The notes beneath the pieces were generated by a model, which saw only the letters and a program-made list of their open reading frames with translations, did not search any database and was not told the origin of the DNA. The translations under genes were made by a program, and so were the position numbers. From Solitalea longa (lineage in GTDB: Bacteria; Bacteroidota; Bacteroidia; Sphingobacteriales; Sphingobacteriaceae), in the NCBI RefSeq assembly GCF_002920915.1, contig NZ_PQVF01000001.1, forward strand, positions 1-64,000: DNA of 64,000 nucleotides, given 5' to 3'. This document shows positions 1 through 64,000 of the stretch, piece by piece. Numbering within the stretch: position 1 is the first letter of the stretch; each line of letters begins with the position of its first letter.

Positions 1-83
1 ATTTTTGCAATCAGCCGCTTGTCGTAACGACTCTTCTTGTGCAATCTAATTAAATACTGGTCTTGTTCTAACTTTTTTTCCAT
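1..83 (-). CDS. Partial reading frame running off the left edge, unknown product
   Basis: A leftward frame opens with ATG at 83 and stays open to position 1, giving 27 codons of a charged N-terminus (begins MEKKLEQDQYLIRLHKKSRY). Lys/Arg/Asp-rich composition and the absence of stops suggest a real protein start, but there is too little to assign a family. The rest would lie outside the window. The stretch from 84 to 366 between this start and the rightward channel gene looks like a divergent intergenic region, in which I recognise no RNA gene or clear promoter. Confidence 0.35.
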   Translation of the reverse strand, partial: MEKKLEQDQYLIRLHKKSRYDKRLIAK

Positions 84-366
84 ACATCTTTTTTTGATGT
101 ATAGTTATAATAGGACGAGACAGCGTTGATACGCTTTGGCTTCCTCCGACAATTGGCTATACCCGGTCCTGAAATTTACTTTTATATTGGTTTGCAGCGT
201 CCCGATTTTTATTCCCCTCTCTTTTAAATATTTGAGGGTTTTTAAATTTCTCAAGGAGGAAAGGTTAAAAGAACAGATTTTTACTTAAGCTCTTTTCAAT
301 TGCCTGGAGTTTATCGCCAAAGGAAAAATCTTTGATTATATTTAAAATACTGTGAAATTCTAGTTC

Positions 367-1182
367 ATGTCATTTCAAACAAAAAGCTGGCGGACAAAAC
401 TGCAGGAGGTAATTTTTGAATCAAATACCTTAGGGGGTAAAATATTTGACGTCGCATTACTTGTTTGCATCATCATAAGCATTTTGGCGGTGATGCTCGA
501 TAGTGTAGCAACAATTCATCTACGCTATGGCCATTTCTTTTATATCATCGAATGGGTCTTTACTTTTTTATTCACCATTGAATTTATCCTGCGACTAATT
601 GCCGTTAAACAGCCGCTTCGGTATGCCTTTAGTTTTTTTGGAATAATAGACTTATTGGCCATCGTTCCGATGTATCTGAGTGTAATATTTGTAGGTGCGC
701 AATCGCTGCTGGTGCTTAGAGCCCTGCGGTTACTCCGTATTTTCCGGATTTTTAAATTGACGCATTTCTTGTCTGAAATGAGTTTTCTGGGCTCCGCCTT
801 AAGATCAAGCATTAAAAAAATATGCATTTTTATGCTGGTCGTTCTTACCCTTGTTATTATACTAGGCTCGGTGATGTATCTTGTTGAAAGTGAAGAAAGC
901 GGCTTTGGCAGTATTCCTGATAGTATTTATTGGGCTATTGTAACTATTACAACAGTTGGCTATGGCGACATTTCTCCCGTATCCCCCATGGGAAAGTTTA
1001 TTGCCAGTATTATGATGTTGCTGGGATATGGAATTATAGCTGTTCCTACGGGAATTGTAACCACGGAGATGGTTTCTTTAGCTAGATTAAAAAAACATAG
1101 TGGGGATACTTGCCCTGGTTGCGGCAAAGAAGGCCATGATGCCGATGCTGTGTTTTGCAAGTTTTGTGGCGAAAAACTATAG
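367..1182 (+). CDS. Voltage-gated-type potassium channel with C-terminal zinc ribbon
   Basis: A 271-residue ion transporter of the six-TM voltage-gated cation channel family. Hydrophobic segments begin near residue 27. An S4-like helix carries regularly spaced Arg (LRALRLLRIFRIFKL, around residues 117-131). The pore loop contains the K+ selectivity filter TVGYGD (Gly198-Tyr199-Gly200-Asp201), followed by S6. After S6 a short soluble tail ends in Cys249-x2-Cys252-x11-Cys264-x2-Cys267, a zinc-ribbon pattern. It should conduct K+ across the inner membrane. The zinc ribbon may be a cytosolic regulatory or assembly module; that part is inference. ATG 367 is the natural start because the first TM follows within 30 residues. 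The gene stands alone. Confidence 0.88.
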   Translation: MSFQTKSWRTKLQEVIFESNTLGGKIFDVALLVCIIISILAVMLDSVATIHLRYGHFFYIIEWVFTFLFTIEFILRLIAVKQPLRYAFSFFGIIDLLAIVPMYLSVIFVGAQSLLVLRALRLLRIFRIFKLTHFLSEMSFLGSALRSSIKKICIFMLVVLTLVIILGSVMYLVESEESGFGSIPDSIYWAIVTITTVGYGDISPVSPMGKFIASIMMLLGYGIIAVPTGIVTTEMVSLARLKKHSGDTCPGCGKEGHDADAVFCKFCGEKL

Positions 1183-1601
1183 GCTTAGCTACGCTTTAGC
1201 ATCCATTTTACTTTATATAGAGTTCCTCTTAACTATTACAAATAAAGTGTTTCAAACACTTTGCAGGTTTTCGCACGCGTTGCAAACGCGCGCGAGCGGG
1301 GGGAAACCAACAAGTTTTAATTGACTATGAAATTTTCTATTTGGTATTGATAATTCTTTGCTCTTGTTCCTCTATATGGGAAGATGACAAAGTTTCTTTC
1401 TGCAAGAGATTTTATTGCTGAGAATCTTTCCTTCAGATAGATCACTTTGCATCCTGCAGTACTAACTTCATATTTATCAATGCTATAAATAAGACATAAA
1501 ACTATTAGTAGTAAGTAATAAAGTACGTATATAAAAAAAGTAGAATTTACATCAGGTCACTTAATTGTAAGACCTTTTGTTTTTCAGTGGGGTAATTCGA
1601 C

Positions 1602-1630
1602 TTCTCATTATATTTCATTGACAATTAACT
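1602..1630. repeat. Direct repeat, left copy (29 bp)
   Basis: Identical over 29 bases to 2424-2452. Similarity continues imperfectly for about 12 more bases into 1631-1643. On the minus strand the extended copy still spells the last codons and stop of the neighbouring gene (GKLGS-stop here, GKIGS-stop at the functional gene). It is therefore a duplicated gene 3' end on the far side of the transposase unit. Confidence 0.8.
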
Positions 1631-1642
1631 TCCTAATTTTCC

Positions 1643-1657
1643 ACTGCAAATGAAACA
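1643..1657. repeat. Inverted repeat, left end of transposase unit
   Basis: ACTGCAAATGAAACA. Its reverse complement is found at 2360-2374 on the other side of the transposase remnant. Confidence 0.65.
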
Positions 1658-1686
1658 GAGGACTCGGTCCGGCCGATACCACCAAA

Positions 1687-2238
1687 TCATTCCAAAAACG
1701 CTACTGCTAACAATCCTTTTTGACCTGCATAGTTTCTTGCACGGCTATAACGATAATGCTCTGGTTCATCCACTATTCCTGCTACAACTGGATTGTTGTG
1801 AAGGTAATCTAATTTCTGATCCATAAACTGATTACTTATCAATTCTTCAGGATGATTGTCCTGTTGCCAAAACTGATAAACCTTATTATTGCTGTTTCTT
1901 TTTCCTGTGCTTTTAAATATCCAAAGAAACCAGCTCTTCCTGCTTTCTGCTACATGATCTATTTCCTTCAATATTTTAACGGCAGTATATTTCTTAAAAT
2001 CCTGTAGAATTTCTGATAGTGTTTGCTCACCGCTTCTGCTTACAATCAAATGGACATGGTTGCTCATTATGCAATAAGCATAAATCACCAATCCCTTATA
2101 TTGTTGACAATAACATAAACTTTCAATTACTATGTCGGCATATAAACTTCTGGAGAACACATCTACCCATTCTACAACTGAAAAGGTGATGAAATAGATA
2201 CTTTCCTCATTCTAAATGGTATAGCCAGATTTACTCAT
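1687..2238 (-). pseudogene. REP-associated Y1 transposase interrupted by an amber codon
   Basis: From ATG at 2238 the minus strand reads MSKSGYTI, then TAG (2214-2212), then in the same frame NEESIYFITFSVVEWVDVFSR and on to the stop at 1687. This restores the N-terminal IYFITF strand typical of IS200-like transposases, so the shorter frame from 2160 is a truncated reading. The catalytic HUH motif is present as NHVHLIV, and the nucleophile Tyr lies in KLDYLHNNPV near the C-terminus. Family proteins are about 180 residues, matching the full 183-codon frame. A single stop at codon 9 makes this a probable pseudogene unless a downstream start or readthrough is used. Flanking repeats support a mobile unit. 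Confidence 0.8.
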
Positions 2239-2285
2239 TTAGATAGATGCTGATGTATTCCGAAGATAATTACAGTCGTTTTTAA

Positions 2286-2328
2286 AAACAACAAGACCTC
2301 CTTTTTTAGTAAAGTGGTCTTGTTGTTT
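2286..2328. terminator. Hairpin with 13-bp arms
   Basis: Arms AAACAACAAGACC (2286-2298) and its perfect complement (2316-2328) enclose a 17-base loop. It lies upstream of the transposase remnant and downstream (leftward) of the membrane-protein operon ending at 2447, so it could terminate that operon. It could also be a structural part of the mobile unit. Confidence 0.5.
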
Positions 2329-2359
2329 ATTTTCCTATTTATCCCGGTCTGAAGACCTA

Positions 2360-2374
2360 TGTTTCATTTGCAGT
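2360..2374. repeat. Inverted repeat, right end of transposase unit
   Basis: TGTTTCATTTGCAGT, the reverse complement of 1643-1657. It abuts the hairpin at 2373-2405. Confidence 0.65.
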
Positions 2375-2405
2375 CGTAAGTCCCCGCTACGCTAAGACTT
2401 ACGAC
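2373..2405. repeat. REP-like palindrome
   Basis: Perfect 9-base arms GTCGTAAGT (2373-2381) and ACTTACGAC (2397-2405) around a 15-base loop, overlapping the end of the right inverted repeat. Such an imperfectly nested palindrome beside a Y1 transposase is what RAYT enzymes recognise in known cases. Recognition here is inferred. Confidence 0.5.
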
Positions 2406-2423
2406 AACCCAGGAGAAGGGCAT

Positions 2424-2452
2424 TTCTCATTATATTTCATTGACAATTAACT
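2424..2452. repeat. Direct repeat, right copy (29 bp)
   Basis: Matches 1602-1630 exactly. It includes the TAA stop (2449-2447 on the minus strand) of the membrane-protein gene that starts at 3250. Confidence 0.8.
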
Positions 2453-3250
2453 CCCTATTTTGCCATAACGCTGATATTCAGAAAAATAAACGACGATTCT
2501 TTTGCCATTTCTAATTACAGGATAAAAAAGCTCGTAGCGTCCATCTTTTGCAGCGAACTGTATATTCGAATCACCTTTATCAAAGATCATGTTTAAATAA
2601 GCTCGTTCCTGAACTGAGGTTGGCATTATAAAGTCTTTTTTTGCAGGAGCAATTGTGTCTGATTCTGGCATGTATGAATTACCGAACGATAAGAATACGG
2701 GAGACTTATCAATAGAATCCTTAATTATTATTCGAACATAAGGGAAGTTTTTATCAGAGTTGGATAATATTTCTAATGTTTCGGTTGTTTTAGTAATCCA
2801 TTTTCTATTGAAAGAATAAGAAAAAAAGGAATCAGTTCTTTTTTCATTAAACTGAATTGCTGATTCTGCGGCTTTAATAAGCAACTTTTCTTTCTTCTGT
2901 GATGTAATGTAATCGCCGGCTATTAACAATCCCAAAATGACAGGGAAACTAGCTATGAATAAATAGCTTAAACGTTTGCTAGTGCTTTTTGATAGTTCCT
3001 TTTTTTCCTCAGACTCTTTTTCAGCAATTCGGGTAAGGTTAAACATTATATTTATGAATAGCGCACCTGCCAATAATGCAAGTATTCCCATTATGCTCAT
3101 TATAAATGTTTCAGTTATGTTTTCTTTGAAAATCTTCAATCCAAAAACGGTTACTGAAATAAAAATGAAAACCCAATAGATGAGCATAATGATAGAAATT
3201 ATACCTATTAGGTTACTTAATTTAACTAGGCTTTTAGGTTTCATGGGCAA
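2447..3250 (-). CDS. Membrane-anchored protein of unknown function
   Basis: 267 residues. Two hydrophobic helices lie near residues 10-37 and 48-70, then a charged Glu/Lys stretch, a third helix near 94-112, and a C-terminal domain of about 150 residues that is probably outside the membrane. No family is recognised. It is the last gene of a leftward run (sigma factor, TonB transducer, M1 peptidase, this gene) and starts 31 bases after the peptidase. Its final codons lie inside a 29-base direct repeat shared with the far side of a transposase unit, so the gene end was duplicated during insertion or rearrangement. Alternative start: Met3. Confidence 0.7.
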   Translation of the reverse strand: MPMKPKSLVKLSNLIGIISIIMLIYWVFIFISVTVFGLKIFKENITETFIMSIMGILALLAGALFINIMFNLTRIAEKESEEKKELSKSTSKRLSYLFIASFPVILGLLIAGDYITSQKKEKLLIKAAESAIQFNEKRTDSFFSYSFNRKWITKTTETLEILSNSDKNFPYVRIIIKDSIDKSPVFLSFGNSYMPESDTIAPAKKDFIMPTSVQERAYLNMIFDKGDSNIQFAAKDGRYELFYPVIRNGKRIVVYFSEYQRYGKIGS

Positions 3251-3280
3251 TTGTTTATGAGTTGTTTTTTAGGTTTATCG

Positions 3281-5149
3281 CTATTTCAACAGTTCATCAA
3301 TACTTTGCTGACTTACAAAATGATAATTAGGTCGGGCTTTTAGGTAAATGTCTTCAGCCATTTTCTTTCCTTCTTCCGTTGAGGCCATCGCCTTATACAA
3401 TGGAAGCAGGAATCTTCTCCGGCCAACATGCGTTAAAAAATTATTTAACGAAGGGTATGCATCTACATAATGATTGTTAATAGCCAATGTTAACCATGCT
3501 GTTAAAACTTCACTATTGCCGGTTTTAGTAAATCCAAATACCTTATCAAGCTCTTTCATTTGATCTATTGAAAGAGTATTAGGTAAATGCCTGACAAAAT
3601 GCAGCAGCTCATGAGAACTCCATTTCTTAAAAGGAAGTGCTTTTGCAGCCTTCCCATTAATCCATTGATTAAGTACCGAGTCGACATTGTTAAAACGAAT
3701 GGAGGTGAACTTTGGACAATTGGCGGGTAATCCCGGTTCGAAAACCCACTTCTCTATTCCTATTTTTTCGGCTAAAACTTTATCATTCTTTATAAGCTCC
3801 TTGTAGTAATAATCAATAAACTCTTCGGAGTTGATGGTCTTAAAGGCATGTCTTTTAAAATATTGATTTAAAAAGGCATCGAATTTTGCACGACCAACAG
3901 CCTCTTCAATGGTCTTCAGTAGGCAAAAGCCTTTTTCGTAAGCAACGTCACCTGTGGCATCATCTGGGTTACGATCTTTTAAATTGAGTTTTAGTTTAGT
4001 GTCAGGATTCGTTGGACCCAAATCGGTCAATGTCAATTGCAGTTCCTGGAAGCCTAAAACAGCGAGCATATCAGCATAATCCTTTCCTTCCATTGCCTCC
4101 ATAATTCTCCGTTCGAAATAAACGGTAAAACCTTCATTCAGCCACATGTCGTTCCAGCTGGCATTGGTCACCAAATTGCCGCTCCATGAGTGAGCCAGTT
4201 CATGTGCCACCAAAGTTACCAGTGATCGGTCGCCGGCAACAATGGTTGGGGTGGCAAACGTTAACTCGGGATTTTCCATTCCTCCGAAGGGAAAACTGGC
4301 AGGAAGCACCAACAAATCATATCTCCCCCATTGATAAGGGCCGTATAACTGCTCTGCAGTTGTCATCATTTTAGGCAAACTCTCAAACTCCCATGCGCAT
4401 TTCTTGATCATACTTTTTTCAGCATACACGCCGGTGTTTTTTCCAAGGCTTCGGTATTCCAAATCGCCTACGGCTAAAGCCATTAAGTAAGAAGAAATGC
4501 GGTTTTTCTGACTGAAAGTATAATGACCTTCAGGGTTTTTATGAGTTGGATTAGTTGCACTCATTACCGCCAGCAGGTTTGAGGGGACAGTTACCGTTGC
4601 GTCATAAGTAAAGCGAATAGCAGGGCTATCCTGACAAGGAATCCAGGTGCGGGCTAAAATAGCTTCGGATTGAGTATATAAGAAAGGGTGTTTTTTATCA
4701 GTGGTTTGCTGTGGACTAAGCCACTGTAAAGCTTCTGCTTCAGGAGAGGTTTTATACCAGATGGCCACTTTTTTTGCCTGGGGGCTTATTGTAATTTCTA
4801 AGGGGCGGCCCATGTATTTTTTTTCATGACCTAAAACAAATACCGCAAGGCTATCATCAACCTTAACACTATCAATTAAAAGCCCATTCGAATCAAAAAT
4901 TATATTGTCAGTTTTTTTATTGGCTGTAATATCCCAAATCGCCAGTCCTGTTATAATTTTATTGTCAAAATCAACTTTGATACTCAAATCCAGATGAGTA
5001 ACCACCGCTTCTTTTGGCTTTGAAAAACTGTGAACATCAGCAGGACGTACCACTATCTGAACTTCTTTTTTCTTTGTCTCAGGTGCTTTTTTCTCTTGTT
5101 TGCAAGCCAATAGACTTAAACAAAGCAATGCGATGTACCTAAATTTCAT
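3281..5149 (-). CDS. M1 family zinc aminopeptidase, lipoprotein (LTA4 hydrolase-like)
   Basis: 622 residues with a lipoprotein signal (SLLAC, Cys16), so probably anchored in the periplasm or outer membrane. The zinc site is HELAH at residues 316-320 with the third ligand Glu339 in WLNEGF. The upstream exopeptidase motif is GGMENPELTF. The C-terminal third resembles the helical domain of leukotriene-A4-hydrolase-type M1 enzymes. It should remove N-terminal residues from peptides. It follows the TonB-domain gene by 21 bases in the same direction, which suggests one transcript with the ECF sigma factor. Confidence 0.9.
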   Translation of the reverse strand: MKFRYIALLCLSLLACKQEKKAPETKKKEVQIVVRPADVHSFSKPKEAVVTHLDLSIKVDFDNKIITGLAIWDITANKKTDNIIFDSNGLLIDSVKVDDSLAVFVLGHEKKYMGRPLEITISPQAKKVAIWYKTSPEAEALQWLSPQQTTDKKHPFLYTQSEAILARTWIPCQDSPAIRFTYDATVTVPSNLLAVMSATNPTHKNPEGHYTFSQKNRISSYLMALAVGDLEYRSLGKNTGVYAEKSMIKKCAWEFESLPKMMTTAEQLYGPYQWGRYDLLVLPASFPFGGMENPELTFATPTIVAGDRSLVTLVAHELAHSWSGNLVTNASWNDMWLNEGFTVYFERRIMEAMEGKDYADMLAVLGFQELQLTLTDLGPTNPDTKLKLNLKDRNPDDATGDVAYEKGFCLLKTIEEAVGRAKFDAFLNQYFKRHAFKTINSEEFIDYYYKELIKNDKVLAEKIGIEKWVFEPGLPANCPKFTSIRFNNVDSVLNQWINGKAAKALPFKKWSSHELLHFVRHLPNTLSIDQMKELDKVFGFTKTGNSEVLTAWLTLAINNHYVDAYPSLNNFLTHVGRRRFLLPLYKAMASTEEGKKMAEDIYLKARPNYHFVSQQSIDELLK

Positions 5150-5170
5150 AACATGTTGGTTTATGGAAGA

Positions 5171-6397
5171 TTAAAGCTGGATGAAATTTACAAAATAATG
5201 GGCTTTGCCACTTACCGGTTTTCCATTCCTTATGGCTGGTAACCATTTAGGTCCGTTTTTTAAAACCTCGATGGAAGCTTTATCAAAATCAGCACCCATG
5301 CTTTGGCGAATCTTAAACTGGGTCAAAGAGCCATCGGGTAAAACGGTAAAGTCGACCTGAACAGTTCCTTCCCTGCCCATCTCAGTAAATGCTTTAGGAT
5401 AATTAATGTTTTTATTAATGTAGATACGGTAAGCCGATTCTGAGACCGCAAAGGTGGCGTCGGCGGTATTAACTTTTGTCGATTTTAGGAACTCTTTTAC
5501 ACTCACTTCGGCCTGTTGCTTAACGTCGGGCATTAAACCATACGTTAGCGTTTTATGCTCCTCAAAGTTTAGGCTGGTTTCCAATGGAAGATATCCTTGT
5601 TTTGCCGCCTGTATTGTTGGTTTATTTGAGGAAAGAGGAATATTGAACTCGCCATTCTCATCTGTTTCCCCAATAATGGTTGTCCCCTTAATTTTTAAAT
5701 CAACCGCTGTTAAAGGTTTGGCAGTTAAAATATCAATCAGTTTAATTACATGCTTTTCTTCAGCCTTTGCTTTTGCAACGCTTGCGACTGCACTTCTTTT
5801 GGCGAAGGTGTTTTCGGCAAAAGCATTTTTAGGTGCGGTTGTATCCTGAACAATAACAACTTCATTAAGGGCGGGGGCCGAAAGCGCTGTAGCTGCTGCT
5901 ACAGTGGGAGACTCAACTGAAGGAGCCGTCGGAGCAATTGGAGCTGAAACAGGGCTTGGAGGTTTAGCTAAGTTTTGTGCTATGGCTTCTTCTTTTGGAA
6001 GATAAATTACCAGGGTGTCGTTTTTGGTCCAGATAATTGGCATGTCGGCCATTTTAGCAATTTGCTCGCGATCATGCCTTTGTTTTTTCACAATGTAAAA
6101 CGCACCAATGCAAACCACCGCAGCTACTGTTGCGGCAATACTTAGTTTATGCCAGCGAAGTTCAGACTGTTTGCTACGGTCCTTAATTTTTTGGTTAAGC
6201 TGATGTTGCAGATCAACCAAGGCTTTGTCGCCATTAACACCTGCTTTTTTCATGGCCGCAAAACCTTCGAGCGCATCGCGTTCCAGATCCGATTGGAGCA
6301 AGAGCTGCAATTCTTCCGGCGATAATTCAATGCCGGCGAGTTCTTTCAGCTCTTTGACCAAAAGCTCAGGGTCCTTATTTTTATGCAACTTAGCCAT
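5171..6397 (-). CDS. TonB C-terminal domain protein with anti-sigma-like N-terminus
   Basis: 408 residues. A cytosolic helical N-terminus (1-80) is followed by one TM helix (about 85-103) and a Pro/Ala-rich periplasmic linker. Next is a carboxypeptidase-regulatory-like beta domain (about 215-290) and a TonB C-terminal domain (about 310-408, with GREGTVQVDFTVLPDGS). The start overlaps the end of the sigma factor gene by 8 bases. The gene position and single-TM layout fit an anti-sigma factor, while the TonB domain would contact an outer-membrane receptor. I infer a fused signal transducer that regulates the upstream sigma factor. It could instead be simply a TonB homologue. Confidence 0.75.
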   Translation of the reverse strand: MAKLHKNKDPELLVKELKELAGIELSPEELQLLLQSDLERDALEGFAAMKKAGVNGDKALVDLQHQLNQKIKDRSKQSELRWHKLSIAATVAAVVCIGAFYIVKKQRHDREQIAKMADMPIIWTKNDTLVIYLPKEEAIAQNLAKPPSPVSAPIAPTAPSVESPTVAAATALSAPALNEVVIVQDTTAPKNAFAENTFAKRSAVASVAKAKAEEKHVIKLIDILTAKPLTAVDLKIKGTTIIGETDENGEFNIPLSSNKPTIQAAKQGYLPLETSLNFEEHKTLTYGLMPDVKQQAEVSVKEFLKSTKVNTADATFAVSESAYRIYINKNINYPKAFTEMGREGTVQVDFTVLPDGSLTQFKIRQSMGADFDKASIEVLKNGPKWLPAIRNGKPVSGKAHYFVNFIQL

Positions 6398-6977
6398 TGT
6401 TCTTCTCCACGCAAATTTTCAGGTTCCGTTTCCCGTTTTGAATATAGCTCTTCACTTTCGACGCATCAAAACCGGTTATCTCTATAATCTCCTTATAACT
6501 TCTTTGTTCGATATAAAACAGATTTATACATATTTTTTGTTCTTCAGGCAGTTTATGAATACAGCGCTCCATTGCCTGCAGGGTTAACTCTTTATCATTG
6601 TTTCCATAATGATGCTCATCATCCATAAATTCCATATCCTCCTCTTCATCTTTTAATGAAACCATGCTTTGCTCAACGTGGTATTTTTTAGAACGAAGCT
6701 GCATTAAACAATAGTTTTTTGCCACCACGTGGATCCACGATTTCCAGTTGGTTACATGTTGATGAAGAAGGTCTTTAGATATTTTCTCGAAGATATGCAT
6801 TACAGCATCTTTGCTTTCTTCCTCGTCTTTAAAGTACTTGAAGCACACCGCAAAAATTAGTTCCATGTAACGGCCATACAATTCTCCCAAACGCGCTATG
6901 TCACCACTACGGCGATAAAGCGTAAGCAGTTCCGAATCATCTTTCGGCTTGGGTTTATTGAAAAGCTTTATAAACAT
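6390..6977 (-). CDS. ECF-type RNA polymerase sigma factor
   Basis: 195 residues. Sigma region 2 is seen around residues 40-75 (MELIFAVCFKYFKDEEESKD) and region 4 with a helix-turn-helix at about 145-190 (QRSYKEIIEITGFDASKVKS). An acidic linker of Glu/Asp residues lies between them. It is the first gene of the leftward run, and its stop region overlaps the next start, which indicates translational coupling to the putative transducer. ECF factors redirect RNA polymerase in response to envelope signals. The target genes are not evident here. Confidence 0.9.
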   Translation of the reverse strand: MFIKLFNKPKPKDDSELLTLYRRSGDIARLGELYGRYMELIFAVCFKYFKDEEESKDAVMHIFEKISKDLLHQHVTNWKSWIHVVAKNYCLMQLRSKKYHVEQSMVSLKDEEEDMEFMDDEHHYGNNDKELTLQAMERCIHKLPEEQKICINLFYIEQRSYKEIIEITGFDASKVKSYIQNGKRNLKICVEKNNG

Positions 6978-7050
6978 GAATACAAACTTCCGGGTAAGTT
7001 AAAAATTTTAAGATAAACAGCAATAAGTGTAAACGGAGCTTATAGCAGCA

Positions 7051-7623
7051 TTATTCAATGGTAATGTTGTATTTGCTTAATAAGCCTGCAATGCCATGAA
7101 TAGAAAACCGGGCTTTTTTGATTTTGTTTATTTCCGGGTCGAAGGAATAGTTGAATGAGGTTCTGAAATCAGCTTTTTCCAGGTTTGTATGGTCAAATAT
7201 GGTTCCTAAAAGATCGCACGTGTCAAAAAGGGCTTCTGTAAGTTCAGCTTCTGTGAAGTCCACCTGGTTCAGGTTACAATCTTTAAAAGAGGTTTTTTTC
7301 AGGTTTCTTTTATAAAATGATGAAAGACTCAGGTTACAGCCTTCAAAATAAACAGCAAAAAGAAAAGCGGAACAGCTATCAAAATGGAGGCCCAATAGTT
7401 TGCATTGTTTAAAACGCACATCTCTGAAAGCAGTATTTTGCAGTTTGGCCATGCTTAGGTTGCTGCCGGTGAATGCGCAATCGGAAAAGGTTATATCGGT
7501 GAGGTTAACATTTGAGAAATTGCAATTAACGAAAGAACAGTTTTCGTATTCTCCTTTTGTAAAGGGTTCAACAGAAAAATCTACTTTTTCAAATACTTTA
7601 TCCTCAATATAAGTTTTGTTCAT
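7051..7623 (-). CDS. Pentapeptide repeat protein
   Basis: 190 residues made almost entirely of A(D/N)LxX-type repeats, such as CSFVNCNFSNVNL and ADFRTSF, with recurrent Cys and Phe at the stacking positions. This predicts a right-handed quadrilateral beta-helix. Related proteins (Qnr/McbG group) protect DNA gyrase by mimicking DNA, but many pentapeptide proteins have no known role and I see no direct evidence for quinolone protection. There is no signal peptide, so it is cytosolic. It is separated from the sigma factor operon by 73 bases. Confidence 0.85.
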   Translation of the reverse strand: MNKTYIEDKVFEKVDFSVEPFTKGEYENCSFVNCNFSNVNLTDITFSDCAFTGSNLSMAKLQNTAFRDVRFKQCKLLGLHFDSCSAFLFAVYFEGCNLSLSSFYKRNLKKTSFKDCNLNQVDFTEAELTEALFDTCDLLGTIFDHTNLEKADFRTSFNYSFDPEINKIKKARFSIHGIAGLLSKYNITIE

Positions 7624-7662
7624 TTCAGGCAGGGCTTAAATTTTACCGAAATGCAAAGAAAA

Positions 7663-7866
7663 TCATTTTATGGAACTATTGGCCTTGGCATATAAACTTC
7701 GGCACAGTAAAAATAAGCCACTAAAGAAAAAAGTGAATAAGCTTATTAAACTGATCAGTGTCATAAACTCCGACTCGGTTTGGAATGATTTTAAAATAAT
7801 GCAGCCTATTAATACACCGAAACTTAGTGTTCCCATCCAGAGAACAAACGTATGTACAAATTTCAT
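7663..7866 (-). CDS. Small two-helix membrane protein
   Basis: 67 residues with two hydrophobic segments (about 5-27 and 35-57) and a Lys-containing tail. No family is recognised. The opposite strand is also open here (7670-7909), but that product is basic and not protein-like, so the minus strand is preferred. It lies between the pentapeptide protein and the ffh terminator. Confidence 0.5.
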   Translation of the reverse strand: MKFVHTFVLWMGTLSFGVLIGCIILKSFQTESEFMTLISLISLFTFFFSGLFLLCRSLYAKANSSIK

Positions 7867-7980
7867 TCTTGATCTAAAATTGGTTGGTTTTAGCCGGGCT
7901 AAAATTTAAATTGGTTTTCGCAATATAAAATATTTAACTATTGTTAAGCAGAGAAATAGAAAATTATCTCATATAAAACA

Positions 7981-8016
7981 ACAAAGCGCCTGCAAACATC
8001 ATTGCAGGCGCTTTGT
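7981..8016 (-). terminator. Terminator of ffh
   Basis: Perfect 15-base arms (7981-7995 and 8002-8016) with a 6-base loop. On the minus strand it is followed by a T-rich run, directly downstream of the ffh stop. Confidence 0.88.
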
Positions 8017-8035
8017 TCAGTATTTATATAAACGC

Positions 8036-9370
8036 TTATCTTTTCATTCGTGGCATATTACGCATCATTTTGGCTGCCTGACCTGGGTCGGCGAATACCT
8101 TCATCATTTTGCGCATATCTTCAAACTGTTTTAGGAGTTTGCTCACTTCGGTGGCTGAAGTGCCACTTCCGGCAGCAATTCTATTTCTGCGGGTACCACT
8201 AATTAATTCAGGGTTTTCGCGTTCCAATGGCGTCATTGACTGGATGATCGCTTCAATATGTTTGAATGCGTTGTCATCAATGTCAACATCTTTAATGGCT
8301 TTGCCAACGCCAGGTATCATGCCCATCAAATCTTTAATGTTACCCATTTTCTTGATTTGATTAAGCTGCGAAAGAAAATCGTTAAAGTCGAATTTGTTTT
8401 TACGGATCTTCTTTTGAAGTTCAGCCGCTTGTTTCTCATCGAACTGCTGTTGTGCACGTTCAACTAATGAAACCACGTCACCCATTCCTAAAATACGGGA
8501 AGCCATACGATCTGGATAGAACACGTCGATCGCGTCCATCTTTTCGCCGGTACCGATAAATTTGATAGGCTTATTTACAACTGATTTGATAGAAAGGGCC
8601 GCACCACCACGAGTATCACCATCGAGTTTTGTAAGAACAACACCGGTAAAGTCGAGACGATCGTTGAAAGCCTTGGCTGTATTAACTGCATCCTGACCGG
8701 TCATGGAGTCAACCACAAATAAGATCTCGTGTGGCTGGGTAGCGTCTTTCACTTCAGCGATCTCGTTCATCATTTGCTCGTCGATCGCTAAACGACCGGC
8801 GGTATCGATGATCACCACGTTGCATCCGCTTGCTTTTGCCTGGGCAATACCTGCTTCCGCAATTTTAACCGGATTTTTCGATTCGTAATCGGTATGAACA
8901 GGAACGCCAATTTGATCCGAAAGCACTTTCAACTGATCAATAGCCGCCGGACGATAAACGTCGGCTGCTACCAGGAAAGGCTTTTTGCCTTTTTGCGTTT
9001 TTAAGAAGTTAGCAAGCTTTCCGGTAAAGGTGGTTTTACCCGCACCGTTTAAACCCGCAATAAGGATAATTGATGGATTTTGTTTAAGGTCGAGCTCGGA
9101 AGCATTTCCTCCCATCAACTCCACTAACTCATCGTTAACCACCTTAATCATTAACTGACCCGGAGAAACCGAGGTAAGCACGTTCATGCCTAAGGCTCTT
9201 TCTTTTACGGTGTCGGTAAAGGTTTTTGCAGTTTTATAGTTTACGTCGGCATCAAGAAGCGCTTTACGAACTTCTTTAACGGTTTCAGCCACGTTAATTT
9301 CTGTAATGCTGCCGTGGCCCTTCAGAACTTTAAACGCCCGGTCGAGCTTATCGGATAAATTATCAAACAT
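8036..9370 (-). CDS. ffh: Signal recognition particle protein Ffh
   Basis: 444 residues, the usual length. Order: helical N domain, then G domain with P-loop GLNGAGKTT (about 106-114), DTAGR and TKLDGDTRGG motifs. The Met-rich M domain ends in MRKMMKVFADPGQAAKMMRNMPRMKR-like sequence. The GTPase binds 4.5S RNA and signal sequences on ribosomes and delivers nascent chains to FtsY. It is a single gene with its own strong terminator. No 4.5S RNA gene was recognised in the window. Confidence 0.98.
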   Translation of the reverse strand: MFDNLSDKLDRAFKVLKGHGSITEINVAETVKEVRKALLDADVNYKTAKTFTDTVKERALGMNVLTSVSPGQLMIKVVNDELVELMGGNASELDLKQNPSIILIAGLNGAGKTTFTGKLANFLKTQKGKKPFLVAADVYRPAAIDQLKVLSDQIGVPVHTDYESKNPVKIAEAGIAQAKASGCNVVIIDTAGRLAIDEQMMNEIAEVKDATQPHEILFVVDSMTGQDAVNTAKAFNDRLDFTGVVLTKLDGDTRGGAALSIKSVVNKPIKFIGTGEKMDAIDVFYPDRMASRILGMGDVVSLVERAQQQFDEKQAAELQKKIRKNKFDFNDFLSQLNQIKKMGNIKDLMGMIPGVGKAIKDVDIDDNAFKHIEAIIQSMTPLERENPELISGTRRNRIAAGSGTSATEVSKLLKQFEDMRKMMKVFADPGQAAKMMRNMPRMKR

Positions 9371-9595
9371 AATTTCAGTAACAATCTGATTTCAAGGGCT
9401 GCAAATTTAGTATTTTTTATGGAAGTCTAATGGTTTTTATTCGCCTGCAAGAATAGAAAAGCGATAATGTTCCGATCGTTCATGCCAGGTTAAAACGCCG
9501 TTTAACAAAGGCTGATATCACTTGGTTAATGATTAACCGAGACTTATTTTTTCCTCTTTTTTGTGCACATTTACCAAAAACAAATTCTCTTCTTT

Positions 9596-10351
9596 ATGAA
9601 ATACTCACGGTTACTTACATTTCTTTTTGCTATTTCTTTTTTATTGACGTCGTGCTATGATGCTGTTCAAAAAATACAGTTTACCGAAAATGGCGGCGGA
9701 AACACGTCATACAGTATTGATTTTAGCAAGGGCCTTGCAATGGTTAAAGCCTTTATCCCTGATTCAATTCAGCAATCTCCAGATTTTTCGAAGAAAGTTG
9801 ACACCACTTTTACACTTATTGATGTAATGCCGGATAGCTTGAAAAAAACAAAAAGTGAAGAAGCATTACGCATGTTATCTGCCACTATAATAAATATGAA
9901 TATGGATATGGCGAGCAACCAGTTTAAGGTTGAGTTTAAAGGCACTTCCAACAATGAAGCAGAGCTTCGGTATCGCCTTCAAAACCTTGACAAGGAACTT
10001 TCGGCTACTGATAATATTGCTGGCGGCGCGAAAGGCCTTGCTGGCGGCGCTTCATCAGGATTAAATACTGACTATTTTATTTATGAATACAAGAAAGGCT
10101 ACTTTAAACGCACGGTAGATACGGCTGCGTTCAACAGGAGTCTTGCGCAAAATTCGGCAATTTATGAAATGATGCAGGGCTCAGGCTTAGACGCGAACTT
10201 TGTACTGGAAATGATGTTCCCTAAATCAGTAAAAAAATATAAGTCGACATTGCTTACACTAAGCAGCGATAAAAAGGTAGCCACTCTCAAATATTCGATG
10301 AAGGAGGCGATTAAAACCCCTTCCATTATGAATGTGGAGATCGAGTACTAA
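9596..10351 (+). CDS. Lipoprotein of unknown function
   Basis: From ATG 9596 the product has 251 residues with a classic lipoprotein signal (MKYSRLLTF...LLTSC). A longer frame from 9563 would add 11 residues before the signal and is unlikely. The mature part mixes helical and strand segments, with a short Gly/Ala-rich loop (GGAKGLAGGASSG) near the middle. No family is recognised. It is monocistronic, ending at a strong hairpin. Confidence 0.75.
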   Translation: MKYSRLLTFLFAISFLLTSCYDAVQKIQFTENGGGNTSYSIDFSKGLAMVKAFIPDSIQQSPDFSKKVDTTFTLIDVMPDSLKKTKSEEALRMLSATIINMNMDMASNQFKVEFKGTSNNEAELRYRLQNLDKELSATDNIAGGAKGLAGGASSGLNTDYFIYEYKKGYFKRTVDTAAFNRSLAQNSAIYEMMQGSGLDANFVLEMMFPKSVKKYKSTLLTLSSDKKVATLKYSMKEAIKTPSIMNVEIEY

Positions 10352-10382
10352 AAGGGAGTTCAGGATACTATATAAAATAAAA

Positions 10383-10410
10383 AACCGCTAAGAATCGTTT
10401 CTTAGCGGTT
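10383..10410. terminator. Bidirectional terminator
   Basis: Arms AACCGCTAAG and CTTAGCGGTT flanked by A-run and T-run, between convergent genes ending at 10351 (+) and 10438 (-). Confidence 0.88.
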
Positions 10411-10437
10411 TTTTCCTTAATATGATGGGTTGAAGAT

Positions 10438-10650
10438 TTATTCTCCTTTTGGCCAGTATAAATAAAAAGCTATAAAAAACGGCTCAATTCCAAACATTGT
10501 TAAGTAAATTTTACCTAAGGTTTCAATGAATGTAGTTTGAGCAACTTTGTCGCCCATATTGAAAACTGCTAATGCACTGATAAGTAAAATGATGGCAAGT
10601 ATTAAATTAAATGTCATCAGTTTTGGTATCAAATTATCTTTTCTTTTCAT
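10438..10650 (-). CDS. Small two-helix membrane protein
   Basis: 70 residues. There is a basic N-terminus, a hydrophobic helix at about 11-31 and another at about 48-64 ending in YWPKGE. No family assignment. It is convergent with the lipoprotein gene and shares its terminator. The 286 bases upstream (10651-10936) are AT-rich, and I recognise nothing in them. Confidence 0.5.
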   Translation of the reverse strand: MKRKDNLIPKLMTFNLILAIILLISALAVFNMGDKVAQTTFIETLGKIYLTMFGIEPFFIAFYLYWPKGE

Positions 10651-10936
10651 CAGAGTATTAATTTCTCTATATCTTGTTATTTAATTCTGAAATCAGTTTT
10701 TCTGTATTTCATCGACAAAAATATAAAAATTACCCAAAAAGCAATTCAAACTGAAAATTAATCTCTTTTAAAAAATAGGGTTTAAATAGGATCGATTACT
10801 TATTCATCCATCTGTAAAAACGGTTAAAAAGAGTTTTTACGGGCCATACCAATTTCTGAAATTCTGCTACCATAATCTTTTCCTGATTCTAAAAACAATC
10901 TGCCTCTATAACGCTGTTTGGTAGACACATATTATG

Positions 10937-11257
10937 CTATGGTAGTTTTTTCAGTCCTTCTTTTTCAATGGGTATAATCTCATCTTTTTCTTTATAGACC
11001 AGGTATTTACCAATCCAGGCCAAAGTAAAAGTTGGTATTACATCAGTTCCAGGCAGTATTTCTTCCAGGAAATTAAAAGCACCCCCAATAAGGCCCATTT
11101 TTCTTCTGAATAAGAAAAAAAAGACGATGGCTGAAAAGGGCGCCCAAAACAGATCGCCCAGCTCGCCCAAAATCGGAATGGAATAAGTGCCCATGCCTAA
11201 AAAATCCATAACAAGACAAATGGCAAGGTCCGTATATTTCTTATTGGAGGCTTTCAT
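10937..11257 (-). CDS. Conserved-type small membrane protein, function unknown
   Basis: 106 residues with amphipathic and hydrophobic helices around 10-28, 36-50 and 70-88, and a charged tail. The Gly/Pro-rich centre (GAFNFLEEILPGTDVIPTFT) suggests a structured re-entrant loop. It begins 13 bases after the M1 peptidase gene in the same direction, so it is probably cotranscribed with it. I do not recognise a named family. Confidence 0.65.
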   Translation of the reverse strand: MKASNKKYTDLAICLVMDFLGMGTYSIPILGELGDLFWAPFSAIVFFFLFRRKMGLIGGAFNFLEEILPGTDVIPTFTLAWIGKYLVYKEKDEIIPIEKEGLKKLP

Positions 11258-11270
11258 TTCGTTTTCTAAA

Positions 11271-12908
11271 TCAATACTTCTTTATGTCAATGTAAAAAAG
11301 GTCCTCAGCAACCTTAATTTCTGAAAGTCGTGTTGCCGATAGCCTCTGCCAGCTGGTAGTTGGATAAATGAATTGCCAGTTGTTAGCTGCTTGGGCTATT
11401 TTTATTGGCATATCAAATCCGGCAACATCCGCTTTCCATCTATACAACAGATCACCGTTTTCTTCCTTAAGCTCCAGCAAAGGAATATGGGTATATTTAA
11501 GATATTGGTAAAACACTTTAGTTAAATCTCTGCCCGACTTCTTATTGATGAAATCTATAATATCTTCAGTAGTAACGGTTTGCTGTTTAAATTTAGTTTG
11601 AATTCCCTTTAAAATATCAAAGAAAATATCATCGCCTACAATGCTTCTGATGGTATGCAACATTAGGCCGCCTTTGTAATACATATCTCCTGAGCCTTCT
11701 TCATTTACTCCATAAGGACCAATGATAGGTTTGTCATTGGCTACTTTATGCTTATAGCCATTCTCATAAGCCAGGTAATCGGCATAGCCAAACTCGCATT
11801 CAACATAAAGCGCCTCTGAGTAATTGGTAAACCCTTCGTGTATCCACATATCGGCAATGTCTTTTGCGGTAACATTATTGCCAAACCATTCATGTCCGCT
11901 TTCATGAATAATTATAAAGTCGAATTTATTACCAATACCGCTACCGGTAAGATCATTACCCAGGTATCCATTTTTGTATTTGTTGCCATAGGCCACCGCA
12001 CTTTGATGCTCCATACCCAGGTAAGGGGCATCAACTAACTTATAACCATCTTCATAAAACGGATAAGGACCAAAACGCTTTTCAAAACAGGCAAGCATAG
12101 GCTTTACCTGTTTAAACTGTTCTTTTGCCTTTTCAACATTTTCGCGCAGCACATAGTAATCCAGGTCCAGATCGTTAAACTTATCTTTTAGGTGTTCATA
12201 CTTGCCAATGTTTACTGTTACATCGTAATTATTGATGGGGTTGCTAACAAACCAATTGTATTGGGTAAAGCCATTTTTCAGATCAACAGTTGAGCGTAAG
12301 CGACCGTTGGAAACATTCATCAAGCTGCTCGGTACGGCAACGCTGATCATCATGCTGTCGGGTTCATCACTTTGGTGTTCTTTATTGGGCCACCAAAGGC
12401 TGGCTCCAGTTCCCTGGCAAGCCACACCCGCCCAGGTATCTCCCTGTTTATCCCTGGTCCAAACAAAGCCGCCATCCCACGGCGCTCTTTTCGCAACAAT
12501 GGGTTTTCCCGAATAATAAAAACGGAGGGTTTGAGTAGTTCCAGTCTTAACTTTTTCAGGAAAATCAATAAATACGGCTCCAAATTCGCGCTTGTATTTA
12601 AGTTCGAGGTCGTTCCAAACGATCTTTTCTACTTTCATATTTTCGAAAAGATCTACTTGCATCCGTTTAAACTCTTTAACTGTTTTAAACCGAATGTCGT
12701 TATAGCCGTTAATTGACTTATTAACAGGGTCGATTTTTATGTCGAGGTGATAAAAAGACACATCATAACAGGTGCGTTCGGGACTTAAGGTACCCCTTAA
12801 GGTATCGGCGCGCGTGAAATGCCGGTGATTATCCATTAACTGGGCATTTGAAAAAAGCGCGCCACAGCTAAGAAAGGAAGTAAGAAACAAGGTTTTTTTA
12901 AGATTCAT
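11271..12908 (-). CDS. Secreted M1 family zinc metallopeptidase
   Basis: 545 residues with an N-terminal signal peptide ending near residue 22. The zinc ligands are His335, His339 (HESGHEWFGN) and Glu358 (IHEGFTNYSE). The substrate-binding segment reads LGMEHQSAVAYGN, the variant found in many bacterial M1 peptidases in place of GAMEN. The beta-sandwich N-domain carries conserved YDVxFYHLD. It lacks the long C-terminal helical domain of classical aminopeptidase N. It lies in a leftward set with a hemerythrin-like gene (8 bases upstream) and a small membrane protein. Confidence 0.9.
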   Translation of the reverse strand: MNLKKTLFLTSFLSCGALFSNAQLMDNHRHFTRADTLRGTLSPERTCYDVSFYHLDIKIDPVNKSINGYNDIRFKTVKEFKRMQVDLFENMKVEKIVWNDLELKYKREFGAVFIDFPEKVKTGTTQTLRFYYSGKPIVAKRAPWDGGFVWTRDKQGDTWAGVACQGTGASLWWPNKEHQSDEPDSMMISVAVPSSLMNVSNGRLRSTVDLKNGFTQYNWFVSNPINNYDVTVNIGKYEHLKDKFNDLDLDYYVLRENVEKAKEQFKQVKPMLACFEKRFGPYPFYEDGYKLVDAPYLGMEHQSAVAYGNKYKNGYLGNDLTGSGIGNKFDFIIIHESGHEWFGNNVTAKDIADMWIHEGFTNYSEALYVECEFGYADYLAYENGYKHKVANDKPIIGPYGVNEEGSGDMYYKGGLMLHTIRSIVGDDIFFDILKGIQTKFKQQTVTTEDIIDFINKKSGRDLTKVFYQYLKYTHIPLLELKEENGDLLYRWKADVAGFDMPIKIAQAANNWQFIYPTTSWQRLSATRLSEIKVAEDLFYIDIKKY

Positions 12909-12915
12909 TGATTGA

Positions 12916-13359
12916 TTAAGGTTTAAAATCTGAAAGGTGCTGGTCTGAGAATCTTTGCTGAATTAGTTGAAAGAGCTTGCGCTCCTGAAGTCGAATGTTG
13001 TGAATGAGTAATGTACTGATCTGATTCATTACTTCGGAAGCATTTTCGTTTTCCGACAGTTGTTCAAAAAGCTGAATGATCTTTTCCTGTTCGGCAGAGA
13101 TCTCTTGTATGAGTTTGTCAATTTCCGAATCGTGTCCTGAAAAGTAGCTGAACACTTTAAACTGCTCATTTTTGAAATATGATTTTAAGTGACCGGTGTA
13201 AAAACTTAAAGCATATTGTTTACGTTCTTCAAATGATGAAGGCTTTCCCTTATAAACAGGCATCTTGCTGCTGATCAATTGTGCAAGGACCAGAATATCA
13301 TGGTGCTTTTGTGAAATTGGAATAAGCGATGAATGGCGTTTTAAAGGTTTTTGAGTCAT
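12916..13359 (-). CDS. Hemerythrin-like four-helix protein with altered iron ligands
   Basis: 147 residues, all helical. The N-terminal HSSLIPISQKHHDILVLAQL matches the hemerythrin HHE family, which binds a di-iron centre and senses or carries O2 or NO. In the usual HLxPHFxxEE segment the second His is Tyr61. In the usual HIRxEER segment the sequence is NIRLQER, with His120 one position earlier and Gln125 for Glu. Several metal ligands therefore differ from the family pattern, and di-iron binding is doubtful. It is upstream of and nearly contiguous with the M1 peptidase. Confidence 0.75.
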   Translation of the reverse strand: MTQKPLKRHSSLIPISQKHHDILVLAQLISSKMPVYKGKPSSFEERKQYALSFYTGHLKSYFKNEQFKVFSYFSGHDSEIDKLIQEISAEQEKIIQLFEQLSENENASEVMNQISTLLIHNIRLQERKLFQLIQQRFSDQHLSDFKP

Positions 13360-13601
13360 TTAACAATAGCAATAAACATAACAAACAAAAACAAAGTCGT
13401 GGTAATATTAAAAAAAACCGGAAGCAATTTGTTGATACAAATTATTTACATCAATATCGTTACTTAAACAGCCATAAATAAGTAAAAATGATCCTTACTT
13501 TTCGGTACTTTGTTTGTTTATATGTTGAAATTGCAAGCATATTCGTTCTTATGAATATTATTGCATAAATTATTAAAAAGAATACCCTAACCCTCAAGAG
13601 A

Positions 13602-15695
13602 ATGATTAAAAAATTGATGCTGGAAGCTATGGCCTTTTCGTTCATAGTTAGTTCATGTTCAGCAACTCCTTCGCGCCTTACTACTGATGTGGGTTCGGGC
13701 AAATTTAACTTGCAACCCGAGCCGAAGCACTTTATGGTAGCCAAAGTGATTACCGGTGCAATTGAAGAGTACCACTACAAAAAAGTTAAACTTAATGACT
13801 CATTGTCTTCTCAGATTTTCAACAGGTACTTAAAGGACCTTGATGGATCGAGAAGTACCTTATTAGCATCGGATGTAAAGGACTTTGAGCAATACCGCTA
13901 CGTAATTGATAATCAGTTGGAAGCAGCTGATCTTACTGCGGGTTATTATATATATAACCGTTATGCCGACAGGCTAAGTCAGCGGGTTGACTACGCCCTT
14001 TCATTGCTTAATGGAAAGCAGAACCTGGACTCTACGGACACCTATGAGCTGGACCGGGAAAAAGAACCTTGGTTTGCTTCTACTGCAGATCTTAATACCT
14101 ATTGGAGTAAACGAGTTCGGTACGAATTAATAAGCCAAAAGTTAATTAGTAAAGACGAACAAAAGGCATATGATATTATTAAGAAACGATACCAGAATTT
14201 AAAATCGACCTTAGAGAAACTGAAAAGTGAAGATGTGTTTGAAACGTATATGAATGCGTTTTCTTCAACAGTTGAGCCGCATACGGTTTATCTTTCTCCA
14301 AAGAATTCTGCCGATTTTAAAATTGATATGTCACGTGCTTTAGAGGGCATTGGGGCAACACTTCGTTCTGAAGATGGATACACCAAAATTGTGCAGCTTA
14401 CCAAAGCAGGCCCGGCTGAAAAAAGCAAGCAGGTGCAGCCAAATGACCGCATCATCGCTGTGGCACAAGGTAAAGATGGAGAGTTTGAAGATGTAGTAGG
14501 ATGGAGAATTGATGATGTTGTAGGTAAAATTCGCGGTCCAAAAGGAACCGTGGTTCGTTTGCAGATCATTCCATCGGGTGCTGATGTAAATTCTACGCCT
14601 AAAACGGTGGTACTGGTTCGTGATAAAGTTGTTTTGAGCGATCAACAGGCTCAAAGTGAAGTTAAACAGGTAAACTTTAACGGCAAGGTGTATAAGATCG
14701 GGGTTATTAGTGTTCCGGCCTTCTATATTGATTGGGATGCGATGCGCAAAAAAGATCCGAACTATACTTCAACAACCCGTGACGTTAAAAATGCCTTAAT
14801 TAAATTTAAAGCCCAAGGTGTAGACGGCGTTGTAATGGATCTGCGAAATAATGGCGGTGGATCATTGAAAGAGGCGATCGAATTAAGTGGATTGTTTATT
14901 AAAACAGGGCCGGTAGTACAGGTAAGAGAGGCTGGAGGCAGCGTGACTGTTAATGAAGATAATGATCCGGACATTACCTACAGCGGGCCGCTTACTGTTT
15001 TGGTAAACCGCTTTAGCGCATCAGCTTCAGAAATTTTTGCTGCGGCAATGCAGGATTACCAACGCGGTTTGGTTATTGGCGAACAAACCTACGGCAAAGG
15101 AACCGTACAAACAGCCGCAGCCATCAACGAATTAATCAATAAACAGGATAACCTGGGACAATTGAATTTAACTGTTGCCAAGTTTTATCGCATTAGTGGT
15201 GGAAGTACCCAACATAAAGGCGTAATTCCTGATATTTCGTTTCCAAGTATGTTCCCTGCTGATAAATTCGGCGAAAGCTCTGAGCCAACCGCTTTACCTT
15301 GGGATCAGATCAATCCTGCACAGTATTCACCGGTTGGTAAATTGGTGAATCTAAAACCATCATTGAGCACTGATCATGTGAAACGGATGGAGGGAAGTCC
15401 AGAGTACAAATACCTGTTAGAAGATATCAAAGAGTTTGAGCAAAATGAGAGCCGGAAAACGGTCGTATTAAACATTGATGAACTGAAGAAAGAGCGTGAA
15501 GCAAAAGAAGATGAAGACCTTGTTAGATTCAACGCCCGCAGAAAGGCTTTAGGTGAAAAACCGGTAGCCAAAGGCACTAGTCTTACTCCTTTGAATAACG
15601 ATTTTGTAAAAGACGAAAGCCTGCAGATTACGGCTGAGTTGATTAACAAAACAATGCCAAACACCATTGTTGAAAAAGTTCCTAATAAATTTTAG
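13602..15695 (+). CDS. prc: Tail-specific carboxy-terminal protease (S41A, Prc-like)
   Basis: 697 residues, the size of Prc/Tsp. The N-terminus has a lipobox-like IVSSC, so it may be a periplasmic lipoprotein. Order: helical N-terminal domain, PDZ domain (about 235-330, GIGATLR...), then S41 catalytic domain. The Ser/Lys dyad is Ser474 (SASASEIF) and Lys499 (YGKGTVQ), spaced 25 residues as in E. coli Prc. A DUF3340-type C-terminal region follows. It degrades or trims periplasmic proteins from their C-termini. It is monocistronic with a terminator just downstream. Confidence 0.93.
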   Translation: MIKKLMLEAMAFSFIVSSCSATPSRLTTDVGSGKFNLQPEPKHFMVAKVITGAIEEYHYKKVKLNDSLSSQIFNRYLKDLDGSRSTLLASDVKDFEQYRYVIDNQLEAADLTAGYYIYNRYADRLSQRVDYALSLLNGKQNLDSTDTYELDREKEPWFASTADLNTYWSKRVRYELISQKLISKDEQKAYDIIKKRYQNLKSTLEKLKSEDVFETYMNAFSSTVEPHTVYLSPKNSADFKIDMSRALEGIGATLRSEDGYTKIVQLTKAGPAEKSKQVQPNDRIIAVAQGKDGEFEDVVGWRIDDVVGKIRGPKGTVVRLQIIPSGADVNSTPKTVVLVRDKVVLSDQQAQSEVKQVNFNGKVYKIGVISVPAFYIDWDAMRKKDPNYTSTTRDVKNALIKFKAQGVDGVVMDLRNNGGGSLKEAIELSGLFIKTGPVVQVREAGGSVTVNEDNDPDITYSGPLTVLVNRFSASASEIFAAAMQDYQRGLVIGEQTYGKGTVQTAAAINELINKQDNLGQLNLTVAKFYRISGGSTQHKGVIPDISFPSMFPADKFGESSEPTALPWDQINPAQYSPVGKLVNLKPSLSTDHVKRMEGSPEYKYLLEDIKEFEQNESRKTVVLNIDELKKEREAKEDEDLVRFNARRKALGEKPVAKGTSLTPLNNDFVKDESLQITAELINKTMPNTIVEKVPNKF

Positions 15696-15722
15696 TCTTC
15701 CGTGTGAAGTATAAATATTAAG

Positions 15723-15748
15723 CGGACAGGGTTTTAAAGCTCTGTCCG
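15723..15748 (+). terminator. Terminator of prc
   Basis: Arms CGGACAG and CTGTCCG with a 12-base loop, followed by TTTGTTTT. Confidence 0.8.
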
Positions 15749-15822
15749 TTTGTTTTATCCTCATTTCTGTACGGTAACATAAATTTTGATTTTCTTTGTT
15801 ATACCTGTAATTAAACCTATAA

Positions 15823-16707
15823 ATGGAAGAGATTTTAAGGTCGCCTATCAATAATAACGAGTTAGCCGAATTTATTACCGCTACTGATTATATGGTAAGC
15901 GGTAACGACTTTTCCATCAAGATTGACGAAGAAACAGGCTTGCTGGTAACCACTCCCCGCCCAAAGGAAGAGGAGCTGGGGAAATATTACGACAGCAAAG
16001 ATTATATATCGCATACCGATGGGAATGAGAGTTTTTTTGAGAAGATCTATAATCAGGTTAGAAACTACACACTTAAAAAGAAATTAAAATTGGTTGCGTC
16101 TAAACATGCTAAAGGCGCACTGCTAGATGTAGGTTGTGGTACAGGTGCCTTTCTACAAACCTGCCTGTTAGCAAAATGGGATGTAACCGGAGTTGAGCCT
16201 GATAGTAAAGCAGCAACATTAGCTAAGGCTAAGGTTACTGTACCAATACATTCTTCTCTGTTTGAAATAGCCTTGGACGGCAAACAATTTGATGTGATAA
16301 CTATGTGGCATGTTTTGGAACATGTTCCTGATTTGAATCATACCATTGATCGATTAAAAAGCCTGCTTTCTCCCCAAGGTGTTTTAATAATAGCGGTTCC
16401 CAATTATAATTCTTATGATGCGTTGCATTATGGTCGTTTTTGGGCAGCCTATGATGTTCCTCGTCACCTTTATCATTTCTCTCAGCCATCAATTAAAGCA
16501 CTTTTTGGCAATCATGATTTTGAGCTAAAAGAGACCAACTCCATGGTCTTTGATTCATTTTATATAAGTCTATTAAGCGAGCAATATAAGACTGGCAGAA
16601 AAAAGTGGTTTTCAGCATTTTTAATGGGTCTCGAATCCAATATTAAAGCTCAGCAAACCGGTGAATACTCTTCTCTTATCTATGTGTTTAATAAAATGAA
16701 AGGATAA
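15823..16707 (+). CDS. Class I SAM-dependent methyltransferase
   Basis: 294 residues. The SAM-binding motif I is LLDVGCGTGAF (about 101-111), motif II lies around GVEPD, and MWHVLEHVPDL is the post-motif helix typical of the Methyltransf_23/UbiG-like group. The N-terminal 60 residues include a segment resembling a short substrate module (EEELGKYYDSKDYISH). This layout is common in methyltransferases acting on sugars or lipids in cell-envelope loci, but the substrate cannot be told. It is cytosolic, with no signal peptide. Confidence 0.88.
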   Translation: MEEILRSPINNNELAEFITATDYMVSGNDFSIKIDEETGLLVTTPRPKEEELGKYYDSKDYISHTDGNESFFEKIYNQVRNYTLKKKLKLVASKHAKGALLDVGCGTGAFLQTCLLAKWDVTGVEPDSKAATLAKAKVTVPIHSSLFEIALDGKQFDVITMWHVLEHVPDLNHTIDRLKSLLSPQGVLIIAVPNYNSYDALHYGRFWAAYDVPRHLYHFSQPSIKALFGNHDFELKETNSMVFDSFYISLLSEQYKTGRKKWFSAFLMGLESNIKAQQTGEYSSLIYVFNKMKG

Positions 16708-16784
16708 GACGATTAAAATACTGATGACGATACAGTTGTAATAGGCTAATAATCAGACATAAAATCATTAACTTCATAGAAAAC

Positions 16785-16792
16785 TAACTTTG
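16785..16792 (+). promoter_or_regulatory. Bacteroidota -7 promoter box
   Basis: TAACTTTG fits TAnnTTTG and lies 8 bases before the peptidase start, implying a very short leader. No clear -33 TTG is seen at the expected distance. Confidence 0.5.
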
Positions 16793-16799
16793 GTTATCT

Positions 16800-18707
16800 A
16801 TGAAAATTAGAACAACTTTAAAAGCAGTGCTTCCTATCGTGGTAGTGCTGCTTTTGTCTTTTTCCCAAAGACAACAACCTCTTGCTAAAGCGCAGCAAAT
16901 TCCGCTAGAGGACTTTTTTAAAAATCCGGAAAAAACGAACTTTCAAATTTCTCCTGATGGGAATTACATTTCATACCTGGCGCCCTACCAAAATAGGCTT
17001 AATATTTTTGTACAAAAGATAGGGGTTGATAAAGCCGTACGGGTTACAAGTGACCTAAAACGCGATATCAGGAACTACTTTTGGAAAGCAAATAAGATAA
17101 TGTATTTGCAGGATGCAGGCGGAAATGAAAACTTTCAGCTTTTTGCTGTTAATGCCGATGGAACCAAACCCATGGAAATTACTCAAGCGGGTTACCGGAC
17201 TGAATTGATCGACGATCTTTCGTCTGATGATCAGCATGTGGTCATCCAAACGAATAAGCGAAACGCGGAAGTGTTCGACCCCTATAAAATTGATTTGGCC
17301 ACAGGAAAGGCAACAATGCTGTATGAGAACCCTGGCAATATCACCGGCTGGATGGTTGATCATGAGGGAAAATTGAGAGTAGCTTTGGTTACAGACGGTG
17401 TTAACTCTTCAATACTATACCGTAATAGCGAAACGGATAAATTTAAAACTTCGATTACCACCGATTTTAAAGAAACTGTAGCTCCACAGTTTTTTACATC
17501 CGATAATAAATATGTGTATGCTATTTCAAGCCTAAACCATGATAAAAATGAGCTGGTTATTTTTGATCTCGAACAAGGAAAAGAGCTAAAAACAGTTTAT
17601 GCAAATCCCGACTATGATGTTGAATTCGCCAGTTATTCCCGGAAAAGGAACAAGTTAGTGGCGGTGGGCTATACATCGTGGAAAAGTGAACTGGTAGCGA
17701 TGGATGATGAGGCCAAGAAAATTCTCGACGACCTAAAATCAAAAGTGGGAGAAAAGAATATCGGCGTTATGTCAATCAGTAAGAATGAGGATAAAATCAT
17801 TTTCTACGTTGGTGCCGATCGGTTTAATAAGTTTTATTTCTATGATGTTAAAAATGGGAAACTCGACTTGTTAGCGAACACTCGTCCATGGTTAAAAGAA
17901 GAACATTTGGCAGAAATGAAGCCAATAAAATATACTTCAAGAGATGGCTTAACCATTAATGGGTATCTCACCCTCCCTGTTGGGGTTGAGCCTAAAAATT
18001 TGCCAGTTATTATCAATCCACATGGTGGTCCATGGGCAAGGGATGAGTGGAGGCTGAATCCTGAAGTTCAGTTTTTAGCAAATCGCGGTTATGCTGTTTT
18101 GCAGATGAACTTCAGAGGTTCCACTGGATATGGTAAAGAGTTTTGGACCAAGTCGTTCAGGCAATGGGGACGGACCATGCAAAACGATGTAAGTGATGGC
18201 GTTGCCTGGTTGATCAAGGAGGGTATTGCCGATAAAAGCCGGGTCGCAATTTATGGTGGTAGCTATGGAGGTTATACTACGCTTGCGGGCATCACCCTTA
18301 CTCCTGATCTATACGCTTGCGCGGTTGATTATGTGGGCGTTGCCAATATGTTTACCTTCATGAAAACAATACCTCCTTATTGGGAGCCCTATCGTAAAAT
18401 GTTTTATGAGATGGTGGGCGATCCGAAGGCGGATAGTTTGATGCTGGCAGAGGTTTCGCCTGTTTTACATGCTGATAAAATTAAAGCACCATTGTTTATT
18501 GCACAAGGAGCTAATGATCCAAGAGTAAACAAAAACGAGTCGGACCAGATGGTGGAAGCCTTGCGTAAACGGGGTATTGAGGTTGAGTATATGGTAAAGG
18601 ACAATGAAGGGCATGGTTTTTCTAACCAAGAAAACAAAATGGACTTTTATAGAACAATGGAGAAATTTTTCGCGAAACATTTAAAGCCGGAAGTGGGTAA
18701 GAACTAA
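16800..18707 (+). CDS. Secreted S9 family prolyl-oligopeptidase-type peptidase
   Basis: 635 residues with a signal peptide. Residues of about 40-370 form a beta-propeller, with repeats such as ISPDGNYISYL. The C-terminal alpha/beta-hydrolase domain holds Ser488 in GGSYGGY, an Asp in the ANDPRV region and a His in EGHGF. S9C-type enzymes of this layout cut dipeptides or acylated peptides in the periplasm. A -7 box lies immediately upstream and a bidirectional hairpin follows, so it is monocistronic. Confidence 0.92.
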   Translation: MKIRTTLKAVLPIVVVLLLSFSQRQQPLAKAQQIPLEDFFKNPEKTNFQISPDGNYISYLAPYQNRLNIFVQKIGVDKAVRVTSDLKRDIRNYFWKANKIMYLQDAGGNENFQLFAVNADGTKPMEITQAGYRTELIDDLSSDDQHVVIQTNKRNAEVFDPYKIDLATGKATMLYENPGNITGWMVDHEGKLRVALVTDGVNSSILYRNSETDKFKTSITTDFKETVAPQFFTSDNKYVYAISSLNHDKNELVIFDLEQGKELKTVYANPDYDVEFASYSRKRNKLVAVGYTSWKSELVAMDDEAKKILDDLKSKVGEKNIGVMSISKNEDKIIFYVGADRFNKFYFYDVKNGKLDLLANTRPWLKEEHLAEMKPIKYTSRDGLTINGYLTLPVGVEPKNLPVIINPHGGPWARDEWRLNPEVQFLANRGYAVLQMNFRGSTGYGKEFWTKSFRQWGRTMQNDVSDGVAWLIKEGIADKSRVAIYGGSYGGYTTLAGITLTPDLYACAVDYVGVANMFTFMKTIPPYWEPYRKMFYEMVGDPKADSLMLAEVSPVLHADKIKAPLFIAQGANDPRVNKNESDQMVEALRKRGIEVEYMVKDNEGHGFSNQENKMDFYRTMEKFFAKHLKPEVGKN

Positions 18708-18717
18708 ATAAAAAAAA

Positions 18718-18735
18718 GAGGCTTAGACAAGCCTC
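18718..18735. terminator. Bidirectional terminator
   Basis: GAGGCTT-AGAC-AAGCCTC with A-run on the left and T-run on the right, between convergent peptidase genes. Confidence 0.88.
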
Positions 18736-18758
18736 TTTTTTATTTGTATACATTAGGA

Positions 18759-20534
18759 TCATTGTTTTGCTGCCCAGGCATCCATTTTCGATTCAAGAAC
18801 ATCCAATGGTAAACAACCCTCATTTAATACCTGGTTATGAAATTCGGCGATATTAAATTTATTGCCCAATTGATTCTCGTATTTGTTCCGCAATTCACGG
18901 ATCTTCAACTGACCTATTTTATAAGATAAAGCCTGACCGGGAATGGCCATATAACGTTCGATCTCAGATGTGGCTTCTGCTTCAGAGATCCGCATATTTT
19001 CCATCATGTATTGAATAGCTTTTTCCCTGCTCCAGCCCTGCGTATGAAGACCGGCATCAACCACCAGCCGAATGGCACGCAGCATGGCATCACTTAAATG
19101 CCCCAGGTATTGATACGGATCGGTAAATAGTCCGAGTTCTTTGCCCAGGCTTTCGGCATATAAGGCCCAGCCTTCACCATATGCTCCGTACCAGGCAAAG
19201 CGGCGGAAAGTTGGCAAAGTGGTGTTTTCGATCTGCAAAGAATTTTGATAATGATGCCCGGGGATGGCCTCGTGTAAAAACAAAGTTTCCATTCCAACCG
19301 TGTTGAATTTTGTGGCATCTAAAATAGGCACATAAAAAATCCCGGGACGTTTACCATCCGGCGAGCCTTGGTTATATTCAGGACTTGCTGACGCTGCTCT
19401 GAATGCCTCTGTCTGACGGATCTCGAACTTCATTTTTGGGGTATGGTTGAACAGCTTTTTCAGCTGCGGGTCCTCTTTTGCCTTTATTGCCCAAAAAGCA
19501 TCAATTATCTCTTTTGGAGTTTTAAAAGGCATAAACTGCTTATCGTTATTAGCAAAATGGAAAAAGGCTTTTAAGTCTCCGTTAAATTTCACTTCAGCTT
19601 TCACCTTTTCCATATCACTGCGTATTGCGGCCACTTGCTCCAATCCCAAATCATATACCTCTTGTGGCGTTTTTTGAGTGGTGGTCCAGTATCGGATCAA
19701 ATATTGGTAAAGATCTTTTCCCTGTGGAATTGCATCTATTCCTGAATTGGTACGTGCTTTTGGCAAGTATTCATTTTTAAAAAAGTCGCCAAGCTTTTGA
19801 TAAGTTGGATTTATCTGTTCAACAATAGCTTTTGTATAAGCCTCGGTCAGTCTTTTCTTGTCAGCTTCATTAAAATCGTTTGGAAACTTTGTTATTGGTC
19901 CGTAGAAAATACTTTTCGAAGCATCTATATTAGCAATAGCCGTCATTTGAGGGATAATTTTAACCACCAATGCTTTCGGTAAAATATAACCTTTGGCAAT
20001 ACCTGTACGCATATTCGCTACTGCTGTGTCTGCCCAAACAGTAAAGCCATTTATCCGGCTTAAGAAATTATCGTAATCTTTAACAGTGGCAAAAGGTTGG
20101 TTGCCGGAACCTGAACCAAGTTGAGGGAACGTTAAGGGTAAGCTCCAGAATTGGTTGATCGGTAAATATTCGGTATGATAGCTGAATCCTTCAAGCGACA
20201 TGCTCATTTCACGATGAAAGATATCGTAGCTTATCTTATCATTTTCATTGAGTTGTTCCCTGTCGAAGCCATTGCATTCATTGTTATACTTGTTGAAAAA
20301 GGCCTTTGCTTCGGCTATATAAGCCTGACTGCCATCATTGGGTAATAAGTCGTTATACCGGTTATCGCCATAAGTAGTTGCTTCTAGCGGAAACAGCTTC
20401 ATACGTTCGTCCCAGTAATTGTCGAGCATTTTATGAAATGCCTTATTGTCGCTTGGAGCCTCCCCCTTTTTTGATGGGCCACTGCAAGCAACTGCAATAA
20501 ATGTTAAGTAAATTAACAAGGTTGATTTCTTCAT
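18759..20534 (-). CDS. DUF885 family lipoprotein, putative metallopeptidase
   Basis: 591 residues with a lipoprotein signal (FIAVACSG). The family signature HEAIPGHH starts at His421, and EGWALYAE follows about 40 residues later. The two together look like a zinc-binding gluzincin-like site, as seen in DUF885 proteins related to M32-type folds. A C-terminal PGQALSYKIGQLKIRELR segment is also characteristic. It is probably a periplasmic peptidase; the substrate is unknown. It is convergent with the S9 peptidase and has its own upstream region. Confidence 0.88.
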   Translation of the reverse strand: MKKSTLLIYLTFIAVACSGPSKKGEAPSDNKAFHKMLDNYWDERMKLFPLEATTYGDNRYNDLLPNDGSQAYIAEAKAFFNKYNNECNGFDREQLNENDKISYDIFHREMSMSLEGFSYHTEYLPINQFWSLPLTFPQLGSGSGNQPFATVKDYDNFLSRINGFTVWADTAVANMRTGIAKGYILPKALVVKIIPQMTAIANIDASKSIFYGPITKFPNDFNEADKKRLTEAYTKAIVEQINPTYQKLGDFFKNEYLPKARTNSGIDAIPQGKDLYQYLIRYWTTTQKTPQEVYDLGLEQVAAIRSDMEKVKAEVKFNGDLKAFFHFANNDKQFMPFKTPKEIIDAFWAIKAKEDPQLKKLFNHTPKMKFEIRQTEAFRAASASPEYNQGSPDGKRPGIFYVPILDATKFNTVGMETLFLHEAIPGHHYQNSLQIENTTLPTFRRFAWYGAYGEGWALYAESLGKELGLFTDPYQYLGHLSDAMLRAIRLVVDAGLHTQGWSREKAIQYMMENMRISEAEATSEIERYMAIPGQALSYKIGQLKIRELRNKYENQLGNKFNIAEFHNQVLNEGCLPLDVLESKMDAWAAKQ

Positions 20535-20660
20535 ACTAAGATTGGTGTTTGTAAATATTTCTCTGATTATCGAATTTAAAAATATTATAATGAATAATTG
20601 AAGAGCGAATCAGCGTTTCTTTGAGCCATAAAGCAATTGTTTAAATCTAAAACGAATATA

Positions 20661-21194
20661 ATGACTGCAACAGCGCTTGAAATTTTGCAATATCCTATTG
20701 GACGCTTTGCAAAACCTACTATAATTTCTGTGGAAGAAATTGAAGGGGCGATTAAAGAAATTGAACTATTGCCTCAACAATTACAAGTGGCTTTAGATGG
20801 AATGTCTCCGGCGCAGTTGGATTCGGCCTACCGGCTCAACGGCTGGACCATTAGACAGGTTGTGCATCATATACCCGATAGTCATCTTAATGCTTATGTA
20901 CGCTTTAAGCTCGCTTTAACAGAAAACAATCCAACTATAAAGCCTTATGCCGAAGATAAATGGGCCGAGCTGCCCGACTCTACTCTTACTCCCATTGGAA
21001 CTTCTATTGAATTACTTGCTGCTTTGCATCAGCGATGGGTGGTTTTACTAAAGTCGATGAGTGAAGATGATTTTAACCGAACATTTTTTCATCCCGAAAG
21101 GAAAATTTCATTAAGTCTTGCAGAAGTTGTGCTATTGTATGCATGGCATGGGAAACATCATCTCGGCCATGTTTTACTGGTAAAAAATCGATAA
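20661..21194 (+). CDS. DinB-type metal-dependent transferase (YfiT/BstA-like)
   Basis: 177 residues from ATG 20661. An in-frame TTG at 20637 would add eight residues and is not needed. A four-helix DinB fold is indicated by the metal-binding His residues in QVVHHIPDSH and WHGKHHLGH, and by the RFAKP start motif of the YfiT group. YfiT-like enzymes transfer bacillithiol or other thiols to substrates. Bacillithiol is made by many Bacteroidota, so a thiol transferase role is plausible. Its stop is 25 bases before the papain-like protease. Confidence 0.85.
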   Translation: MTATALEILQYPIGRFAKPTIISVEEIEGAIKEIELLPQQLQVALDGMSPAQLDSAYRLNGWTIRQVVHHIPDSHLNAYVRFKLALTENNPTIKPYAEDKWAELPDSTLTPIGTSIELLAALHQRWVVLLKSMSEDDFNRTFFHPERKISLSLAEVVLLYAWHGKHHLGHVLLVKNR

Positions 21195-21219
21195 ATTAGA
21201 AAGAATCAATATTCAGATC

Positions 21220-22773
21220 ATGCCAATCAGAATGGTTAAAGATGAGGGTGGTTCCTCACAAGGCGGGCCTCCCGGCGGCGGCGGAGGTGGCTTTTCCGGC
21301 GGCGGTGGTGGCGGCGGAGGTTTCATTGCACTGCTGCTCGGTTTGTTGCTTCGAAACCCCAAGCTTTTACTAGTAGTAATTGTTATTGGAGGAGCCTTCT
21401 ATTTTTTTAAAGGCGGTTGTTCCGGTGGAGGCAATTTGGCTCAAATAGCGGCCAAAGTTTTAAGTACCGGTGCCAACTTCGATCAGAAACAGTATGATAA
21501 GGCCGAAGTGTTTGAACCTTTAGCCTACGACAAAAACAAAAATCCGCTTCCCGAGCGTGTTTCTTTGCAACAGTATTGCCCTAATCGCTTAAGTCAGGGC
21601 GAGCAAGGTTCATGCGTAGCCTGGTCAAGTGCATATGGTGCAAGAACCGTTTTGGAAGCCCGTAGAACTGGAGCTGACCCCAATCAAGTGGCTTTTAGTC
21701 CTGCGTTTTTATATAACCAGATTAAAATGGATGGTTGTCAGGGCTCTTACATTATCAGGGCCATGAAATCAATGAAGGAAACCGGGGCATTGCCTTTTAG
21801 TGAGTTTCCTTACACTGATCAGGATTGCAGTCGTATGCCTAATTCATCTCAGTTGGCAAATGCCGAAGAATATGCCATGCTGGGTTATAACCGGCTTACT
21901 GTGGGAGGTGATGATTATACTATCGATTTGAATGCCATGCGGCAGAATCTTGCTCAGGGTGCACCGGTAGTGATAGGTATGATGGTTGGCGGATCCTTTA
22001 TGCAGGAAATGATGGGTCAAAAAGTATGGCACCCTACCAATTCCGATTATTCAATGAGGGGTTTCGGTGGCCACGCTATGTGCATAGTGGGCTATGACGA
22101 TTACCTTGAGGGTGGCGCATTTCAAATTATGAATAGCTGGGGGCCGGAATGGGGTGAAAATGGCTTTGGATGGGTTAGATATAACGACTTTGTTCACTTT
22201 GCGAAAGAAGCGTATGGGGTTTACCCGATGGGCGAAAAAGGGCAGGTAAAACCCAATGAATTTAAAGTTAGCGTTGGTTTAGTAGAGAATTCTTCAAAAA
22301 ATTATATCAACCTAAATGCTAAAGGCAATAATATTTTTACCACGAGCTCTCCCGTAAAGAAAGGCACTAAGTTTAAAATAGAGGTAAATAACAGTCTTGA
22401 ATGTTATACCTACGTTTTTCAGGATTCTTTGGGTAAAAGCACGGTTTTATTTCCGTACACGTCCAAACATTCACCCTATTGCGGTATAACCGGGGCCCGT
22501 TTGTTTCCAAAAGACTACTCAATGCAAATTGATGAAGTTGGAGGAAAGGATTTGATGGCAGTAGTAGTCACTAAAAAACCACTCGATTTTCAATCATTTA
22601 ACCAGCAAATAAATAAGGCCCAGGGAAGTTCATATGCTGAAAAGGTAAGGATGGCATTAGGGACAATGAATATTGATGGTATTAATTTCTCTGCAGGGCA
22701 AAAGATCTCTTTTGAAGCCCCGGTAGAGAAGGCTGATGCCGCAGTGGCTGTAATAGTTGAGATCCTTAAATAA
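21220..22773 (+). CDS. Membrane-anchored papain-like (C1) cysteine protease with Gly-rich N-terminus
   Basis: 517 residues. It starts with a short charged segment, then a Gly-rich stretch (about residues 10-33), a TM helix (about 45-64), a C1 peptidase domain and a C-terminal beta domain (about 355-517) resembling DUF4384. Catalytic residues are visible: Cys132 in QGSCVAWS with the oxyanion Gln before it, His285 in GGHAMC and Asn305 in NSWGPEWG. There is no obvious propeptide. Whether the catalytic domain faces the periplasm is inferred from the single TM. Bacterial papain-like proteases of this layout have no settled role. A terminator follows. Confidence 0.87.
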   Translation: MPIRMVKDEGGSSQGGPPGGGGGGFSGGGGGGGGFIALLLGLLLRNPKLLLVVIVIGGAFYFFKGGCSGGGNLAQIAAKVLSTGANFDQKQYDKAEVFEPLAYDKNKNPLPERVSLQQYCPNRLSQGEQGSCVAWSSAYGARTVLEARRTGADPNQVAFSPAFLYNQIKMDGCQGSYIIRAMKSMKETGALPFSEFPYTDQDCSRMPNSSQLANAEEYAMLGYNRLTVGGDDYTIDLNAMRQNLAQGAPVVIGMMVGGSFMQEMMGQKVWHPTNSDYSMRGFGGHAMCIVGYDDYLEGGAFQIMNSWGPEWGENGFGWVRYNDFVHFAKEAYGVYPMGEKGQVKPNEFKVSVGLVENSSKNYINLNAKGNNIFTTSSPVKKGTKFKIEVNNSLECYTYVFQDSLGKSTVLFPYTSKHSPYCGITGARLFPKDYSMQIDEVGGKDLMAVVVTKKPLDFQSFNQQINKAQGSSYAEKVRMALGTMNIDGINFSAGQKISFEAPVEKADAAVAVIVEILK

Positions 22774-22776
22774 GAA

Positions 22777-22806
22777 AAAACTCCCGAGCGCTATTTCGGG
22801 AGTTTT
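22777..22806. terminator. Terminator between convergent genes
   Basis: AAAACTCCCGA (22777-22787) and TCGGGAGTTTT (22796-22806), 11-base arms, 8-base loop. Confidence 0.88.
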
Positions 22807-22840
22807 CTATATACAAGTTGTCCGCAAGAATTTATGCTTT

Positions 22841-23329
22841 TTATTTTGCCAGATAGGCTGAATACATCCAAACCAGTTTTTCCTGTTGCGAAATATAATC
22901 ACTCATTAATGAATTAGTGCCTTCGTCATCGGCATCCGCCGAAAGGTCAAGTATCACCCTCTCTTTTTCCAGTAAAACTTTAAAACCCTTAAGTACTTCT
23001 TCAACGGCTAAAAGTCCGTCTGAAACGTCTTTAATTTCTTTAATGGATGAATTTTTAACATAATCGCTGAACGAGTGCATTGGCGTTGCTCCTAAAGTTC
23101 TGACACGTTCAGCAATCTCATCAATCTTTAACAGTGAATCGGTGTAAATTTCTTCAAACTTAACATGTAGTTCAAAGAATTTTTGACCTTTTATGTTCCA
23201 ATGGAAACCGCGCGCGTTTTGGTAAAAAATCTGATAGTTGGCTAAAAGGCCATTTAATTTATCAGCCAGCTCTTTGGTTTTGCCGGCATCCAGACCAATT
23301 GCATTAGTGCTTTTTTCTTTTTTTGACAT
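22841..23329 (-). CDS. dps: Dps family ferritin-like DNA-protection protein
   Basis: 162 residues. The ferroxidase signature is spread over NARGFHWNIKG and FEEIYTDSLLKIDEIAERVR, including the His of FHW and the Asp/Glu of the second helix. TLGATPMHSF is also typical. Dps forms 12-mers that oxidise and store iron and shield DNA during oxidative stress or starvation. The gene is single and convergent with the protease gene. Confidence 0.93.
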   Translation of the reverse strand: MSKKEKSTNAIGLDAGKTKELADKLNGLLANYQIFYQNARGFHWNIKGQKFFELHVKFEEIYTDSLLKIDEIAERVRTLGATPMHSFSDYVKNSSIKEIKDVSDGLLAVEEVLKGFKVLLEKERVILDLSADADDEGTNSLMSDYISQQEKLVWMYSAYLAK

Positions 23330-23450
23330 ACTTCAAAAACTTTAAGTTAATAGCAGATTGTTTGGTAATTTATATAGGAGCTTATGTCCCTGAGAATGTA
23401 CCAATCTACGAAAAACTCTTAAATGGTTTTAATCAAATGAAAGAATTGTA

Positions 23451-23948
23451 ATGATAAGAACAGAGTTTAAATGGGCTTTAGTTATCAGTTTACTAAACTT
23501 TATATGGCTTTTGCTTGAATATGCCGTTGGTTTACACGATCGGTATTTATCTGTTCTGCCTTATGTTACTCTATTTTCAATTATTATTCCAGTCGTTTTT
23601 ATCCGTAAAGCACTTGTAGAAAAAAGAGAAAACGAGTACCTGAAAAACATATCTTTTTGGCAATCAATGCTAAGCGGATCCTTTATTACAGTTGTCTGTT
23701 CAGTTATTAGCGTGTTTAGTATGATGATTTATTTTAAACTGATCAATCCTCAGTTCACCGATTTTATGGTTGAATATGTGGCGAAGAAGGCTGCCGACAA
23801 CGGGGAAAATATTGCTCAGGCGAGCGAACGCGCCCGTATTTACTTTAGCATGAAAAGTTACATGCAGAAAGCTTTTGGTGGAACTATGCTTATCGGATTA
23901 TTGGTTACTCTATTTTGGTCGATCTTAATAAAAAGAAAAACTAATTGA
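23451..23948 (+). CDS. DUF4199 family membrane protein
   Basis: 165 residues with four hydrophobic helices (about 8-25, 32-50, 68-92, 138-158) and a polar loop between the third and fourth that carries the Ala/Lys-rich segment seen in DUF4199 proteins, a family common in Bacteroidota. No biochemical role is known. It is followed by the DUF192 gene in the same direction, 86 bases on. Confidence 0.75.
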   Translation: MIRTEFKWALVISLLNFIWLLLEYAVGLHDRYLSVLPYVTLFSIIIPVVFIRKALVEKRENEYLKNISFWQSMLSGSFITVVCSVISVFSMMIYFKLINPQFTDFMVEYVAKKAADNGENIAQASERARIYFSMKSYMQKAFGGTMLIGLLVTLFWSILIKRKTN

Positions 23949-24034
23949 TCAAAGATTAAATTCTAGCTGTTAACTATCTTTACGAGCCAATAACAAAGAA
24001 AAACAAGCGTTATATAGTTTTATTTTTCAAATCA

Positions 24035-24550
24035 ATGATTAAAAACACAGCATTTTATCTGCTTTTAGCAACAGCCGTTGGTATAACTTCTTGCGGTGGA
24101 GGTTCTGAAGCCAAGAAAGAAAACATTAAATCGAACGAGGAAATTACCGAAATTCCTGAGCCTAAGTTTTTAAGAGAGGGCGAACTTTCTTTTATAGCTA
24201 AGGACGGTAAGGAGCTCAAAAAAATTGATATTGAGATTGCCGATGATCAACAACAACAAGAGCAAGGGCTGATGTACCGTAAATCAATGGCCGATAGCCA
24301 GGGAATGCTATTTATCTTTCCTGATTCGGATCAGCGCAATTTTTGGATGCACAATACTTTTATTTCGTTGGATATCATTTATGCGAATGAGAAAAACGAG
24401 ATCGTTAAAATTTGTAAAAACGCCGAACCCCTGAATGAAAATCAGAATTTAAGTTCTGATAAAAATGCAAAGTATGTGATCGAGGTAAATGGTGGATTTA
24501 GTGATAAATACGGACTAGCTGAAGGCGATAAAATCAGCTTTAAACGATAA
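24035..24550 (+). CDS. DUF192 family lipoprotein
   Basis: 171 residues with a lipoprotein signal (GITSCGGG). The DUF192 domain is clear from QGLMYRKSMADSQGMLFIF, then FWMHNTFISLDIIY and YVIEVNGG near the end. The family is a small beta-rich fold, often secreted, with no established reaction. A TATCTTTA sequence at 23975-23982 might be the -7 box. A terminator follows directly. Confidence 0.88.
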   Translation: MIKNTAFYLLLATAVGITSCGGGSEAKKENIKSNEEITEIPEPKFLREGELSFIAKDGKELKKIDIEIADDQQQQEQGLMYRKSMADSQGMLFIFPDSDQRNFWMHNTFISLDIIYANEKNEIVKICKNAEPLNENQNLSSDKNAKYVIEVNGGFSDKYGLAEGDKISFKR

Positions 24551-24555
24551 AGTAA

Positions 24556-24590
24556 AACACCCGGTCTGCTGAAATTTTGGACCGGGTGTT
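24556..24590. terminator. Terminator between convergent genes
   Basis: AACACCCGGT (24556-24565) and ACCGGGTGTT (24581-24590), followed by a T-run that reaches the stop of the PPK2 gene. Confidence 0.9.
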
Positions 24591-24593
24591 TTT

Positions 24594-25487
24594 TTAGTCT
24601 TTTTCTTCTTCGAGCTCTCTCTTTGCTTTTTCCAGTAGCTCTTTTTCTTCCGCGGTTATTGAGGGGTATTTTAAATCGAGGGACTCAAGTGTTTCTAAAA
24701 GTATACGAGCTACAGCCAACTGGGCGAACCACTTTTTATCCGAAGGAATGATAAACCAAGGAGCGTTATTGTCTGCAGTTTCCTCCACCATTTCTTCAAA
24801 TGCATTTTGATAATCGTCCCAAAACCCTCTTTCTTTTAGGTCGCCATAGCTAAATTTCCAATGCTTTTCAGGGTCATCAATGCGTTCTAAAAAGCGCTTT
24901 TTCTGTTCTTTCTTCGAAACATTCAGAAAGAACTTTAAAATCACGTAGCCGTTTTGTGCCAAATGTTTTTCATGGTTTCGTATTGATTCGTATCGGTTTT
25001 TCCAGAAGTCCTTATTGATGTCTTTGGGAGAAGATACATCTGGCAACCGTTGATTAAAGATAATTTCGGGATGCACCTTGGTAACGATAACCTCTTCGTA
25101 GTACGACCGGTTAAAAATGCCGATCCTGCCTCGTTCAGGGAGATGCAGGGAAGTTCTCCATAAAAAGTCATGATCAAGTTCATTGGTATTAGGTGCTTTA
25201 AAGCTCACCACCTGGCAACCCGAAGGATTGATTCCTGACATTACATGTTTTATGGTGCTGTCTTTTCCGGCCGCATCGCGTGCCTGAAAGATCATTAGGA
25301 TAGCATGATTATCGGCAGCAAAAAGTTTTTCCTGTAGAGCAGTAATGCGTTGAATATGCTCCTGCATGATTTCCCGGGCCTCTTCCTTTTCTACATAATC
25401 AATTGAAAAACCGGGATCGAATTTGCTGAGTTTAAAGTTTTTGCCTGATCGAACGGTAACCCGCTCGTCTTTAAGAAGTTTAATCAT
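24594..25487 (-). CDS. PPK2 family polyphosphate:nucleotide phosphotransferase
   Basis: 297 residues. The PPK2 Walker A-like motif is QARDAAGKDST (about residues 69-79), followed by SGINPSGCQVVSFKAPN and the Walker B-like IGIFNRSYYEEV. This is the family that moves phosphate between polyphosphate and nucleotides, and its length fits the single-domain type that phosphorylates AMP or ADP. The acidic lid region and a Glu/Lys-rich tail complete it. Cytosolic. It stands alone on the minus strand. Confidence 0.9.
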   Translation of the reverse strand: MIKLLKDERVTVRSGKNFKLSKFDPGFSIDYVEKEEAREIMQEHIQRITALQEKLFAADNHAILMIFQARDAAGKDSTIKHVMSGINPSGCQVVSFKAPNTNELDHDFLWRTSLHLPERGRIGIFNRSYYEEVIVTKVHPEIIFNQRLPDVSSPKDINKDFWKNRYESIRNHEKHLAQNGYVILKFFLNVSKKEQKKRFLERIDDPEKHWKFSYGDLKERGFWDDYQNAFEEMVEETADNNAPWFIIPSDKKWFAQLAVARILLETLESLDLKYPSITAEEKELLEKAKRELEEEKD

Positions 25488-25595
25488 AAAGGTTGTGTTT
25501 TCATTAATTTAACATTTAATTTTTGCAGTGCAGTGAGATGTAAAAAATATTTCATAAATTAATGGTTAACGTTTTAAAACCTATAGTTTATTCGG

Positions 25596-26165
25596 ATGCC
25601 CACTAAAGTCGAGTTAGAAAAACGCTATTCGTCTTATTCGAACGAAGAACTTCTTGATCTGTTGAACGATCAGGAGGCATATACCGAATTGGCGATAGAC
25701 GTTGCATCAAACGAGCTTAAAGGCAGGAATCTCGGAGAGGAAGAAATAAAAGAATACATTGCTCAAAAGTATAAGCAGGCCGAGTTGTTTATCGAAAAGA
25801 ACATTCACCAGGAATTGCCGCTGGTGCTAAAAAGCATATTCTACTTTTGCTGGCTCCCCCTAATCACCTTACCTTTTAAAATGTACTTTAAGGAAGATAA
25901 ATCGATCCTTAAGCTTAAGCAAACAAATTTTTACGCTACAATTGGTTTTATCTTTTTTACTGTTGCGGCACTATGCTTTTTGTTTTTAAAAACGAATCTT
26001 TTATCAGCTATATCGATTTGGATCATGGGAATGATTATAGCCCTTATAACCGATAAGCGTTTTAACCGGGATCCTATAATAAGGAGGTTTGATCAAATAA
26101 TCAGAAAATATCAGAGTTCTTCACCATTATTTACCGATAACGACGAACCCTCTCAGTTGCCATAG
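25596..26165 (+). CDS. Membrane protein of unknown function
   Basis: 189 residues. A charged helical N-terminus (about 1-70, with an SNEELLDLLN segment of a kind seen in small regulatory modules) precedes two or three TM helices (about 78-95, 110-128, 133-148) and a polar tail. No family is named. Its end overlaps the convergent phosphoesterase gene by 13 bases. Confidence 0.65.
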   Translation: MPTKVELEKRYSSYSNEELLDLLNDQEAYTELAIDVASNELKGRNLGEEEIKEYIAQKYKQAELFIEKNIHQELPLVLKSIFYFCWLPLITLPFKMYFKEDKSILKLKQTNFYATIGFIFFTVAALCFLFLKTNLLSAISIWIMGMIIALITDKRFNRDPIIRRFDQIIRKYQSSSPLFTDNDEPSQLP

Positions 26166-26698
26166 GGCTTTACTACTTTTCTTTCTTCTCCATTTTCAAT
26201 TTTAAAACTTTCTATACGATTGCTTACCGTATCATAAACAACAAAGGTAGCGTCGCAGGCTGCAAGTTTTCGGGGGGCAAAACCCATAATTGTACCCGGA
26301 TTAATGATCAGGTAATCTTCGTGCTGAGTGATATTATATTCATGATCGTGGCCGTAACATATTACATCAAATTCTCCGGCTCTTGCTACTTCCAAGGCAA
26401 TTTCGGGGTAATGATTAACATAAAATCGTTTTCCGCCTAGTTCAATATTCATTACTTCGCCATATAAGTTTACATGTGGGTGTTGAAGAGTTTTGCCCAG
26501 TAGGTTAAAGCGATCCCCGTCATTATTGCCAAAAACCATATGGATGGGGTTTGAATAATTTTTGGCCAGCATAACCAGCATAAATGGGGCACAAATATCT
26601 CCGCAAAAGATAAGCGCATCCGTGTGTTGAACATGATCTAATGCTGCATTCAGGTTCCATACATTGTCATGCGAATCTGATAAAATAGCAATTTTCAT
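26153..26698 (-). CDS. YfcE-type metallophosphoesterase
   Basis: 181 residues. The calcineurin-like metal motifs are DSHDN (about 8-12), CGD (about 37-39), GNND, and GHDHEY, with the final NPGT. YfcE/MJ0936-like enzymes are Mn2+-dependent phosphodiesterases with broad activity in vitro. It is the last gene of a three-gene leftward operon (LOG, VOC, phosphoesterase) with gaps of 9-11 bases. Confidence 0.9.
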   Translation of the reverse strand: MKIAILSDSHDNVWNLNAALDHVQHTDALIFCGDICAPFMLVMLAKNYSNPIHMVFGNNDGDRFNLLGKTLQHPHVNLYGEVMNIELGGKRFYVNHYPEIALEVARAGEFDVICYGHDHEYNITQHEDYLIINPGTIMGFAPRKLAACDATFVVYDTVSNRIESFKIENGEERKVVKPYGN

Positions 26699-26707
26699 AG
26701 TGTTGAT

Positions 26708-27106
26708 TTAGATAGTTTGAGCTTTGAGTTCTACCATAACCAGTTCGTTTCCATAAAGGTCAAGGAAATGAAGAAAATGATAGCCATTTCCGGAAACAAT
26801 TTCTCTCTTTATGTGCACATTGTGCTCAACTAAGCGGCGGTAGAATGATTGAATGTCATCGGTATAAAATACCAAGGTTGGTTGGCCTTGTGTTTGATTT
26901 CCTACTAATTGAAACTGTTCCCTGCCTGCTGCTTTTAAAAACCAGATTCCGGAAGTTTTACTCTCGAAAACCACATGTAAAAATCGTTGGCCATCGTCAG
27001 TGGTATAATCCACATACTTCTGGGCATTTAGTATTTGTTCATAAAACTCAAAGGCCTCATCATAATCGTGTACAAGTATGATACTTCTTCCGAGTTCGAT
27101 TTCCAT
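26708..27106 (-). CDS. VOC/glyoxalase superfamily protein
   Basis: 132 residues with the two beta-alpha-beta-beta-beta modules of vicinal-oxygen-chelate proteins. It starts with an IILVHDYDEAFEFYEQILN segment and ends DLYGNELVMVEL, where the last Glu is the usual metal ligand. His/Glu positions elsewhere allow a metal site, but the reaction cannot be deduced. It lies in the middle of the LOG-VOC-phosphoesterase operon. Confidence 0.85.
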   Translation of the reverse strand: MEIELGRSIILVHDYDEAFEFYEQILNAQKYVDYTTDDGQRFLHVVFESKTSGIWFLKAAGREQFQLVGNQTQGQPTLVFYTDDIQSFYRRLVEHNVHIKREIVSGNGYHFLHFLDLYGNELVMVELKAQTI

Positions 27107-27117
27107 CTTAATTAATA

Positions 27118-27684
27118 TTAGGTCAAATCATAATTTGTGCTGATCTCTGAATGCTCATGAGTCAACAGTTCAATTAGCTCCCTTGTCTGGGTTGATACTT
27201 TCATCAAGCCTCTATCCTTAAAAAAGCCATTGGTTTTTGTATGCTCTAAAAAGTTAAGTAAGTGATCGTAGTATCCGTTGGTGTTTAATAAACCGATGGG
27301 TTTTTCATGCAGGTGGAGTTGTTTCCAGGTAAGCACCTCAAAAAGTTCTTCGAAAGTGCCAATGCCTCCCGGAATGGCAATAAATGCATCGGCGAGTTGG
27401 GCCATTAAGGCTTTTCGTTCATGCATGTTTTGAACCACATGCAGTTCGCAGCCTTCAACCAAGCCAACTTCTTTGATCATTAAAAACTCCGGAATTATGC
27501 CGATTACTTTGCCTCCTAAATCTCTAACGGTTCTGGCCAGCTCTCCCATTAACCCTATATTTCCTCCGCCATAAATCAATGTTATATGCTTATCGACTAA
27601 TAACATGGCCAATTCACGGGCTGTTTTTTTATAAATTTCGTCATTGCCCGAACTCGAGCCACAGAAAACGCAAATACTTTTCAT
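27118..27684 (-). CDS. LOG family (TIGR00730) nucleotide phosphoribohydrolase
   Basis: 188 residues. N-terminal VFCGSSSG, GGGNIGLMG, and the catalytic signature PGGIGTFEELFEVLTW identify the LOG family. These enzymes hydrolyse nucleoside 5'-monophosphates to base plus ribose 5-phosphate; plant and some bacterial members activate cytokinins. In most bacteria the role is nucleotide salvage or turnover. It is the first gene of its operon. Confidence 0.92.
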   Translation of the reverse strand: MKSICVFCGSSSGNDEIYKKTARELAMLLVDKHITLIYGGGNIGLMGELARTVRDLGGKVIGIIPEFLMIKEVGLVEGCELHVVQNMHERKALMAQLADAFIAIPGGIGTFEELFEVLTWKQLHLHEKPIGLLNTNGYYDHLLNFLEHTKTNGFFKDRGLMKVSTQTRELIELLTHEHSEISTNYDLT

Positions 27685-28037
27685 AAATAAAGATTGTTAG
27701 CTGAAGTATCTCAAACAGTAATGTGAAAATACTCAATTAACCTTAAAGTGATGGGTAAATTGTTGAAATGTATGGGGAATTAATGCAATTGAGTTCTACT
27801 CCTACGCGCCCTTTCTTTAGCAGTTTTTCAATTTAATGCTTCCTCAAATAAGTATATTTATTGAGTGTGTTTAAGGCGGAGCAACACAATTGTTTCAATA
27901 TTTTTATCACAAATGATTAGTTAATATTAAAAATAATTGCGTTTTTAGCCCATGGTTATAAAAAACATTTAATAACTAATTTTCAATATTTTCATAGTTC
28001 AATTCTGACCAATAAGAATTTTAAACATAATAGCTTA
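27685..28037. other. Divergent intergenic region
   Basis: About 350 AT-rich bases between the LOG operon and the GH20 gene, which should hold both promoters. I see no consensus TAnnTTTG box, no strong hairpin and no RNA gene. Confidence 0.5.
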
Positions 28038-30599
28038 ATGAATAAACATGTAATAAGTTTGGCCCTTTTTGCGGGTTTGTGCTATAGTACAAATGCTCAG
28101 CAGGTTAAGCATCCTTTAAACCCTAATGATATTAAGATTAAATGGGGGATGATGGAGAATAATTATAAAGGCCAGGGGAAATATTTTTCAGTATTTACTT
28201 TCATCAACAATTCGAAACACGAGTTACCGGCAAAAGGATGGAGTATTTATTTTAATCTACCCCGGGGAATTGATACATCAGTTGCTTATGACCGTCTTAA
28301 ATATGAGCATGTAAATGGAGACTTGAATCGTATAGTGCCAACTTCAGGTTTTATAGGGTTAAAACCTAAGATCGGAATGGATTTAGAAATGATCGCCAGT
28401 GATTGGTCATTAAACCGAGCTGATGCTCCTTCAGGCCTGTACTTTGTTTGGGATGACGAACCGCAAACCGCAATTGCATTAACAAATTATGAGATTGTTG
28501 CATCTACTAAAGCCGTACAAATAAATAGGACAAAAACCGACATTGCACCTATAGCAACCCCAGAGGTTGTTTATAACCGTAACAAAGTAATCGAAGATAT
28601 TCCGGCAAATAAACTTACCAAAGTATTTCCCACTCCGTTAGAATATGTCGAGAATGCAGGCACTTTTCTTTTATCTGCTTCAACAACCATTTCGGCTGAT
28701 CCCGATTTCAGTAAAGAGGCCACTTATTTATCCAATGAGTTAAAAGTGGTTTTGGGCAAAGCGCCAAGTATATCAACATCTAAGGGCACTATAGAACTTA
28801 GGAAAGCTGCAATGGACAAAGAAGCCTATACCCTTTCGGTTTCTTCGAGCGGTATCATTATTACAGCTTCAACTCCTGCTGGAGCTTTCTACGGAATTCA
28901 ATCATTGAAGACATTGATGCCTGCTACAGCTTGGAGTGGCAATCAGAAATCAGTGGTGGTACCCGGTGTTGAAATTAAGGATGCTCCACGTTTTGGCTGG
29001 AGAGCGTTTATGCTCGATGTTGCCCGTAACTTTCAAACAAAAGAAGAAGTTTTAAAAACGCTCGATTGGCTAGCACTTTATAAGATCAATGTATTTCATT
29101 TTCATTGTACTGAGGATGAGGGTTGGAGAATAGAAATACCTGGTCTGCCTGAACTTACTGAGGTGGGTGGTAAACGTGGTCATAAAAATGCAAATATAGA
29201 TCAGTTGCCTCCGTCGTTTACTTCTGGTCCCGATAATTCCACGGCTGGCAGCGGTTTTTATACCAAAGCCGATTTTATTGAGATATTGAAATATGCCAAC
29301 GACCGACACATTAAAGTTATTCCGGAAATCGAAAGTCCGGGGCATGCACGTGCCGCAGTTCAGTCGATGCAGGTTCGTTATGATCGATTAATAAAGCAAG
29401 GACAAAAGGCCGAAGCTGAGAAATATCTTTTAAGAGATCTGAATGATAAATCGGTTCACAGTTCGGTGCAGGGGTGGAATGATAATGTGATGGATGTTTC
29501 AATGCCATCAACTTATACATTCATTCAAAAGGTTGTGGATGAATTGATTGCAACCTACAAAGAAGCAGGCGTTCCACTAGAAACCATTCACATGGGCGGC
29601 GATGAAGTTCCTTCCGGCTCATGGGAAAAATCTCCGGCCTTTGCTAAACTGCAGCAAGAAAATCCAGCTATAAAAAACACCAATGATCTGTGGTATTACT
29701 ATTATGGGAAAGTGAATGAGATCGTTAAAAGCAAAGGGCTTTATTTATATGGCTGGGAAGAGGTTGGTATGCGTAAAACAATGCTCGATGGAGCAGCCCA
29801 CGCCATTCCTAACCCTGATTTTGCAGGCCAGAATGTACATTTAGATGTTTGGAACAATGTAATTGGCTGGGGCGCTGAAGATCTGGCTTATCGGTTGGCA
29901 AATGCTGGATATAAAGTTGTCTTGTCGCCTGTGAGCAATTTGTACTTTGATATGTCATACGATAAGGATTTTGAAGAGCAAGGATATTATTGGGGAGGAT
30001 TTGTGGACGTGGATAAACCTTATTCATTCATCCCGTTCGATTATCTGAAAAATACCAAACAAGATAAAATGGGCAATACTCTTGCTTCCAACTTTACCCA
30101 AGGCAAAGAGCGATTAACCGATTTAGGCAAAACAAACATTGTTGGTATTCAGGGATTGTTGTTTGCTGAGACGATTACATCAGCCGAGCGAATGGAATAC
30201 ATGTTAATGCCTAAACTTTTAGGCCTTGCTGAAAGAGCCTGGGCAAAGGATCCTGAATGGTCAACAGAAAAAGACGAGGCAAAATCAAATGGCTTGTATG
30301 CTAAAGCATGGTCGGACTTTGTAAATCGTATTGGAAAAAGAGAACTTCCACGCTTAAGCTATTACAAAGGAGGGTTACGTTATCGTATTCCAACAGCCGG
30401 CGCCATAGTAGAGAATGGAATGGTTAGAGTTAATGTGCAACTGCCGGGTTTTATTGTAAGGTATACAACCAATGGTGCGGAACCTACAGTAACGAGCAAA
30501 CAATATAATGCTCCATTTAGTGATAAAGGAACAATTAAGTTAAGGGTTTTTGACGTGAAGGGAAGAGGTGGCAGAACTGTTGAGGTTTTGAATAAATAA
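28038..30599 (+). CDS. GH20 beta-N-acetylhexosaminidase
   Basis: 853 residues with a signal peptide ending near NAQQ (residue 21). Domain order: CHB_HEX carbohydrate-binding domain (about 25-165), GH20b (about 190-310), and a catalytic TIM barrel with the Asp522-Glu523 pair in HMGGDEVP. A chitobiase C-terminal domain sits at the end (RYTTNGAEPTVTS). It removes terminal GlcNAc from chitin oligomers or glycoconjugates in the periplasm or at the cell surface. It is monocistronic with a terminator. No chitin-uptake genes are adjacent. Confidence 0.95.
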   Translation: MNKHVISLALFAGLCYSTNAQQVKHPLNPNDIKIKWGMMENNYKGQGKYFSVFTFINNSKHELPAKGWSIYFNLPRGIDTSVAYDRLKYEHVNGDLNRIVPTSGFIGLKPKIGMDLEMIASDWSLNRADAPSGLYFVWDDEPQTAIALTNYEIVASTKAVQINRTKTDIAPIATPEVVYNRNKVIEDIPANKLTKVFPTPLEYVENAGTFLLSASTTISADPDFSKEATYLSNELKVVLGKAPSISTSKGTIELRKAAMDKEAYTLSVSSSGIIITASTPAGAFYGIQSLKTLMPATAWSGNQKSVVVPGVEIKDAPRFGWRAFMLDVARNFQTKEEVLKTLDWLALYKINVFHFHCTEDEGWRIEIPGLPELTEVGGKRGHKNANIDQLPPSFTSGPDNSTAGSGFYTKADFIEILKYANDRHIKVIPEIESPGHARAAVQSMQVRYDRLIKQGQKAEAEKYLLRDLNDKSVHSSVQGWNDNVMDVSMPSTYTFIQKVVDELIATYKEAGVPLETIHMGGDEVPSGSWEKSPAFAKLQQENPAIKNTNDLWYYYYGKVNEIVKSKGLYLYGWEEVGMRKTMLDGAAHAIPNPDFAGQNVHLDVWNNVIGWGAEDLAYRLANAGYKVVLSPVSNLYFDMSYDKDFEEQGYYWGGFVDVDKPYSFIPFDYLKNTKQDKMGNTLASNFTQGKERLTDLGKTNIVGIQGLLFAETITSAERMEYMLMPKLLGLAERAWAKDPEWSTEKDEAKSNGLYAKAWSDFVNRIGKRELPRLSYYKGGLRYRIPTAGAIVENGMVRVNVQLPGFIVRYTTNGAEPTVTSKQYNAPFSDKGTIKLRVFDVKGRGGRTVEVLNK

Positions 30600-30626
30600 T
30601 GGATTGAATTGGTTTATTATAAAATT

Positions 30627-30642
30627 GGGCCCGTAAGGGCCC
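30627..30642 (+). terminator. Terminator of the GH20 gene
   Basis: GGGCCC-GTAA-GGGCCC, followed by TTTTTATTTT. Confidence 0.8.
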
Positions 30643-30748
30643 TTTTTATTTTGTAAAACTTTCTATCTAATTAAATGTTTAAACATTAAATCTGACAAGT
30701 TGTCGATGGTATTATAATTGCCCAAATAGGTAGTAAACAAAATTAGTT

Positions 30749-31450
30749 ATGAAAGTAGAGATCTGGTCGGACATAGCTTGTCCGTTCTGTTATATAGGGA
30801 AAAGAAGGCTGGAAAACGCATTAGAGCAGTTTCCGAATAAAGAACAAGTTGAAATAGTGTGGCATAGCTTTGAACTTGATCCTAATGCGAAGTACGATGA
30901 GGGGAAAGATATCCATGACATTTTATCAGCAAAGTATGGAAGAGATCGCGATTGGGCAATTCAGATGAGTGAACAGGTAAGTGCTATGGCCAAAGAAGAA
31001 GGCCTTGATTTTGACTTCAGTAAAAATGTTCCGGCAAATACATTCAATGCCCATCGTTTAATTCATTTGGCCAATAAACATGGAAAACAGGACGAAGCAA
31101 AAGAGCGACTTTTAAAAGCTTATTTTACCGAAGGACAGGATGTTGACAGCAAACAAGTGCTGGTGAAGCTTGGAGAAGAGATCGGTTTGAATACGATTGA
31201 AATTGAAAAGATGCTTGATTCAGATGAGTTTGGTTATGATGTAAGGGTTGATGAGCAGGAAGCAAATCATATTGGAGTTCGCGGAGTTCCTTTCTTTGTG
31301 GTAAATCGTAAATACGGCATTTCAGGTGCACAACCTTTGGAGGTTTTTACCGATACGCTGAATAAAGCCTGGAGTGAAGAACATCCTCTTGAAATTGTTA
31401 ATGATAATGGAGTAGGAATGTGCTCTCCGGATGGAACTTGTGAAGTTTAA
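30749..31450 (+). CDS. FrnE-like DsbA family thiol oxidoreductase
   Basis: 233 residues without a signal peptide, so cytosolic. The redox motif is Cys11-Pro-Phe-Cys14 near the N-terminus. The cis-Pro loop is GVRGVPFFV, and the helical insertion fits the FrnE/2-hydroxychromene isomerase branch. The C-terminus ends with Cys225 and Cys231 (GMCSPDGTC), an extra pair reminiscent of the second redox-active cysteines in Deinococcus FrnE. It is monocistronic, ended by a hairpin before the gbsR operator. Confidence 0.9.
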   Translation: MKVEIWSDIACPFCYIGKRRLENALEQFPNKEQVEIVWHSFELDPNAKYDEGKDIHDILSAKYGRDRDWAIQMSEQVSAMAKEEGLDFDFSKNVPANTFNAHRLIHLANKHGKQDEAKERLLKAYFTEGQDVDSKQVLVKLGEEIGLNTIEIEKMLDSDEFGYDVRVDEQEANHIGVRGVPFFVVNRKYGISGAQPLEVFTDTLNKAWSEEHPLEIVNDNGVGMCSPDGTCEV

Positions 31451-31473
31451 TGTAAGTGATATAGTTTAGGTTG

Positions 31474-31510
31474 AACCCTTTATTATCGAAATGATTTTAA
31501 AGGGTTTTTT
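31474..31510 (+). terminator. Terminator of the FrnE-like gene
   Basis: AACCCTTTA (31474-31482) and TAAAGGGTT (31498-31506), followed by TTTT. Confidence 0.8.
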
Positions 31511-31532
31511 GTGTAAGTTCTTTATTGTTATT

Positions 31533-31558
31533 AAACTTTCAATAATATTTGAAAGTTT
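31533..31558 (+). promoter_or_regulatory. Palindromic operator upstream of gbsR
   Basis: Perfect 10-base arms AAACTTTCAA and TTGAAAGTTT around a 6-base centre. The core TTTCAA-N6-TTGAAA recurs with identical spacing at 32116-32133. The right arm contains the putative -33 TTG of the gbsR promoter, so binding would block transcription. Confidence 0.7.
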
Positions 31559-31578
31559 AGAAAATTGTTTTACATTTG
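31549..31578 (+). promoter_or_regulatory. gbsR promoter (-33 TTG, -7 TACATTTG)
   Basis: TTG at 31549-31551, 19 bases, then TACATTTG at 31571-31578, matching the Bacteroidota consensus. The ATG at 31583 follows within five bases of the -7 box, so the transcript is nearly leaderless if this is used. Confidence 0.6.
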
Positions 31579-31582
31579 AATT

Positions 31583-32089
31583 ATGAACTTAGTTGAAGGC
31601 AAAGAACAATTTATTCAGGCCTGGGGCACATTAGGCTCTAAATGGGGTATTAACCGTACTATGGCCCAAGTCCATGCATTGTTAATGATCTCTGCGGATC
31701 CACTAAGTACGGAAGATATTATGCAAGAGCTAAATATCTCCAGGGGTAATGCGAATATGAATGTTCGTGATTTGATTGATTGGGGTTTGGTAGAGAAAGT
31801 GCATAAATCGGGTGATCGCAAAGAATACTTTTGGGCCGAAAAGGATATTTGGAAAGTAACTACCCAGGTGGCTAAAGAGCGTAAGAAACGTGAGTTGGAA
31901 CCGGTTCTTAAAGTGTTGGATCAGTTAAGTAATGTAGAAGGAGACCGAAACGATAAGAATGTTAAAGCTTTTGTTGAAGGTATTTCTGGGATTAAACGGA
32001 TGGCTACCAATGCCGATAAGACCTTAGAAACCATGATCAAAGCAGAAGAAAACTGGTTTTTTGGGGCAATTCTTAAACTATTTAAATAG
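31583..32089 (+). CDS. GbsR/MarR family transcriptional regulator
   Basis: 168 residues. A winged helix-turn-helix lies at about 20-85 (LSTEDIMQELNISRGNANMN, then the wing KSGDRKEYF). A C-terminal helical part for dimerisation follows. GbsR-type regulators typically repress their own operon. Palindromes with the same geometry sit just upstream of this gene and just upstream of the next gene. It heads a rightward set of seven genes. The ligand is unknown. Confidence 0.9.
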   Translation: MNLVEGKEQFIQAWGTLGSKWGINRTMAQVHALLMISADPLSTEDIMQELNISRGNANMNVRDLIDWGLVEKVHKSGDRKEYFWAEKDIWKVTTQVAKERKKRELEPVLKVLDQLSNVEGDRNDKNVKAFVEGISGIKRMATNADKTLETMIKAEENWFFGAILKLFK

Positions 32090-32115
32090 CGAGAGCTATT
32101 TTTTTTGAATATATA

Positions 32116-32133
32116 TTTCAATAAATATTGAAA
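32116..32133 (+). promoter_or_regulatory. Second palindromic operator, between gbsR and the DCC gene
   Basis: TTTCAATAAATATTGAAA, a perfect 18-base palindrome with the same TTTCAA-N6-TTGAAA core as 31537-31554. No matching -7 box was seen at the expected distance, so any internal promoter is uncertain. Confidence 0.65.
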
Positions 32134-32153
32134 GTTCTGAATATAAAATAAAA

Positions 32154-33002
32154 ATGAAAACACTTTTAAATAAGATCATCGTTTATGACAGCAACTGTAA
32201 AGTATGCACAGGGCTAAAAGACAAGTTGCTTCGGCTTACTTCTATTGATGAAAAACGAGTGGTAGCGTTTGCACATTTGAATGATGAGTTAATAAGGAAA
32301 ATTGATCCGGATCGGTTTAAAAATGCAATGGCTTTAATAGACGTTCAGAATGGTGATACCATGTACGGAAGCGAGGCTATAGCTTATATCTTTTCTACCA
32401 AAAGTCAATTAATCGAAAAAGGGCTATCGCTCAAACCGGCTTATCGATTGTTTAATTTTCTTTATCAAACATTGGCCTACAATCGTTACATCATTGCAAC
32501 ACCTAAAAGCCAATTTGCATGCGATTGTTTTCCTGACAAGGTAATCCGTTTCCGAATCGCTTACATTTTAATAGCGACTAGCCTTTCTGTTTTACTTACT
32601 TGTTTATTTGGCATTTCACTAAGAGGTTTCTTCCCTACCCTTTCTAATTCACAAGCTGCAATGCAGATGTTACTGATGGCGGGAACCGGTTGGGTTATTC
32701 AAATTGGACTTGCAGCAATATGCTTAAGAGATAAAGCCATTGATTATATCGGTCATCTTGCAAGTATAATGGTAGTTGGTTTATTGATACTGGTTCCCTG
32801 GATGATCTTCCATTTTATTACAGGAGTTAATCTTTACTACTTGCCTTTAATAAGTGTTTTATTCAGCAGTTTATACATGTTCTATATGCATTTAACAAGG
32901 ATTAAGCATTTAGCTCTCTCACAGTTTTGGACCATTAGCTGGTTTATACTACTCCAATCATCAGCTGCTTTTTGGATTTACTACTATCACTTTAATTATT
33001 AA
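32154..33002 (+). CDS. DCC-family (DUF393) thiol-disulfide protein with membrane domain
   Basis: 282 residues. The N-terminal thioredoxin-like domain has Asp12-x2-Cys15-x2-Cys18 (YDSNCKVC), the DxxCxxC motif that names DCC proteins. The C-terminal half has about four TM helices (near 143-163, 170-197, 205-225, 230-280). It might shuttle electrons or disulfides near the membrane. It is the second gene of the gbsR operon, with an operator-like palindrome in the 64 bases before it. Confidence 0.82.
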   Translation: MKTLLNKIIVYDSNCKVCTGLKDKLLRLTSIDEKRVVAFAHLNDELIRKIDPDRFKNAMALIDVQNGDTMYGSEAIAYIFSTKSQLIEKGLSLKPAYRLFNFLYQTLAYNRYIIATPKSQFACDCFPDKVIRFRIAYILIATSLSVLLTCLFGISLRGFFPTLSNSQAAMQMLLMAGTGWVIQIGLAAICLRDKAIDYIGHLASIMVVGLLILVPWMIFHFITGVNLYYLPLISVLFSSLYMFYMHLTRIKHLALSQFWTISWFILLQSSAAFWIYYYHFNY

Positions 33003-33006
33003 TCAT

Positions 33007-33924
33007 ATGGAATTGAATAAGATCATTATTGCTGGAGGTACAGGTGCCTTAGGAAAATTATTAACAAAAGAGTTTCTCAATCAAGGGGCTAAAGTTATTG
33101 TCTTAACAAGGAATCCGAAAGAATCAGGAAATCCAAATCTTAAATACGTCTATTGGGATGCGGTTAACAATGGGGATTGGAGTCAGGAATTAGAGAACTC
33201 AAACGTAATTATTAATCTAACAGGTAAATCAGTAAACTGTAGATATACAGCTAAAAATAAAAGAGAAATAATCGAGTCAAGAACACTCTCAACCTTAGCT
33301 ATTGGAAAGGCTGTTGATAAACTAAACAATCCACCAAAGGTATGGATCAATGCGGGTTCTGCAGCCATATTTGGAAACTCTGGTCCTGATTTTAAAACCG
33401 AACAATGCTTATACGGAGATGGTTTTTCATCCGATGTTTGCAAGAAATGGGAGAATGCTTTTTTTGAGATCGAAACACCAAACACCCGAAAAATTTTCTT
33501 ACGAATAGGCATGGTCCTTCAAGTGGGAGAAGGGGTAATAAAGCCATTTATGAATATGGCAAAGATGGGGTTTGGTGGAAAAATTGGAAATGGGGAACAA
33601 TTCATTACCTGGATTCATGAAAAAGACTTTATGAACATAATTAATTGGAGCATTCAACATGAAAGTATGAATGGAATACTTCATTGTGCTAGCCCAGAAC
33701 CAGTAACTAATAAAGAATTTATGATTGCCTTAAAAAAAGCGTGTCATGTTCCCTTTGGTCTTCCAACTCCAGCTTTAGCGGTAAGGCTAGGCGCAATGGT
33801 AATTGGTACAGAACCTGAATTAGTTTTATCTGGTCGCAGGGTTATTTCAACCGTCCTTGATTCAGAAGGGTTTAAATTCAAGTACCCACAAATAAATCAT
33901 GCACTTCAAGATCTGATTGCTTAA
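33007..33924 (+). CDS. TIGR01777 family NAD(P)-dependent epimerase-like protein (SDR39U1 type)
   Basis: 305 residues. The Rossmann motif is GGTGALG (residues 10-16), then VLTRNP, and the family segments ITWIHEKDF and NLTGKSVNCRYT. The C-terminal DUF1731-like part (HVPFGLPTPALAVRLGAM) closes it. The extended SDR fold predicts an NAD(P)-linked oxidoreductase or epimerase; the substrate is unknown. It follows the DCC gene by 4 bases, and its stop overlaps the start region of the SRPBCC gene. Confidence 0.9.
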   Translation: MELNKIIIAGGTGALGKLLTKEFLNQGAKVIVLTRNPKESGNPNLKYVYWDAVNNGDWSQELENSNVIINLTGKSVNCRYTAKNKREIIESRTLSTLAIGKAVDKLNNPPKVWINAGSAAIFGNSGPDFKTEQCLYGDGFSSDVCKKWENAFFEIETPNTRKIFLRIGMVLQVGEGVIKPFMNMAKMGFGGKIGNGEQFITWIHEKDFMNIINWSIQHESMNGILHCASPEPVTNKEFMIALKKACHVPFGLPTPALAVRLGAMVIGTEPELVLSGRRVISTVLDSEGFKFKYPQINHALQDLIA

Positions 33925-33925
33925 A

Positions 33926-34429
33926 ATGCCAATTATATATCTCAGCACTGAAATAAAAGCACCAATTCAAATCTGTTTTGATCTGGCTCGAAGCATTGAT
34001 CTGCACAAATTATCGATGAAGCATACCAACGAAAAGGCCATTGCAGGAAGAGTCTCCGGGTTAATTGAACTGGGAGAAAGTGTTACCTGGCAAGCAAAAC
34101 ACTTCGGTATTAAGCAGCAACTAACCTCAAAGATCACAGGGTTTACGTATCCAGTTTTCTTTAGAGACGAAATGACCAAAGGGGTTTTCAAACGGATTAA
34201 TCACGAACACTGGTTCTTAAATGAAAATGGTCATACCGTCATGACCGATGTTTTTGAGTTTGAATCTCCTTATGGGTTCTTCGGTAAAGTATTCAACAAC
34301 CTTATTCTTTACGATTATTTAAGGCAATTGCTTGAAAACAGAAACGCCCTTATTAAACTGATTGCCGAAGGCGGTCAATGGAAAAGTCTTTTGAATTATG
34401 AACAAACAACGAGTTATTATGAACACTGA
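33926..34429 (+). CDS. SRPBCC (START-like) family protein
   Basis: From ATG 33926 the product has 167 residues; a TTG start at 33917 would overlap the previous gene and is less likely. The sequence fits the helix-grip fold: LSTEIKAPIQICFDLARSID at the start, FRDEMTKGVFKRINHEHWF in the middle, and a C-terminal amphipathic helix. Such domains bind hydrophobic ligands, which fits lipid or wax-precursor handling in this operon. That link is inferred from the neighbours. Confidence 0.82.
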   Translation: MPIIYLSTEIKAPIQICFDLARSIDLHKLSMKHTNEKAIAGRVSGLIELGESVTWQAKHFGIKQQLTSKITGFTYPVFFRDEMTKGVFKRINHEHWFLNENGHTVMTDVFEFESPYGFFGKVFNNLILYDYLRQLLENRNALIKLIAEGGQWKSLLNYEQTTSYYEH

Positions 34430-34844
34430 TAAGTTCTATCACCAATTATTTGCATGTGCAGCTATCTATAATATTGCCTGGGGAATTGTTGTCATTCTAT
34501 TTCCAAATTTATTATTTGACCTGCTCGAAATTCCTCCTTTAAATTATCCATTCTTAATGAGTGGCATCGGTATGTTCGTTGGAGTGTATGGCTACGGTTA
34601 TTGGGTGGTTTCGAGAGAACCGCTGAAATACCCGCAATTGGTTTTTATTGGGTTAATGGGAAAAGTTCTTGGTCCAATCGGTTGGTTCTACCATGTTTAT
34701 TTAGGAGATATTCCACTACGCAGTATGTGGATCAATGTGTTTAATGATCTTGTTTGGATTCCTTTTTTTGTTGCTTATCTGATTTGGGTAAATAATTCAT
34801 TAAATGAAAATCATCAGTATGAACAAACTGGAATTGACAATTGA
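34398..34844 (+). CDS. Small membrane protein, lipid-operon member
   Basis: 148 residues with four predicted TM helices (about 18-38, 46-68, 80-98, 112-130). It overlaps the SRPBCC gene by 32 bases; a start at Met8 (34419) would reduce that to 11. It overlaps the next gene too. No enzyme motif is recognised. It is tightly packed within the gbsR/wax-synthase operon. Confidence 0.68.
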   Translation: MNKQRVIMNTDKFYHQLFACAAIYNIAWGIVVILFPNLLFDLLEIPPLNYPFLMSGIGMFVGVYGYGYWVVSREPLKYPQLVFIGLMGKVLGPIGWFYHVYLGDIPLRSMWINVFNDLVWIPFFVAYLIWVNNSLNENHQYEQTGIDN

Positions 34845-35235
34845 AATAGCAGGATTTGCTCAAATTGCATTGGTAATTGGAAGTCTTTTAATTCCTTCTT
34901 TATTAAAGTGGAAGGAGGAATTAAGCAAAGTAAAATCTCTCATTCGCCAGATTTTCTGGACCTATGCAGCCTATATTTTAGCTACTAACTTATCCTTCGG
35001 TCTTATCTCCGTAATGGGTGCTAATGAGCTCATAAATGGTTCTTTTATGGCGAAGTCCATTACGTTCTTCATATTAATTTATTGGCTAAGCCGAATCCTT
35101 ATTCAGTTTTTCTATTTCGACAGGAAGAGTGTGCCATCAGGATTGATTTTTAAATATGGAGAAGTAGTATTAGTGATTCTGTTTGTGGCACTTACGATTA
35201 TTTATGGTTATGCATTTTATTATAATCTGAATTAG
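34804..35235 (+). CDS. Small membrane protein, lipid-operon member
   Basis: 143 residues, with four hydrophobic segments (about 11-30, 44-66, 76-97, 112-138). ATG 34804 overlaps the previous gene by 41 bases; ATG 34819 is an equally good start. No family is recognised. The stop is one base before the acyltransferase start, so the two are probably translated together. Confidence 0.65.
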   Translation: MKIISMNKLELTIEIAGFAQIALVIGSLLIPSLLKWKEELSKVKSLIRQIFWTYAAYILATNLSFGLISVMGANELINGSFMAKSITFFILIYWLSRILIQFFYFDRKSVPSGLIFKYGEVVLVILFVALTIIYGYAFYYNLN

Positions 35236-35236
35236 A

Positions 35237-36217
35237 ATGGAAACCTTTTTACCAAATCTTGAGCAATCCTACAAAATAGTCTTCTTCTTTTTTATTAGTG
35301 TTCTAATTATTGGAACGTTTATCACAAGGCTGAAAAATGGCAGCTTTTCGGTATTCTTAAGTTGGCTGTTGTTCTTTTTAGGAGGAGGCGCAACATTATA
35401 TTTTGTCCTTTTTGAAAGGAATGGATTTAGAATGTTAGTACTTATTCCAATGCTTTTATTGTGTATGAAAGTGATTGTAACTTGTACTACTTATAAGGAT
35501 CAAACTAAAAAACTTGCCCTTCACAAATGGTTGGTTTTCGCATTGGGCTGGTTTGGTATGCGTCCGAAATTGTTTGAAACATTAGGAAAGGGCTCGCTCA
35601 GCGAAGCCTTGAAGCTAATTTTCGATGGGTTTTTACGGGTTGTCATTGGTTTTTCCTTGTTACTTTTAAGCAGATTCGTAGCGAACTTGGGAAATTCAGA
35701 ACACCTCAAATTCTTATATACAGTATTAACGTTTGCAGGGCTAAGTTTCATTCTGCATTTTGGAATATTAACAATTAGTGCAGGAGTTTGGAGGTGTTTT
35801 GGAATTAACACACAGAAACTCTTTAAAGAACCCCTTAAATCCAGAAGTCTAGCTGAGTTTTGGAGCAAAAGATGGAATATAGCATTTTCAGAAATGACCT
35901 CAATTGCCGTTTACAGACCACTAGTAGTCAATTTAGGTAGGAAGTGTGCATTGGTGACTTCATTTCTGTTTTCAGGTTTTTTACATGAACTTGCTATTAC
36001 TGTTCCGGCTGGTGCCGGATTTGGTTTACCCACAATTTATTTTTTACTGCAAGCAATAGCTATTATCATAGAAGGAGAAATCAAAAGGTTAAGCATCTTT
36101 AAGAATCAGTTTATCGCCAAACTATGGGTTTTTAGCTGGTTGATTTTACCAATTCAGTTGCTCTTTCCTCCTGAATTTATAAGAGTGATTATTTGGCCTA
36201 TTATAGGAGTTCATTAG
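35237..36217 (+). CDS. Wax-synthase-like membrane-bound O-acyltransferase (MBOAT_2 type)
   Basis: 326 residues with about eight TM helices. The core matches the wax synthase domain of plant and bacterial acyltransferases: EFWSKRWN (Trp209, Trp213, Asn214), then VYRPLV, and FSGFLHELAI with His250, the usual catalytic His. Such enzymes join fatty acyl-CoA to fatty alcohols or to other hydroxyl acceptors. It is the last gene of the gbsR operon, with the stop overlapping a convergent esterase. The acceptor substrate is unknown, so wax ester is only one option. Confidence 0.75.
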   Translation: METFLPNLEQSYKIVFFFFISVLIIGTFITRLKNGSFSVFLSWLLFFLGGGATLYFVLFERNGFRMLVLIPMLLLCMKVIVTCTTYKDQTKKLALHKWLVFALGWFGMRPKLFETLGKGSLSEALKLIFDGFLRVVIGFSLLLLSRFVANLGNSEHLKFLYTVLTFAGLSFILHFGILTISAGVWRCFGINTQKLFKEPLKSRSLAEFWSKRWNIAFSEMTSIAVYRPLVVNLGRKCALVTSFLFSGFLHELAITVPAGAGFGLPTIYFLLQAIAIIIEGEIKRLSIFKNQFIAKLWVFSWLILPIQLLFPPEFIRVIIWPIIGVH

Positions 36218-37059
36218 CTTTTCAAAAAGCTCAAACTAATTTCAATGGCTTCTTCGGTATGTTCCGGCAACTGCTGATCGGTCCAGGGATGCTTGCCACC
36301 AAAGGTATGATTGGCGCCATCAATTATTTTAAGGTCACTGCCGGGCATTCTGTTTTGGAGCAACGCTACTTCTGAGAGACTTACAGCCTCATCGTTGCTG
36401 CCATGGATAAATTGAACAGGAACATTAACATGCTGTGCATTTGTCAATAGATCAAGGCGATTTCGATGTGTATAAAAATCAGTATACAACTGGTAATAAA
36501 GTGGTAGCTGCTGTTTCGTTCGGGCATTGGTGATGTACTCCACTCCTTCTTTACGCCAATGTTCCTCATTAAACGCAGTAACTCTTTTTTCAAAATCGCC
36601 AATAGAGGCCCATGCCAGTACTTTTTTTACCCGATTGTCTTCACATGCCTTCAAAATGGAAATTCCGGCGCCAACACTATGCCCCCAAAGAAATAAACAG
36701 TTAGCATCGATTTCGTCCGGCAATCCATCTTTTGATAATATATGATCGATCACAACCCCTAAATCATCGAGTTGAATTGAATAATTATTTTTCCCGAAAG
36801 CTTCAAGATCAACAAATTCCTGTAGAGATGTGGGCGTTGTTCCGTTATGGGAATAATTGAAAGAAACTACCACAAAACCGGCTTTAGCAAACTCTTCCGC
36901 AAGCTTTGGAAAATGTCCCCAATCTTTAAATCCCTTAAACCCATGCGAGAATATTATAATGGGCTTTTTTTGAGTATTGGATAAATACCTGATGTCTGCG
37001 GTTATGGGTCTGCCCTTAGCAGAAGTTAAAGTAAAGGGTATTGTTTTCATTAGTTGCAA
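36214..37059 (-). CDS. Alpha/beta hydrolase (dienelactone-hydrolase-like)
   Basis: 281 residues. The oxyanion strand is IIFSHGFKGF, the nucleophile elbow GHSVGAG (Ser near residue 125), then Asp in HGSNDEAV and His in GANHTFGG, a complete Ser-Asp-His triad. There is no signal peptide. The start may be Met4 (37050). It is convergent with the acyltransferase, overlapping by four bases, which suggests it is not part of that operon. It hydrolyses an ester or related bond of unknown substrate. Confidence 0.88.
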   Translation of the reverse strand: MQLMKTIPFTLTSAKGRPITADIRYLSNTQKKPIIIFSHGFKGFKDWGHFPKLAEEFAKAGFVVVSFNYSHNGTTPTSLQEFVDLEAFGKNNYSIQLDDLGVVIDHILSKDGLPDEIDANCLFLWGHSVGAGISILKACEDNRVKKVLAWASIGDFEKRVTAFNEEHWRKEGVEYITNARTKQQLPLYYQLYTDFYTHRNRLDLLTNAQHVNVPVQFIHGSNDEAVSLSEVALLQNRMPGSDLKIIDGANHTFGGKHPWTDQQLPEHTEEAIEISLSFLKS

Positions 37060-37120
37060 CTAGTTAATCTTGCTTAATGAAAATAGCAATTTAATTACTT
37101 AAATGCGGGTTTGTAAAGCA

Positions 37121-37149
37121 AAAAGCACCGATGTTTAATCGGCGCTTTT
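37121..37149 (-). terminator. Terminator downstream of the CBM9 gene
   Basis: AAAAGCACCGAT and ATCGGCGCTTTT with one G-T pair, 5-base loop. It lies just past the stop at 37175 on the minus strand. Confidence 0.75.
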
Positions 37150-37174
37150 ATGCTAATTTTTGTGGTTAAATGGA

Positions 37175-37984
37175 TTAGTTTTCAAATTTCACTGGCTTCC
37201 AAAGTTCAGGAATGTGCATGTTTATAGCACCCATTGGGCTCCAAACCCAATTGTATTCCGATAATGGATTGCCTGTTTTGGGATCGATGCGTTTAACGTA
37301 AACACCTTGGTTCGCATCAAACCGCCATTGAACCCTTGAAAAATTCATCTTCCAGGATTCTCCTAACTGTGGTACCCGGTTTTCCTTAAATGCAGTCCAT
37401 GGAATAAACAATTCAACCGACCAGCCTTTATCAATATCAGATGGATCATTAAGTGTGCCGTTTAATGCAACTGCGGTTTTAAGTCCGGTGGCCGTCCAGC
37501 TATTGTTAGCTCTGCCTCCTTTGCTATAAGCCTTGTTGAGCATTAGATCCCAAATAGTATTAAGGGCATTTACTTCTATCTCGTAATAATTCAGTCCGTC
37601 ATTATCCGGATCAATGAAAACTTCAAAATCATTATCGTGGAATATTACTGCATCACGTTGGGTTATCGATGCTTGTAATTGGGGTTCATCAAGCTCAGCA
37701 AAAACATACATACCCGAGTTATTCCAAAGCATTTTAATGCGGGTGCGATTGAATGGAGCTGGTTGTTTTGGGCCTTCTATATCGGTAAAATAATCACTCC
37801 ATTCAGCTTTGTCCCAATCTGTGTCATTTTGCATTCCGTCAATTGTAATTACCCCTGTTGTCTTTTTACAACTATAAAAAGCAGGATCGGACGATTTAAT
37901 GGATTGAGGAGTAGTGACCTCGGGCGACGCACAAAAGCTGCAAAACAAACACAGGGAGAAAATAAATGTTTTTGAAATGGACAT
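37175..37984 (-). CDS. Carbohydrate-binding family 9-like lipoprotein
   Basis: 269 residues with a lipoprotein signal (LFCSFCAS). The rest is a CBM9-like beta-sandwich, seen in the family strings MWNNSGMYVFAELDEPQLQA, FHDNDFEVFIDPD and WSVELFIPWTAF. Family members bind carbohydrates or act as outer-membrane sugar-binding proteins, though many stand-alone ones are uncharacterised. The Asp/Asn-rich loop (DPDNDGLNYYE) may hold Ca2+. It starts 30 bases past the stop of the phosphopantetheinyl transferase gene. Confidence 0.85.
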   Translation of the reverse strand: MSISKTFIFSLCLFCSFCASPEVTTPQSIKSSDPAFYSCKKTTGVITIDGMQNDTDWDKAEWSDYFTDIEGPKQPAPFNRTRIKMLWNNSGMYVFAELDEPQLQASITQRDAVIFHDNDFEVFIDPDNDGLNYYEIEVNALNTIWDLMLNKAYSKGGRANNSWTATGLKTAVALNGTLNDPSDIDKGWSVELFIPWTAFKENRVPQLGESWKMNFSRVQWRFDANQGVYVKRIDPKTGNPLSEYNWVWSPMGAINMHIPELWKPVKFEN

Positions 37985-38014
37985 GGGTGAAACTTAAATA
38001 ATTGCAAGGGATAA

Positions 38015-38662
38015 TTAAATATCTTCAGAACTTGTATAAGCGATCATATACTCTGCGTACTCCTGATAGTAAATTAAGAAATCAGTCGGGCAGTTTTGGT
38101 CGAGGATATTAGCCTGAATAAGACCTTTTGTATTGTAGTCAAAAGGTTTTAATCGTATGTGGTCCTGAAGGCTTACTGTTTTTTTTCCAAACAGTTTATA
38201 CAATGCTTCTTTTGCAGCCCAGCAGGCATACAAATGTTTTATTTTATGTTCGGTATTAATAAACGTTAGTTCTTCATCACTTAAAAATTTGCCTTCAACG
38301 CGTATAATCTTATCCTTTATCAATTCGATATCAATGCCTACTTTTTTGCTTTTACTGATCATAACTGCAGCATAATCAAATGAATGACTTAAGGAAAAAT
38401 GGTGAGGCAGATTTACCAAATACGGTTTGTTATGTTCATCGAGGCTGGTTTTAATAAAATCAGGAGTATTGATCAAACTTCTTAATAAAACACGACTGCT
38501 GAGCCAATGCAGCTCTCTTTTTCCCTTACTCAGGCTTTCATAAACTTCTTTTTCCGATTGATCAAGCTGAAGCTTTGAATATAGCAGTTCAGCAGGTTCT
38601 TCAATTTTCCAAATGGCAAATTCCGTATCGTTATCAAGTATTTTATGTAGCACAATGGCCAT
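38015..38662 (-). CDS. 4'-phosphopantetheinyl transferase (Sfp type)
   Basis: 215 residues. Motifs of the superfamily are present: FSLSHSFDYAAVMIS, VGIDIELI (Mg2+-binding Asp/Glu) and WAAKEALYKLFGKK. It moves the phosphopantetheine arm from CoA to carrier proteins such as ACP. No carrier-protein gene is nearby, so it may serve general fatty-acid synthesis or a distant biosynthetic cluster. It is upstream of and in line with the CBM9 gene. Confidence 0.92.
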   Translation of the reverse strand: MAIVLHKILDNDTEFAIWKIEEPAELLYSKLQLDQSEKEVYESLSKGKRELHWLSSRVLLRSLINTPDFIKTSLDEHNKPYLVNLPHHFSLSHSFDYAAVMISKSKKVGIDIELIKDKIIRVEGKFLSDEELTFINTEHKIKHLYACWAAKEALYKLFGKKTVSLQDHIRLKPFDYNTKGLIQANILDQNCPTDFLIYYQEYAEYMIAYTSSEDI

Positions 38663-38807
38663 AGGTTACAGCGTTGTATGTGAGTATCTTGTTAATAAAA
38701 GTTAAGAATGGTTTCTTAGCTTGCGCCGCAAGTTGAATAAACTTTCGTCAAAGATCGTTCTTAAAACGACTTATAAAAATTATATTTTAGACCAAAATAC
38801 AGCATTA

Positions 38808-39344
38808 ATGATCCTTTCTGATAAGCGTATTCTCGAAGAAATTGAAAAAGGAACAATAGTTATTGAGCCTTATGACCGTAAATATTTAGGAACCAACTCA
38901 TATGATGTTCATCTGGGTAAATACTTGGCCACCTATAAAGATCGTGAGTTGGATGCTCGCAAGCATAATGAGGTGATTCATTTTGAAATTCCTGAAGAGG
39001 GGTTCTTACTTCAGCCTAATACACTATATCTTGGAGTAACTGAAGAATACACCGAAACTCACGCCCATGTACCCTTCCTGGAAGGAAAGTCGAGCACCGG
39101 CCGCTTGGGTATTGATATTCATGCAACGGCAGGAAAAGGGGATGTTGGTTTCTGTAACACCTGGACATTAGAAATTTCATGTGCCCAACCCGTTCGTATT
39201 TATGCCGGAATGCCTATTGGCCAATTGATTTATTTTGTGGTAGAGGGTGAAGTGGAGAACTTTTATAACAAAAAACAAAATGCAAAATATACCGGAAGAA
39301 CCGCAAAACCGGTGGAATCAATGATGTGGAAAAATAGCTTTTAG
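38808..39344 (+). CDS. dcd: dCTP deaminase
   Basis: 178 residues from ATG 38808, the normal length. A TTG-initiated extension to 38721 lacks homology. Family signatures: MILSDKRILEEI, the GTNSYDVHLG substrate loop, and the catalytic segment FLEGKSSTGRLGI with Ser, Arg and Glu residues. Dcd makes dUTP from dCTP for thymidylate synthesis. A homotrimer in the cytosol. Single gene. Confidence 0.95.
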   Translation: MILSDKRILEEIEKGTIVIEPYDRKYLGTNSYDVHLGKYLATYKDRELDARKHNEVIHFEIPEEGFLLQPNTLYLGVTEEYTETHAHVPFLEGKSSTGRLGIDIHATAGKGDVGFCNTWTLEISCAQPVRIYAGMPIGQLIYFVVEGEVENFYNKKQNAKYTGRTAKPVESMMWKNSF

Positions 39345-39568
39345 TGAGAAATCACTAAAAGCTGTATTATTTCATTGATAAACTTATAAAACTTTGTTTG
39401 CTAAGGTTTTATATTGTTTTTTTTACACTTACCTGTACGCTTTCCCGCCTTATTTTTCGTAAATTTTACTTAAGTGATTTAACTGTGAGTTGCTCATGAA
39501 GGGCAATCATGTATTCTGATTCAGGTTCTTTTAAGTAGTAATCTATTCCTAATCTAATTCTCCCGGTT

Positions 39569-42292
39569 ATGAAAAAAATCCTCTTCTCTATCATTGCCAT
39601 TGCAGGTCTGGCGATCATCGCCTTATCAGGTCGGTTTCCGACCGATGGCAGTCCACTTATAAAGAAAATTTCTAAGAATCTTGAAGAGCTCTACCTTAAA
39701 ACCCCTCAGGAGAAAATCTATATACATTTCGATAAGCCATACTATGCTGCCGGAGATAATATCTTTTTTAAGGCATATGTTGTAAATGCTAATGACAACA
39801 CCCCCTCTCAGCTTAGTAAATTGGTTTATGTTGATATTCTAAATGGAGAGGAAGAGGTTATTAAGCAGCTAATGTTGAAGAAAGACCGGGGAGAATATAA
39901 TGGAACCATTGGCCTGCAAGATTCTCTACCTGAAGGCACTTACAGGCTTAGAGCTTATACCAGCTGGATGCGAAATTTTGATGAAGATTATTTCTTTACA
40001 AAAGAGTTTAAGATTGGGAATTCGCGGCTGACAAATGTGTACACGACCATTGATTATGAATATGATAAAACTAGAAAGAATGATGAGGTAATAGCTGTAA
40101 TCAAATTTCAGGATGAAAAGGGCCAGCCCATCAAAAGCAAGAATGTGAGTTACGAAGTAATAATGGTCGGCCGGAGTGGTACAAAAGGTAAAGCAGAAAC
40201 CAGTGATCAGGGTGATATTCGTATTCCGGTTGAGAATATCAATAATGCTAATTATGCGCATAAACGCATCGTTACCTCTATAAATTATGACGGGCTTCCT
40301 TTTGTAAAGTCTTTTTATCTCCCATATTTCTCCCCCGATGTGGATCTTCAGTTCTTCCCTGAAGGAGGTTACCTGGTAGAAACCATCCCAAATATTGTGG
40401 CCTTTAAAGCAGTTGATGTACATGGAAAAGGAGTAGCTGTTGAGGGGTACATTACCGATGAGGATAATAATAACATTACTGATTTTAAGAGTAAGCATCT
40501 GGGGATGGGCAAAATCGCCCTTATTCCTGCTCCTGGTAAAAAATACATAGCCCACTTTAAAAATAGGGGCGGTATAGAACAAACGGTTACTCTTCCCGGA
40601 GCAATTTCAGATGGTATTGTGTTAAACTTCAGAAATCAAACTAAAGACAAGATCCAAGGTATGATGATCGCCTCCAAGGCATTCCAAACAACACGTAAAG
40701 AAGTGGTGTTAGTAGGTCAATCGCATGGAACAATTTATTATACAGCGAATGAGCGGTTGGAAGACAAAGCCTACCAGGTATCTATTCCCAAAGAAAGATT
40801 TCCTACGGGCATTGCCCAAATAACTGTTTTTACGCTTGACGGTATTCCACTTGTTGAACGTTTAGTTTTTATAAATAAGGAAGATGGTTTAAAGGTTGAT
40901 GTAAAAAGTGATAAGCAGGTTTATAATCAACGTGAAAAGGTTGATATGAACATTTTGGTTGAGGATTCATATGGAAATCCGGTACAAGGTGATTTTTCAA
41001 TTGCGGTTACAGATGATCAGGCCGTTAAGATAGATCCTTATGATCATAACATTCTTACTAATTTGTTGCTTACCTCTGATTTAAAAGGAACCATAGAACA
41101 GCCAGGATATTATTTCGATTCAAAAAACCCGGAGGCTATCCAGGATTTAGATCTGCTATTGATCACACAAGGCTGGAGGAGATTTGAATGGAGTGATATA
41201 ATTGCCGGTAATGGTCCTGAAACCAATCATCCAATAGAAGTAGGAATGGAATTATCTGGTAAAGTAACATCTATGTCAGATAATATTCCGATAAAAAATG
41301 GGGCTGTCACATTTTTCAGTGCTAAAAACAAAGAGATCTTCGAGTCAACAAAAACTGATGGAAATGGTAAGTTTTCATTTGCGGGAATTGAATTTTCTGA
41401 TAGCACGCGCTTTATACTTCAGGCCAGGAATGAAAAAGGCGGAAAAGCTGTAGACATTGAGGTTGATGATCAGTTTCATCCTGCTCCGCTGAGTCATATG
41501 GTGGCACCTGAAAATGTTAACAATCAGTTGGCTAATTATATAAAGGCAAATAAAAAACCTTTTGATTACGAAAGAAATAAATATGGTTATAAAACTGTGC
41601 TATTGAGCGAGGTTGTGGTAAGGAGCACAAGGTTAAGAACCAGTGAGCCTTCGGTGATGAAACTCTATGCCCAGGCCGATGCCGTATTAACTGCTGACGA
41701 CATTGCAAAGTCATCGGCAATTAGCTCAGGTAATTTGCTGGATGCTATCAGAGGTCGGGTTGCCGGTGTTCAGGTAATTGGAAACGATGTTCTTATCCGT
41801 GGGCCTAATACTATTTTTGGAAGTACAAGTCCGCTTGTTGTACTTGATGGAACCGAAACAGATGTGGGTTGGCTATCAATGATCAACCCAAATGATGTGG
41901 CGACTATTGATTTTCTGAAAGGCCCAAGCGCGGCAATTTATGGATCAAGAGGTGCAAACGGTGTAATTGCTGTTTATACTAAAAGAGGCAGATTTTTAAG
42001 TGGCGCTTATTATAAAAAAGGCTTGTTAAGCTTTTATCCGGTAGGCTACCATGTTGCTAAAGCCTTTTATGTTCCTAAATACGATCAGGAAAACAAACCA
42101 AACGTTCCTGATTTTAGAACTACCATTTACTGGAATGGCTTAGTAAGAACAAATGCCGATGGCATTGCAAAGGTTTCTTTCTTCACGGCGGACAATCCAA
42201 CAACGTATTCAACCATTATTGAAGGTTTGGCTAACAATGGAGGTATTGGCCGTGGCACAGGAACAATGAAAGTGGTTGGGAAAAATCCTTAA
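39569..42292 (+). CDS. MG2-domain protein with carboxypeptidase-like and TonB-plug domains
   Basis: 907 residues with an N-terminal membrane or signal helix. An alpha-2-macroglobulin-like MG2 region begins IYIHFDKPYYAAGDNIFFK. A carboxypeptidase-regulatory-like domain lies near residues 570-650. A TonB-receptor plug domain follows at about 675-810 (LLDAIRGRVAGVQV, GSRGANGVIAVYTKRG). No beta-barrel follows, so it cannot be a transporter itself. Such proteins are frequent in Bacteroidota but uncharacterised. The plug may bind a receptor or TonB. It is monocistronic, ended by a strong terminator. Confidence 0.85.
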   Translation: MKKILFSIIAIAGLAIIALSGRFPTDGSPLIKKISKNLEELYLKTPQEKIYIHFDKPYYAAGDNIFFKAYVVNANDNTPSQLSKLVYVDILNGEEEVIKQLMLKKDRGEYNGTIGLQDSLPEGTYRLRAYTSWMRNFDEDYFFTKEFKIGNSRLTNVYTTIDYEYDKTRKNDEVIAVIKFQDEKGQPIKSKNVSYEVIMVGRSGTKGKAETSDQGDIRIPVENINNANYAHKRIVTSINYDGLPFVKSFYLPYFSPDVDLQFFPEGGYLVETIPNIVAFKAVDVHGKGVAVEGYITDEDNNNITDFKSKHLGMGKIALIPAPGKKYIAHFKNRGGIEQTVTLPGAISDGIVLNFRNQTKDKIQGMMIASKAFQTTRKEVVLVGQSHGTIYYTANERLEDKAYQVSIPKERFPTGIAQITVFTLDGIPLVERLVFINKEDGLKVDVKSDKQVYNQREKVDMNILVEDSYGNPVQGDFSIAVTDDQAVKIDPYDHNILTNLLLTSDLKGTIEQPGYYFDSKNPEAIQDLDLLLITQGWRRFEWSDIIAGNGPETNHPIEVGMELSGKVTSMSDNIPIKNGAVTFFSAKNKEIFESTKTDGNGKFSFAGIEFSDSTRFILQARNEKGGKAVDIEVDDQFHPAPLSHMVAPENVNNQLANYIKANKKPFDYERNKYGYKTVLLSEVVVRSTRLRTSEPSVMKLYAQADAVLTADDIAKSSAISSGNLLDAIRGRVAGVQVIGNDVLIRGPNTIFGSTSPLVVLDGTETDVGWLSMINPNDVATIDFLKGPSAAIYGSRGANGVIAVYTKRGRFLSGAYYKKGLLSFYPVGYHVAKAFYVPKYDQENKPNVPDFRTTIYWNGLVRTNADGIAKVSFFTADNPTTYSTIIEGLANNGGIGRGTGTMKVVGKNP

Positions 42293-42349
42293 GGATTTAG
42301 CGCTTGAATTGCATAATCTTTTACTACAAATAAATTATGGCTAAAAATG

Positions 42350-42375
42350 GAAGAGCGACCGAAAGGTCGCTCTTC
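42350..42375. terminator. Terminator with GAAA loop
   Basis: GAAGAGCGACC-GAAA-GGTCGCTCTTC: 11-base perfect arms and a stable GNRA-type tetraloop, between convergent genes. Confidence 0.9.
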
Positions 42376-42403
42376 TTTTATTTTCAAATTATATTTATCC
42401 GGA

Positions 42404-44518
42404 TTAATACTTTGGAGTAATATTCATATTCCAAAACATGAACGACCACTGGTCCGTTGCTTCTTCAATAATTTTAGAAGTTGGTTTACCTGCGCCGTGA
42501 CCTGCTTTTGATTCAATTCGAATTAAAATAGGATTATCACCTGAATGTTTCTCTTGTAAAGTAGCCGCATACTTGAATGAGTGAGCGGGAACCACGCGAT
42601 CATCATGGTCGGCAGTAATGATCATAGTTGCAGGGTAGTTTATGCCCGGTTTGATATTATGTAAGGGAGAATATTTGATCAGGTAATCAAATTGCTCTTT
42701 TTTATCACTTGAGCCATATTCAACCGCCCAACCCCAGCCAATGGTAAACTTGTGGTAGCGCAACATATCTAAAACGCCAACAGCAGGGAAAGCGACTTTA
42801 AATAAATCAGGGCGCTGAACTTCGCAAGCACCTACCAATAAACCTCCGTTAGAGCCACCTGCAATTGCCAAACGAGAAGATGAAGTATATTTTTCCTTGA
42901 TCAAGTATTCGCCCGCAGCGATAAAGTCGTCAAATACATTTTGCTTTTTCTCCATCATACCGCCTTTGTGCCAATCTTCGCCGTACTCTCCCCCTCCACG
43001 CAAGTTTGCTAGTGCGAATACACCGCCATTTTCAAGCAAAACTAATCGCGACACACTGAACGAAGGAGTTAAGCTGATGTTAAAGCCTCCATACGCATAT
43101 AAATAGGTAGGATTGCTTCCATCTAATTTCAAACCCTTTTTATGCACAATGAACATAGGAACTTTGGTTCCATCTTTACTGGTATAAAACACCTGTTTGG
43201 TTTCATAATCAGCAATGTTGAAGTTGATCTCTGTTTTACGGAACACTGTCGATTTACCCGAAGCTGTCTCATAGCGGTAAATTGTTCCTGGGTTAGTAAA
43301 GCTGCTGAAGGTGTAGAAAAACTCTTTGTCTTCTTTTTTGCCTGATGGCAACGATGCTGTACCAATGCCCTCCAGTTTAATTTCACGAACCAGTTTTCCG
43401 TTTAATTCGTGCTCATATAAACGGGTGCTGGCATCTTTAAGATAAGAGGCGAATAGTTTACCACCACCGGTTGATGCTCCATTTAACAGATCTTTTGATT
43501 GCGGGATGATTTCTTTCCAGTTGGCCTGATCAGGATTATTAGGATCAACAGAAATAACACGGAAGTTAGATGCATTATTATTCGTTACTACCAACAAACG
43601 GTCGCCATCATTATCAATAACATCGTAATCGAACTCAAAACCTTTGAATAGTAATTTGAAGTCACCACCTTTTGTTAGATCTTTCCAATAAACCTCGGTT
43701 CCATGGGTTCCTTCCGAAGAAACTACAATTAAAAAGCGCTCATCTTCGGTAACTCCTGCACCAAAGTAACGCAGCGGATGATCTTTGTCCTGATAGATCA
43801 ATTCATCGGCCGATTGTGGTGTGCCCAATTTATGATAGTAAACTTTTTGAAACTGGTTTTGGTTCGAAAACTCTTTACCGGCAACTGGTTCGTCATAGCG
43901 GCTGTAGTAAAAGCCATCTTTACACCAGGTAGCTCCAGAGAATTTTACCCATTTAACTACATCTCCAGTAGGTTGTTGAGTTTCTACATTAATTACCTTT
44001 ATTTCAACCCAATCTGATCCTGATGCAGAAGTTCCTATCGCAGCGTATTTATTTTCTTTCGAAAAATTGATACTGTTTAGCGCAACGGTTCCATCGGCAG
44101 AAAGCTTATTGGGATCGAGGAAAACCTTTGGAGTTCCGTTAAGCCCTTTCTGGTAATATAAAACAGACTGATTTTGTAAACCATCATTTTTATAGAAAAA
44201 GTAGTTATCCCCTTTTTTAAAAGGCGCTGTGTATTTAGGATAGTTCCACAGTTCGGTTAATCGCTGTTTGATCTTTTCACGGTAAGGGATTTGAGAAAGA
44301 TAACCCTGTGTAACCTGGTTTTCGGCTTTTACCCATTCTTTAACATTAGTAGCAGTGTCGTTTTCGAGCCAACGATAAGGGTCTGCCACATTTGTTCCGA
44401 AATAATTGTCTGTGGTGTTGTCTTTTTTGGTATCGGGGTATTTGATCATGTTTTTTTGTTGCGCATTAGCCGCGGAAGCCACAGTTAATGCCATCAGGAG
44501 TAAATAATGCTTTTTCAT
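42404..44518 (-). CDS. Prolyl oligopeptidase (S9A), secreted
   Basis: 704 residues with a signal peptide ending in NAQQ. The N-terminal part starts YPDTKKDNTTDNYFGTNVAD, then a seven-bladed propeller. The alpha/beta-hydrolase domain has Ser556 in AGGSNGGLL, an Asp in TADHDDRVV and a His in GHGAGK. It cleaves after proline in short peptides, probably in the periplasm. This is the second S9 enzyme of the window; the one at 16.8 kb belongs to a different branch. Confidence 0.95.
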   Translation of the reverse strand: MKKHYLLLMALTVASAANAQQKNMIKYPDTKKDNTTDNYFGTNVADPYRWLENDTATNVKEWVKAENQVTQGYLSQIPYREKIKQRLTELWNYPKYTAPFKKGDNYFFYKNDGLQNQSVLYYQKGLNGTPKVFLDPNKLSADGTVALNSINFSKENKYAAIGTSASGSDWVEIKVINVETQQPTGDVVKWVKFSGATWCKDGFYYSRYDEPVAGKEFSNQNQFQKVYYHKLGTPQSADELIYQDKDHPLRYFGAGVTEDERFLIVVSSEGTHGTEVYWKDLTKGGDFKLLFKGFEFDYDVIDNDGDRLLVVTNNNASNFRVISVDPNNPDQANWKEIIPQSKDLLNGASTGGGKLFASYLKDASTRLYEHELNGKLVREIKLEGIGTASLPSGKKEDKEFFYTFSSFTNPGTIYRYETASGKSTVFRKTEINFNIADYETKQVFYTSKDGTKVPMFIVHKKGLKLDGSNPTYLYAYGGFNISLTPSFSVSRLVLLENGGVFALANLRGGGEYGEDWHKGGMMEKKQNVFDDFIAAGEYLIKEKYTSSSRLAIAGGSNGGLLVGACEVQRPDLFKVAFPAVGVLDMLRYHKFTIGWGWAVEYGSSDKKEQFDYLIKYSPLHNIKPGINYPATMIITADHDDRVVPAHSFKYAATLQEKHSGDNPILIRIESKAGHGAGKPTSKIIEEATDQWSFMFWNMNITPKY

Positions 44519-44618
44519 GAAAAGTGTTTTTTGATTAGCGGATTTAAAAATAGAACTTTCCTTTAAAACTTAGGCAGTCGGTGCTAATTCATCTGCTAAG
44601 GCATGTGTTATGTTTTTT

Positions 44619-44626
44619 TACCTTTG
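44619..44626 (+). promoter_or_regulatory. -7 box of the LpxH-like gene
   Basis: TACCTTTG, a perfect TAnnTTTG. It lies downstream of the in-frame GTG codons at 44581 and 44605, so if it is the promoter these cannot be starts, and the TTG at 44644 is favoured. Confidence 0.55.
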
Positions 44627-44643
44627 CAAAAAAAAATAGTCCA

Positions 44644-45402
44644 TTGCAAGAAAGAAAAAAGATCTATTTCGCATCCGATTTTCACCTGGGTGTTCCTACG
44701 TATGAAAAAAGCAGGGAACGTGAAGACAGGGTGGTTCGTTGGCTTGATTTTATTAAGAGTGATGCCGCTGAGGTTTACCTTATCGGCGATATTTTTGATT
44801 TTTGGTTCGAATATAAAACAGTGGTTCCTAAAGGCTATATACGCTTACTGGGTAAATTGGCTGAACTGGCCGACAGTGGAATTAAACTGACATTTTTCAA
44901 GGGAAATCATGATATGTGGATGTTCGATTATTTCGAAAAGGAACTGGGCGCCACGATTATTTCAAATGAAAAAATTATAGAGCACAATGGGAAGCGCCTA
45001 TACATTCATCACGGTGACGGGCTTGGTCCCGGCGATTCGTTTTATAAAATGCTGAAGAACTTTTTCAGAAGTAGTGTTTGCCAATGGTTATTTGCACGCC
45101 TGCACCCAAATTTAGGGATTGGCATTGCCGATAAATGGAGCCGTGGAAGCCGTATTGCTAATGATAAAAAAGAAGAGTTTTTGGGTGAGGAAAATGAATG
45201 GCTGGCAATTTATTCAAAGGAATTGTTGCAAAAGGAGCACTTCGATTACTTTATTTATGGCCATCGTCATTTGCCTTTAGATATTAAGCTTTCAGCATCA
45301 AGCCGATATATAAATATTGGTGAGTGGATTCACTTTAACTCGTACGCTGTGTTTGATGGTGATAATGTGGAGCTTAAGTATTTCGAAAAAGAAAATCTTT
45401 AA
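44644..45402 (+). CDS. lpxH: UDP-2,3-diacylglucosamine diphosphatase, LpxH-like
   Basis: 252 residues from TTG 44644 (a GTG at 44581 would give 273). Calcineurin-type metal motifs: ASDFHLG, GDIFDFWFEY, KGNHD, HHGDG and GHRH. Family: LpxH pyrophosphatases, which make lipid X in lipid A synthesis; the Bacteroidota form matches this length. Peripheral membrane enzyme. The start is set by the -7 box immediately upstream; that is inferred, not proven. It is followed after 85 bases by prfA, which has its own -7 box. Confidence 0.88.
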   Translation: MQERKKIYFASDFHLGVPTYEKSREREDRVVRWLDFIKSDAAEVYLIGDIFDFWFEYKTVVPKGYIRLLGKLAELADSGIKLTFFKGNHDMWMFDYFEKELGATIISNEKIIEHNGKRLYIHHGDGLGPGDSFYKMLKNFFRSSVCQWLFARLHPNLGIGIADKWSRGSRIANDKKEEFLGEENEWLAIYSKELLQKEHFDYFIYGHRHLPLDIKLSASSRYINIGEWIHFNSYAVFDGDNVELKYFEKENL

Positions 45403-45446
45403 CCGCCTAAACATCAGATACATTTCGCTGTTTAAGTATAAAAGCT

Positions 45447-45454
45447 TAATTTTG
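45447..45454 (+). promoter_or_regulatory. -7 box of prfA
   Basis: TAATTTTG, TAnnTTTG type, 33 bases before the prfA start codon. Confidence 0.45.
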
Positions 45455-45487
45455 CAGCCCTAAATTAATCCCGAAGGATTTAAGAAT

Positions 45488-46561
45488 ATGATTGATAAAC
45501 TGGATGCCATCAAACAACGCTGGCAAGATGTAGAACAACAATTGTCGAGCCCAGAAGCAATGAGCGATATGAAACGCTTTGCTGCGCTTAACAAAGAATA
45601 TAAAGAATTAACCAAAGTGGTGGAAAAGGCTGAGATCTATAAAAAGGTGGTCAGCAACATTGAAGCCAACAAGGAAATGTTAGCCACCGAAAAAGATGCG
45701 GAGATGAGAGAAATGGCTAAACTGGATCTGGATGAATTGCTTCCACAAAGAGACGAACTAGAGGAAGAGATCAGAGTAATGCTGATTCCTAAAGATCCTG
45801 AAGATGCTAAGAATGCCGTGTTAGAAATTCGTGGTGGTGCCGGCGGTGATGAGGCGAGTTTGTTTGCCGGCGATTTATACCGGATGTATATGCGTTACTG
45901 CGAAGCCAAAGGATGGAAAACCGAATTGGTTGATGAAACTCAAGGAACTGCCGGAGGTTACAAAGAAATTGTAATTAACGTTAGTGGTGAAGATGTGTAT
46001 GGTCAGTTGAAATACGAATCAGGAGTTCACCGTGTTCAACGGGTACCTTCAACAGAAACTCAGGGACGTGTTCATACTTCAGCCGCATCAGTGGTAGTAT
46101 TACCTGAAGCTGATGAGTTTGACGTACAGATTAACATGAATGATATTCGTAAGGATTTGTTCTGTGCTTCTGGTCCGGGCGGACAATCGGTAAACACAAC
46201 CTATTCGGCTGTTCGTTTAACGCACATTCCTACAGGAGTTGTGGCTCAATGTCAGGATGAGAAATCGCAGATCAAGAACTTTGAGAAGGCTTTAGGCGTA
46301 CTTCGTTCTCGTATTTATGAGATGGAATTACAAAAACACCTTGAAGAAACTGCCAAGAAGCGTAAAACAATGGTTTCTACAGGAGATCGGTCAGCTAAGA
46401 TCCGTACCTATAACTTCCCACAAAGTCGTATTACGGAACATAGAATTAGCTTAACATCTCATAATCTATCAGCGGTAATGGATGGAGACATTCAGAGCAT
46501 CATCGATGCATTGCAACTGGCGGAAAACGCGGAAAGAATGAAAGAAGGAACAACCGTTTAA
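45488..46561 (+). CDS. prfA: Peptide chain release factor 1
   Basis: 357 residues. The catalytic loop is [15 protein letters not shown] (GGQ motif near residue 230). The TAG/TAA-decoding PxT-type region precedes it, within the domain that also has [20 protein letters not shown]. It releases finished chains at UAA and UAG. Length and domain order are standard. No methyltransferase (prmC) is adjacent. Terminator downstream. Confidence 0.98.
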
Positions 46562-46585
46562 GTTTTTCTAAACAGATATTTAAAG

Positions 46586-46604
46586 AACCGGCTTATGGCC
46601 GGTT
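46586..46604 (+). terminator. Terminator of prfA
   Basis: AACCGGC-TTATG-GCCGGTT followed by TTTTT. Confidence 0.85.
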
Positions 46605-46677
46605 TTTTTATGTGCTAAGGGGCGATTTAAAGTACAGGTAATTGGATTTAAAGGGTGTTTCTATAGTTAACGATCAC

Positions 46678-48537
46678 TTATTTGCCAATTGCGGATTGTT
46701 TTTCCTGCATCTCCTTATAGTATGCCTGAAGAATATAAAATGCTTTCTTTTTGTTTCCCTTGTCATCATAAAGTCCCTTACGGTTCCAGCCTTCCTGATA
46801 GATAGGGTTATTTCGTTTTGGCGATCTGAAATCGTTAAGCACCCATGGCGAAATACCCACAAAATTATCGGGCATACGTCTTAACATCGAAATCTGCTCC
46901 TTATAATACCATTCCTGATACTCCTCACTAAAACGGGTTAGCGAATCGGCATGAAAACCGCCCTTTGCTCCTCCCCCGGTTTCACTAATGAATAAGGGTT
47001 TATTGTAAATAGTTGACCAGTTGGTGGTTCGGCATTTATCAGGTAAACCTCCATACCAGCCAAGATATTCATTGAAAGCAACCAGATCGACAAACTCACC
47101 CAATGGATCATCAATAACATTCTGGTCATTAAGTGCACTGTAATTCACTTCCAGCGCTGCAGAAATCAGACGTGTATGATCCAGCTTTCTAGCTTCTGTA
47201 ATCAAGCTATGCATAAAATCAGTTCGTGTTGAGCTTACCGGGGTTTCATTTCCTACCGACCAAATAATTACCGAAGCCCGATTATGATCGCGCGTTATCA
47301 TTTCGTTTAATTGAGCCTTTGCTTTGGTAAGTACCTGTTGATTTTTAAAGTCGATCGTCCAATAAACGGGGATTTCGGACCAAACCAGTAGGCCCAGCGA
47401 GTCGGCCATGCGTGTTATCGTCTCATCGTGCGGGTAATGAGCGAGCCTTACCATATTGCAGCCAAGCTCCTTTGCCTGGTTTAAAAGCTGCAAGGCATCG
47501 TTATAACTATAAGCCCGTCTAATTTCCTGGGGAATCTCACCATGAATACTGATACCGCGCATAAAAACAGGACTTCCATTTAATAAAACCTGTTTACCGG
47601 CAACTTCAATTGTGCGAAAACCAATTTTATCTTCGGCTTTATCAGTTTTACTACTAACATTTACCGTATACAATTTTGGGCTGTCCGGAGACCATAATTT
47701 AACCCGGGAAAGACTGAAATTCAGCGGAACTACTGATCCATTGGCTTTAAATTGTTTTTCGAACTTTAATTCAGGAATACTGATCGTTATTGTTTCGCCA
47801 TCAGCCGGCACATTGTTTAATTTCACCCAGCCTTCTACCTCGGATTGTTTCGAAAGTTTGCCATGATCAGCCTTTTTAAGCTGGATCATAAAATCCTGAA
47901 TAAAGAGTTTCGGCACCTCCACCAATTTTACTTCTCTTGTAATTCCTCCATAATTCCACCAATCGGTATTTAGCGTTGGCACCTCATCGGCATACCGCTT
48001 GTTGTCAACTTTTACCACCAGAAAATTATCTGTTCCTTTTAGCAACGTATCAGGAATTTCAAAATTAAAAGGTGTAAAACCGCCCTTATGTTCTCCTAGT
48101 TTTTTACCATTGAGGTAAACATCCGCTTTATAATTTACTGCTCCGAAGTAAATAAAAACACGATTGCTTGCAGCCTGTTTTTTATAATCGAATGATTTCT
48201 TATACCAAACCGTACCCTCATAATATTCAAACCTCTGCTCCTGGTGATTCCAATCGCCGGGTACCTGTAATGTGTTTTTATCGGAATACCCATGCTCCTT
48301 CTTTTCAGTTTTGTTGACCTGTTTATCGGTATTCCAGTAAGCGTCGCCACTTTTCTCACTTAGTTCCTTGTAACGATAATCATAAAACCCGGTTTCATAA
48401 GGGTCAATAATATATTGCCAGGCCCCGTTTAAGCTCAAACCCTGGCGGTTTTGAATGGTAGTGATCAGCTTATTATCCTGGGCATTTACTGTTAAAGCAA
48501 TAGTTAAAGCTGTAAAGAGCAAATAGATCTTTTTCAT
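46678..48537 (-). CDS. GH2 family beta-glucuronidase/galactosidase-like enzyme, secreted
   Basis: 619 residues with a signal peptide ending NAQ. GH2 layout: N-terminal sugar-binding beta domain (YIYFGAVNYKADVYLNGKKLG-like), immunoglobulin-like domain, TIM barrel. The acid/base is Glu431 in WSVGNETP and the nucleophile is Glu519 in FISETGGG. The length is like beta-glucuronidases rather than the large LacZ. Exact sugar specificity is undecided. The gene is divergent from the SusC locus by 406 bases, so shared control is possible but not shown. Confidence 0.88.
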   Translation of the reverse strand: MKKIYLLFTALTIALTVNAQDNKLITTIQNRQGLSLNGAWQYIIDPYETGFYDYRYKELSEKSGDAYWNTDKQVNKTEKKEHGYSDKNTLQVPGDWNHQEQRFEYYEGTVWYKKSFDYKKQAASNRVFIYFGAVNYKADVYLNGKKLGEHKGGFTPFNFEIPDTLLKGTDNFLVVKVDNKRYADEVPTLNTDWWNYGGITREVKLVEVPKLFIQDFMIQLKKADHGKLSKQSEVEGWVKLNNVPADGETITISIPELKFEKQFKANGSVVPLNFSLSRVKLWSPDSPKLYTVNVSSKTDKAEDKIGFRTIEVAGKQVLLNGSPVFMRGISIHGEIPQEIRRAYSYNDALQLLNQAKELGCNMVRLAHYPHDETITRMADSLGLLVWSEIPVYWTIDFKNQQVLTKAKAQLNEMITRDHNRASVIIWSVGNETPVSSTRTDFMHSLITEARKLDHTRLISAALEVNYSALNDQNVIDDPLGEFVDLVAFNEYLGWYGGLPDKCRTTNWSTIYNKPLFISETGGGAKGGFHADSLTRFSEEYQEWYYKEQISMLRRMPDNFVGISPWVLNDFRSPKRNNPIYQEGWNRKGLYDDKGNKKKAFYILQAYYKEMQEKQSAIGK

Positions 48538-48738
48538 AGGAGGTGTTTGATTTAACTATGTTCCAATACTATTGGTTTCTAATTGCATAATATATCAAAA
48601 TCCACTTAAAAGATAAAAACGATATTTAATGGATAGCTTCTGGGGCCTTTTAAGAATTGCGCTCTTTAAAAAACTCAACTATTGTATGATTAATTTTCTC
48701 TTTTATTTTACAATAGTCTACAAAATCTATAGGATAAA

Positions 48739-48769
48739 TTTGGTAAGTTGTTTAATAGTTATATCTTCG
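48739..48769 (+). promoter_or_regulatory. Possible promoter of the sulfur/SusCD locus
   Basis: TTTG at 48739-48742 and TATCTTCG at 48762-48769, spaced by 19 bases as in Bacteroidota promoters; the -7 box departs from consensus at one base. It would leave a leader of about 170 bases before susC. Confidence 0.4.
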
Positions 48770-48844
48770 TAGTGGACAATTATATTATCGTGATTATAAG
48801 GAAAATATTTTACCATTAAGAATTGCAGTAAATACAACAAAAAA

Positions 48845-48866
48845 GGGGAATACTAAGAGTATCCCC
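48845..48866 (+). promoter_or_regulatory. Hairpin in the susC leader
   Basis: GGGGAATAC-TAAGA-GTATCCCC pairs with one bulged A. It lies about 80 bases before the susC start, in the presumed untranslated leader. Purpose unknown; it could be a terminator remnant or a leader-control element. Confidence 0.4.
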
Positions 48867-48943
48867 CGGGATTTAAATCTATGAACCAGGCTTCAATTCG
48901 ACCTGTCACCTGTTTCAACTTAAATAAAACTTAAAGTAAAAGT

Positions 48944-51900
48944 ATGCAAAAAATTAAAAGGATTAGCGCCAGCTATGGGCTAATTTTAGGTAGATCTACC
49001 TTGTTATTAAGTTTGATCTTAGTAACATTTTTGGGCCCTCTGGCCGCTTCGGCACAAGTACAAACTAAGCCCATAATTAATTCAACCCTTACAGGAACTG
49101 TAATTAACTCCCGGACTAAGTCCCCTGTTGAAGGCGCAGTAGTTCATATTAACGGCACCACTCACGAAGTGGTAACTGACCGTGAGGGAAAGTTCAATTT
49201 CGTAACAGGACAAAAATTCCCCTACACGCTTTTTGTAAGCTTAATTGGTTACAAGAAAAAAGAAATTGTAGCGAATGGCAGTCCGGTTAACATTGAGCTG
49301 GAAGAAAGTGTCAGCCAGCTTGATGAGATCGTTGTAGTTGGTTACGCCACCCAAGAGCGTAGAAATTTGGTAAGCTCTGTTTCTAAAGTCAGTGCTACCG
49401 AAACTAAGAATTTACCTGTAGCTGGTTTTAATGAGCAATTGCAGGGTAAAGCTGCCGGTGTACAGATCAATTCCAATGCGGGTATTCCGGGTGATGGAAT
49501 ATTTGTAAGAGTAAGAGGAACAACTTCTATCAATGCAAGCAGCGACCCTCTGTATATTGTCGATGGGGTATTTATTAACAACACAAGCCTTCAGACACTT
49601 AACACAGGTGGCCGTGCTACTTCGCCTATCGCTGATATTAACCCGGCAGATATTGAAAATATCGAAGTTCTGAAAGATGCTACAGCAACCGCGATATACG
49701 GTGCACGTGGTGCGAACGGTGTCATTATCGTTACCACCAAACGCGGCAATTTTAATACAAAGGCTAGGGTAAGTTTTAATATAAATCAGGGTGTAGCTTC
49801 TGCTATTAAGCTGTGGGATCTGGAATCTGCTGAAGCCAATGCTGAAGTAATGAACGTGGCATGGATCAACACAGGCATTGATAAACCTTCAACAAACCAG
49901 ACTTTCGCTAACAGGCCATTCAGGCCGGTTTCTGAGGGAGGTAAAGGATTGCCATCAGAACAGCAAGATTATGACCGTCTGAATGATCTTTACAGAACAG
50001 CTAGTCTTAGCAATTATGATTTTTCATTACAAGGAGGAACGTCTGCAACAAGATATTATTTTGGTTTGAGCTATACAGATCAGGAATCTATTATGCGCCC
50101 TGTGTATTTTACACGCGGTAGTTTTAAGGCTAATCTGGACCAGAAGGTAAACAGCTTTATTTCGGTAGGGATGAGTAATTCCCTGTCGCGCAGCTTTCGT
50201 AATCAAGCGACGGCAGGTGATGGCCCTACAGGTAACATGATGGTGAGCACACTAAATTCGGCTACCTATCTTGCCAAGAATGCTGCAGATGGTACACCTA
50301 TCCGCTGGAACGGTTGGGATAATCTTCAGCAATTGCTTGATAACTATAATACAAATACAAAAAGCTTGCGCTATATAGGAAATTTGTATGCTGATGCAGA
50401 GATCATTCCAGGTCTGAAATTCCGTACTTCTGCAAGCGTTGACTACGACAACTATAATGAATCCCAGTACTGGAACACAAATACTGTACAGGGATCTGCC
50501 CCGACAAACGGGCGTGCAACTTCCGGTTTGTCCGACAATACTACCTGGATCAACGAGCAGACACTGACCTTCCGACACAGATTTGGAACTAAGCATAACT
50601 TCGGGGCCCTGATAGGCAACACACTTCAAAGCAATATTCGTCAGCGTACGTCTGCTGTAGGAACAGGCTTTGCAAATAACTCATTTGAGCTTATCTCATC
50701 TGCGGCTAATACTACCAGTTCACAGGCATGGACAAAAGGAAATCTGGCTTCGTTTTTCTCAAGACTCGATTATAACTATGCATACAAATACTATATAGAA
50801 GTTGATGCACGTGCTGATGGAGCTTCAAATTTCGGTAAAAATAACCAATGGGGATATTTCCCATCAATAGGTCTTGCCTGGAGATTGAAGGAAGAAGAGT
50901 TTCTGAAAAACAACTCGGTGATCAGTGATTTAAAACTGAGAGCGAGTGCCGGATACACCGGAAACCAGGCGGGTATTGACAATTTCGCATCACAAGGACT
51001 CTGGACCGGAGGCGCAAGCTATTTTGATGTTGCCGGTACTGCCCCTCAGCAACTGGGAAACCCGGATTTGAAATGGGAAAAAACCCGTCAGATCGATGCA
51101 GGTGTAGAGCTAGGATTATTTAATGATCGTATTAATCTCCAGGTAGATCTGTATGATAAATATACAAGCGACCTGCTGCTTTCTTTGCCGGTTCCAGCGG
51201 TAACTGGTTTCAATACTTATCTGACCAATTTGGGCGCTATGAGCAACAAGGGTTATGAGTTAACTATCGTAACTAATAACATCAGAAAGCCTGGCTTTTC
51301 ATGGCAGACAAGCTTCAATATTTCAGGAAATATAAACAAGATCGAGAAGTTACCGGCGCCTATTACTGTATATAGTCGCGACTGGGTGAGGATGCAGGAA
51401 GGATCATCCATGTATTCATTCTGGTTGTACAAGCAATTAAGTGTTGACCCGGCTAACGGAGATGCAATTTTTGAAGATGTAAATAAGGATGGATCGATTA
51501 CTGTTGCTGACCGTCAGATTTTAGGTTCAGCTACTCCTAAATTCTATGGAGGCTTTAACAACAGCCTGAATTATAGAGGATTTGATGCCAATGTATTCTT
51601 CAGCTATTCTTATGGTAATGATGTGTATAACCTGAACCGCTTCTTTGCCGCTGAAAGCGGAACGCGTCCAGACAGGTCTGTGCAGTCAATTGATAAGAAT
51701 TACTGGACTACCCCCGGTCAGATCACTAATGTACCACGACCTACTTCAGTAGGAAATAATTATCTCATCGAGCAAAACAGCAGGATGCTTGAAGATGGAT
51801 CATTCATCCGTCTAAAATCCCTGACCCTTGGCTATACACTTCCTAAGAAGCTCACTTCACGCTTTAAAGTAGAATCACTTCGCTTTTATGCTGTGGGCTC

Positions 51901-52039
51901 TAACCTTCTTTTATTCACTAAATACTCAGGCGCGGACCCTGAAACCAACGTAACGAGCAATCAGAATGCACAGGGACTTGACTACGGAACACCTCCTCAG
52001 CCGCGTACCATACAATTTGGTTTAAACCTGACACTATAA
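48944..52039 (+). CDS. SusC/RagA-type TonB-linked outer-membrane protein
   Basis: 1031 residues. Signal peptide (to about residue 38), carboxypeptidase-regulatory-like beta domain (about 50-125, GTVINSRTKSPVEGAVV), then plug domain (LDEIVVVGYATQERR, IYGARGANGVIIVTTKRG) and a 22-strand barrel ending in a Phe/Leu pattern. With SusD it imports a substrate through the outer membrane powered by TonB. SusC is usually paired with glycan or peptide loci. Here the downstream genes are sulfur-related. The first gene of a long rightward operon. Confidence 0.96.
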   Translation: MQKIKRISASYGLILGRSTLLLSLILVTFLGPLAASAQVQTKPIINSTLTGTVINSRTKSPVEGAVVHINGTTHEVVTDREGKFNFVTGQKFPYTLFVSLIGYKKKEIVANGSPVNIELEESVSQLDEIVVVGYATQERRNLVSSVSKVSATETKNLPVAGFNEQLQGKAAGVQINSNAGIPGDGIFVRVRGTTSINASSDPLYIVDGVFINNTSLQTLNTGGRATSPIADINPADIENIEVLKDATATAIYGARGANGVIIVTTKRGNFNTKARVSFNINQGVASAIKLWDLESAEANAEVMNVAWINTGIDKPSTNQTFANRPFRPVSEGGKGLPSEQQDYDRLNDLYRTASLSNYDFSLQGGTSATRYYFGLSYTDQESIMRPVYFTRGSFKANLDQKVNSFISVGMSNSLSRSFRNQATAGDGPTGNMMVSTLNSATYLAKNAADGTPIRWNGWDNLQQLLDNYNTNTKSLRYIGNLYADAEIIPGLKFRTSASVDYDNYNESQYWNTNTVQGSAPTNGRATSGLSDNTTWINEQTLTFRHRFGTKHNFGALIGNTLQSNIRQRTSAVGTGFANNSFELISSAANTTSSQAWTKGNLASFFSRLDYNYAYKYYIEVDARADGASNFGKNNQWGYFPSIGLAWRLKEEEFLKNNSVISDLKLRASAGYTGNQAGIDNFASQGLWTGGASYFDVAGTAPQQLGNPDLKWEKTRQIDAGVELGLFNDRINLQVDLYDKYTSDLLLSLPVPAVTGFNTYLTNLGAMSNKGYELTIVTNNIRKPGFSWQTSFNISGNINKIEKLPAPITVYSRDWVRMQEGSSMYSFWLYKQLSVDPANGDAIFEDVNKDGSITVADRQILGSATPKFYGGFNNSLNYRGFDANVFFSYSYGNDVYNLNRFFAAESGTRPDRSVQSIDKNYWTTPGQITNVPRPTSVGNNYLIEQNSRMLEDGSFIRLKSLTLGYTLPKKLTSRFKVESLRFYAVGSNLLLFTKYSGADPETNVTSNQNAQGLDYGTPPQPRTIQFGLNLTL

Positions 52040-52051
52040 AATTCGATCGAT

Positions 52052-53392
52052 ATGAAAATATTAAAATATATACTTTCTGCTGCCATTTTAATAAGCGCTG
52101 TTTCCTGCAAAAAGTTTCTGGATGTTGAACCGCGCAGCTCAGTATCTGATGAAGTTACTATTGTTGACGGACCATCGGCTAAAACAGCACTAAATGGTGT
52201 TTACAACGCTCTGGCATCTTCTGATTATTATGGCACTTCGTTCCAGTCATTGGGATATCTGAACGGCGATAATATTAAATGGACAGGTTCACAGGGTTAT
52301 CTAAATCAATTTATTCTTCACGATGTAAGATCCGATAACCAAGCTTTGACAAGCGTTTGGAGTGCAATTTTCCAGACAATTAATCGCGCAAATCACGTTA
52401 TCGAAAAAGTACCAACTGTTACCGGGCTTACCGATGCTGAAAAAAACAGAATTATCGGAGAAGCTTATTTTATAAGAGCTTTATCTTATTTCGATTTAGC
52501 AAGAACCTGGGGAGGAGTACAAATATCTCTTACCCCGACCACTTCTGCGGGGGATAAGAATGGCTTAATAAAAAGCACACAAGTGCAAACATATGCTCAA
52601 GTATTAAATGACTTGAAGGCAGCTGAACCATTACTTCCCGAAACAGTAGATCGTTATCACGCGACCAAAAAAACGGTATGGGCGCTTCGTGCAAGATATC
52701 ATTTGTACCAGAAAGAATGGGCGGATGCCGAGATTTATGCTGCAAAAGTTATAAGTGACGCCTCTAACTATCAACTCCTTGCTCCTTTCAGCGCATTTTT
52801 TGCGAATAACGCAAGAGGAACAAAAGAATCAGTATTCGAGCTATACTACAGCGCAACGTCCACCAATGGCCACCGCAACAGTTGGCAGCCAGGCGAAAAT
52901 GGCGGCACAAGGCAATGGGCTCCCAATGATGCATTTGTTGCATTAGTCAATGACCCGCTTATTGGCGGTAACCGTAATGTACTTGTTGCAAAAACCGGCA
53001 GCGGATTATGGTACGGCAATCTTTATTACAGGAGCCCGGCTACCGATCCAACCTACGTGATCCGTACTGCCGAGCTGTATCTGATCCGTGCTGAAGCAAG
53101 AGCACAGCTGAATAATTTAAGTACTGTTAATGGTGCAGCATCAGACCTAAATGCCGTTAGGGCCCGCGCCGGATTGTTGCCCACAACTGCAGATACACAA
53201 AACGCTATACTCCTTGCTATTGAAAATGAGCGAAAAATTGAATTTGCAGAAGAGCCCCACCGCTGGTTTGACCTAGTGAGAACTGGACGTGCAAATGAAG
53301 TTTTAGGTATTACAGATGCCAACAAACTATTGATGCCAATTCCATTGAATCAGGTGAGTGCAAATAACCCGCAAAATCCCGGATATAATTAA
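52052..53392 (+). CDS. SusD/RagB-type substrate-binding outer-membrane lipoprotein
   Basis: 446 residues with a lipoprotein signal (SAVSCKKFLDVEP, Cys20). SusD family features: ARTWGGVQISLTP and FAEEPHRWFDLVRTGRA near the end. It caps SusC and presents the ligand. The start is 12 bases after the susC stop. It is followed by a strong hairpin, then by sulfur genes. The ligand class is not evident from SusD sequence alone. Confidence 0.95.
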   Translation: MKILKYILSAAILISAVSCKKFLDVEPRSSVSDEVTIVDGPSAKTALNGVYNALASSDYYGTSFQSLGYLNGDNIKWTGSQGYLNQFILHDVRSDNQALTSVWSAIFQTINRANHVIEKVPTVTGLTDAEKNRIIGEAYFIRALSYFDLARTWGGVQISLTPTTSAGDKNGLIKSTQVQTYAQVLNDLKAAEPLLPETVDRYHATKKTVWALRARYHLYQKEWADAEIYAAKVISDASNYQLLAPFSAFFANNARGTKESVFELYYSATSTNGHRNSWQPGENGGTRQWAPNDAFVALVNDPLIGGNRNVLVAKTGSGLWYGNLYYRSPATDPTYVIRTAELYLIRAEARAQLNNLSTVNGAASDLNAVRARAGLLPTTADTQNAILLAIENERKIEFAEEPHRWFDLVRTGRANEVLGITDANKLLMPIPLNQVSANNPQNPGYN

Positions 53393-53395
53393 GAT

Positions 53396-53429
53396 TAAAT
53401 GGCCTCTCCTGAAAGGGAAAGGCCATTTA
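53396..53429 (+). promoter_or_regulatory. Hairpin between susD and the DoxX-like genes
   Basis: Perfect 10-base arms TAAATGGCCT and AGGCCATTTA with a 14-base loop. No T-run follows, so it is better read as a partial attenuator or mRNA-stability element that would let SusCD be made in excess of downstream products. It also argues that the ATG inside it at 53399 is not a start. Confidence 0.55.
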
Positions 53430-53443
53430 TAAAAAACAAAGAT

Positions 53444-54775
53444 ATGGCCCATAACAATACACACGAAACCGAGTGGAAAGGATATGAAAAAGCGATTTTT
53501 CAGATTTCCTTTATCTACTTTTTAATCCAATCGGTACCGCTCGACTGGAAATACTATAAGACGGTATTTTCCATTCAGTGGTCTCAACTGAATTACCATG
53601 ATCTCATTAATATCACACGCTATTATCCGCAATTCATAACTCCCTCCGCTCCTGAGTTTGGATATGTCAACTGGCTGATCGTTCTGGGGATAGCTGCAAT
53701 TGTTGCAGCTATCTGGACTTTCAGGAATAAAGAGCGTACAGATTATGATACCTTATATTACTGGCTGCGGGTTGTGCTTCGTTACAGGCTCGCTTTCGGA
53801 GTTATCGGATACGGGATTATAAAACTCTTCCCGGTTCAGCTGCCCGGTCCTACATTGAGTGATTTGAATACACCTTATGGCGACTACTTTACGTGGAAGA
53901 TATTTGCGCTTACAACCGGGATCTCAACAGCATGGTATGAATCCTTTTTAGGGCTGATTGAAATTGTCGGCGGACTTTTGCTTTTAAATAGAAAGACTGT
54001 AACTATCGGCGCCGGACTTTTAGCTGCATTTCTCGTAAATGTGGTTATAGTAAACTTTGCATACGACATCGGAGACCAGGTTTATAGCTCTTACCTGCTA
54101 CTTATCGCCTTAGCTCTTCTTGTTTATGATACTCCGCGTTTGTTTCAGCTTCTGGTTCTTGGAAAAAAGACCATTGCTAACAAATTCCACATTGTGTTTA
54201 CGAATCAACAGAAGTCGATCAGAACTGTATTAAGAACTGCATTTCTCCTTTTCACGCTATTATTTGTAGGCGTAACAGGCTATAACTACAATAAGGATGC
54301 ATACATCTATCCAAAGACACCCGGATTAAAAAATGCCTACGGATACTATAATGTGAAAGAGTTTAGTATTAACGGAAAGCCTATTCCTTATTCGCTAACC
54401 GATCCACAAAGATGGCAAAACGTCGTTTTTGAAAAATGGGCAACCATCAGCGTTAGAACTTCCCGTCCGCTGAACGTAAACATTAGCAACGGGACAAGCT
54501 CCTCCCAAGATGATATCGATAGAAAATACGAACTAGCCGGTGCCGGAGGAAGAAATTATTTCAATTATGGTATTGATAGCGTAAACCAGGTATTGAAGCT
54601 GCAAAACAAGAATAGTACTGCAGAAAACTGGTCGCTTCATTATGAACGCCCGGATGAAAAGACCATTATCCTGTCAGGGAAAAACGAGAAGCAGGATTCA
54701 GTTTATATCGTGCTCGACAAGATCAACAAACAATACCTGCAGCTGAAAGGCCGTCGTAAACCATTGACCTTATAA
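53444..54775 (+). CDS. DoxX-like membrane protein, first of two
   Basis: 443 residues from ATG 53444; an earlier ATG (53399) sits in a hairpin stem. Several TM helices in the first 235 residues include the DoxX-like segment around LRYRLAFGVIGYGIIKLF. Another TM (about 270-290) leads to a periplasmic domain with GYYNVKEFSINGKPIPYS. DoxX/DoxD proteins form the membrane subunit of thiosulfate:quinone oxidoreductase; DoxD joined to a DoxA-like part would have this order. The C-terminal match to DoxA is a suggestion from layout only. It has a clear paralogue next to it. Confidence 0.78.
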   Translation: MAHNNTHETEWKGYEKAIFQISFIYFLIQSVPLDWKYYKTVFSIQWSQLNYHDLINITRYYPQFITPSAPEFGYVNWLIVLGIAAIVAAIWTFRNKERTDYDTLYYWLRVVLRYRLAFGVIGYGIIKLFPVQLPGPTLSDLNTPYGDYFTWKIFALTTGISTAWYESFLGLIEIVGGLLLLNRKTVTIGAGLLAAFLVNVVIVNFAYDIGDQVYSSYLLLIALALLVYDTPRLFQLLVLGKKTIANKFHIVFTNQQKSIRTVLRTAFLLFTLLFVGVTGYNYNKDAYIYPKTPGLKNAYGYYNVKEFSINGKPIPYSLTDPQRWQNVVFEKWATISVRTSRPLNVNISNGTSSSQDDIDRKYELAGAGGRNYFNYGIDSVNQVLKLQNKNSTAENWSLHYERPDEKTIILSGKNEKQDSVYIVLDKINKQYLQLKGRRKPLTL

Positions 54776-54785
54776 CGATCAAATT

Positions 54786-56330
54786 ATGTCAGAAGTAACT
54801 ACCCTTGAAGGCTTGCATGAAGAGACTCATGTAGCCCATCATATAAAAAATCCACCTGAATGGAAAGCATGGCAAAAAGTGGCTTTCCGAATTTCATTTG
54901 TATTCTTTTCTCTTTTGTGTGTGCCAACGAATCTTGCATGGTATACCCGATTGTTTAGTATCGATTTTGCTCATTTTCAGTGGCGTATTTTTTATGAGTT
55001 TGCCAATTTCTCCACCAACTTTTACAGGGTCAGTTCAGAAAGCGGCAGATGGGGAATAGCTAGTTATGTAAACTGGCTGATCGTGCTGATCATCGCTGTT
55101 GTGATAGGTCTGACCTGGGGTTTGTTCGATAAAAAAAGAAAGCAGTATAATGTTCTTTATTACTGGTTGCGCGTAATTGTTCGTTACAGGATCGCTGTTG
55201 GTATTATCGCTTTCGGTTTTATCAAACTGTTCCCCACCCAAATGCCTTATCCTTCACTCAGTGTATTTAATACGAATTTCGGCGACCTGATGCCCGAAAA
55301 ACTTTATTGGGCTTCTGTTGGTATTGTTCCTGCGTACGAAGTTTTCCTGGGTTTTGTTGAAGTGTTTGGCGGGGCCTTGTTATTCTTCAGAAGGACATCT
55401 GCTCTCGGCGCAATTATTATAGGAGGCATCTCCATAAATATTGCCTATGCAAATCATGCTTACGATGGCGGGGTACATGTTTACAGTGCATTTTTTGCCT
55501 TGTTATCCTTATTTATTCTTGCTGATCACCTTCCGGCAATCTGGAATCTCCTTATCAAGGAACGTGATACTGTGCCTGTACAACATTATCCCACATTAAC
55601 TAAAGTTCAGCGATATATCTCATTAGGTGTGAAGTATGCAATTGTGCTAAGTTATACCGTGGTGTTTTTCTATTTCAGGTTGTATAATCATTTGTATCTC
55701 CATTATGATAAAGAGCCTGCAACAGCCGGATTAAGTGGAACAACAGGTTATTATAATGTAACGGAATTTAAAATCAACAATGTATCCATCCCCTATTCTC
55801 CTTTAGACTCCTTGCGGTGGCAGGATGCAATTTTTGAAAAATGGTCAACATTTACGTTTAAAGTGAATCGCCCGGTAAAGATCGACCTATCTAATGGAAG
55901 CTCTCAAAAGAAAGATATAGACAGAAATTATGAGCTTTCGGGCTCAGCAGGCGGCAGAAGATTCTTTTATTATGATGCCGATACGGTAAACCATATTCTC
56001 TATTTACAGGATAAAAATACGGGAACTTCTGAGGAAGGCGGCGCGGCTGCCGGAGGTGCAAGAAATAATGCCCGCAGAGGTGAGGGAAATTCTTCCAATC
56101 AAAATTCAGCAAGATCAGGAGGCAGAGCGTCTGGTGCTGGAAGGGGCCGCAGGCAATCTGATGCCAAAGGAGAAAAACTGGTTTTACATTATACCAGACC
56201 AAGCGATTCAAGGATTATATTATCGGGAGTAAATGACAAGAAAGATTCAATTTATGTGGTTCTTGACAGAGTTGAAAAGCGATATCCGATAGTTGAAGGA
56301 CGCCGTTACGCACAAACATTCACTCCTTAA
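54786..56330 (+). CDS. DoxX-like membrane protein, second of two, with RG-rich insert
   Basis: 514 residues and the same plan as the previous gene: IRFVF-type first TM, LRVIVRYRIAVGIIAFGFIKLF, and C-terminal GYYNVTEFKINNVSIPYSPL. The two clearly arose by tandem duplication. Between two C-terminal strands it has an extra stretch of about 40 residues (roughly 418-458, nt 56038-56160) rich in Gly, Ala, Arg, Asn and Ser (AGGARNNARRGEGNSSNQ) that the first copy lacks. The start is 10 bases after the first copy ends. Probably an inner-membrane partner in electron transfer to quinone; inferred. Confidence 0.78.
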   Translation: MSEVTTLEGLHEETHVAHHIKNPPEWKAWQKVAFRISFVFFSLLCVPTNLAWYTRLFSIDFAHFQWRIFYEFANFSTNFYRVSSESGRWGIASYVNWLIVLIIAVVIGLTWGLFDKKRKQYNVLYYWLRVIVRYRIAVGIIAFGFIKLFPTQMPYPSLSVFNTNFGDLMPEKLYWASVGIVPAYEVFLGFVEVFGGALLFFRRTSALGAIIIGGISINIAYANHAYDGGVHVYSAFFALLSLFILADHLPAIWNLLIKERDTVPVQHYPTLTKVQRYISLGVKYAIVLSYTVVFFYFRLYNHLYLHYDKEPATAGLSGTTGYYNVTEFKINNVSIPYSPLDSLRWQDAIFEKWSTFTFKVNRPVKIDLSNGSSQKKDIDRNYELSGSAGGRRFFYYDADTVNHILYLQDKNTGTSEEGGAAAGGARNNARRGEGNSSNQNSARSGGRASGAGRGRRQSDAKGEKLVLHYTRPSDSRIILSGVNDKKDSIYVVLDRVEKRYPIVEGRRYAQTFTP

Positions 56331-56351
56331 TCATTCATAAATCAAACGTAC

Positions 56352-57383
56352 ATGACGCGTTCAGTTATTGTTTTAAGTGGACTTTTTGCAGCAGTTATTG
56401 CAGGCTGTTCGCAACCGAAAAAAGGAGATACCGTTACCATTACGGGCACGGTATCTGGCGATGCCAAAGTGATCTATCTAGAAAATTACGCCAACAGGGT
56501 ATTCCATGTTATTGATTCGAGCAAGGTGGGGAATGGAACGTTTCAGTTTACTTTAAATGTGCCTGTGCCCGAATATTATGGCTTGTCAGTGGATACATCG
56601 GCTCTGGCTGCATTATCAGGACAACGCCATCCGGATACAGGTACGCTTCCTTTTTTTATTGAGAAAGGAGATCGGATCACAGTTGAATTTGATACACTGA
56701 ATAACTTTAAAAATTCAACCATCACTGGCTCAGCGGCAACAGATCTGTATAGAGGCCTTCGTAAAGACAGCACTATTAAGATCCAGGATTTTATAAAAGA
56801 ACACCCTGCATCCATTGTCTCGGCATTTGCATTATTCCGTCATTATACCGGCCAGCTGTCGATAGACGAAATTCAAAAGAATATTGCTTTGCTGGACACA
56901 TCGCTGACTAAAACGCAATATGTTCAGCAACTGAACAGGCTTGTAAACACCGCCCAGGTGGGTACAAAAGCTATAGATTTTACATTACCTGATGTAAATG
57001 GCAAACCTATCAGCCTTTCAGAAAAGATTGGAAAAAATTACGTCTTGCTTGAGTTCTGGGCATCATGGTGCCCGGTGTGCAGAAAAGAGAATCCAAACCT
57101 GGTTAAGAATTACCTGAAATATAAAGACAAAGGGTTTGATGTTTTCGCTGTATCGCTGGATAAGAACAAAGAAGCATGGCAGAAGGCCATTAAAGATTTC
57201 GGGTTGAAATGGACACAAGTATCAGATCTCAAATTATGGAATGATACCGCTATCCAACTTTATGGTTTCAGAGGAACTCCTTCTAACGTCCTTATTGATC
57301 CGCAAGGGAATATTATTGCCAGAAACCTGTTTGGCGATAGATTGAGTAAGAAACTTGAGGAAGTACTGCCTGAAAAAATCTAA
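56352..57383 (+). CDS. TlpA-like thioredoxin lipoprotein, first of two
   Basis: 343 residues with a lipoprotein signal (AVIAGCSQ). The N-terminal DUF4369-like beta domain (VTITGTVSGDAKVIYLENY) precedes a redoxin fold with Cys240-Pro-Val-Cys243 (SWCPVCRKENPN). Such proteins reduce disulfides in the periplasm or at the membrane. The CPVC active site is between CPPC and CPYC in redox type. Nearly identical layout to the next gene. It fits handling of thiol-linked substrates in this locus. Confidence 0.9.
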   Translation: MTRSVIVLSGLFAAVIAGCSQPKKGDTVTITGTVSGDAKVIYLENYANRVFHVIDSSKVGNGTFQFTLNVPVPEYYGLSVDTSALAALSGQRHPDTGTLPFFIEKGDRITVEFDTLNNFKNSTITGSAATDLYRGLRKDSTIKIQDFIKEHPASIVSAFALFRHYTGQLSIDEIQKNIALLDTSLTKTQYVQQLNRLVNTAQVGTKAIDFTLPDVNGKPISLSEKIGKNYVLLEFWASWCPVCRKENPNLVKNYLKYKDKGFDVFAVSLDKNKEAWQKAIKDFGLKWTQVSDLKLWNDTAIQLYGFRGTPSNVLIDPQGNIIARNLFGDRLSKKLEEVLPEKI

Positions 57384-57396
57384 ATCATTAGTAAAA

Positions 57397-58425
57397 ATGA
57401 GAAAACTGAAAAGTTTAATCTGGCTGTTGTGCTTGATCCCTGTTTTCGCTTCGGCCCAAACCCAAAATTCTGTGCTAACTATCAGTGGCACCGTTGCAGG
57501 GAACGCTAAAGTGATCTATTTGCAGAATTATAGACTACGGACCTTCCATGTTCTTGATTCGGCGAAGGTAATTGATGGTAAATTTCAGTTTTCCAGAAAG
57601 CTGCAGTACCCTGAAGTATACGGGCTTGCTGTTGACACAGCGGCTCTGGCAGCGGTAACTGGGCAGCAGCATCCGGATGCCGAAACACTTCCAATTTTCT
57701 TTGACGATGATAAGAGTGTAAAGGTAGAATTTGACGCTGATAATCATTTTCAAAATTCACAAGTAATAGGATCGGCCGCTACGGAAATTTATCAGCAGTT
57801 CAGAGGAAACAGAAGTTCCGGACTGGAGGAATTCATTAAGAAAAACGCTAAATCTATCGTTCCTGCTTATGTTCTGTATCGCAATTATTCAAGCTTTCTC
57901 CAACCAAAAGAACTGGAAAAATACCTTTCACTTCTGGACCCTTCGTTGGCAGAAACACAATACGTGAAAGATCTTGAAAAGCTTGTAGGCATAGCTCCTA
58001 TTGGGTCCAAAGCGATCGATTTCTCACTGCCCGACATCAACGGAAAACCCGTAAAGCTTTCAGATAAGCTGGGCAAAAACTACGTTTTGCTTGAATTCTG
58101 GGCGGGCTGGTGTCCGGTTTGCCGGTTTGAAAATCCAAACTTGGTTAAGAATTATCAAAAGTATAAAGACAAAGGCTTTGATGTTTTCGGAGTTTCCCTC
58201 GATAAGAATAAAGAATCCTGGCTAAAAGCAATAAAGGACTTCGGATTGGATTGGACCCAGGTTTCAGATTTGAGTTTATGGGATAATTCTGCCGCTCAAC
58301 TATATGGCTTCAGAGCTTTGCCAGCAAGCATTTTGATAGATCCGCAAGGAACTATTATCGCGAAAAACCTCATCGGTGAAGCACTGGACAAAAAGCTGGC
58401 TGAGCTTCTTTCAACCTCTAAATAA
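57397..58425 (+). CDS. TlpA-like thioredoxin, second of two
   Basis: 342 residues from ATG 57397, where a proper signal peptide (MRKLKSLIWLLCLIPVFASA) begins; a start at 57355 would overlap the previous gene and precede the signal. DUF4369-like domain, then Cys239-Pro-Val-Cys242 (GWCPVCRFENPN). It ends with TIIAKNLIGEALDKKLAELL. It differs from the first copy in being a soluble periplasmic protein instead of a lipoprotein. Tandem duplicate, so the two could act as an exchange pair. Confidence 0.9.
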   Translation: MRKLKSLIWLLCLIPVFASAQTQNSVLTISGTVAGNAKVIYLQNYRLRTFHVLDSAKVIDGKFQFSRKLQYPEVYGLAVDTAALAAVTGQQHPDAETLPIFFDDDKSVKVEFDADNHFQNSQVIGSAATEIYQQFRGNRSSGLEEFIKKNAKSIVPAYVLYRNYSSFLQPKELEKYLSLLDPSLAETQYVKDLEKLVGIAPIGSKAIDFSLPDINGKPVKLSDKLGKNYVLLEFWAGWCPVCRFENPNLVKNYQKYKDKGFDVFGVSLDKNKESWLKAIKDFGLDWTQVSDLSLWDNSAAQLYGFRALPASILIDPQGTIIAKNLIGEALDKKLAELLSTSK

Positions 58426-58445
58426 AACATACCTAATTCATTAAA

Positions 58446-59708
58446 ATGCAACTAACAGAACAATCCCTGACAACAGAGATCAACGATATTCCAAAGAAAA
58501 AAACAAAAAAGGCCAGCACGCTCCTGATAGCAGTATCAGCACTTGGCTACTTCGTTGATGTGTATGACATGATGCTATTTACCGTTGTACGGAAGAAAAG
58601 CCTGCTTGCAATGGGGATAGCCGACGCCGACACTTTATCTATTGGCTTGAGGCTCTTAAATTTCCAAACTCTGGGCCTGTTGCTTGGGGGAATCTTCTGG
58701 GGAATATTAGGCGATAAAAAGGGTCGGTTAACGGTACTTTTTGGCTCTATTATTATCTATTCATCTGCAAATGTGCTAAATGGATTTGCTACTACCATCT
58801 GGCAGTATGAACTATTACGTGTAGTTGCAGGCTTTGGCCTTGCAGGTGAGCTGGGTGCCGGCATCACCATGGTAATGGAAACGATGGACAAGAAAAACAG
58901 GACGCTGGGTGCCACATTTGTAGCAAGTGTAGGATTGCTGGGGGCAATAGTTGCAGGATATGTTGGCCAACATTTCGATTGGCGCCTCTCGTTTATCATT
59001 GGTGGTGCAATGGGTTTCCTACTCCTTCTTTTACGGGTAGGCGTTTTTGAGTCGGGTATGTACAATAACATTAAAGAAAAGGATATAGAGAAAGGGAATT
59101 TCTTAAAACTTTTCACTTCATGGAGCAAGTTCAGTCGCTATGGAAAATCTATTCTTGTAGGTCTCCCCTCGTATTTTGTACTGGGACTATTATTAACGAT
59201 TGCTCCTGAATTCGCACAAACTATCGGCATCACAGAAAAGATCAATACCGGACAAACGATGATGTACTGTTTCGCAGGCTTCTGTTCCGCTGATATTATT
59301 TGCGGACTGATCAGTCAGCGCTTGCAAAGCCGGAAGACCGTCTTCTATCTATTCAATATTCTCTGCCTTATTTCTACACTTGTTTTCTTCTATTACCCAA
59401 CTGATTCGATCAGCGGATTATATGCAAAATACTTCCTTGCAGGTCTAGGTATCGGCTATTTTGCGATGCTGGTTACCAATGCTTCGGAACAGTTCGGTAC
59501 AAACTACCGCGCAACAGTGGCTATCACCGTTCCCAATTTTATACGTGGTGCCCTGATCCCGATCGCATTTGTATTTGAATCTGTTCGTGGAAGCCTTGGC
59601 CTTATCAATGGAGCAGCCCTTATTGGCGTTTCTACTGTTATTATCGCCCTTTTGGCAACCTGGTTTACGAAGGAAACCTTTAACAAAAACCTTGACTATA
59701 CCGAATAA
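58446..59708 (+). CDS. Major facilitator superfamily transporter (metabolite/H+ symporter type)
   Basis: 420 residues, 12 TM helices. MFS signature GDKKGR between TM2 and TM3, and LLRVVAGFGLAGELGAGITM in TM4, typical of the aromatic acid/dicarboxylate and sugar-acid symporter branches. The N-terminal tail is Lys-rich. It probably imports the compound released in the periplasm into the cytosol, where the dioxygenase and rhodanese act. Substrate unknown. Confidence 0.87.
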   Translation: MQLTEQSLTTEINDIPKKKTKKASTLLIAVSALGYFVDVYDMMLFTVVRKKSLLAMGIADADTLSIGLRLLNFQTLGLLLGGIFWGILGDKKGRLTVLFGSIIIYSSANVLNGFATTIWQYELLRVVAGFGLAGELGAGITMVMETMDKKNRTLGATFVASVGLLGAIVAGYVGQHFDWRLSFIIGGAMGFLLLLLRVGVFESGMYNNIKEKDIEKGNFLKLFTSWSKFSRYGKSILVGLPSYFVLGLLLTIAPEFAQTIGITEKINTGQTMMYCFAGFCSADIICGLISQRLQSRKTVFYLFNILCLISTLVFFYYPTDSISGLYAKYFLAGLGIGYFAMLVTNASEQFGTNYRATVAITVPNFIRGALIPIAFVFESVRGSLGLINGAALIGVSTVIIALLATWFTKETFNKNLDYTE

Positions 59709-59714
59709 ACAGCT

Positions 59715-60317
59715 ATGGAAACGACTAATATTAAACGTTTAAGAGACTTCGTTACTGCATTCGCGTCGTTACTGGATCAGAACCCAAAAGAACCTGAAAT
59801 ACTTGAAAAAGGAAGTGAGCTGCTGAGGGAGCTAATTAAAACAGACGATTGGCTTCCGAATGAATTTGCCCAGCCACATCCTCAGTATTACCAGCAATAT
59901 CTTCTGCATAGCGATTCTCTGGAGCGGTTTTCGGTGGTGAGCTTTGTATGGGGACCTGGTCAGACTACACCAATACACAATCATACGGTTTGGGGTCTGG
60001 TGGGCGTACTAAGGGGCGCTGAGTTTGCACAAAACTATCAGGAACAAGAAGGTCATCTGCTTAAATCAGGCAATGTTGAAACGTTAACCCAAGGCCGGGT
60101 GGAACCCGTTTCACCAACCGTTGGCGACCTTCACAAGGTGTCCAATGCGTTTGATGATCAGGTTTCTATCAGTATTCATGTGTATGGTGCTAATATCGGT
60201 GCAGTGAACCGTTCCGTGTTTTATGAGGATGGCAGCTCCAAACCTTTTATATCAGGTTACTCAAATAAAGTGATCCCCAATATCTGGGACAGGTCTGTAG
60301 AATTAAGAACAAACTAA
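59715..60317 (+). CDS. Thiol dioxygenase, Gln-type (cysteine dioxygenase family; possibly 3-mercaptopropionate dioxygenase)
   Basis: 200 residues, cupin fold. Iron ligands His88 and His90 (PIHNHTVWG) and His140 (DLHKVS). The Ser153-His155-Tyr157 triad is intact. Where rat cysteine dioxygenase has the substrate-binding Arg60 (YTRNLV), this protein reads YQQYLL with Gln61. Known Gln-type bacterial enzymes prefer 3-mercaptopropionate to cysteine. The Cys of the Cys-Tyr crosslink is Gly. It would oxidise a thiol to a sulfinic acid with O2. It overlaps the rhodanese gene by one base (TAATG). Confidence 0.9.
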   Translation: METTNIKRLRDFVTAFASLLDQNPKEPEILEKGSELLRELIKTDDWLPNEFAQPHPQYYQQYLLHSDSLERFSVVSFVWGPGQTTPIHNHTVWGLVGVLRGAEFAQNYQEQEGHLLKSGNVETLTQGRVEPVSPTVGDLHKVSNAFDDQVSISIHVYGANIGAVNRSVFYEDGSSKPFISGYSNKVIPNIWDRSVELRTN

Positions 60318-61948
60318 TGACAACAGCATCTATTTTATCTTCAATGTCAGTTACACAAATTCCTACATTATCTTATCCGGATATCCGCTATGCGCTTTTA
60401 AATCGTTACGAAATTGCGATTCTGGATGTGAGAGAAGAAGCTCCTTTTGCAGAGGCGCATCCGCTATTTGCAGCAAACCTGCCTTGGTCGAAGATCGAAA
60501 CAGAAGTTTATAACCGTATTCCCAACAAGGATCCATTTTTGGTAGTTTACGATGATGGCGAAGGCCTTGCCGTTCCTGCTGCAAAGAAATTGATAAACCT
60601 TGGCTATTCGAATGTTTACCTCCTCGAAGGAGGTTTGGATGGATGGCGCAATGCTGGAGGAGAAATATTCAGAGATGTAAACTCCCCAAGCAAAGCCTTT
60701 GGCGAACTGGTAGAATCGAAACGTCACACCCCATCGCTTTCAGCAGCTGAAGTTCAGCAGCTAATTGATAATAAAGAAGATATAGTGGTGATGGATGTTC
60801 GCCGCTTTGATGAATACAATACGATGAGTATTCCAACCGGGATAAGTGTCCCGGGAGCCGAATTGGTTTTGCGTGCACGTGAACTGGCCCCAAATGTGAC
60901 AACAAAGATCATCGTTAATTGTGCAGGACGAACAAGAAGTATTATTGGCACCCAGTCTTTGATTAATGCAGGAATTCCAAATTCCGTTGCAGCGCTACGA
61001 AATGGAACCATAGGATGGACACTTGCCGGTCAGCAACTTGAGCAGGGACAAGTACGTCGTTTTGCTGAAGAAATAAATAATACCATAGCTTCAGAAGCCT
61101 TGCAATTCAGCAGAAAGGTTGCAGATCTCGCCGGTGTCAAAAGAACAAACCTTAAACTCTTCAACACCCTCATAGCCCAAGCTGATCGTACCAATTATTG
61201 CTTTGATGTGCGTTCTCCGGAAGAGTATGCCGCAGGACATCTTCCTGGTTTCATCTCTGCTCCCGGTGGACAATTAGTTCAGGAAACAGACCATTATGCC
61301 CCAGTACGCGGAGCACGTGTTTCGCTTGCTGATGATAACGGAACCCGTGCAAACATGACTGCTTCCTGGCTGGCTCAAATGGGCTGGGATGTCTATGTTA
61401 TTGATGATATTACCAAAGATGATCTGACTGAGACCGGTAATAGCAAAACTCTTTTACCCCCATTGCCGGAACTGGATGATAGTCAACTGATTTCAGCGGA
61501 AGAATTATTCTTGAGTCTTCAGGAGATCAATGATATTGTATTAATTGACCTGGGAACAGCTAAGGAATATATAAATGGTCATATTCCGGGATCATGGTTT
61601 GTTTTGAGATCGCAACTGGACTTCAGGATCAAAGAGCTTCCGTTTGCTGAATCCTATGTTCTTATCTCTCCGGATGGTATTTCAGCCTCTTTCGCTCTAC
61701 CTGAATTACAGGAAATCACCCAGAGTAAAGTATTGGTATTGGATGGTGGGACGAAGGCTTGGACAGATAAGAAATTTAAGTTGAAGTCGGGAGAGACGAA
61801 CATCGCTTCACCAATGATTGATCGATACAGACGCCCTTATGAAGGAACTGACAATGCAGTAGAAGCTATGCAGGCTTACCTTGATTGGGAGTATGGCTTA
61901 GTGGACCAGTTGGATCGTGATGGCACTCATGGCTTTTTTGTGATTTAA
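60317..61948 (+). CDS. Four-domain rhodanese-like sulfurtransferase
   Basis: 543 residues, four rhodanese modules at about 15-120, 140-245, 275-368 and 390-490. Only the second has the catalytic Cys (Cys202 in IIVNCAGRTRS). The equivalent loops read VVYDDGEGLA in module 1, VSLADDNGTRAN in module 3 and VLISPDGISA in module 4, all without Cys. It is cytosolic. Rhodaneses transfer sulfane sulfur, for example from thiosulfate to cyanide or thiols. Inactive modules may bind partners. It is the immediate partner of the dioxygenase by gene overlap. Confidence 0.9.
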   Translation: MTTASILSSMSVTQIPTLSYPDIRYALLNRYEIAILDVREEAPFAEAHPLFAANLPWSKIETEVYNRIPNKDPFLVVYDDGEGLAVPAAKKLINLGYSNVYLLEGGLDGWRNAGGEIFRDVNSPSKAFGELVESKRHTPSLSAAEVQQLIDNKEDIVVMDVRRFDEYNTMSIPTGISVPGAELVLRARELAPNVTTKIIVNCAGRTRSIIGTQSLINAGIPNSVAALRNGTIGWTLAGQQLEQGQVRRFAEEINNTIASEALQFSRKVADLAGVKRTNLKLFNTLIAQADRTNYCFDVRSPEEYAAGHLPGFISAPGGQLVQETDHYAPVRGARVSLADDNGTRANMTASWLAQMGWDVYVIDDITKDDLTETGNSKTLLPPLPELDDSQLISAEELFLSLQEINDIVLIDLGTAKEYINGHIPGSWFVLRSQLDFRIKELPFAESYVLISPDGISASFALPELQEITQSKVLVLDGGTKAWTDKKFKLKSGETNIASPMIDRYRRPYEGTDNAVEAMQAYLDWEYGLVDQLDRDGTHGFFVI

Positions 61949-61969
61949 GGATTAATTAAAAACGATACT

Positions 61970-62740
61970 ATGAAAATGACAAGAGCCGTATTAACCGCAT
62001 TTTTATTATTCTTATCCCTTACCTTATTCGCGGAAACCACCCGGGCAGTAGTCAGAGCTCATGCAAAAGATGCCAAATTTATTGGTACCGGAATCGGCGG
62101 AGCTTATGTGGTCATCCGCAATGACCTTACAGGCGAGATCCTGGCAAAAGGACTTACAACCGGGGCTTCAGGCAATACAGAGCTGATCATGAATACCGCA
62201 ATAAAACGAAATGACCGCCTCACTGACGATCAGACGGCAAAGTTCATAGGTATTGTTGATATTGACGAACCGGTTTTTGTAACTATCGAGGTAACGGCTC
62301 CTGTTAACAGAAAAAATGCGGCGATAAAAGTAAGCACACAGGTATGGCTTATCCCCGGGAAACATATCGAAGGTGATGGTATTGTACTGGAAGTGCCCGG
62401 GTTTATCCTTGATGTTCTTGCTCCACAAACTCACCAGGTAATTCCTTCGGCCTCTTTAAAAGATAACAAGGTTCTTATTAAAGCCAACCTCGTGATGATG
62501 TGCGGTTGCGCCATCAGCAAAGGCGGTACATGGAATTCGGAGGATATTGAAGTTAAAGCAATTGTAAAACTCGAAGGCAAGAAACTAGCAGAGGTGCCGC
62601 TGCATATTACCGATCAGACTAACGTTTTCGAAGGAACTCTGGATGCTTCAGCTAAAGGAAATTATGAGCTTCAGTTGTACGCCTATGATCGAAAGACAGG
62701 CAACACAGGAGTGGATAAAGTCAATTTTGTAATTCAATAG
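61970..62740 (+). CDS. Periplasmic protein with CGC motif, unknown function
   Basis: 256 residues with a signal peptide (cleaved near FAETT). The rest is beta-rich, probably one or two immunoglobulin-like domains. The distinctive segment VMMCGCAISKGGTW holds Cys178 and Cys180, a Cys-x-Cys pair that could bind metal or a persulfide. The C-terminal part NYELQLYAYDRKTGNTGVD resembles a beta-sandwich. No named family. It sits between the rhodanese and the DASS transporter, two bases before the latter, so it may bind the transported anion or deliver sulfur. Role inferred from location only. Confidence 0.7.
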   Translation: MKMTRAVLTAFLLFLSLTLFAETTRAVVRAHAKDAKFIGTGIGGAYVVIRNDLTGEILAKGLTTGASGNTELIMNTAIKRNDRLTDDQTAKFIGIVDIDEPVFVTIEVTAPVNRKNAAIKVSTQVWLIPGKHIEGDGIVLEVPGFILDVLAPQTHQVIPSASLKDNKVLIKANLVMMCGCAISKGGTWNSEDIEVKAIVKLEGKKLAEVPLHITDQTNVFEGTLDASAKGNYELQLYAYDRKTGNTGVDKVNFVIQ

Positions 62741-62742
62741 AA

Positions 62743-64000
62743 ATGACTTCTATTCCTAGCCTCCTAAAATTGTCTCCTCGCTATATATATTTGATTATGG
62801 GTCCGCTGGCATTCCTCCTAATTGGATATGCCAATATAATTCCGGTAGATCATACTATTCAGAAAGTACTTGGTATTGCGTTCTGGATAATATTATGGTG
62901 GGTTACCGAGGCGATACCCATGCCGGTAACTTCATTATTTCCGTTGGTTCTTTTCCCTTTATTTGGGGTGCTCGATCTGAATACGGCATCAGCCAATTAT
63001 GCAAATCAGACCGTATTTCTGTTTATGGCCGGGTTTATATTCGCCTTAGCAATTGAAAAACATAAGCTTCATATCCGAATTGCTTTGCATATAGTAAAGT
63101 TTATAGGAACCGATTGTGATAAGCTTATTCTTGGATTTATGATCGCCACATTTTTTGTAAGCATGTGGATCAGTAATTCTGCGGCCGCCTTGCTGATGTT
63201 TCCCGTTGCAACCTCCGTATTGTTTTTGCTTGAAGAGGAATTTGTTCAGTTGAAGCTGGAGCATGAATTTAAAAACTTCGCGATCAGTCTTTTATTGGGA
63301 CTTGCATTCAGTGCTACAGTTGGAGGCATTTCCACCATCATCGGCACACCTGTTAATATTGTTTTTACGGGCTATTTGAAACAATCTTACAACATCGATA
63401 TGACGTTTATGGAGTGGTTCGTGATAGGATTCCCGCTGGCGGTATTATTATTGATCTCAGCCTATTTTGTAATCGTAAAACTATTATTCAGGGTGAAGAT
63501 CAAATCCCTGCCCGGTGCAAACCGAATAATTGAGGAGAAGATAGGAGATCTTGGCCCAACCTCTTATCAGGAATATGCCGTAGTAACGGCATTTGTGCTT
63601 ACCGCCTTGGGCTGGATAATCAGAACACCTGTCGCTACATTCTTTAAAATAGATTTCCTGAACGATACCAGTATCGGAATGATCGGGGCCCTCCTCTTGT
63701 TTATCATTCCTGATAAATCTGCCAAAAAAGGATTTCTGTTCGACTGGGAAAGTATGGATAAATTTCCCTGGGGTATATTAATGATGATCGGGGGCGGCCT
63801 CGCGCTGGCAAAAGCATTTGAGGTTTCAGGGGTGATAAAACTGATCGGTGAAACAATTTCTTCTTCAGGTGTTGGTAATTACCTGGTGTTGATCATAGTA
63901 CTTGTTGGCATTATGGTTATTCTGAAGCTTTTTGTTACCACCAATACTGCCTTGGCCACCATTGCTATTCCAATGGTTTTTGGAATCGCAAACGCAATTC
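62743..64000 (+). CDS. DASS/SLC13 family anion transporter (partial, runs off the right edge)
   Basis: Open from ATG 62743 to the end of the window (about 419 codons, no stop). It starts MTSIPSLLKLSPRYIYLIMG. Family signatures: WWVTEAIPMPVTSLFPL, MWISNSAAALLMFP and GGISTIIGTPVNIVFTGYL, the SNT-like substrate motif region. DASS proteins are Na+-coupled carriers for sulfate, thiosulfate or dicarboxylates, with about 11 TM helices. Following a periplasmic protein in this sulfur-related operon, sulfate or a sulfinate/sulfonate is a reasonable cargo, though dicarboxylates cannot be excluded. Confidence 0.9.
   Translation, partial: MTSIPSLLKLSPRYIYLIMGPLAFLLIGYANIIPVDHTIQKVLGIAFWIILWWVTEAIPMPVTSLFPLVLFPLFGVLDLNTASANYANQTVFLFMAGFIFALAIEKHKLHIRIALHIVKFIGTDCDKLILGFMIATFFVSMWISNSAAALLMFPVATSVLFLLEEEFVQLKLEHEFKNFAISLLLGLAFSATVGGISTIIGTPVNIVFTGYLKQSYNIDMTFMEWFVIGFPLAVLLLISAYFVIVKLLFRVKIKSLPGANRIIEEKIGDLGPTSYQEYAVVTAFVLTALGWIIRTPVATFFKIDFLNDTSIGMIGALLLFIIPDKSAKKGFLFDWESMDKFPWGILMMIGGGLALAKAFEVSGVIKLIGETISSSGVGNYLVLIIVLVGIMVILKLFVTTNTALATIAIPMVFGIANAI

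Follow-up and report, generated by a model that had tools for sequence, protein, structure and literature searches.

The GbsR family, which includes GbsR, OpcR, OpuAR and CydE, consists of MarR-type repressors of winged-helix type with an A/T-rich inverted-repeat operator beside the regulator gene; the locus described here has a regulator of this type and putative operators of this kind. Passages of a 2018 survey report choline or glycine betaine as the compounds to which the GbsR-type relatives studied in Firmicutes respond, and describe GbsR proteins of Bacteroidetes as having no consistent neighbourhood (PMC6207618). Part of a report on these regulators states that, in Bacillus, OpcR obstructs the −35 region and GbsR works as a roadblock (PMC7396694). 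According to excerpts of the respective papers, a single regulator in the LitR/PplR regulons of Pseudomonas governs an SDR gene and a photolyase gene that lie by the gene of a lipid-modifying enzyme (PMC9758184), and the light-inducible CrtR of Corynebacterium exerts MarR-type control over adjacent genes for lipophilic compounds (PMC6739363). Among the open-access papers searched we found none joining TIGR01777 with DCC/GbsR or with SRPBCC, and none on DUF2071/photolyase/TIGR01777, DUF2071 operons or a Bacteroidetes GbsR regulon; for TIGR01777 in transcriptome work one Listeria paper was listed. A search there for MBOAT/wax synthase in Bacteroidetes yielded, among the 12 of 111 matches listed, no title on the gene set presented below.

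The window analysed is a stretch of 64,000 nucleotides from Solitalea longa (GCF_002920915.1, contig NZ_PQVF01000001.1, positions 1–64,000, forward strand). On its plus strand, positions 31583–36217 hold seven packed, co-directional genes. They encode a GbsR/MarR-type regulator (gbsR, 31583..32089, 168 aa), a DCC1-like thiol-disulfide protein whose C-terminal part is hydrophobic (32154..33002, 282 aa; PF04134, 1.6e-8), a TIGR01777/DUF1731 SDR (33007..33924, 305 aa; TIGR01777, 248.7 bits against an NCBIfam cut-off of 207.35), an SRPBCC-like protein of about 167 aa (33926..34429, ORF from 33917), the small membrane protein mem148 (34398..34844), the four-helix membrane protein mem143 (34804..35235) and an MBOAT_2 O-acyltransferase of 326 aa (35237..36217). 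Neither mem148 nor mem143 has a family in Pfam or NCBIfam. A sequence-only reading of this DNA had described seven packed, partly overlapping genes. All seven ORFs lie where it placed them, and the mem148 ORF overlaps both the SRPBCC and the mem143 ORFs; the packing needs correction between gbsR and the DCC gene, which are 64 bp apart with an operator in the gap. Its protein assignments are right. "SRPBCC-like" is a weakly supported working label, the match to Polyketide_cyc (PF03364; E 0.036, 14.7–14.8 bits) being below the cut-off of 23.4. For this gene, the ATG at 33926 is a more likely start than the TTG at 33917, because the protein of the congener G029 begins MPIIHLS; the SDR and SRPBCC ORFs would therefore not overlap. 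Since the set gbsR-DCC-SDR-mem143-MBOAT was found again in seven other genomes (L060, identical to L066; L061; L063, identical to L081; L072; L075; L076; L077), the gene order is not due to chance. The two duplicated genomes were counted once in genome counts, and both copies stand in the 25-row set, whose MBOAT rows omit L065, L085 and L086.

The regulator matched MarR_2 (6.1e-10, Pfam) and the CudC model (1.3e-12, residues 5–114, NCBIfam), and was classified as a MarR-type winged-helix protein with similarity to GbsR-group models. Two putative operators flank its gene. Operator 1 is a 28-bp palindrome, TAAACTTTCA-N8-TGAAAGTTTA, upstream of gbsR (31532..31559), and operator 2, ATTTCAATAAATATTGAAAG, lies between gbsR and DCC (32115..32134). 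A predicted −7 promoter box, TACATTTG (TAnnTTTG; 31571..31578, plus strand), is located 16 bp past the core of operator 1, which is the sole copy in the genome of the perfect ACTTTCA-N8-TGAAAGT. When the window was scanned with the right spacing, the two sites gave four matches over both strands, compared with 0.27 expected; with another half-site spacing, three matches were obtained against 1.38 expected, which is not above chance. A wider regulon inside the same genome was rejected. Allowing two mismatches, the search returned 35 real sites, fewer than the 47 of the control. An additional one-mismatch site (C1:523402) falls inside an ORF that by eye resembles a LysR regulator.

Full-length gbsR matches were detected in 41 of 296 genomes of the phylum, of which 27 were retrieved besides the window. 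The 47 full-length loci comprised 21 from the window, from genomes with an MBOAT and from relatives in the same genus, and 26 from the phylum sample. The core TTTCA-N8-TGAAA was present within 130 bp upstream of gbsR in 45 of the 47, and 33 had an equivalent of operator 2 in the gap between gbsR and the gene that follows it. Among the phylum-sample loci only, operator 1 was found in 24/26 and cargo in 19/26. The nine gbsR relatives with shorter matches had the core upstream in two cases and downstream in none, and one of the nine had cargo. A TAnnTTTG box followed operator 1 within 45 bp at 37/45 loci, compared with a mean of 1.5 in shuffled sequences. The exact pattern CTTTCA-N-W6-N-TGAAAG occurred genome-wide at 21 sites in the 27 gbsR-positive genomes, 19 of them at gbsR, while 21 gbsR-negative genomes contained five scattered exact sites. 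In 18 other genomes, 16 exact sites were distributed among gbsR (11), mem143-MBOAT (3) and other places (2), and with one mismatch these genomes had 70 sites, whereas the reversed control had 25. Relatives (L176, L180, L182–L188) also contained one-mismatch sites or lone exact ones near which no cassette member could be recognised, and these were set aside as background.

The genes behind the operator vary. Within 6 kb downstream of gbsR, at least one member of the set was present at 38/47 loci and at least two at 33/47, the family labels coming from profiles built partly on the loci counted; SRPBCC homologues were seen at 16/47 loci, and one cassette (L248) includes a desaturase. The congener G029 (L144) retains a 99% identical repressor, both operators, DCC, SRPBCC and mem148; its SDR is replaced by DUF2071 plus another, weakly Rossmann-like protein, and it has no mem143-MBOAT. 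Elsewhere parts stand alone behind the operator: DCC-SDR (L177, L178), a mem148 homologue with 44% identity (G094, L179), and an SRPBCC-membrane plus PF17648-like pair (L181). In Mucilaginibacter-type genomes the cassette parts are dispersed behind copies of one operator. The pair mem143-MBOAT also forms a separate two-gene operon, mostly in Mucilaginibacter. The operator core lies 38–98 bp upstream in 10 of 11 Bacteroidota pairs, nine of these ten carry TAnnTTTG 15–17 bp further on, and all 11 genomes possess a gbsR orthologue. No operator was found at the G007 pair, whose MBOAT has an in-frame TGA, or at the pairs of Cohnella and Verrucomicrobiia (L082); the test covered pairs with a called mem143 ORF, leaving out those of Planctomycetales (L078) and Acidimicrobiales (L084). 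Comparison of these sequences supports well a Bacteroidota-wide regulon whose parts are optional, the locus being one instance of it. The sequence-only reading had proposed a complete lipid- or ester-modifying pathway; a lipid- or ester-modifying set fits, but "complete" fails because the cargo is modular, as G029 and the Mucilaginibacter-type genomes demonstrate.

Some observations count against the regulon model. No operator was present at 2/47 gbsR loci, and 9/47 had no recognised cargo. In the strict search, 13 of the 27 gbsR-positive genomes lacked any exact site, and an extended operator pattern with three mismatches gave 188 sites, barely above the 162 of the control. The TAnnTTTG box was found at operator 2 in none of 33 loci. 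The window DCC protein is divergent, with CKVC where CPMC is usual, and the window SDR has Phe122 at a position occupied by Tyr in 29 of 30 aligned SDRs from cassettes.

The last gene was matched by PF13813 (MBOAT_2) with 37.7 bits, against a gathering cut-off of 25. The sequence-only reading had described a wax-synthase-like acyltransferase with Trp209, Asn214 and His250; all three residues are invariant in an alignment of 21 homologues. N214 and H250, the predicted active site, align with the WN and His447 of the plant DGAT1 active site. An MBOAT-class fold had been named as a check on this assignment, and the AlphaFold2 model (pLDDT 93.0) supports such a fold well: VIA comparison with DGAT1 gave Z 21.6 over 305 residues (rmsd 4.8), and 26 MBOAT entries scored at least 15.6, the next entry reaching 8.8. 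The enzyme probably attaches fatty acids to a lipid; for a wax ester as the product the evidence speaks neither for nor against. Among 72,556 plasmid records, tblastn gave no match to the window MBOAT. Its neighbour mem143 adjoins MBOAT in 19 of 21 named MBOAT loci and was modelled with pLDDT 93.5. Foldseek returned no match for mem143 under E 0.001, and its profile matched nothing among PDB sequences up to E 1. VIA scores of at most 10.0 with Fc epsilon RI, CD20, the sigma-2 receptor and designed proteins reflect a shared four-helix arrangement, and no kinship is claimed. Profile comparison gave no relation of mem143 to mem148 or to the remaining small membrane proteins; it linked two other small groups to each other.

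We consider it rather probable that a repressor of GbsR type switches a cassette for the modification of membrane lipids, in which O-acylation of a lipid alcohol is an optional final step. The repressor, presumably a dimer, would bind the palindrome TTTCA-N8-TGAAA. Bound at site 1, on the −33 side of the gbsR and stand-alone mem143-MBOAT promoters, it would block the polymerase; site 2, about 570–630 bp downstream between gbsR and the cargo and without a −7 box, may serve as a roadblock or looping partner. A signal, probably lipid-like or (photo)oxidative, would release the repressor. The cargo would draw on a small set of parts: a DCC redox protein, a TIGR01777 protein or another Rossmann protein, lipid-binding folds of the SRPBCC/DUF2071 kind and small membrane proteins, sometimes with a desaturase or MBOAT. 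In the window, a lipophilic intermediate would be prepared or protected by DCC and SDR and carried by the SRPBCC-like protein, and mem143-MBOAT would join a fatty acyl chain to a hydroxyl group as an ester. We further suggest, tentatively and with somewhat less than even confidence, that across Bacteroidota a single GbsR subfamily, whose own gene lies between two operators, governs a plug-and-play toolkit for membrane-lipid chemistry; in it, mem143-MBOAT would be a two-subunit acyltransferase that caps the product, giving an undescribed acylated stress lipid.

The same architecture could instead form a light or oxidative-damage regulon that serves photoprotection, as LitR regulons do, and whose lipid chemistry yields a photoprotective or quencher lipid. 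A DPRP-type photolyase gene lies beside gbsR in L154, L230 and L233, a Cupriavidus plasmid carries a TIGR01777 gene after a cryptochrome/photolyase gene and another SDR gene, and the excerpted Pseudomonas LitR region groups phrB and an SDR with UfaM, an enzyme acting on fatty acids (PMC9758184). However, those three are the only photolyase neighbours seen at 47 gbsR loci, the window has none, and no photoreceptor was seen beside the genes listed. We regard this explanation as unlikely. For the acyltransferase, a DltB/AlgI-like reaction, in which a carrier protein supplies the acyl group for a polymer or protein rather than for a lipid, has in its favour a DltB match in NCBIfam and the presence of DltB among the top Foldseek rows. 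That match (TIGR04091, 33.4 bits) is far under the cut-off of 375, all 21 relatives match MBOAT_2 at E 0.01 or better but only one the general MBOAT model, DGAT1 provides the sole matches of the profile among PDB sequences, and the genes recognised in the operon include neither a carrier-protein gene nor a DltD-like one. We consider polymer or protein acylation very improbable.

An osmostress operon, in which the regulator would be a GbsR responding to choline or glycine betaine and the operon would adapt the membrane to salt, would suit the GbsR-type fold and the responses of the Firmicutes relatives (PMC6207618, in part). Yet the choline-responsive CudC/GbsR equivalog model NF047500 scored the regulator at 47.9 bits, below its cut-off of 218, and no choline or betaine genes were among the recognised cargo families. 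A group-level statement in the same survey excerpt, that proteins beyond the osmostress group lack the aromatic cage, also speaks against it. Osmostress is the least probable of these explanations, and switching of a membrane-lipid modification cassette is the reading we retain.

One operator thus ties together poorly characterised families, namely DCC, TIGR01777, SRPBCC-like, DUF2071, PF17648 and family-less small membrane proteins. Bacteroidetes GbsR proteins gain a consistent neighbourhood where the 2018 survey, in the passages cited, had none (PMC6207618), and the toolkit proposal, if true, would assign a function to a group that earlier neighbourhood analysis left unexplained. The LitR/PplR regulons have another regulator class and UfaM, whereas the present cassettes have GbsR, sometimes MBOAT, and only occasionally a photolyase; and, in contrast to the CrtR system, the window operon has no gene recognised as a carotenoid gene. 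DGAT1/wax-synthase-type MBOATs share with the window protein the fold and the active-site Asn and His. The window protein, in contrast, is shorter (326 aa) and bacterial, and has a four-helix partner gene in an operon under predicted repressor control; we infer that mem143 is the partner protein of this DGAT1-like bacterial acyltransferase. Compared with the GbsR family, the cargo here is of lipid type, not betaine or cytochrome bd genes, and two sites flank gbsR. The half-sites are 8 bp apart, compared with 4 bp in Bacillus GbsR, and the OpcR and GbsR modes of action in Bacillus match the positions of the two sites in the window (Bacillus spacing and modes of action from the cited portion of PMC7396694).

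The operon at 31583-36217 runs in the order gbsR (a GbsR/MarR regulator), DCC, TIGR01777 SDR, SRPBCC-like, mem148, mem143 and MBOAT. ORFs were found at the positions that the sequence-only reading had assigned to all seven genes, and its domain calls stand: MarR/GbsR, DCC1-like, TIGR01777, SRPBCC-like (weak), two membrane proteins without family (mem148 and the 143-residue mem143) and MBOAT_2. The SRPBCC-like gene probably starts at the ATG at 33926. The operon is flanked by a DsbA-family ORF upstream and by an alpha/beta hydrolase downstream on the opposite strand; these flanks are collinear in a congener (G029, locus L144), whose gbsR is 99% identical to that of the window. The DsbA-family gene (30749-31450) adjoins gbsR, as a homologue does in the congener and, on the opposite strand, in Hufsiella (L063/L081). 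A PPTase-like ORF, named by eye, lies near the operon on the opposite strand (38015-38662); it belongs to the flank collinear with the congener, outside the cassette. Named operon relatives come from Sphingobacteriaceae genera and Dyadobacter, and on that basis the window was assigned to this section of Bacteroidota.

The palindrome upstream of gbsR in the window, with the core TTTCA-N8-TGAAA, is the same as that upstream of stand-alone mem143-MBOAT pairs, and its perfect form occurs once in the window genome. Full-length gbsR matches, counted as such by match length, were present in 41 of 296 phylum genomes. The core lay within 130 bp upstream of gbsR in 45 of 47 full-length loci (operator 1) and within 130 bp downstream in 33 of 47 (operator 2), while nine relatives with shorter matches had it upstream in two and downstream in none; one of these two, L241, is probably a true gbsR orthologue. 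An exact genome-wide search of 27 gbsR-positive genomes returned 21 sites in 14 genomes, 19 of them at gbsR, against three for the reversed control. In 21 genomes where the thresholds used gave no gbsR match, there were five scattered exact sites. A further 18 genomes held 16 exact sites (11 at gbsR, three at mem143-MBOAT, two elsewhere) and, when one mismatch was allowed, 70 sites against 25 for the reversed control. Within 1.05 Mb of fetched loci, which had been picked around gbsR and MBOAT, the core occurred 97 times and the reversed form six times.

The motif TAnnTTTG is described in one study as the -7 box of flavobacterial sigma-A promoters, spanning -12 to -5 (PMC9723704). Of the 45 loci with operator 1, 37 have this motif no more than 45 bp beyond it, against a shuffled mean of 1.5, and 36 of 38 occurrences are spaced at 15-17 bp. 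The operator was also present upstream of 10 of 11 stand-alone mem143-MBOAT pairs in Bacteroidota, nine of these ten having the box at 15-17 bp. With this spacing, the operator covers the -33 side of the predicted promoter. In 36 of 45 loci the distance from the end of operator 1 to the gbsR start codon is 26-29 bp; in the window the -7 box reaches to 5 bp ahead of the ATG (31571-31585), and the spacing is similarly short in 36 of 45 loci. Given these short distances, the gbsR mRNA may be leaderless. Operator 2 is found 563-630 bp beyond operator 1, and a TAnnTTTG box followed it in none of the 33 loci.

The genes behind the operator are modular. Counted over same-strand genes in the 6 kb downstream, 38 of the 47 gbsR loci had one or more members of the set and 33 had two or more: SDR (29), DCC (23), SRPBCC (16), a membrane protein of about 120 aa (15), mem143 (9), MBOAT, DUF2071 and an SRPBCC-membrane fusion (8 each), a PF17648 protein (6), another membrane protein (4) and mem148 (2). 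Among the nine short-match loci, only L241 had cargo, a single member. The cassette of the congener G029 carries DUF2071 and a weakly Rossmann-like protein (E 0.1) instead of the SDR, and no mem143-MBOAT. In Mucilaginibacter-type genomes the parts are dispersed and the operator is retained: besides mem143-MBOAT, DCC-SDR (L177, L178) and mem148 (L179) stand alone behind it, as does an SRPBCC-membrane gene together with its PF17648-like neighbour (L181). One genome, G094, has two operator copies between a diacylglycerol-kinase-type gene and a divergent operon (L178, 2463-6224); a phosphatase-like ORF accompanies the kinase-type gene, and the divergent operon encodes a small membrane protein, DCC and SDR. 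A fatty-acid desaturase lies inside one cassette (L248), and a DPRP photolyase near three gbsR genes (L154, L230, L233).

Of 21 named loci, 19 have a mem143 homologue next to the MBOAT, all but the two weakest relatives, L085 and L086. The pair occurs in Mucilaginibacter, Pedobacter, Dyadobacter, Hufsiella and Paradesertivirga and, beyond the phylum, in Cohnella, where a DCC protein gene lies immediately upstream, and in metagenome-assembled genomes of Planctomycetales, Verrucomicrobiia and Acidimicrobiales. The Verrucomicrobiia locus L083 reads DUF2071, methyltransferase, mem143, MBOAT, mem143, TIGR01777, DUF2071. On two Streptomyces plasmids (L189, 5078-7426; L190, 5066-7408), genes for ArsR, DUF2071, a methyltransferase and a mem143-like protein stand in a row, and none annotated as MBOAT lies next to the mem143 relative; the row is a relative of part of the cassette with a different regulator. 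Strong MBOAT matches are patchy: in the window's family, 7 of 151 genomes matched at E < 1e-50 and the remaining 18 matching genomes weakly (best 3.5e-9), and across the 296 phylum genomes 46 matched at E 0.001, the window's own being the only strong match (next best 6.7e-7). In G007 (L064, 6016-6906) the MBOAT contains an in-frame TGA and mem143 lacks the operator, as if the pair were decaying or outside the regulon.

The assignment of this protein to the MBOAT class, on which the sequence-only reading had staked its pathway, is borne out by its predicted structure. For the AlphaFold2 model (pLDDT 93.0, pTM 0.90), the best 19 Foldseek rows are DltB, DGAT1, ACAT/SOAT, HHAT and LPCAT3, although 6bug bears only the title 'a membrane protein'; E was <= 0.001 in 13 of all rows. 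By VIA-align, DGAT1 scored Z 21.6 and 26 MBOAT rows Z >= 15.6, the next row scoring 8.8. Searched against PDB sequences, a profile from 21 relatives matched plant DGAT1 (3.3e-6), whose WN and His align with N214 and H250; the deposited H447A DGAT1 chain has Ala in the His column.

Comparative genomics argues strongly for a predicted regulon in which GbsR would act as a repressor through the operator. Counting against the overall reading are gbsR loci without cargo, gbsR-positive genomes without an exact site, the lack of a box at operator 2, and mem143-MBOAT pairs without an operator. The window's own SDR and DCC, both unusual, count against it too. In an alignment of 30 cassette SDRs, 29 carry Tyr at the position of Phe122 in the window's SDR (33007-33924), and most carry Arg in place of its G123, so its active site may differ from theirs; the DCC motif is CKVC. 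The cassette chemistry we infer from general family knowledge: MBOATs of this type transfer acyl groups onto hydroxyls, hydrophobic ligands are bound by SRPBCC and DUF2071-type folds and NAD(P) by TIGR01777 proteins, and DCC proteins resemble thioredoxins. Since the MBOAT pair can stand alone under the same operator and is missing from the close congener's cassette, acylation would be a separable, optional step. A role of light or oxidation as the signal is weakly suggested.

The protein families and the repressor family were already known, and the regulon with its defined operator seems undescribed: the open-access literature searched yielded no paper on this gene set, and in a GbsR survey, gene neighbourhoods gave no consistent picture for the Bacteroidetes group (PMC6207618). 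In Bacillus, according to one report, the -35 region is blocked by OpcR, whereas GbsR works as a roadblock (PMC7396694). By analogy, the two operator sites described here could allow both modes, a -35-type block and a roadblock.
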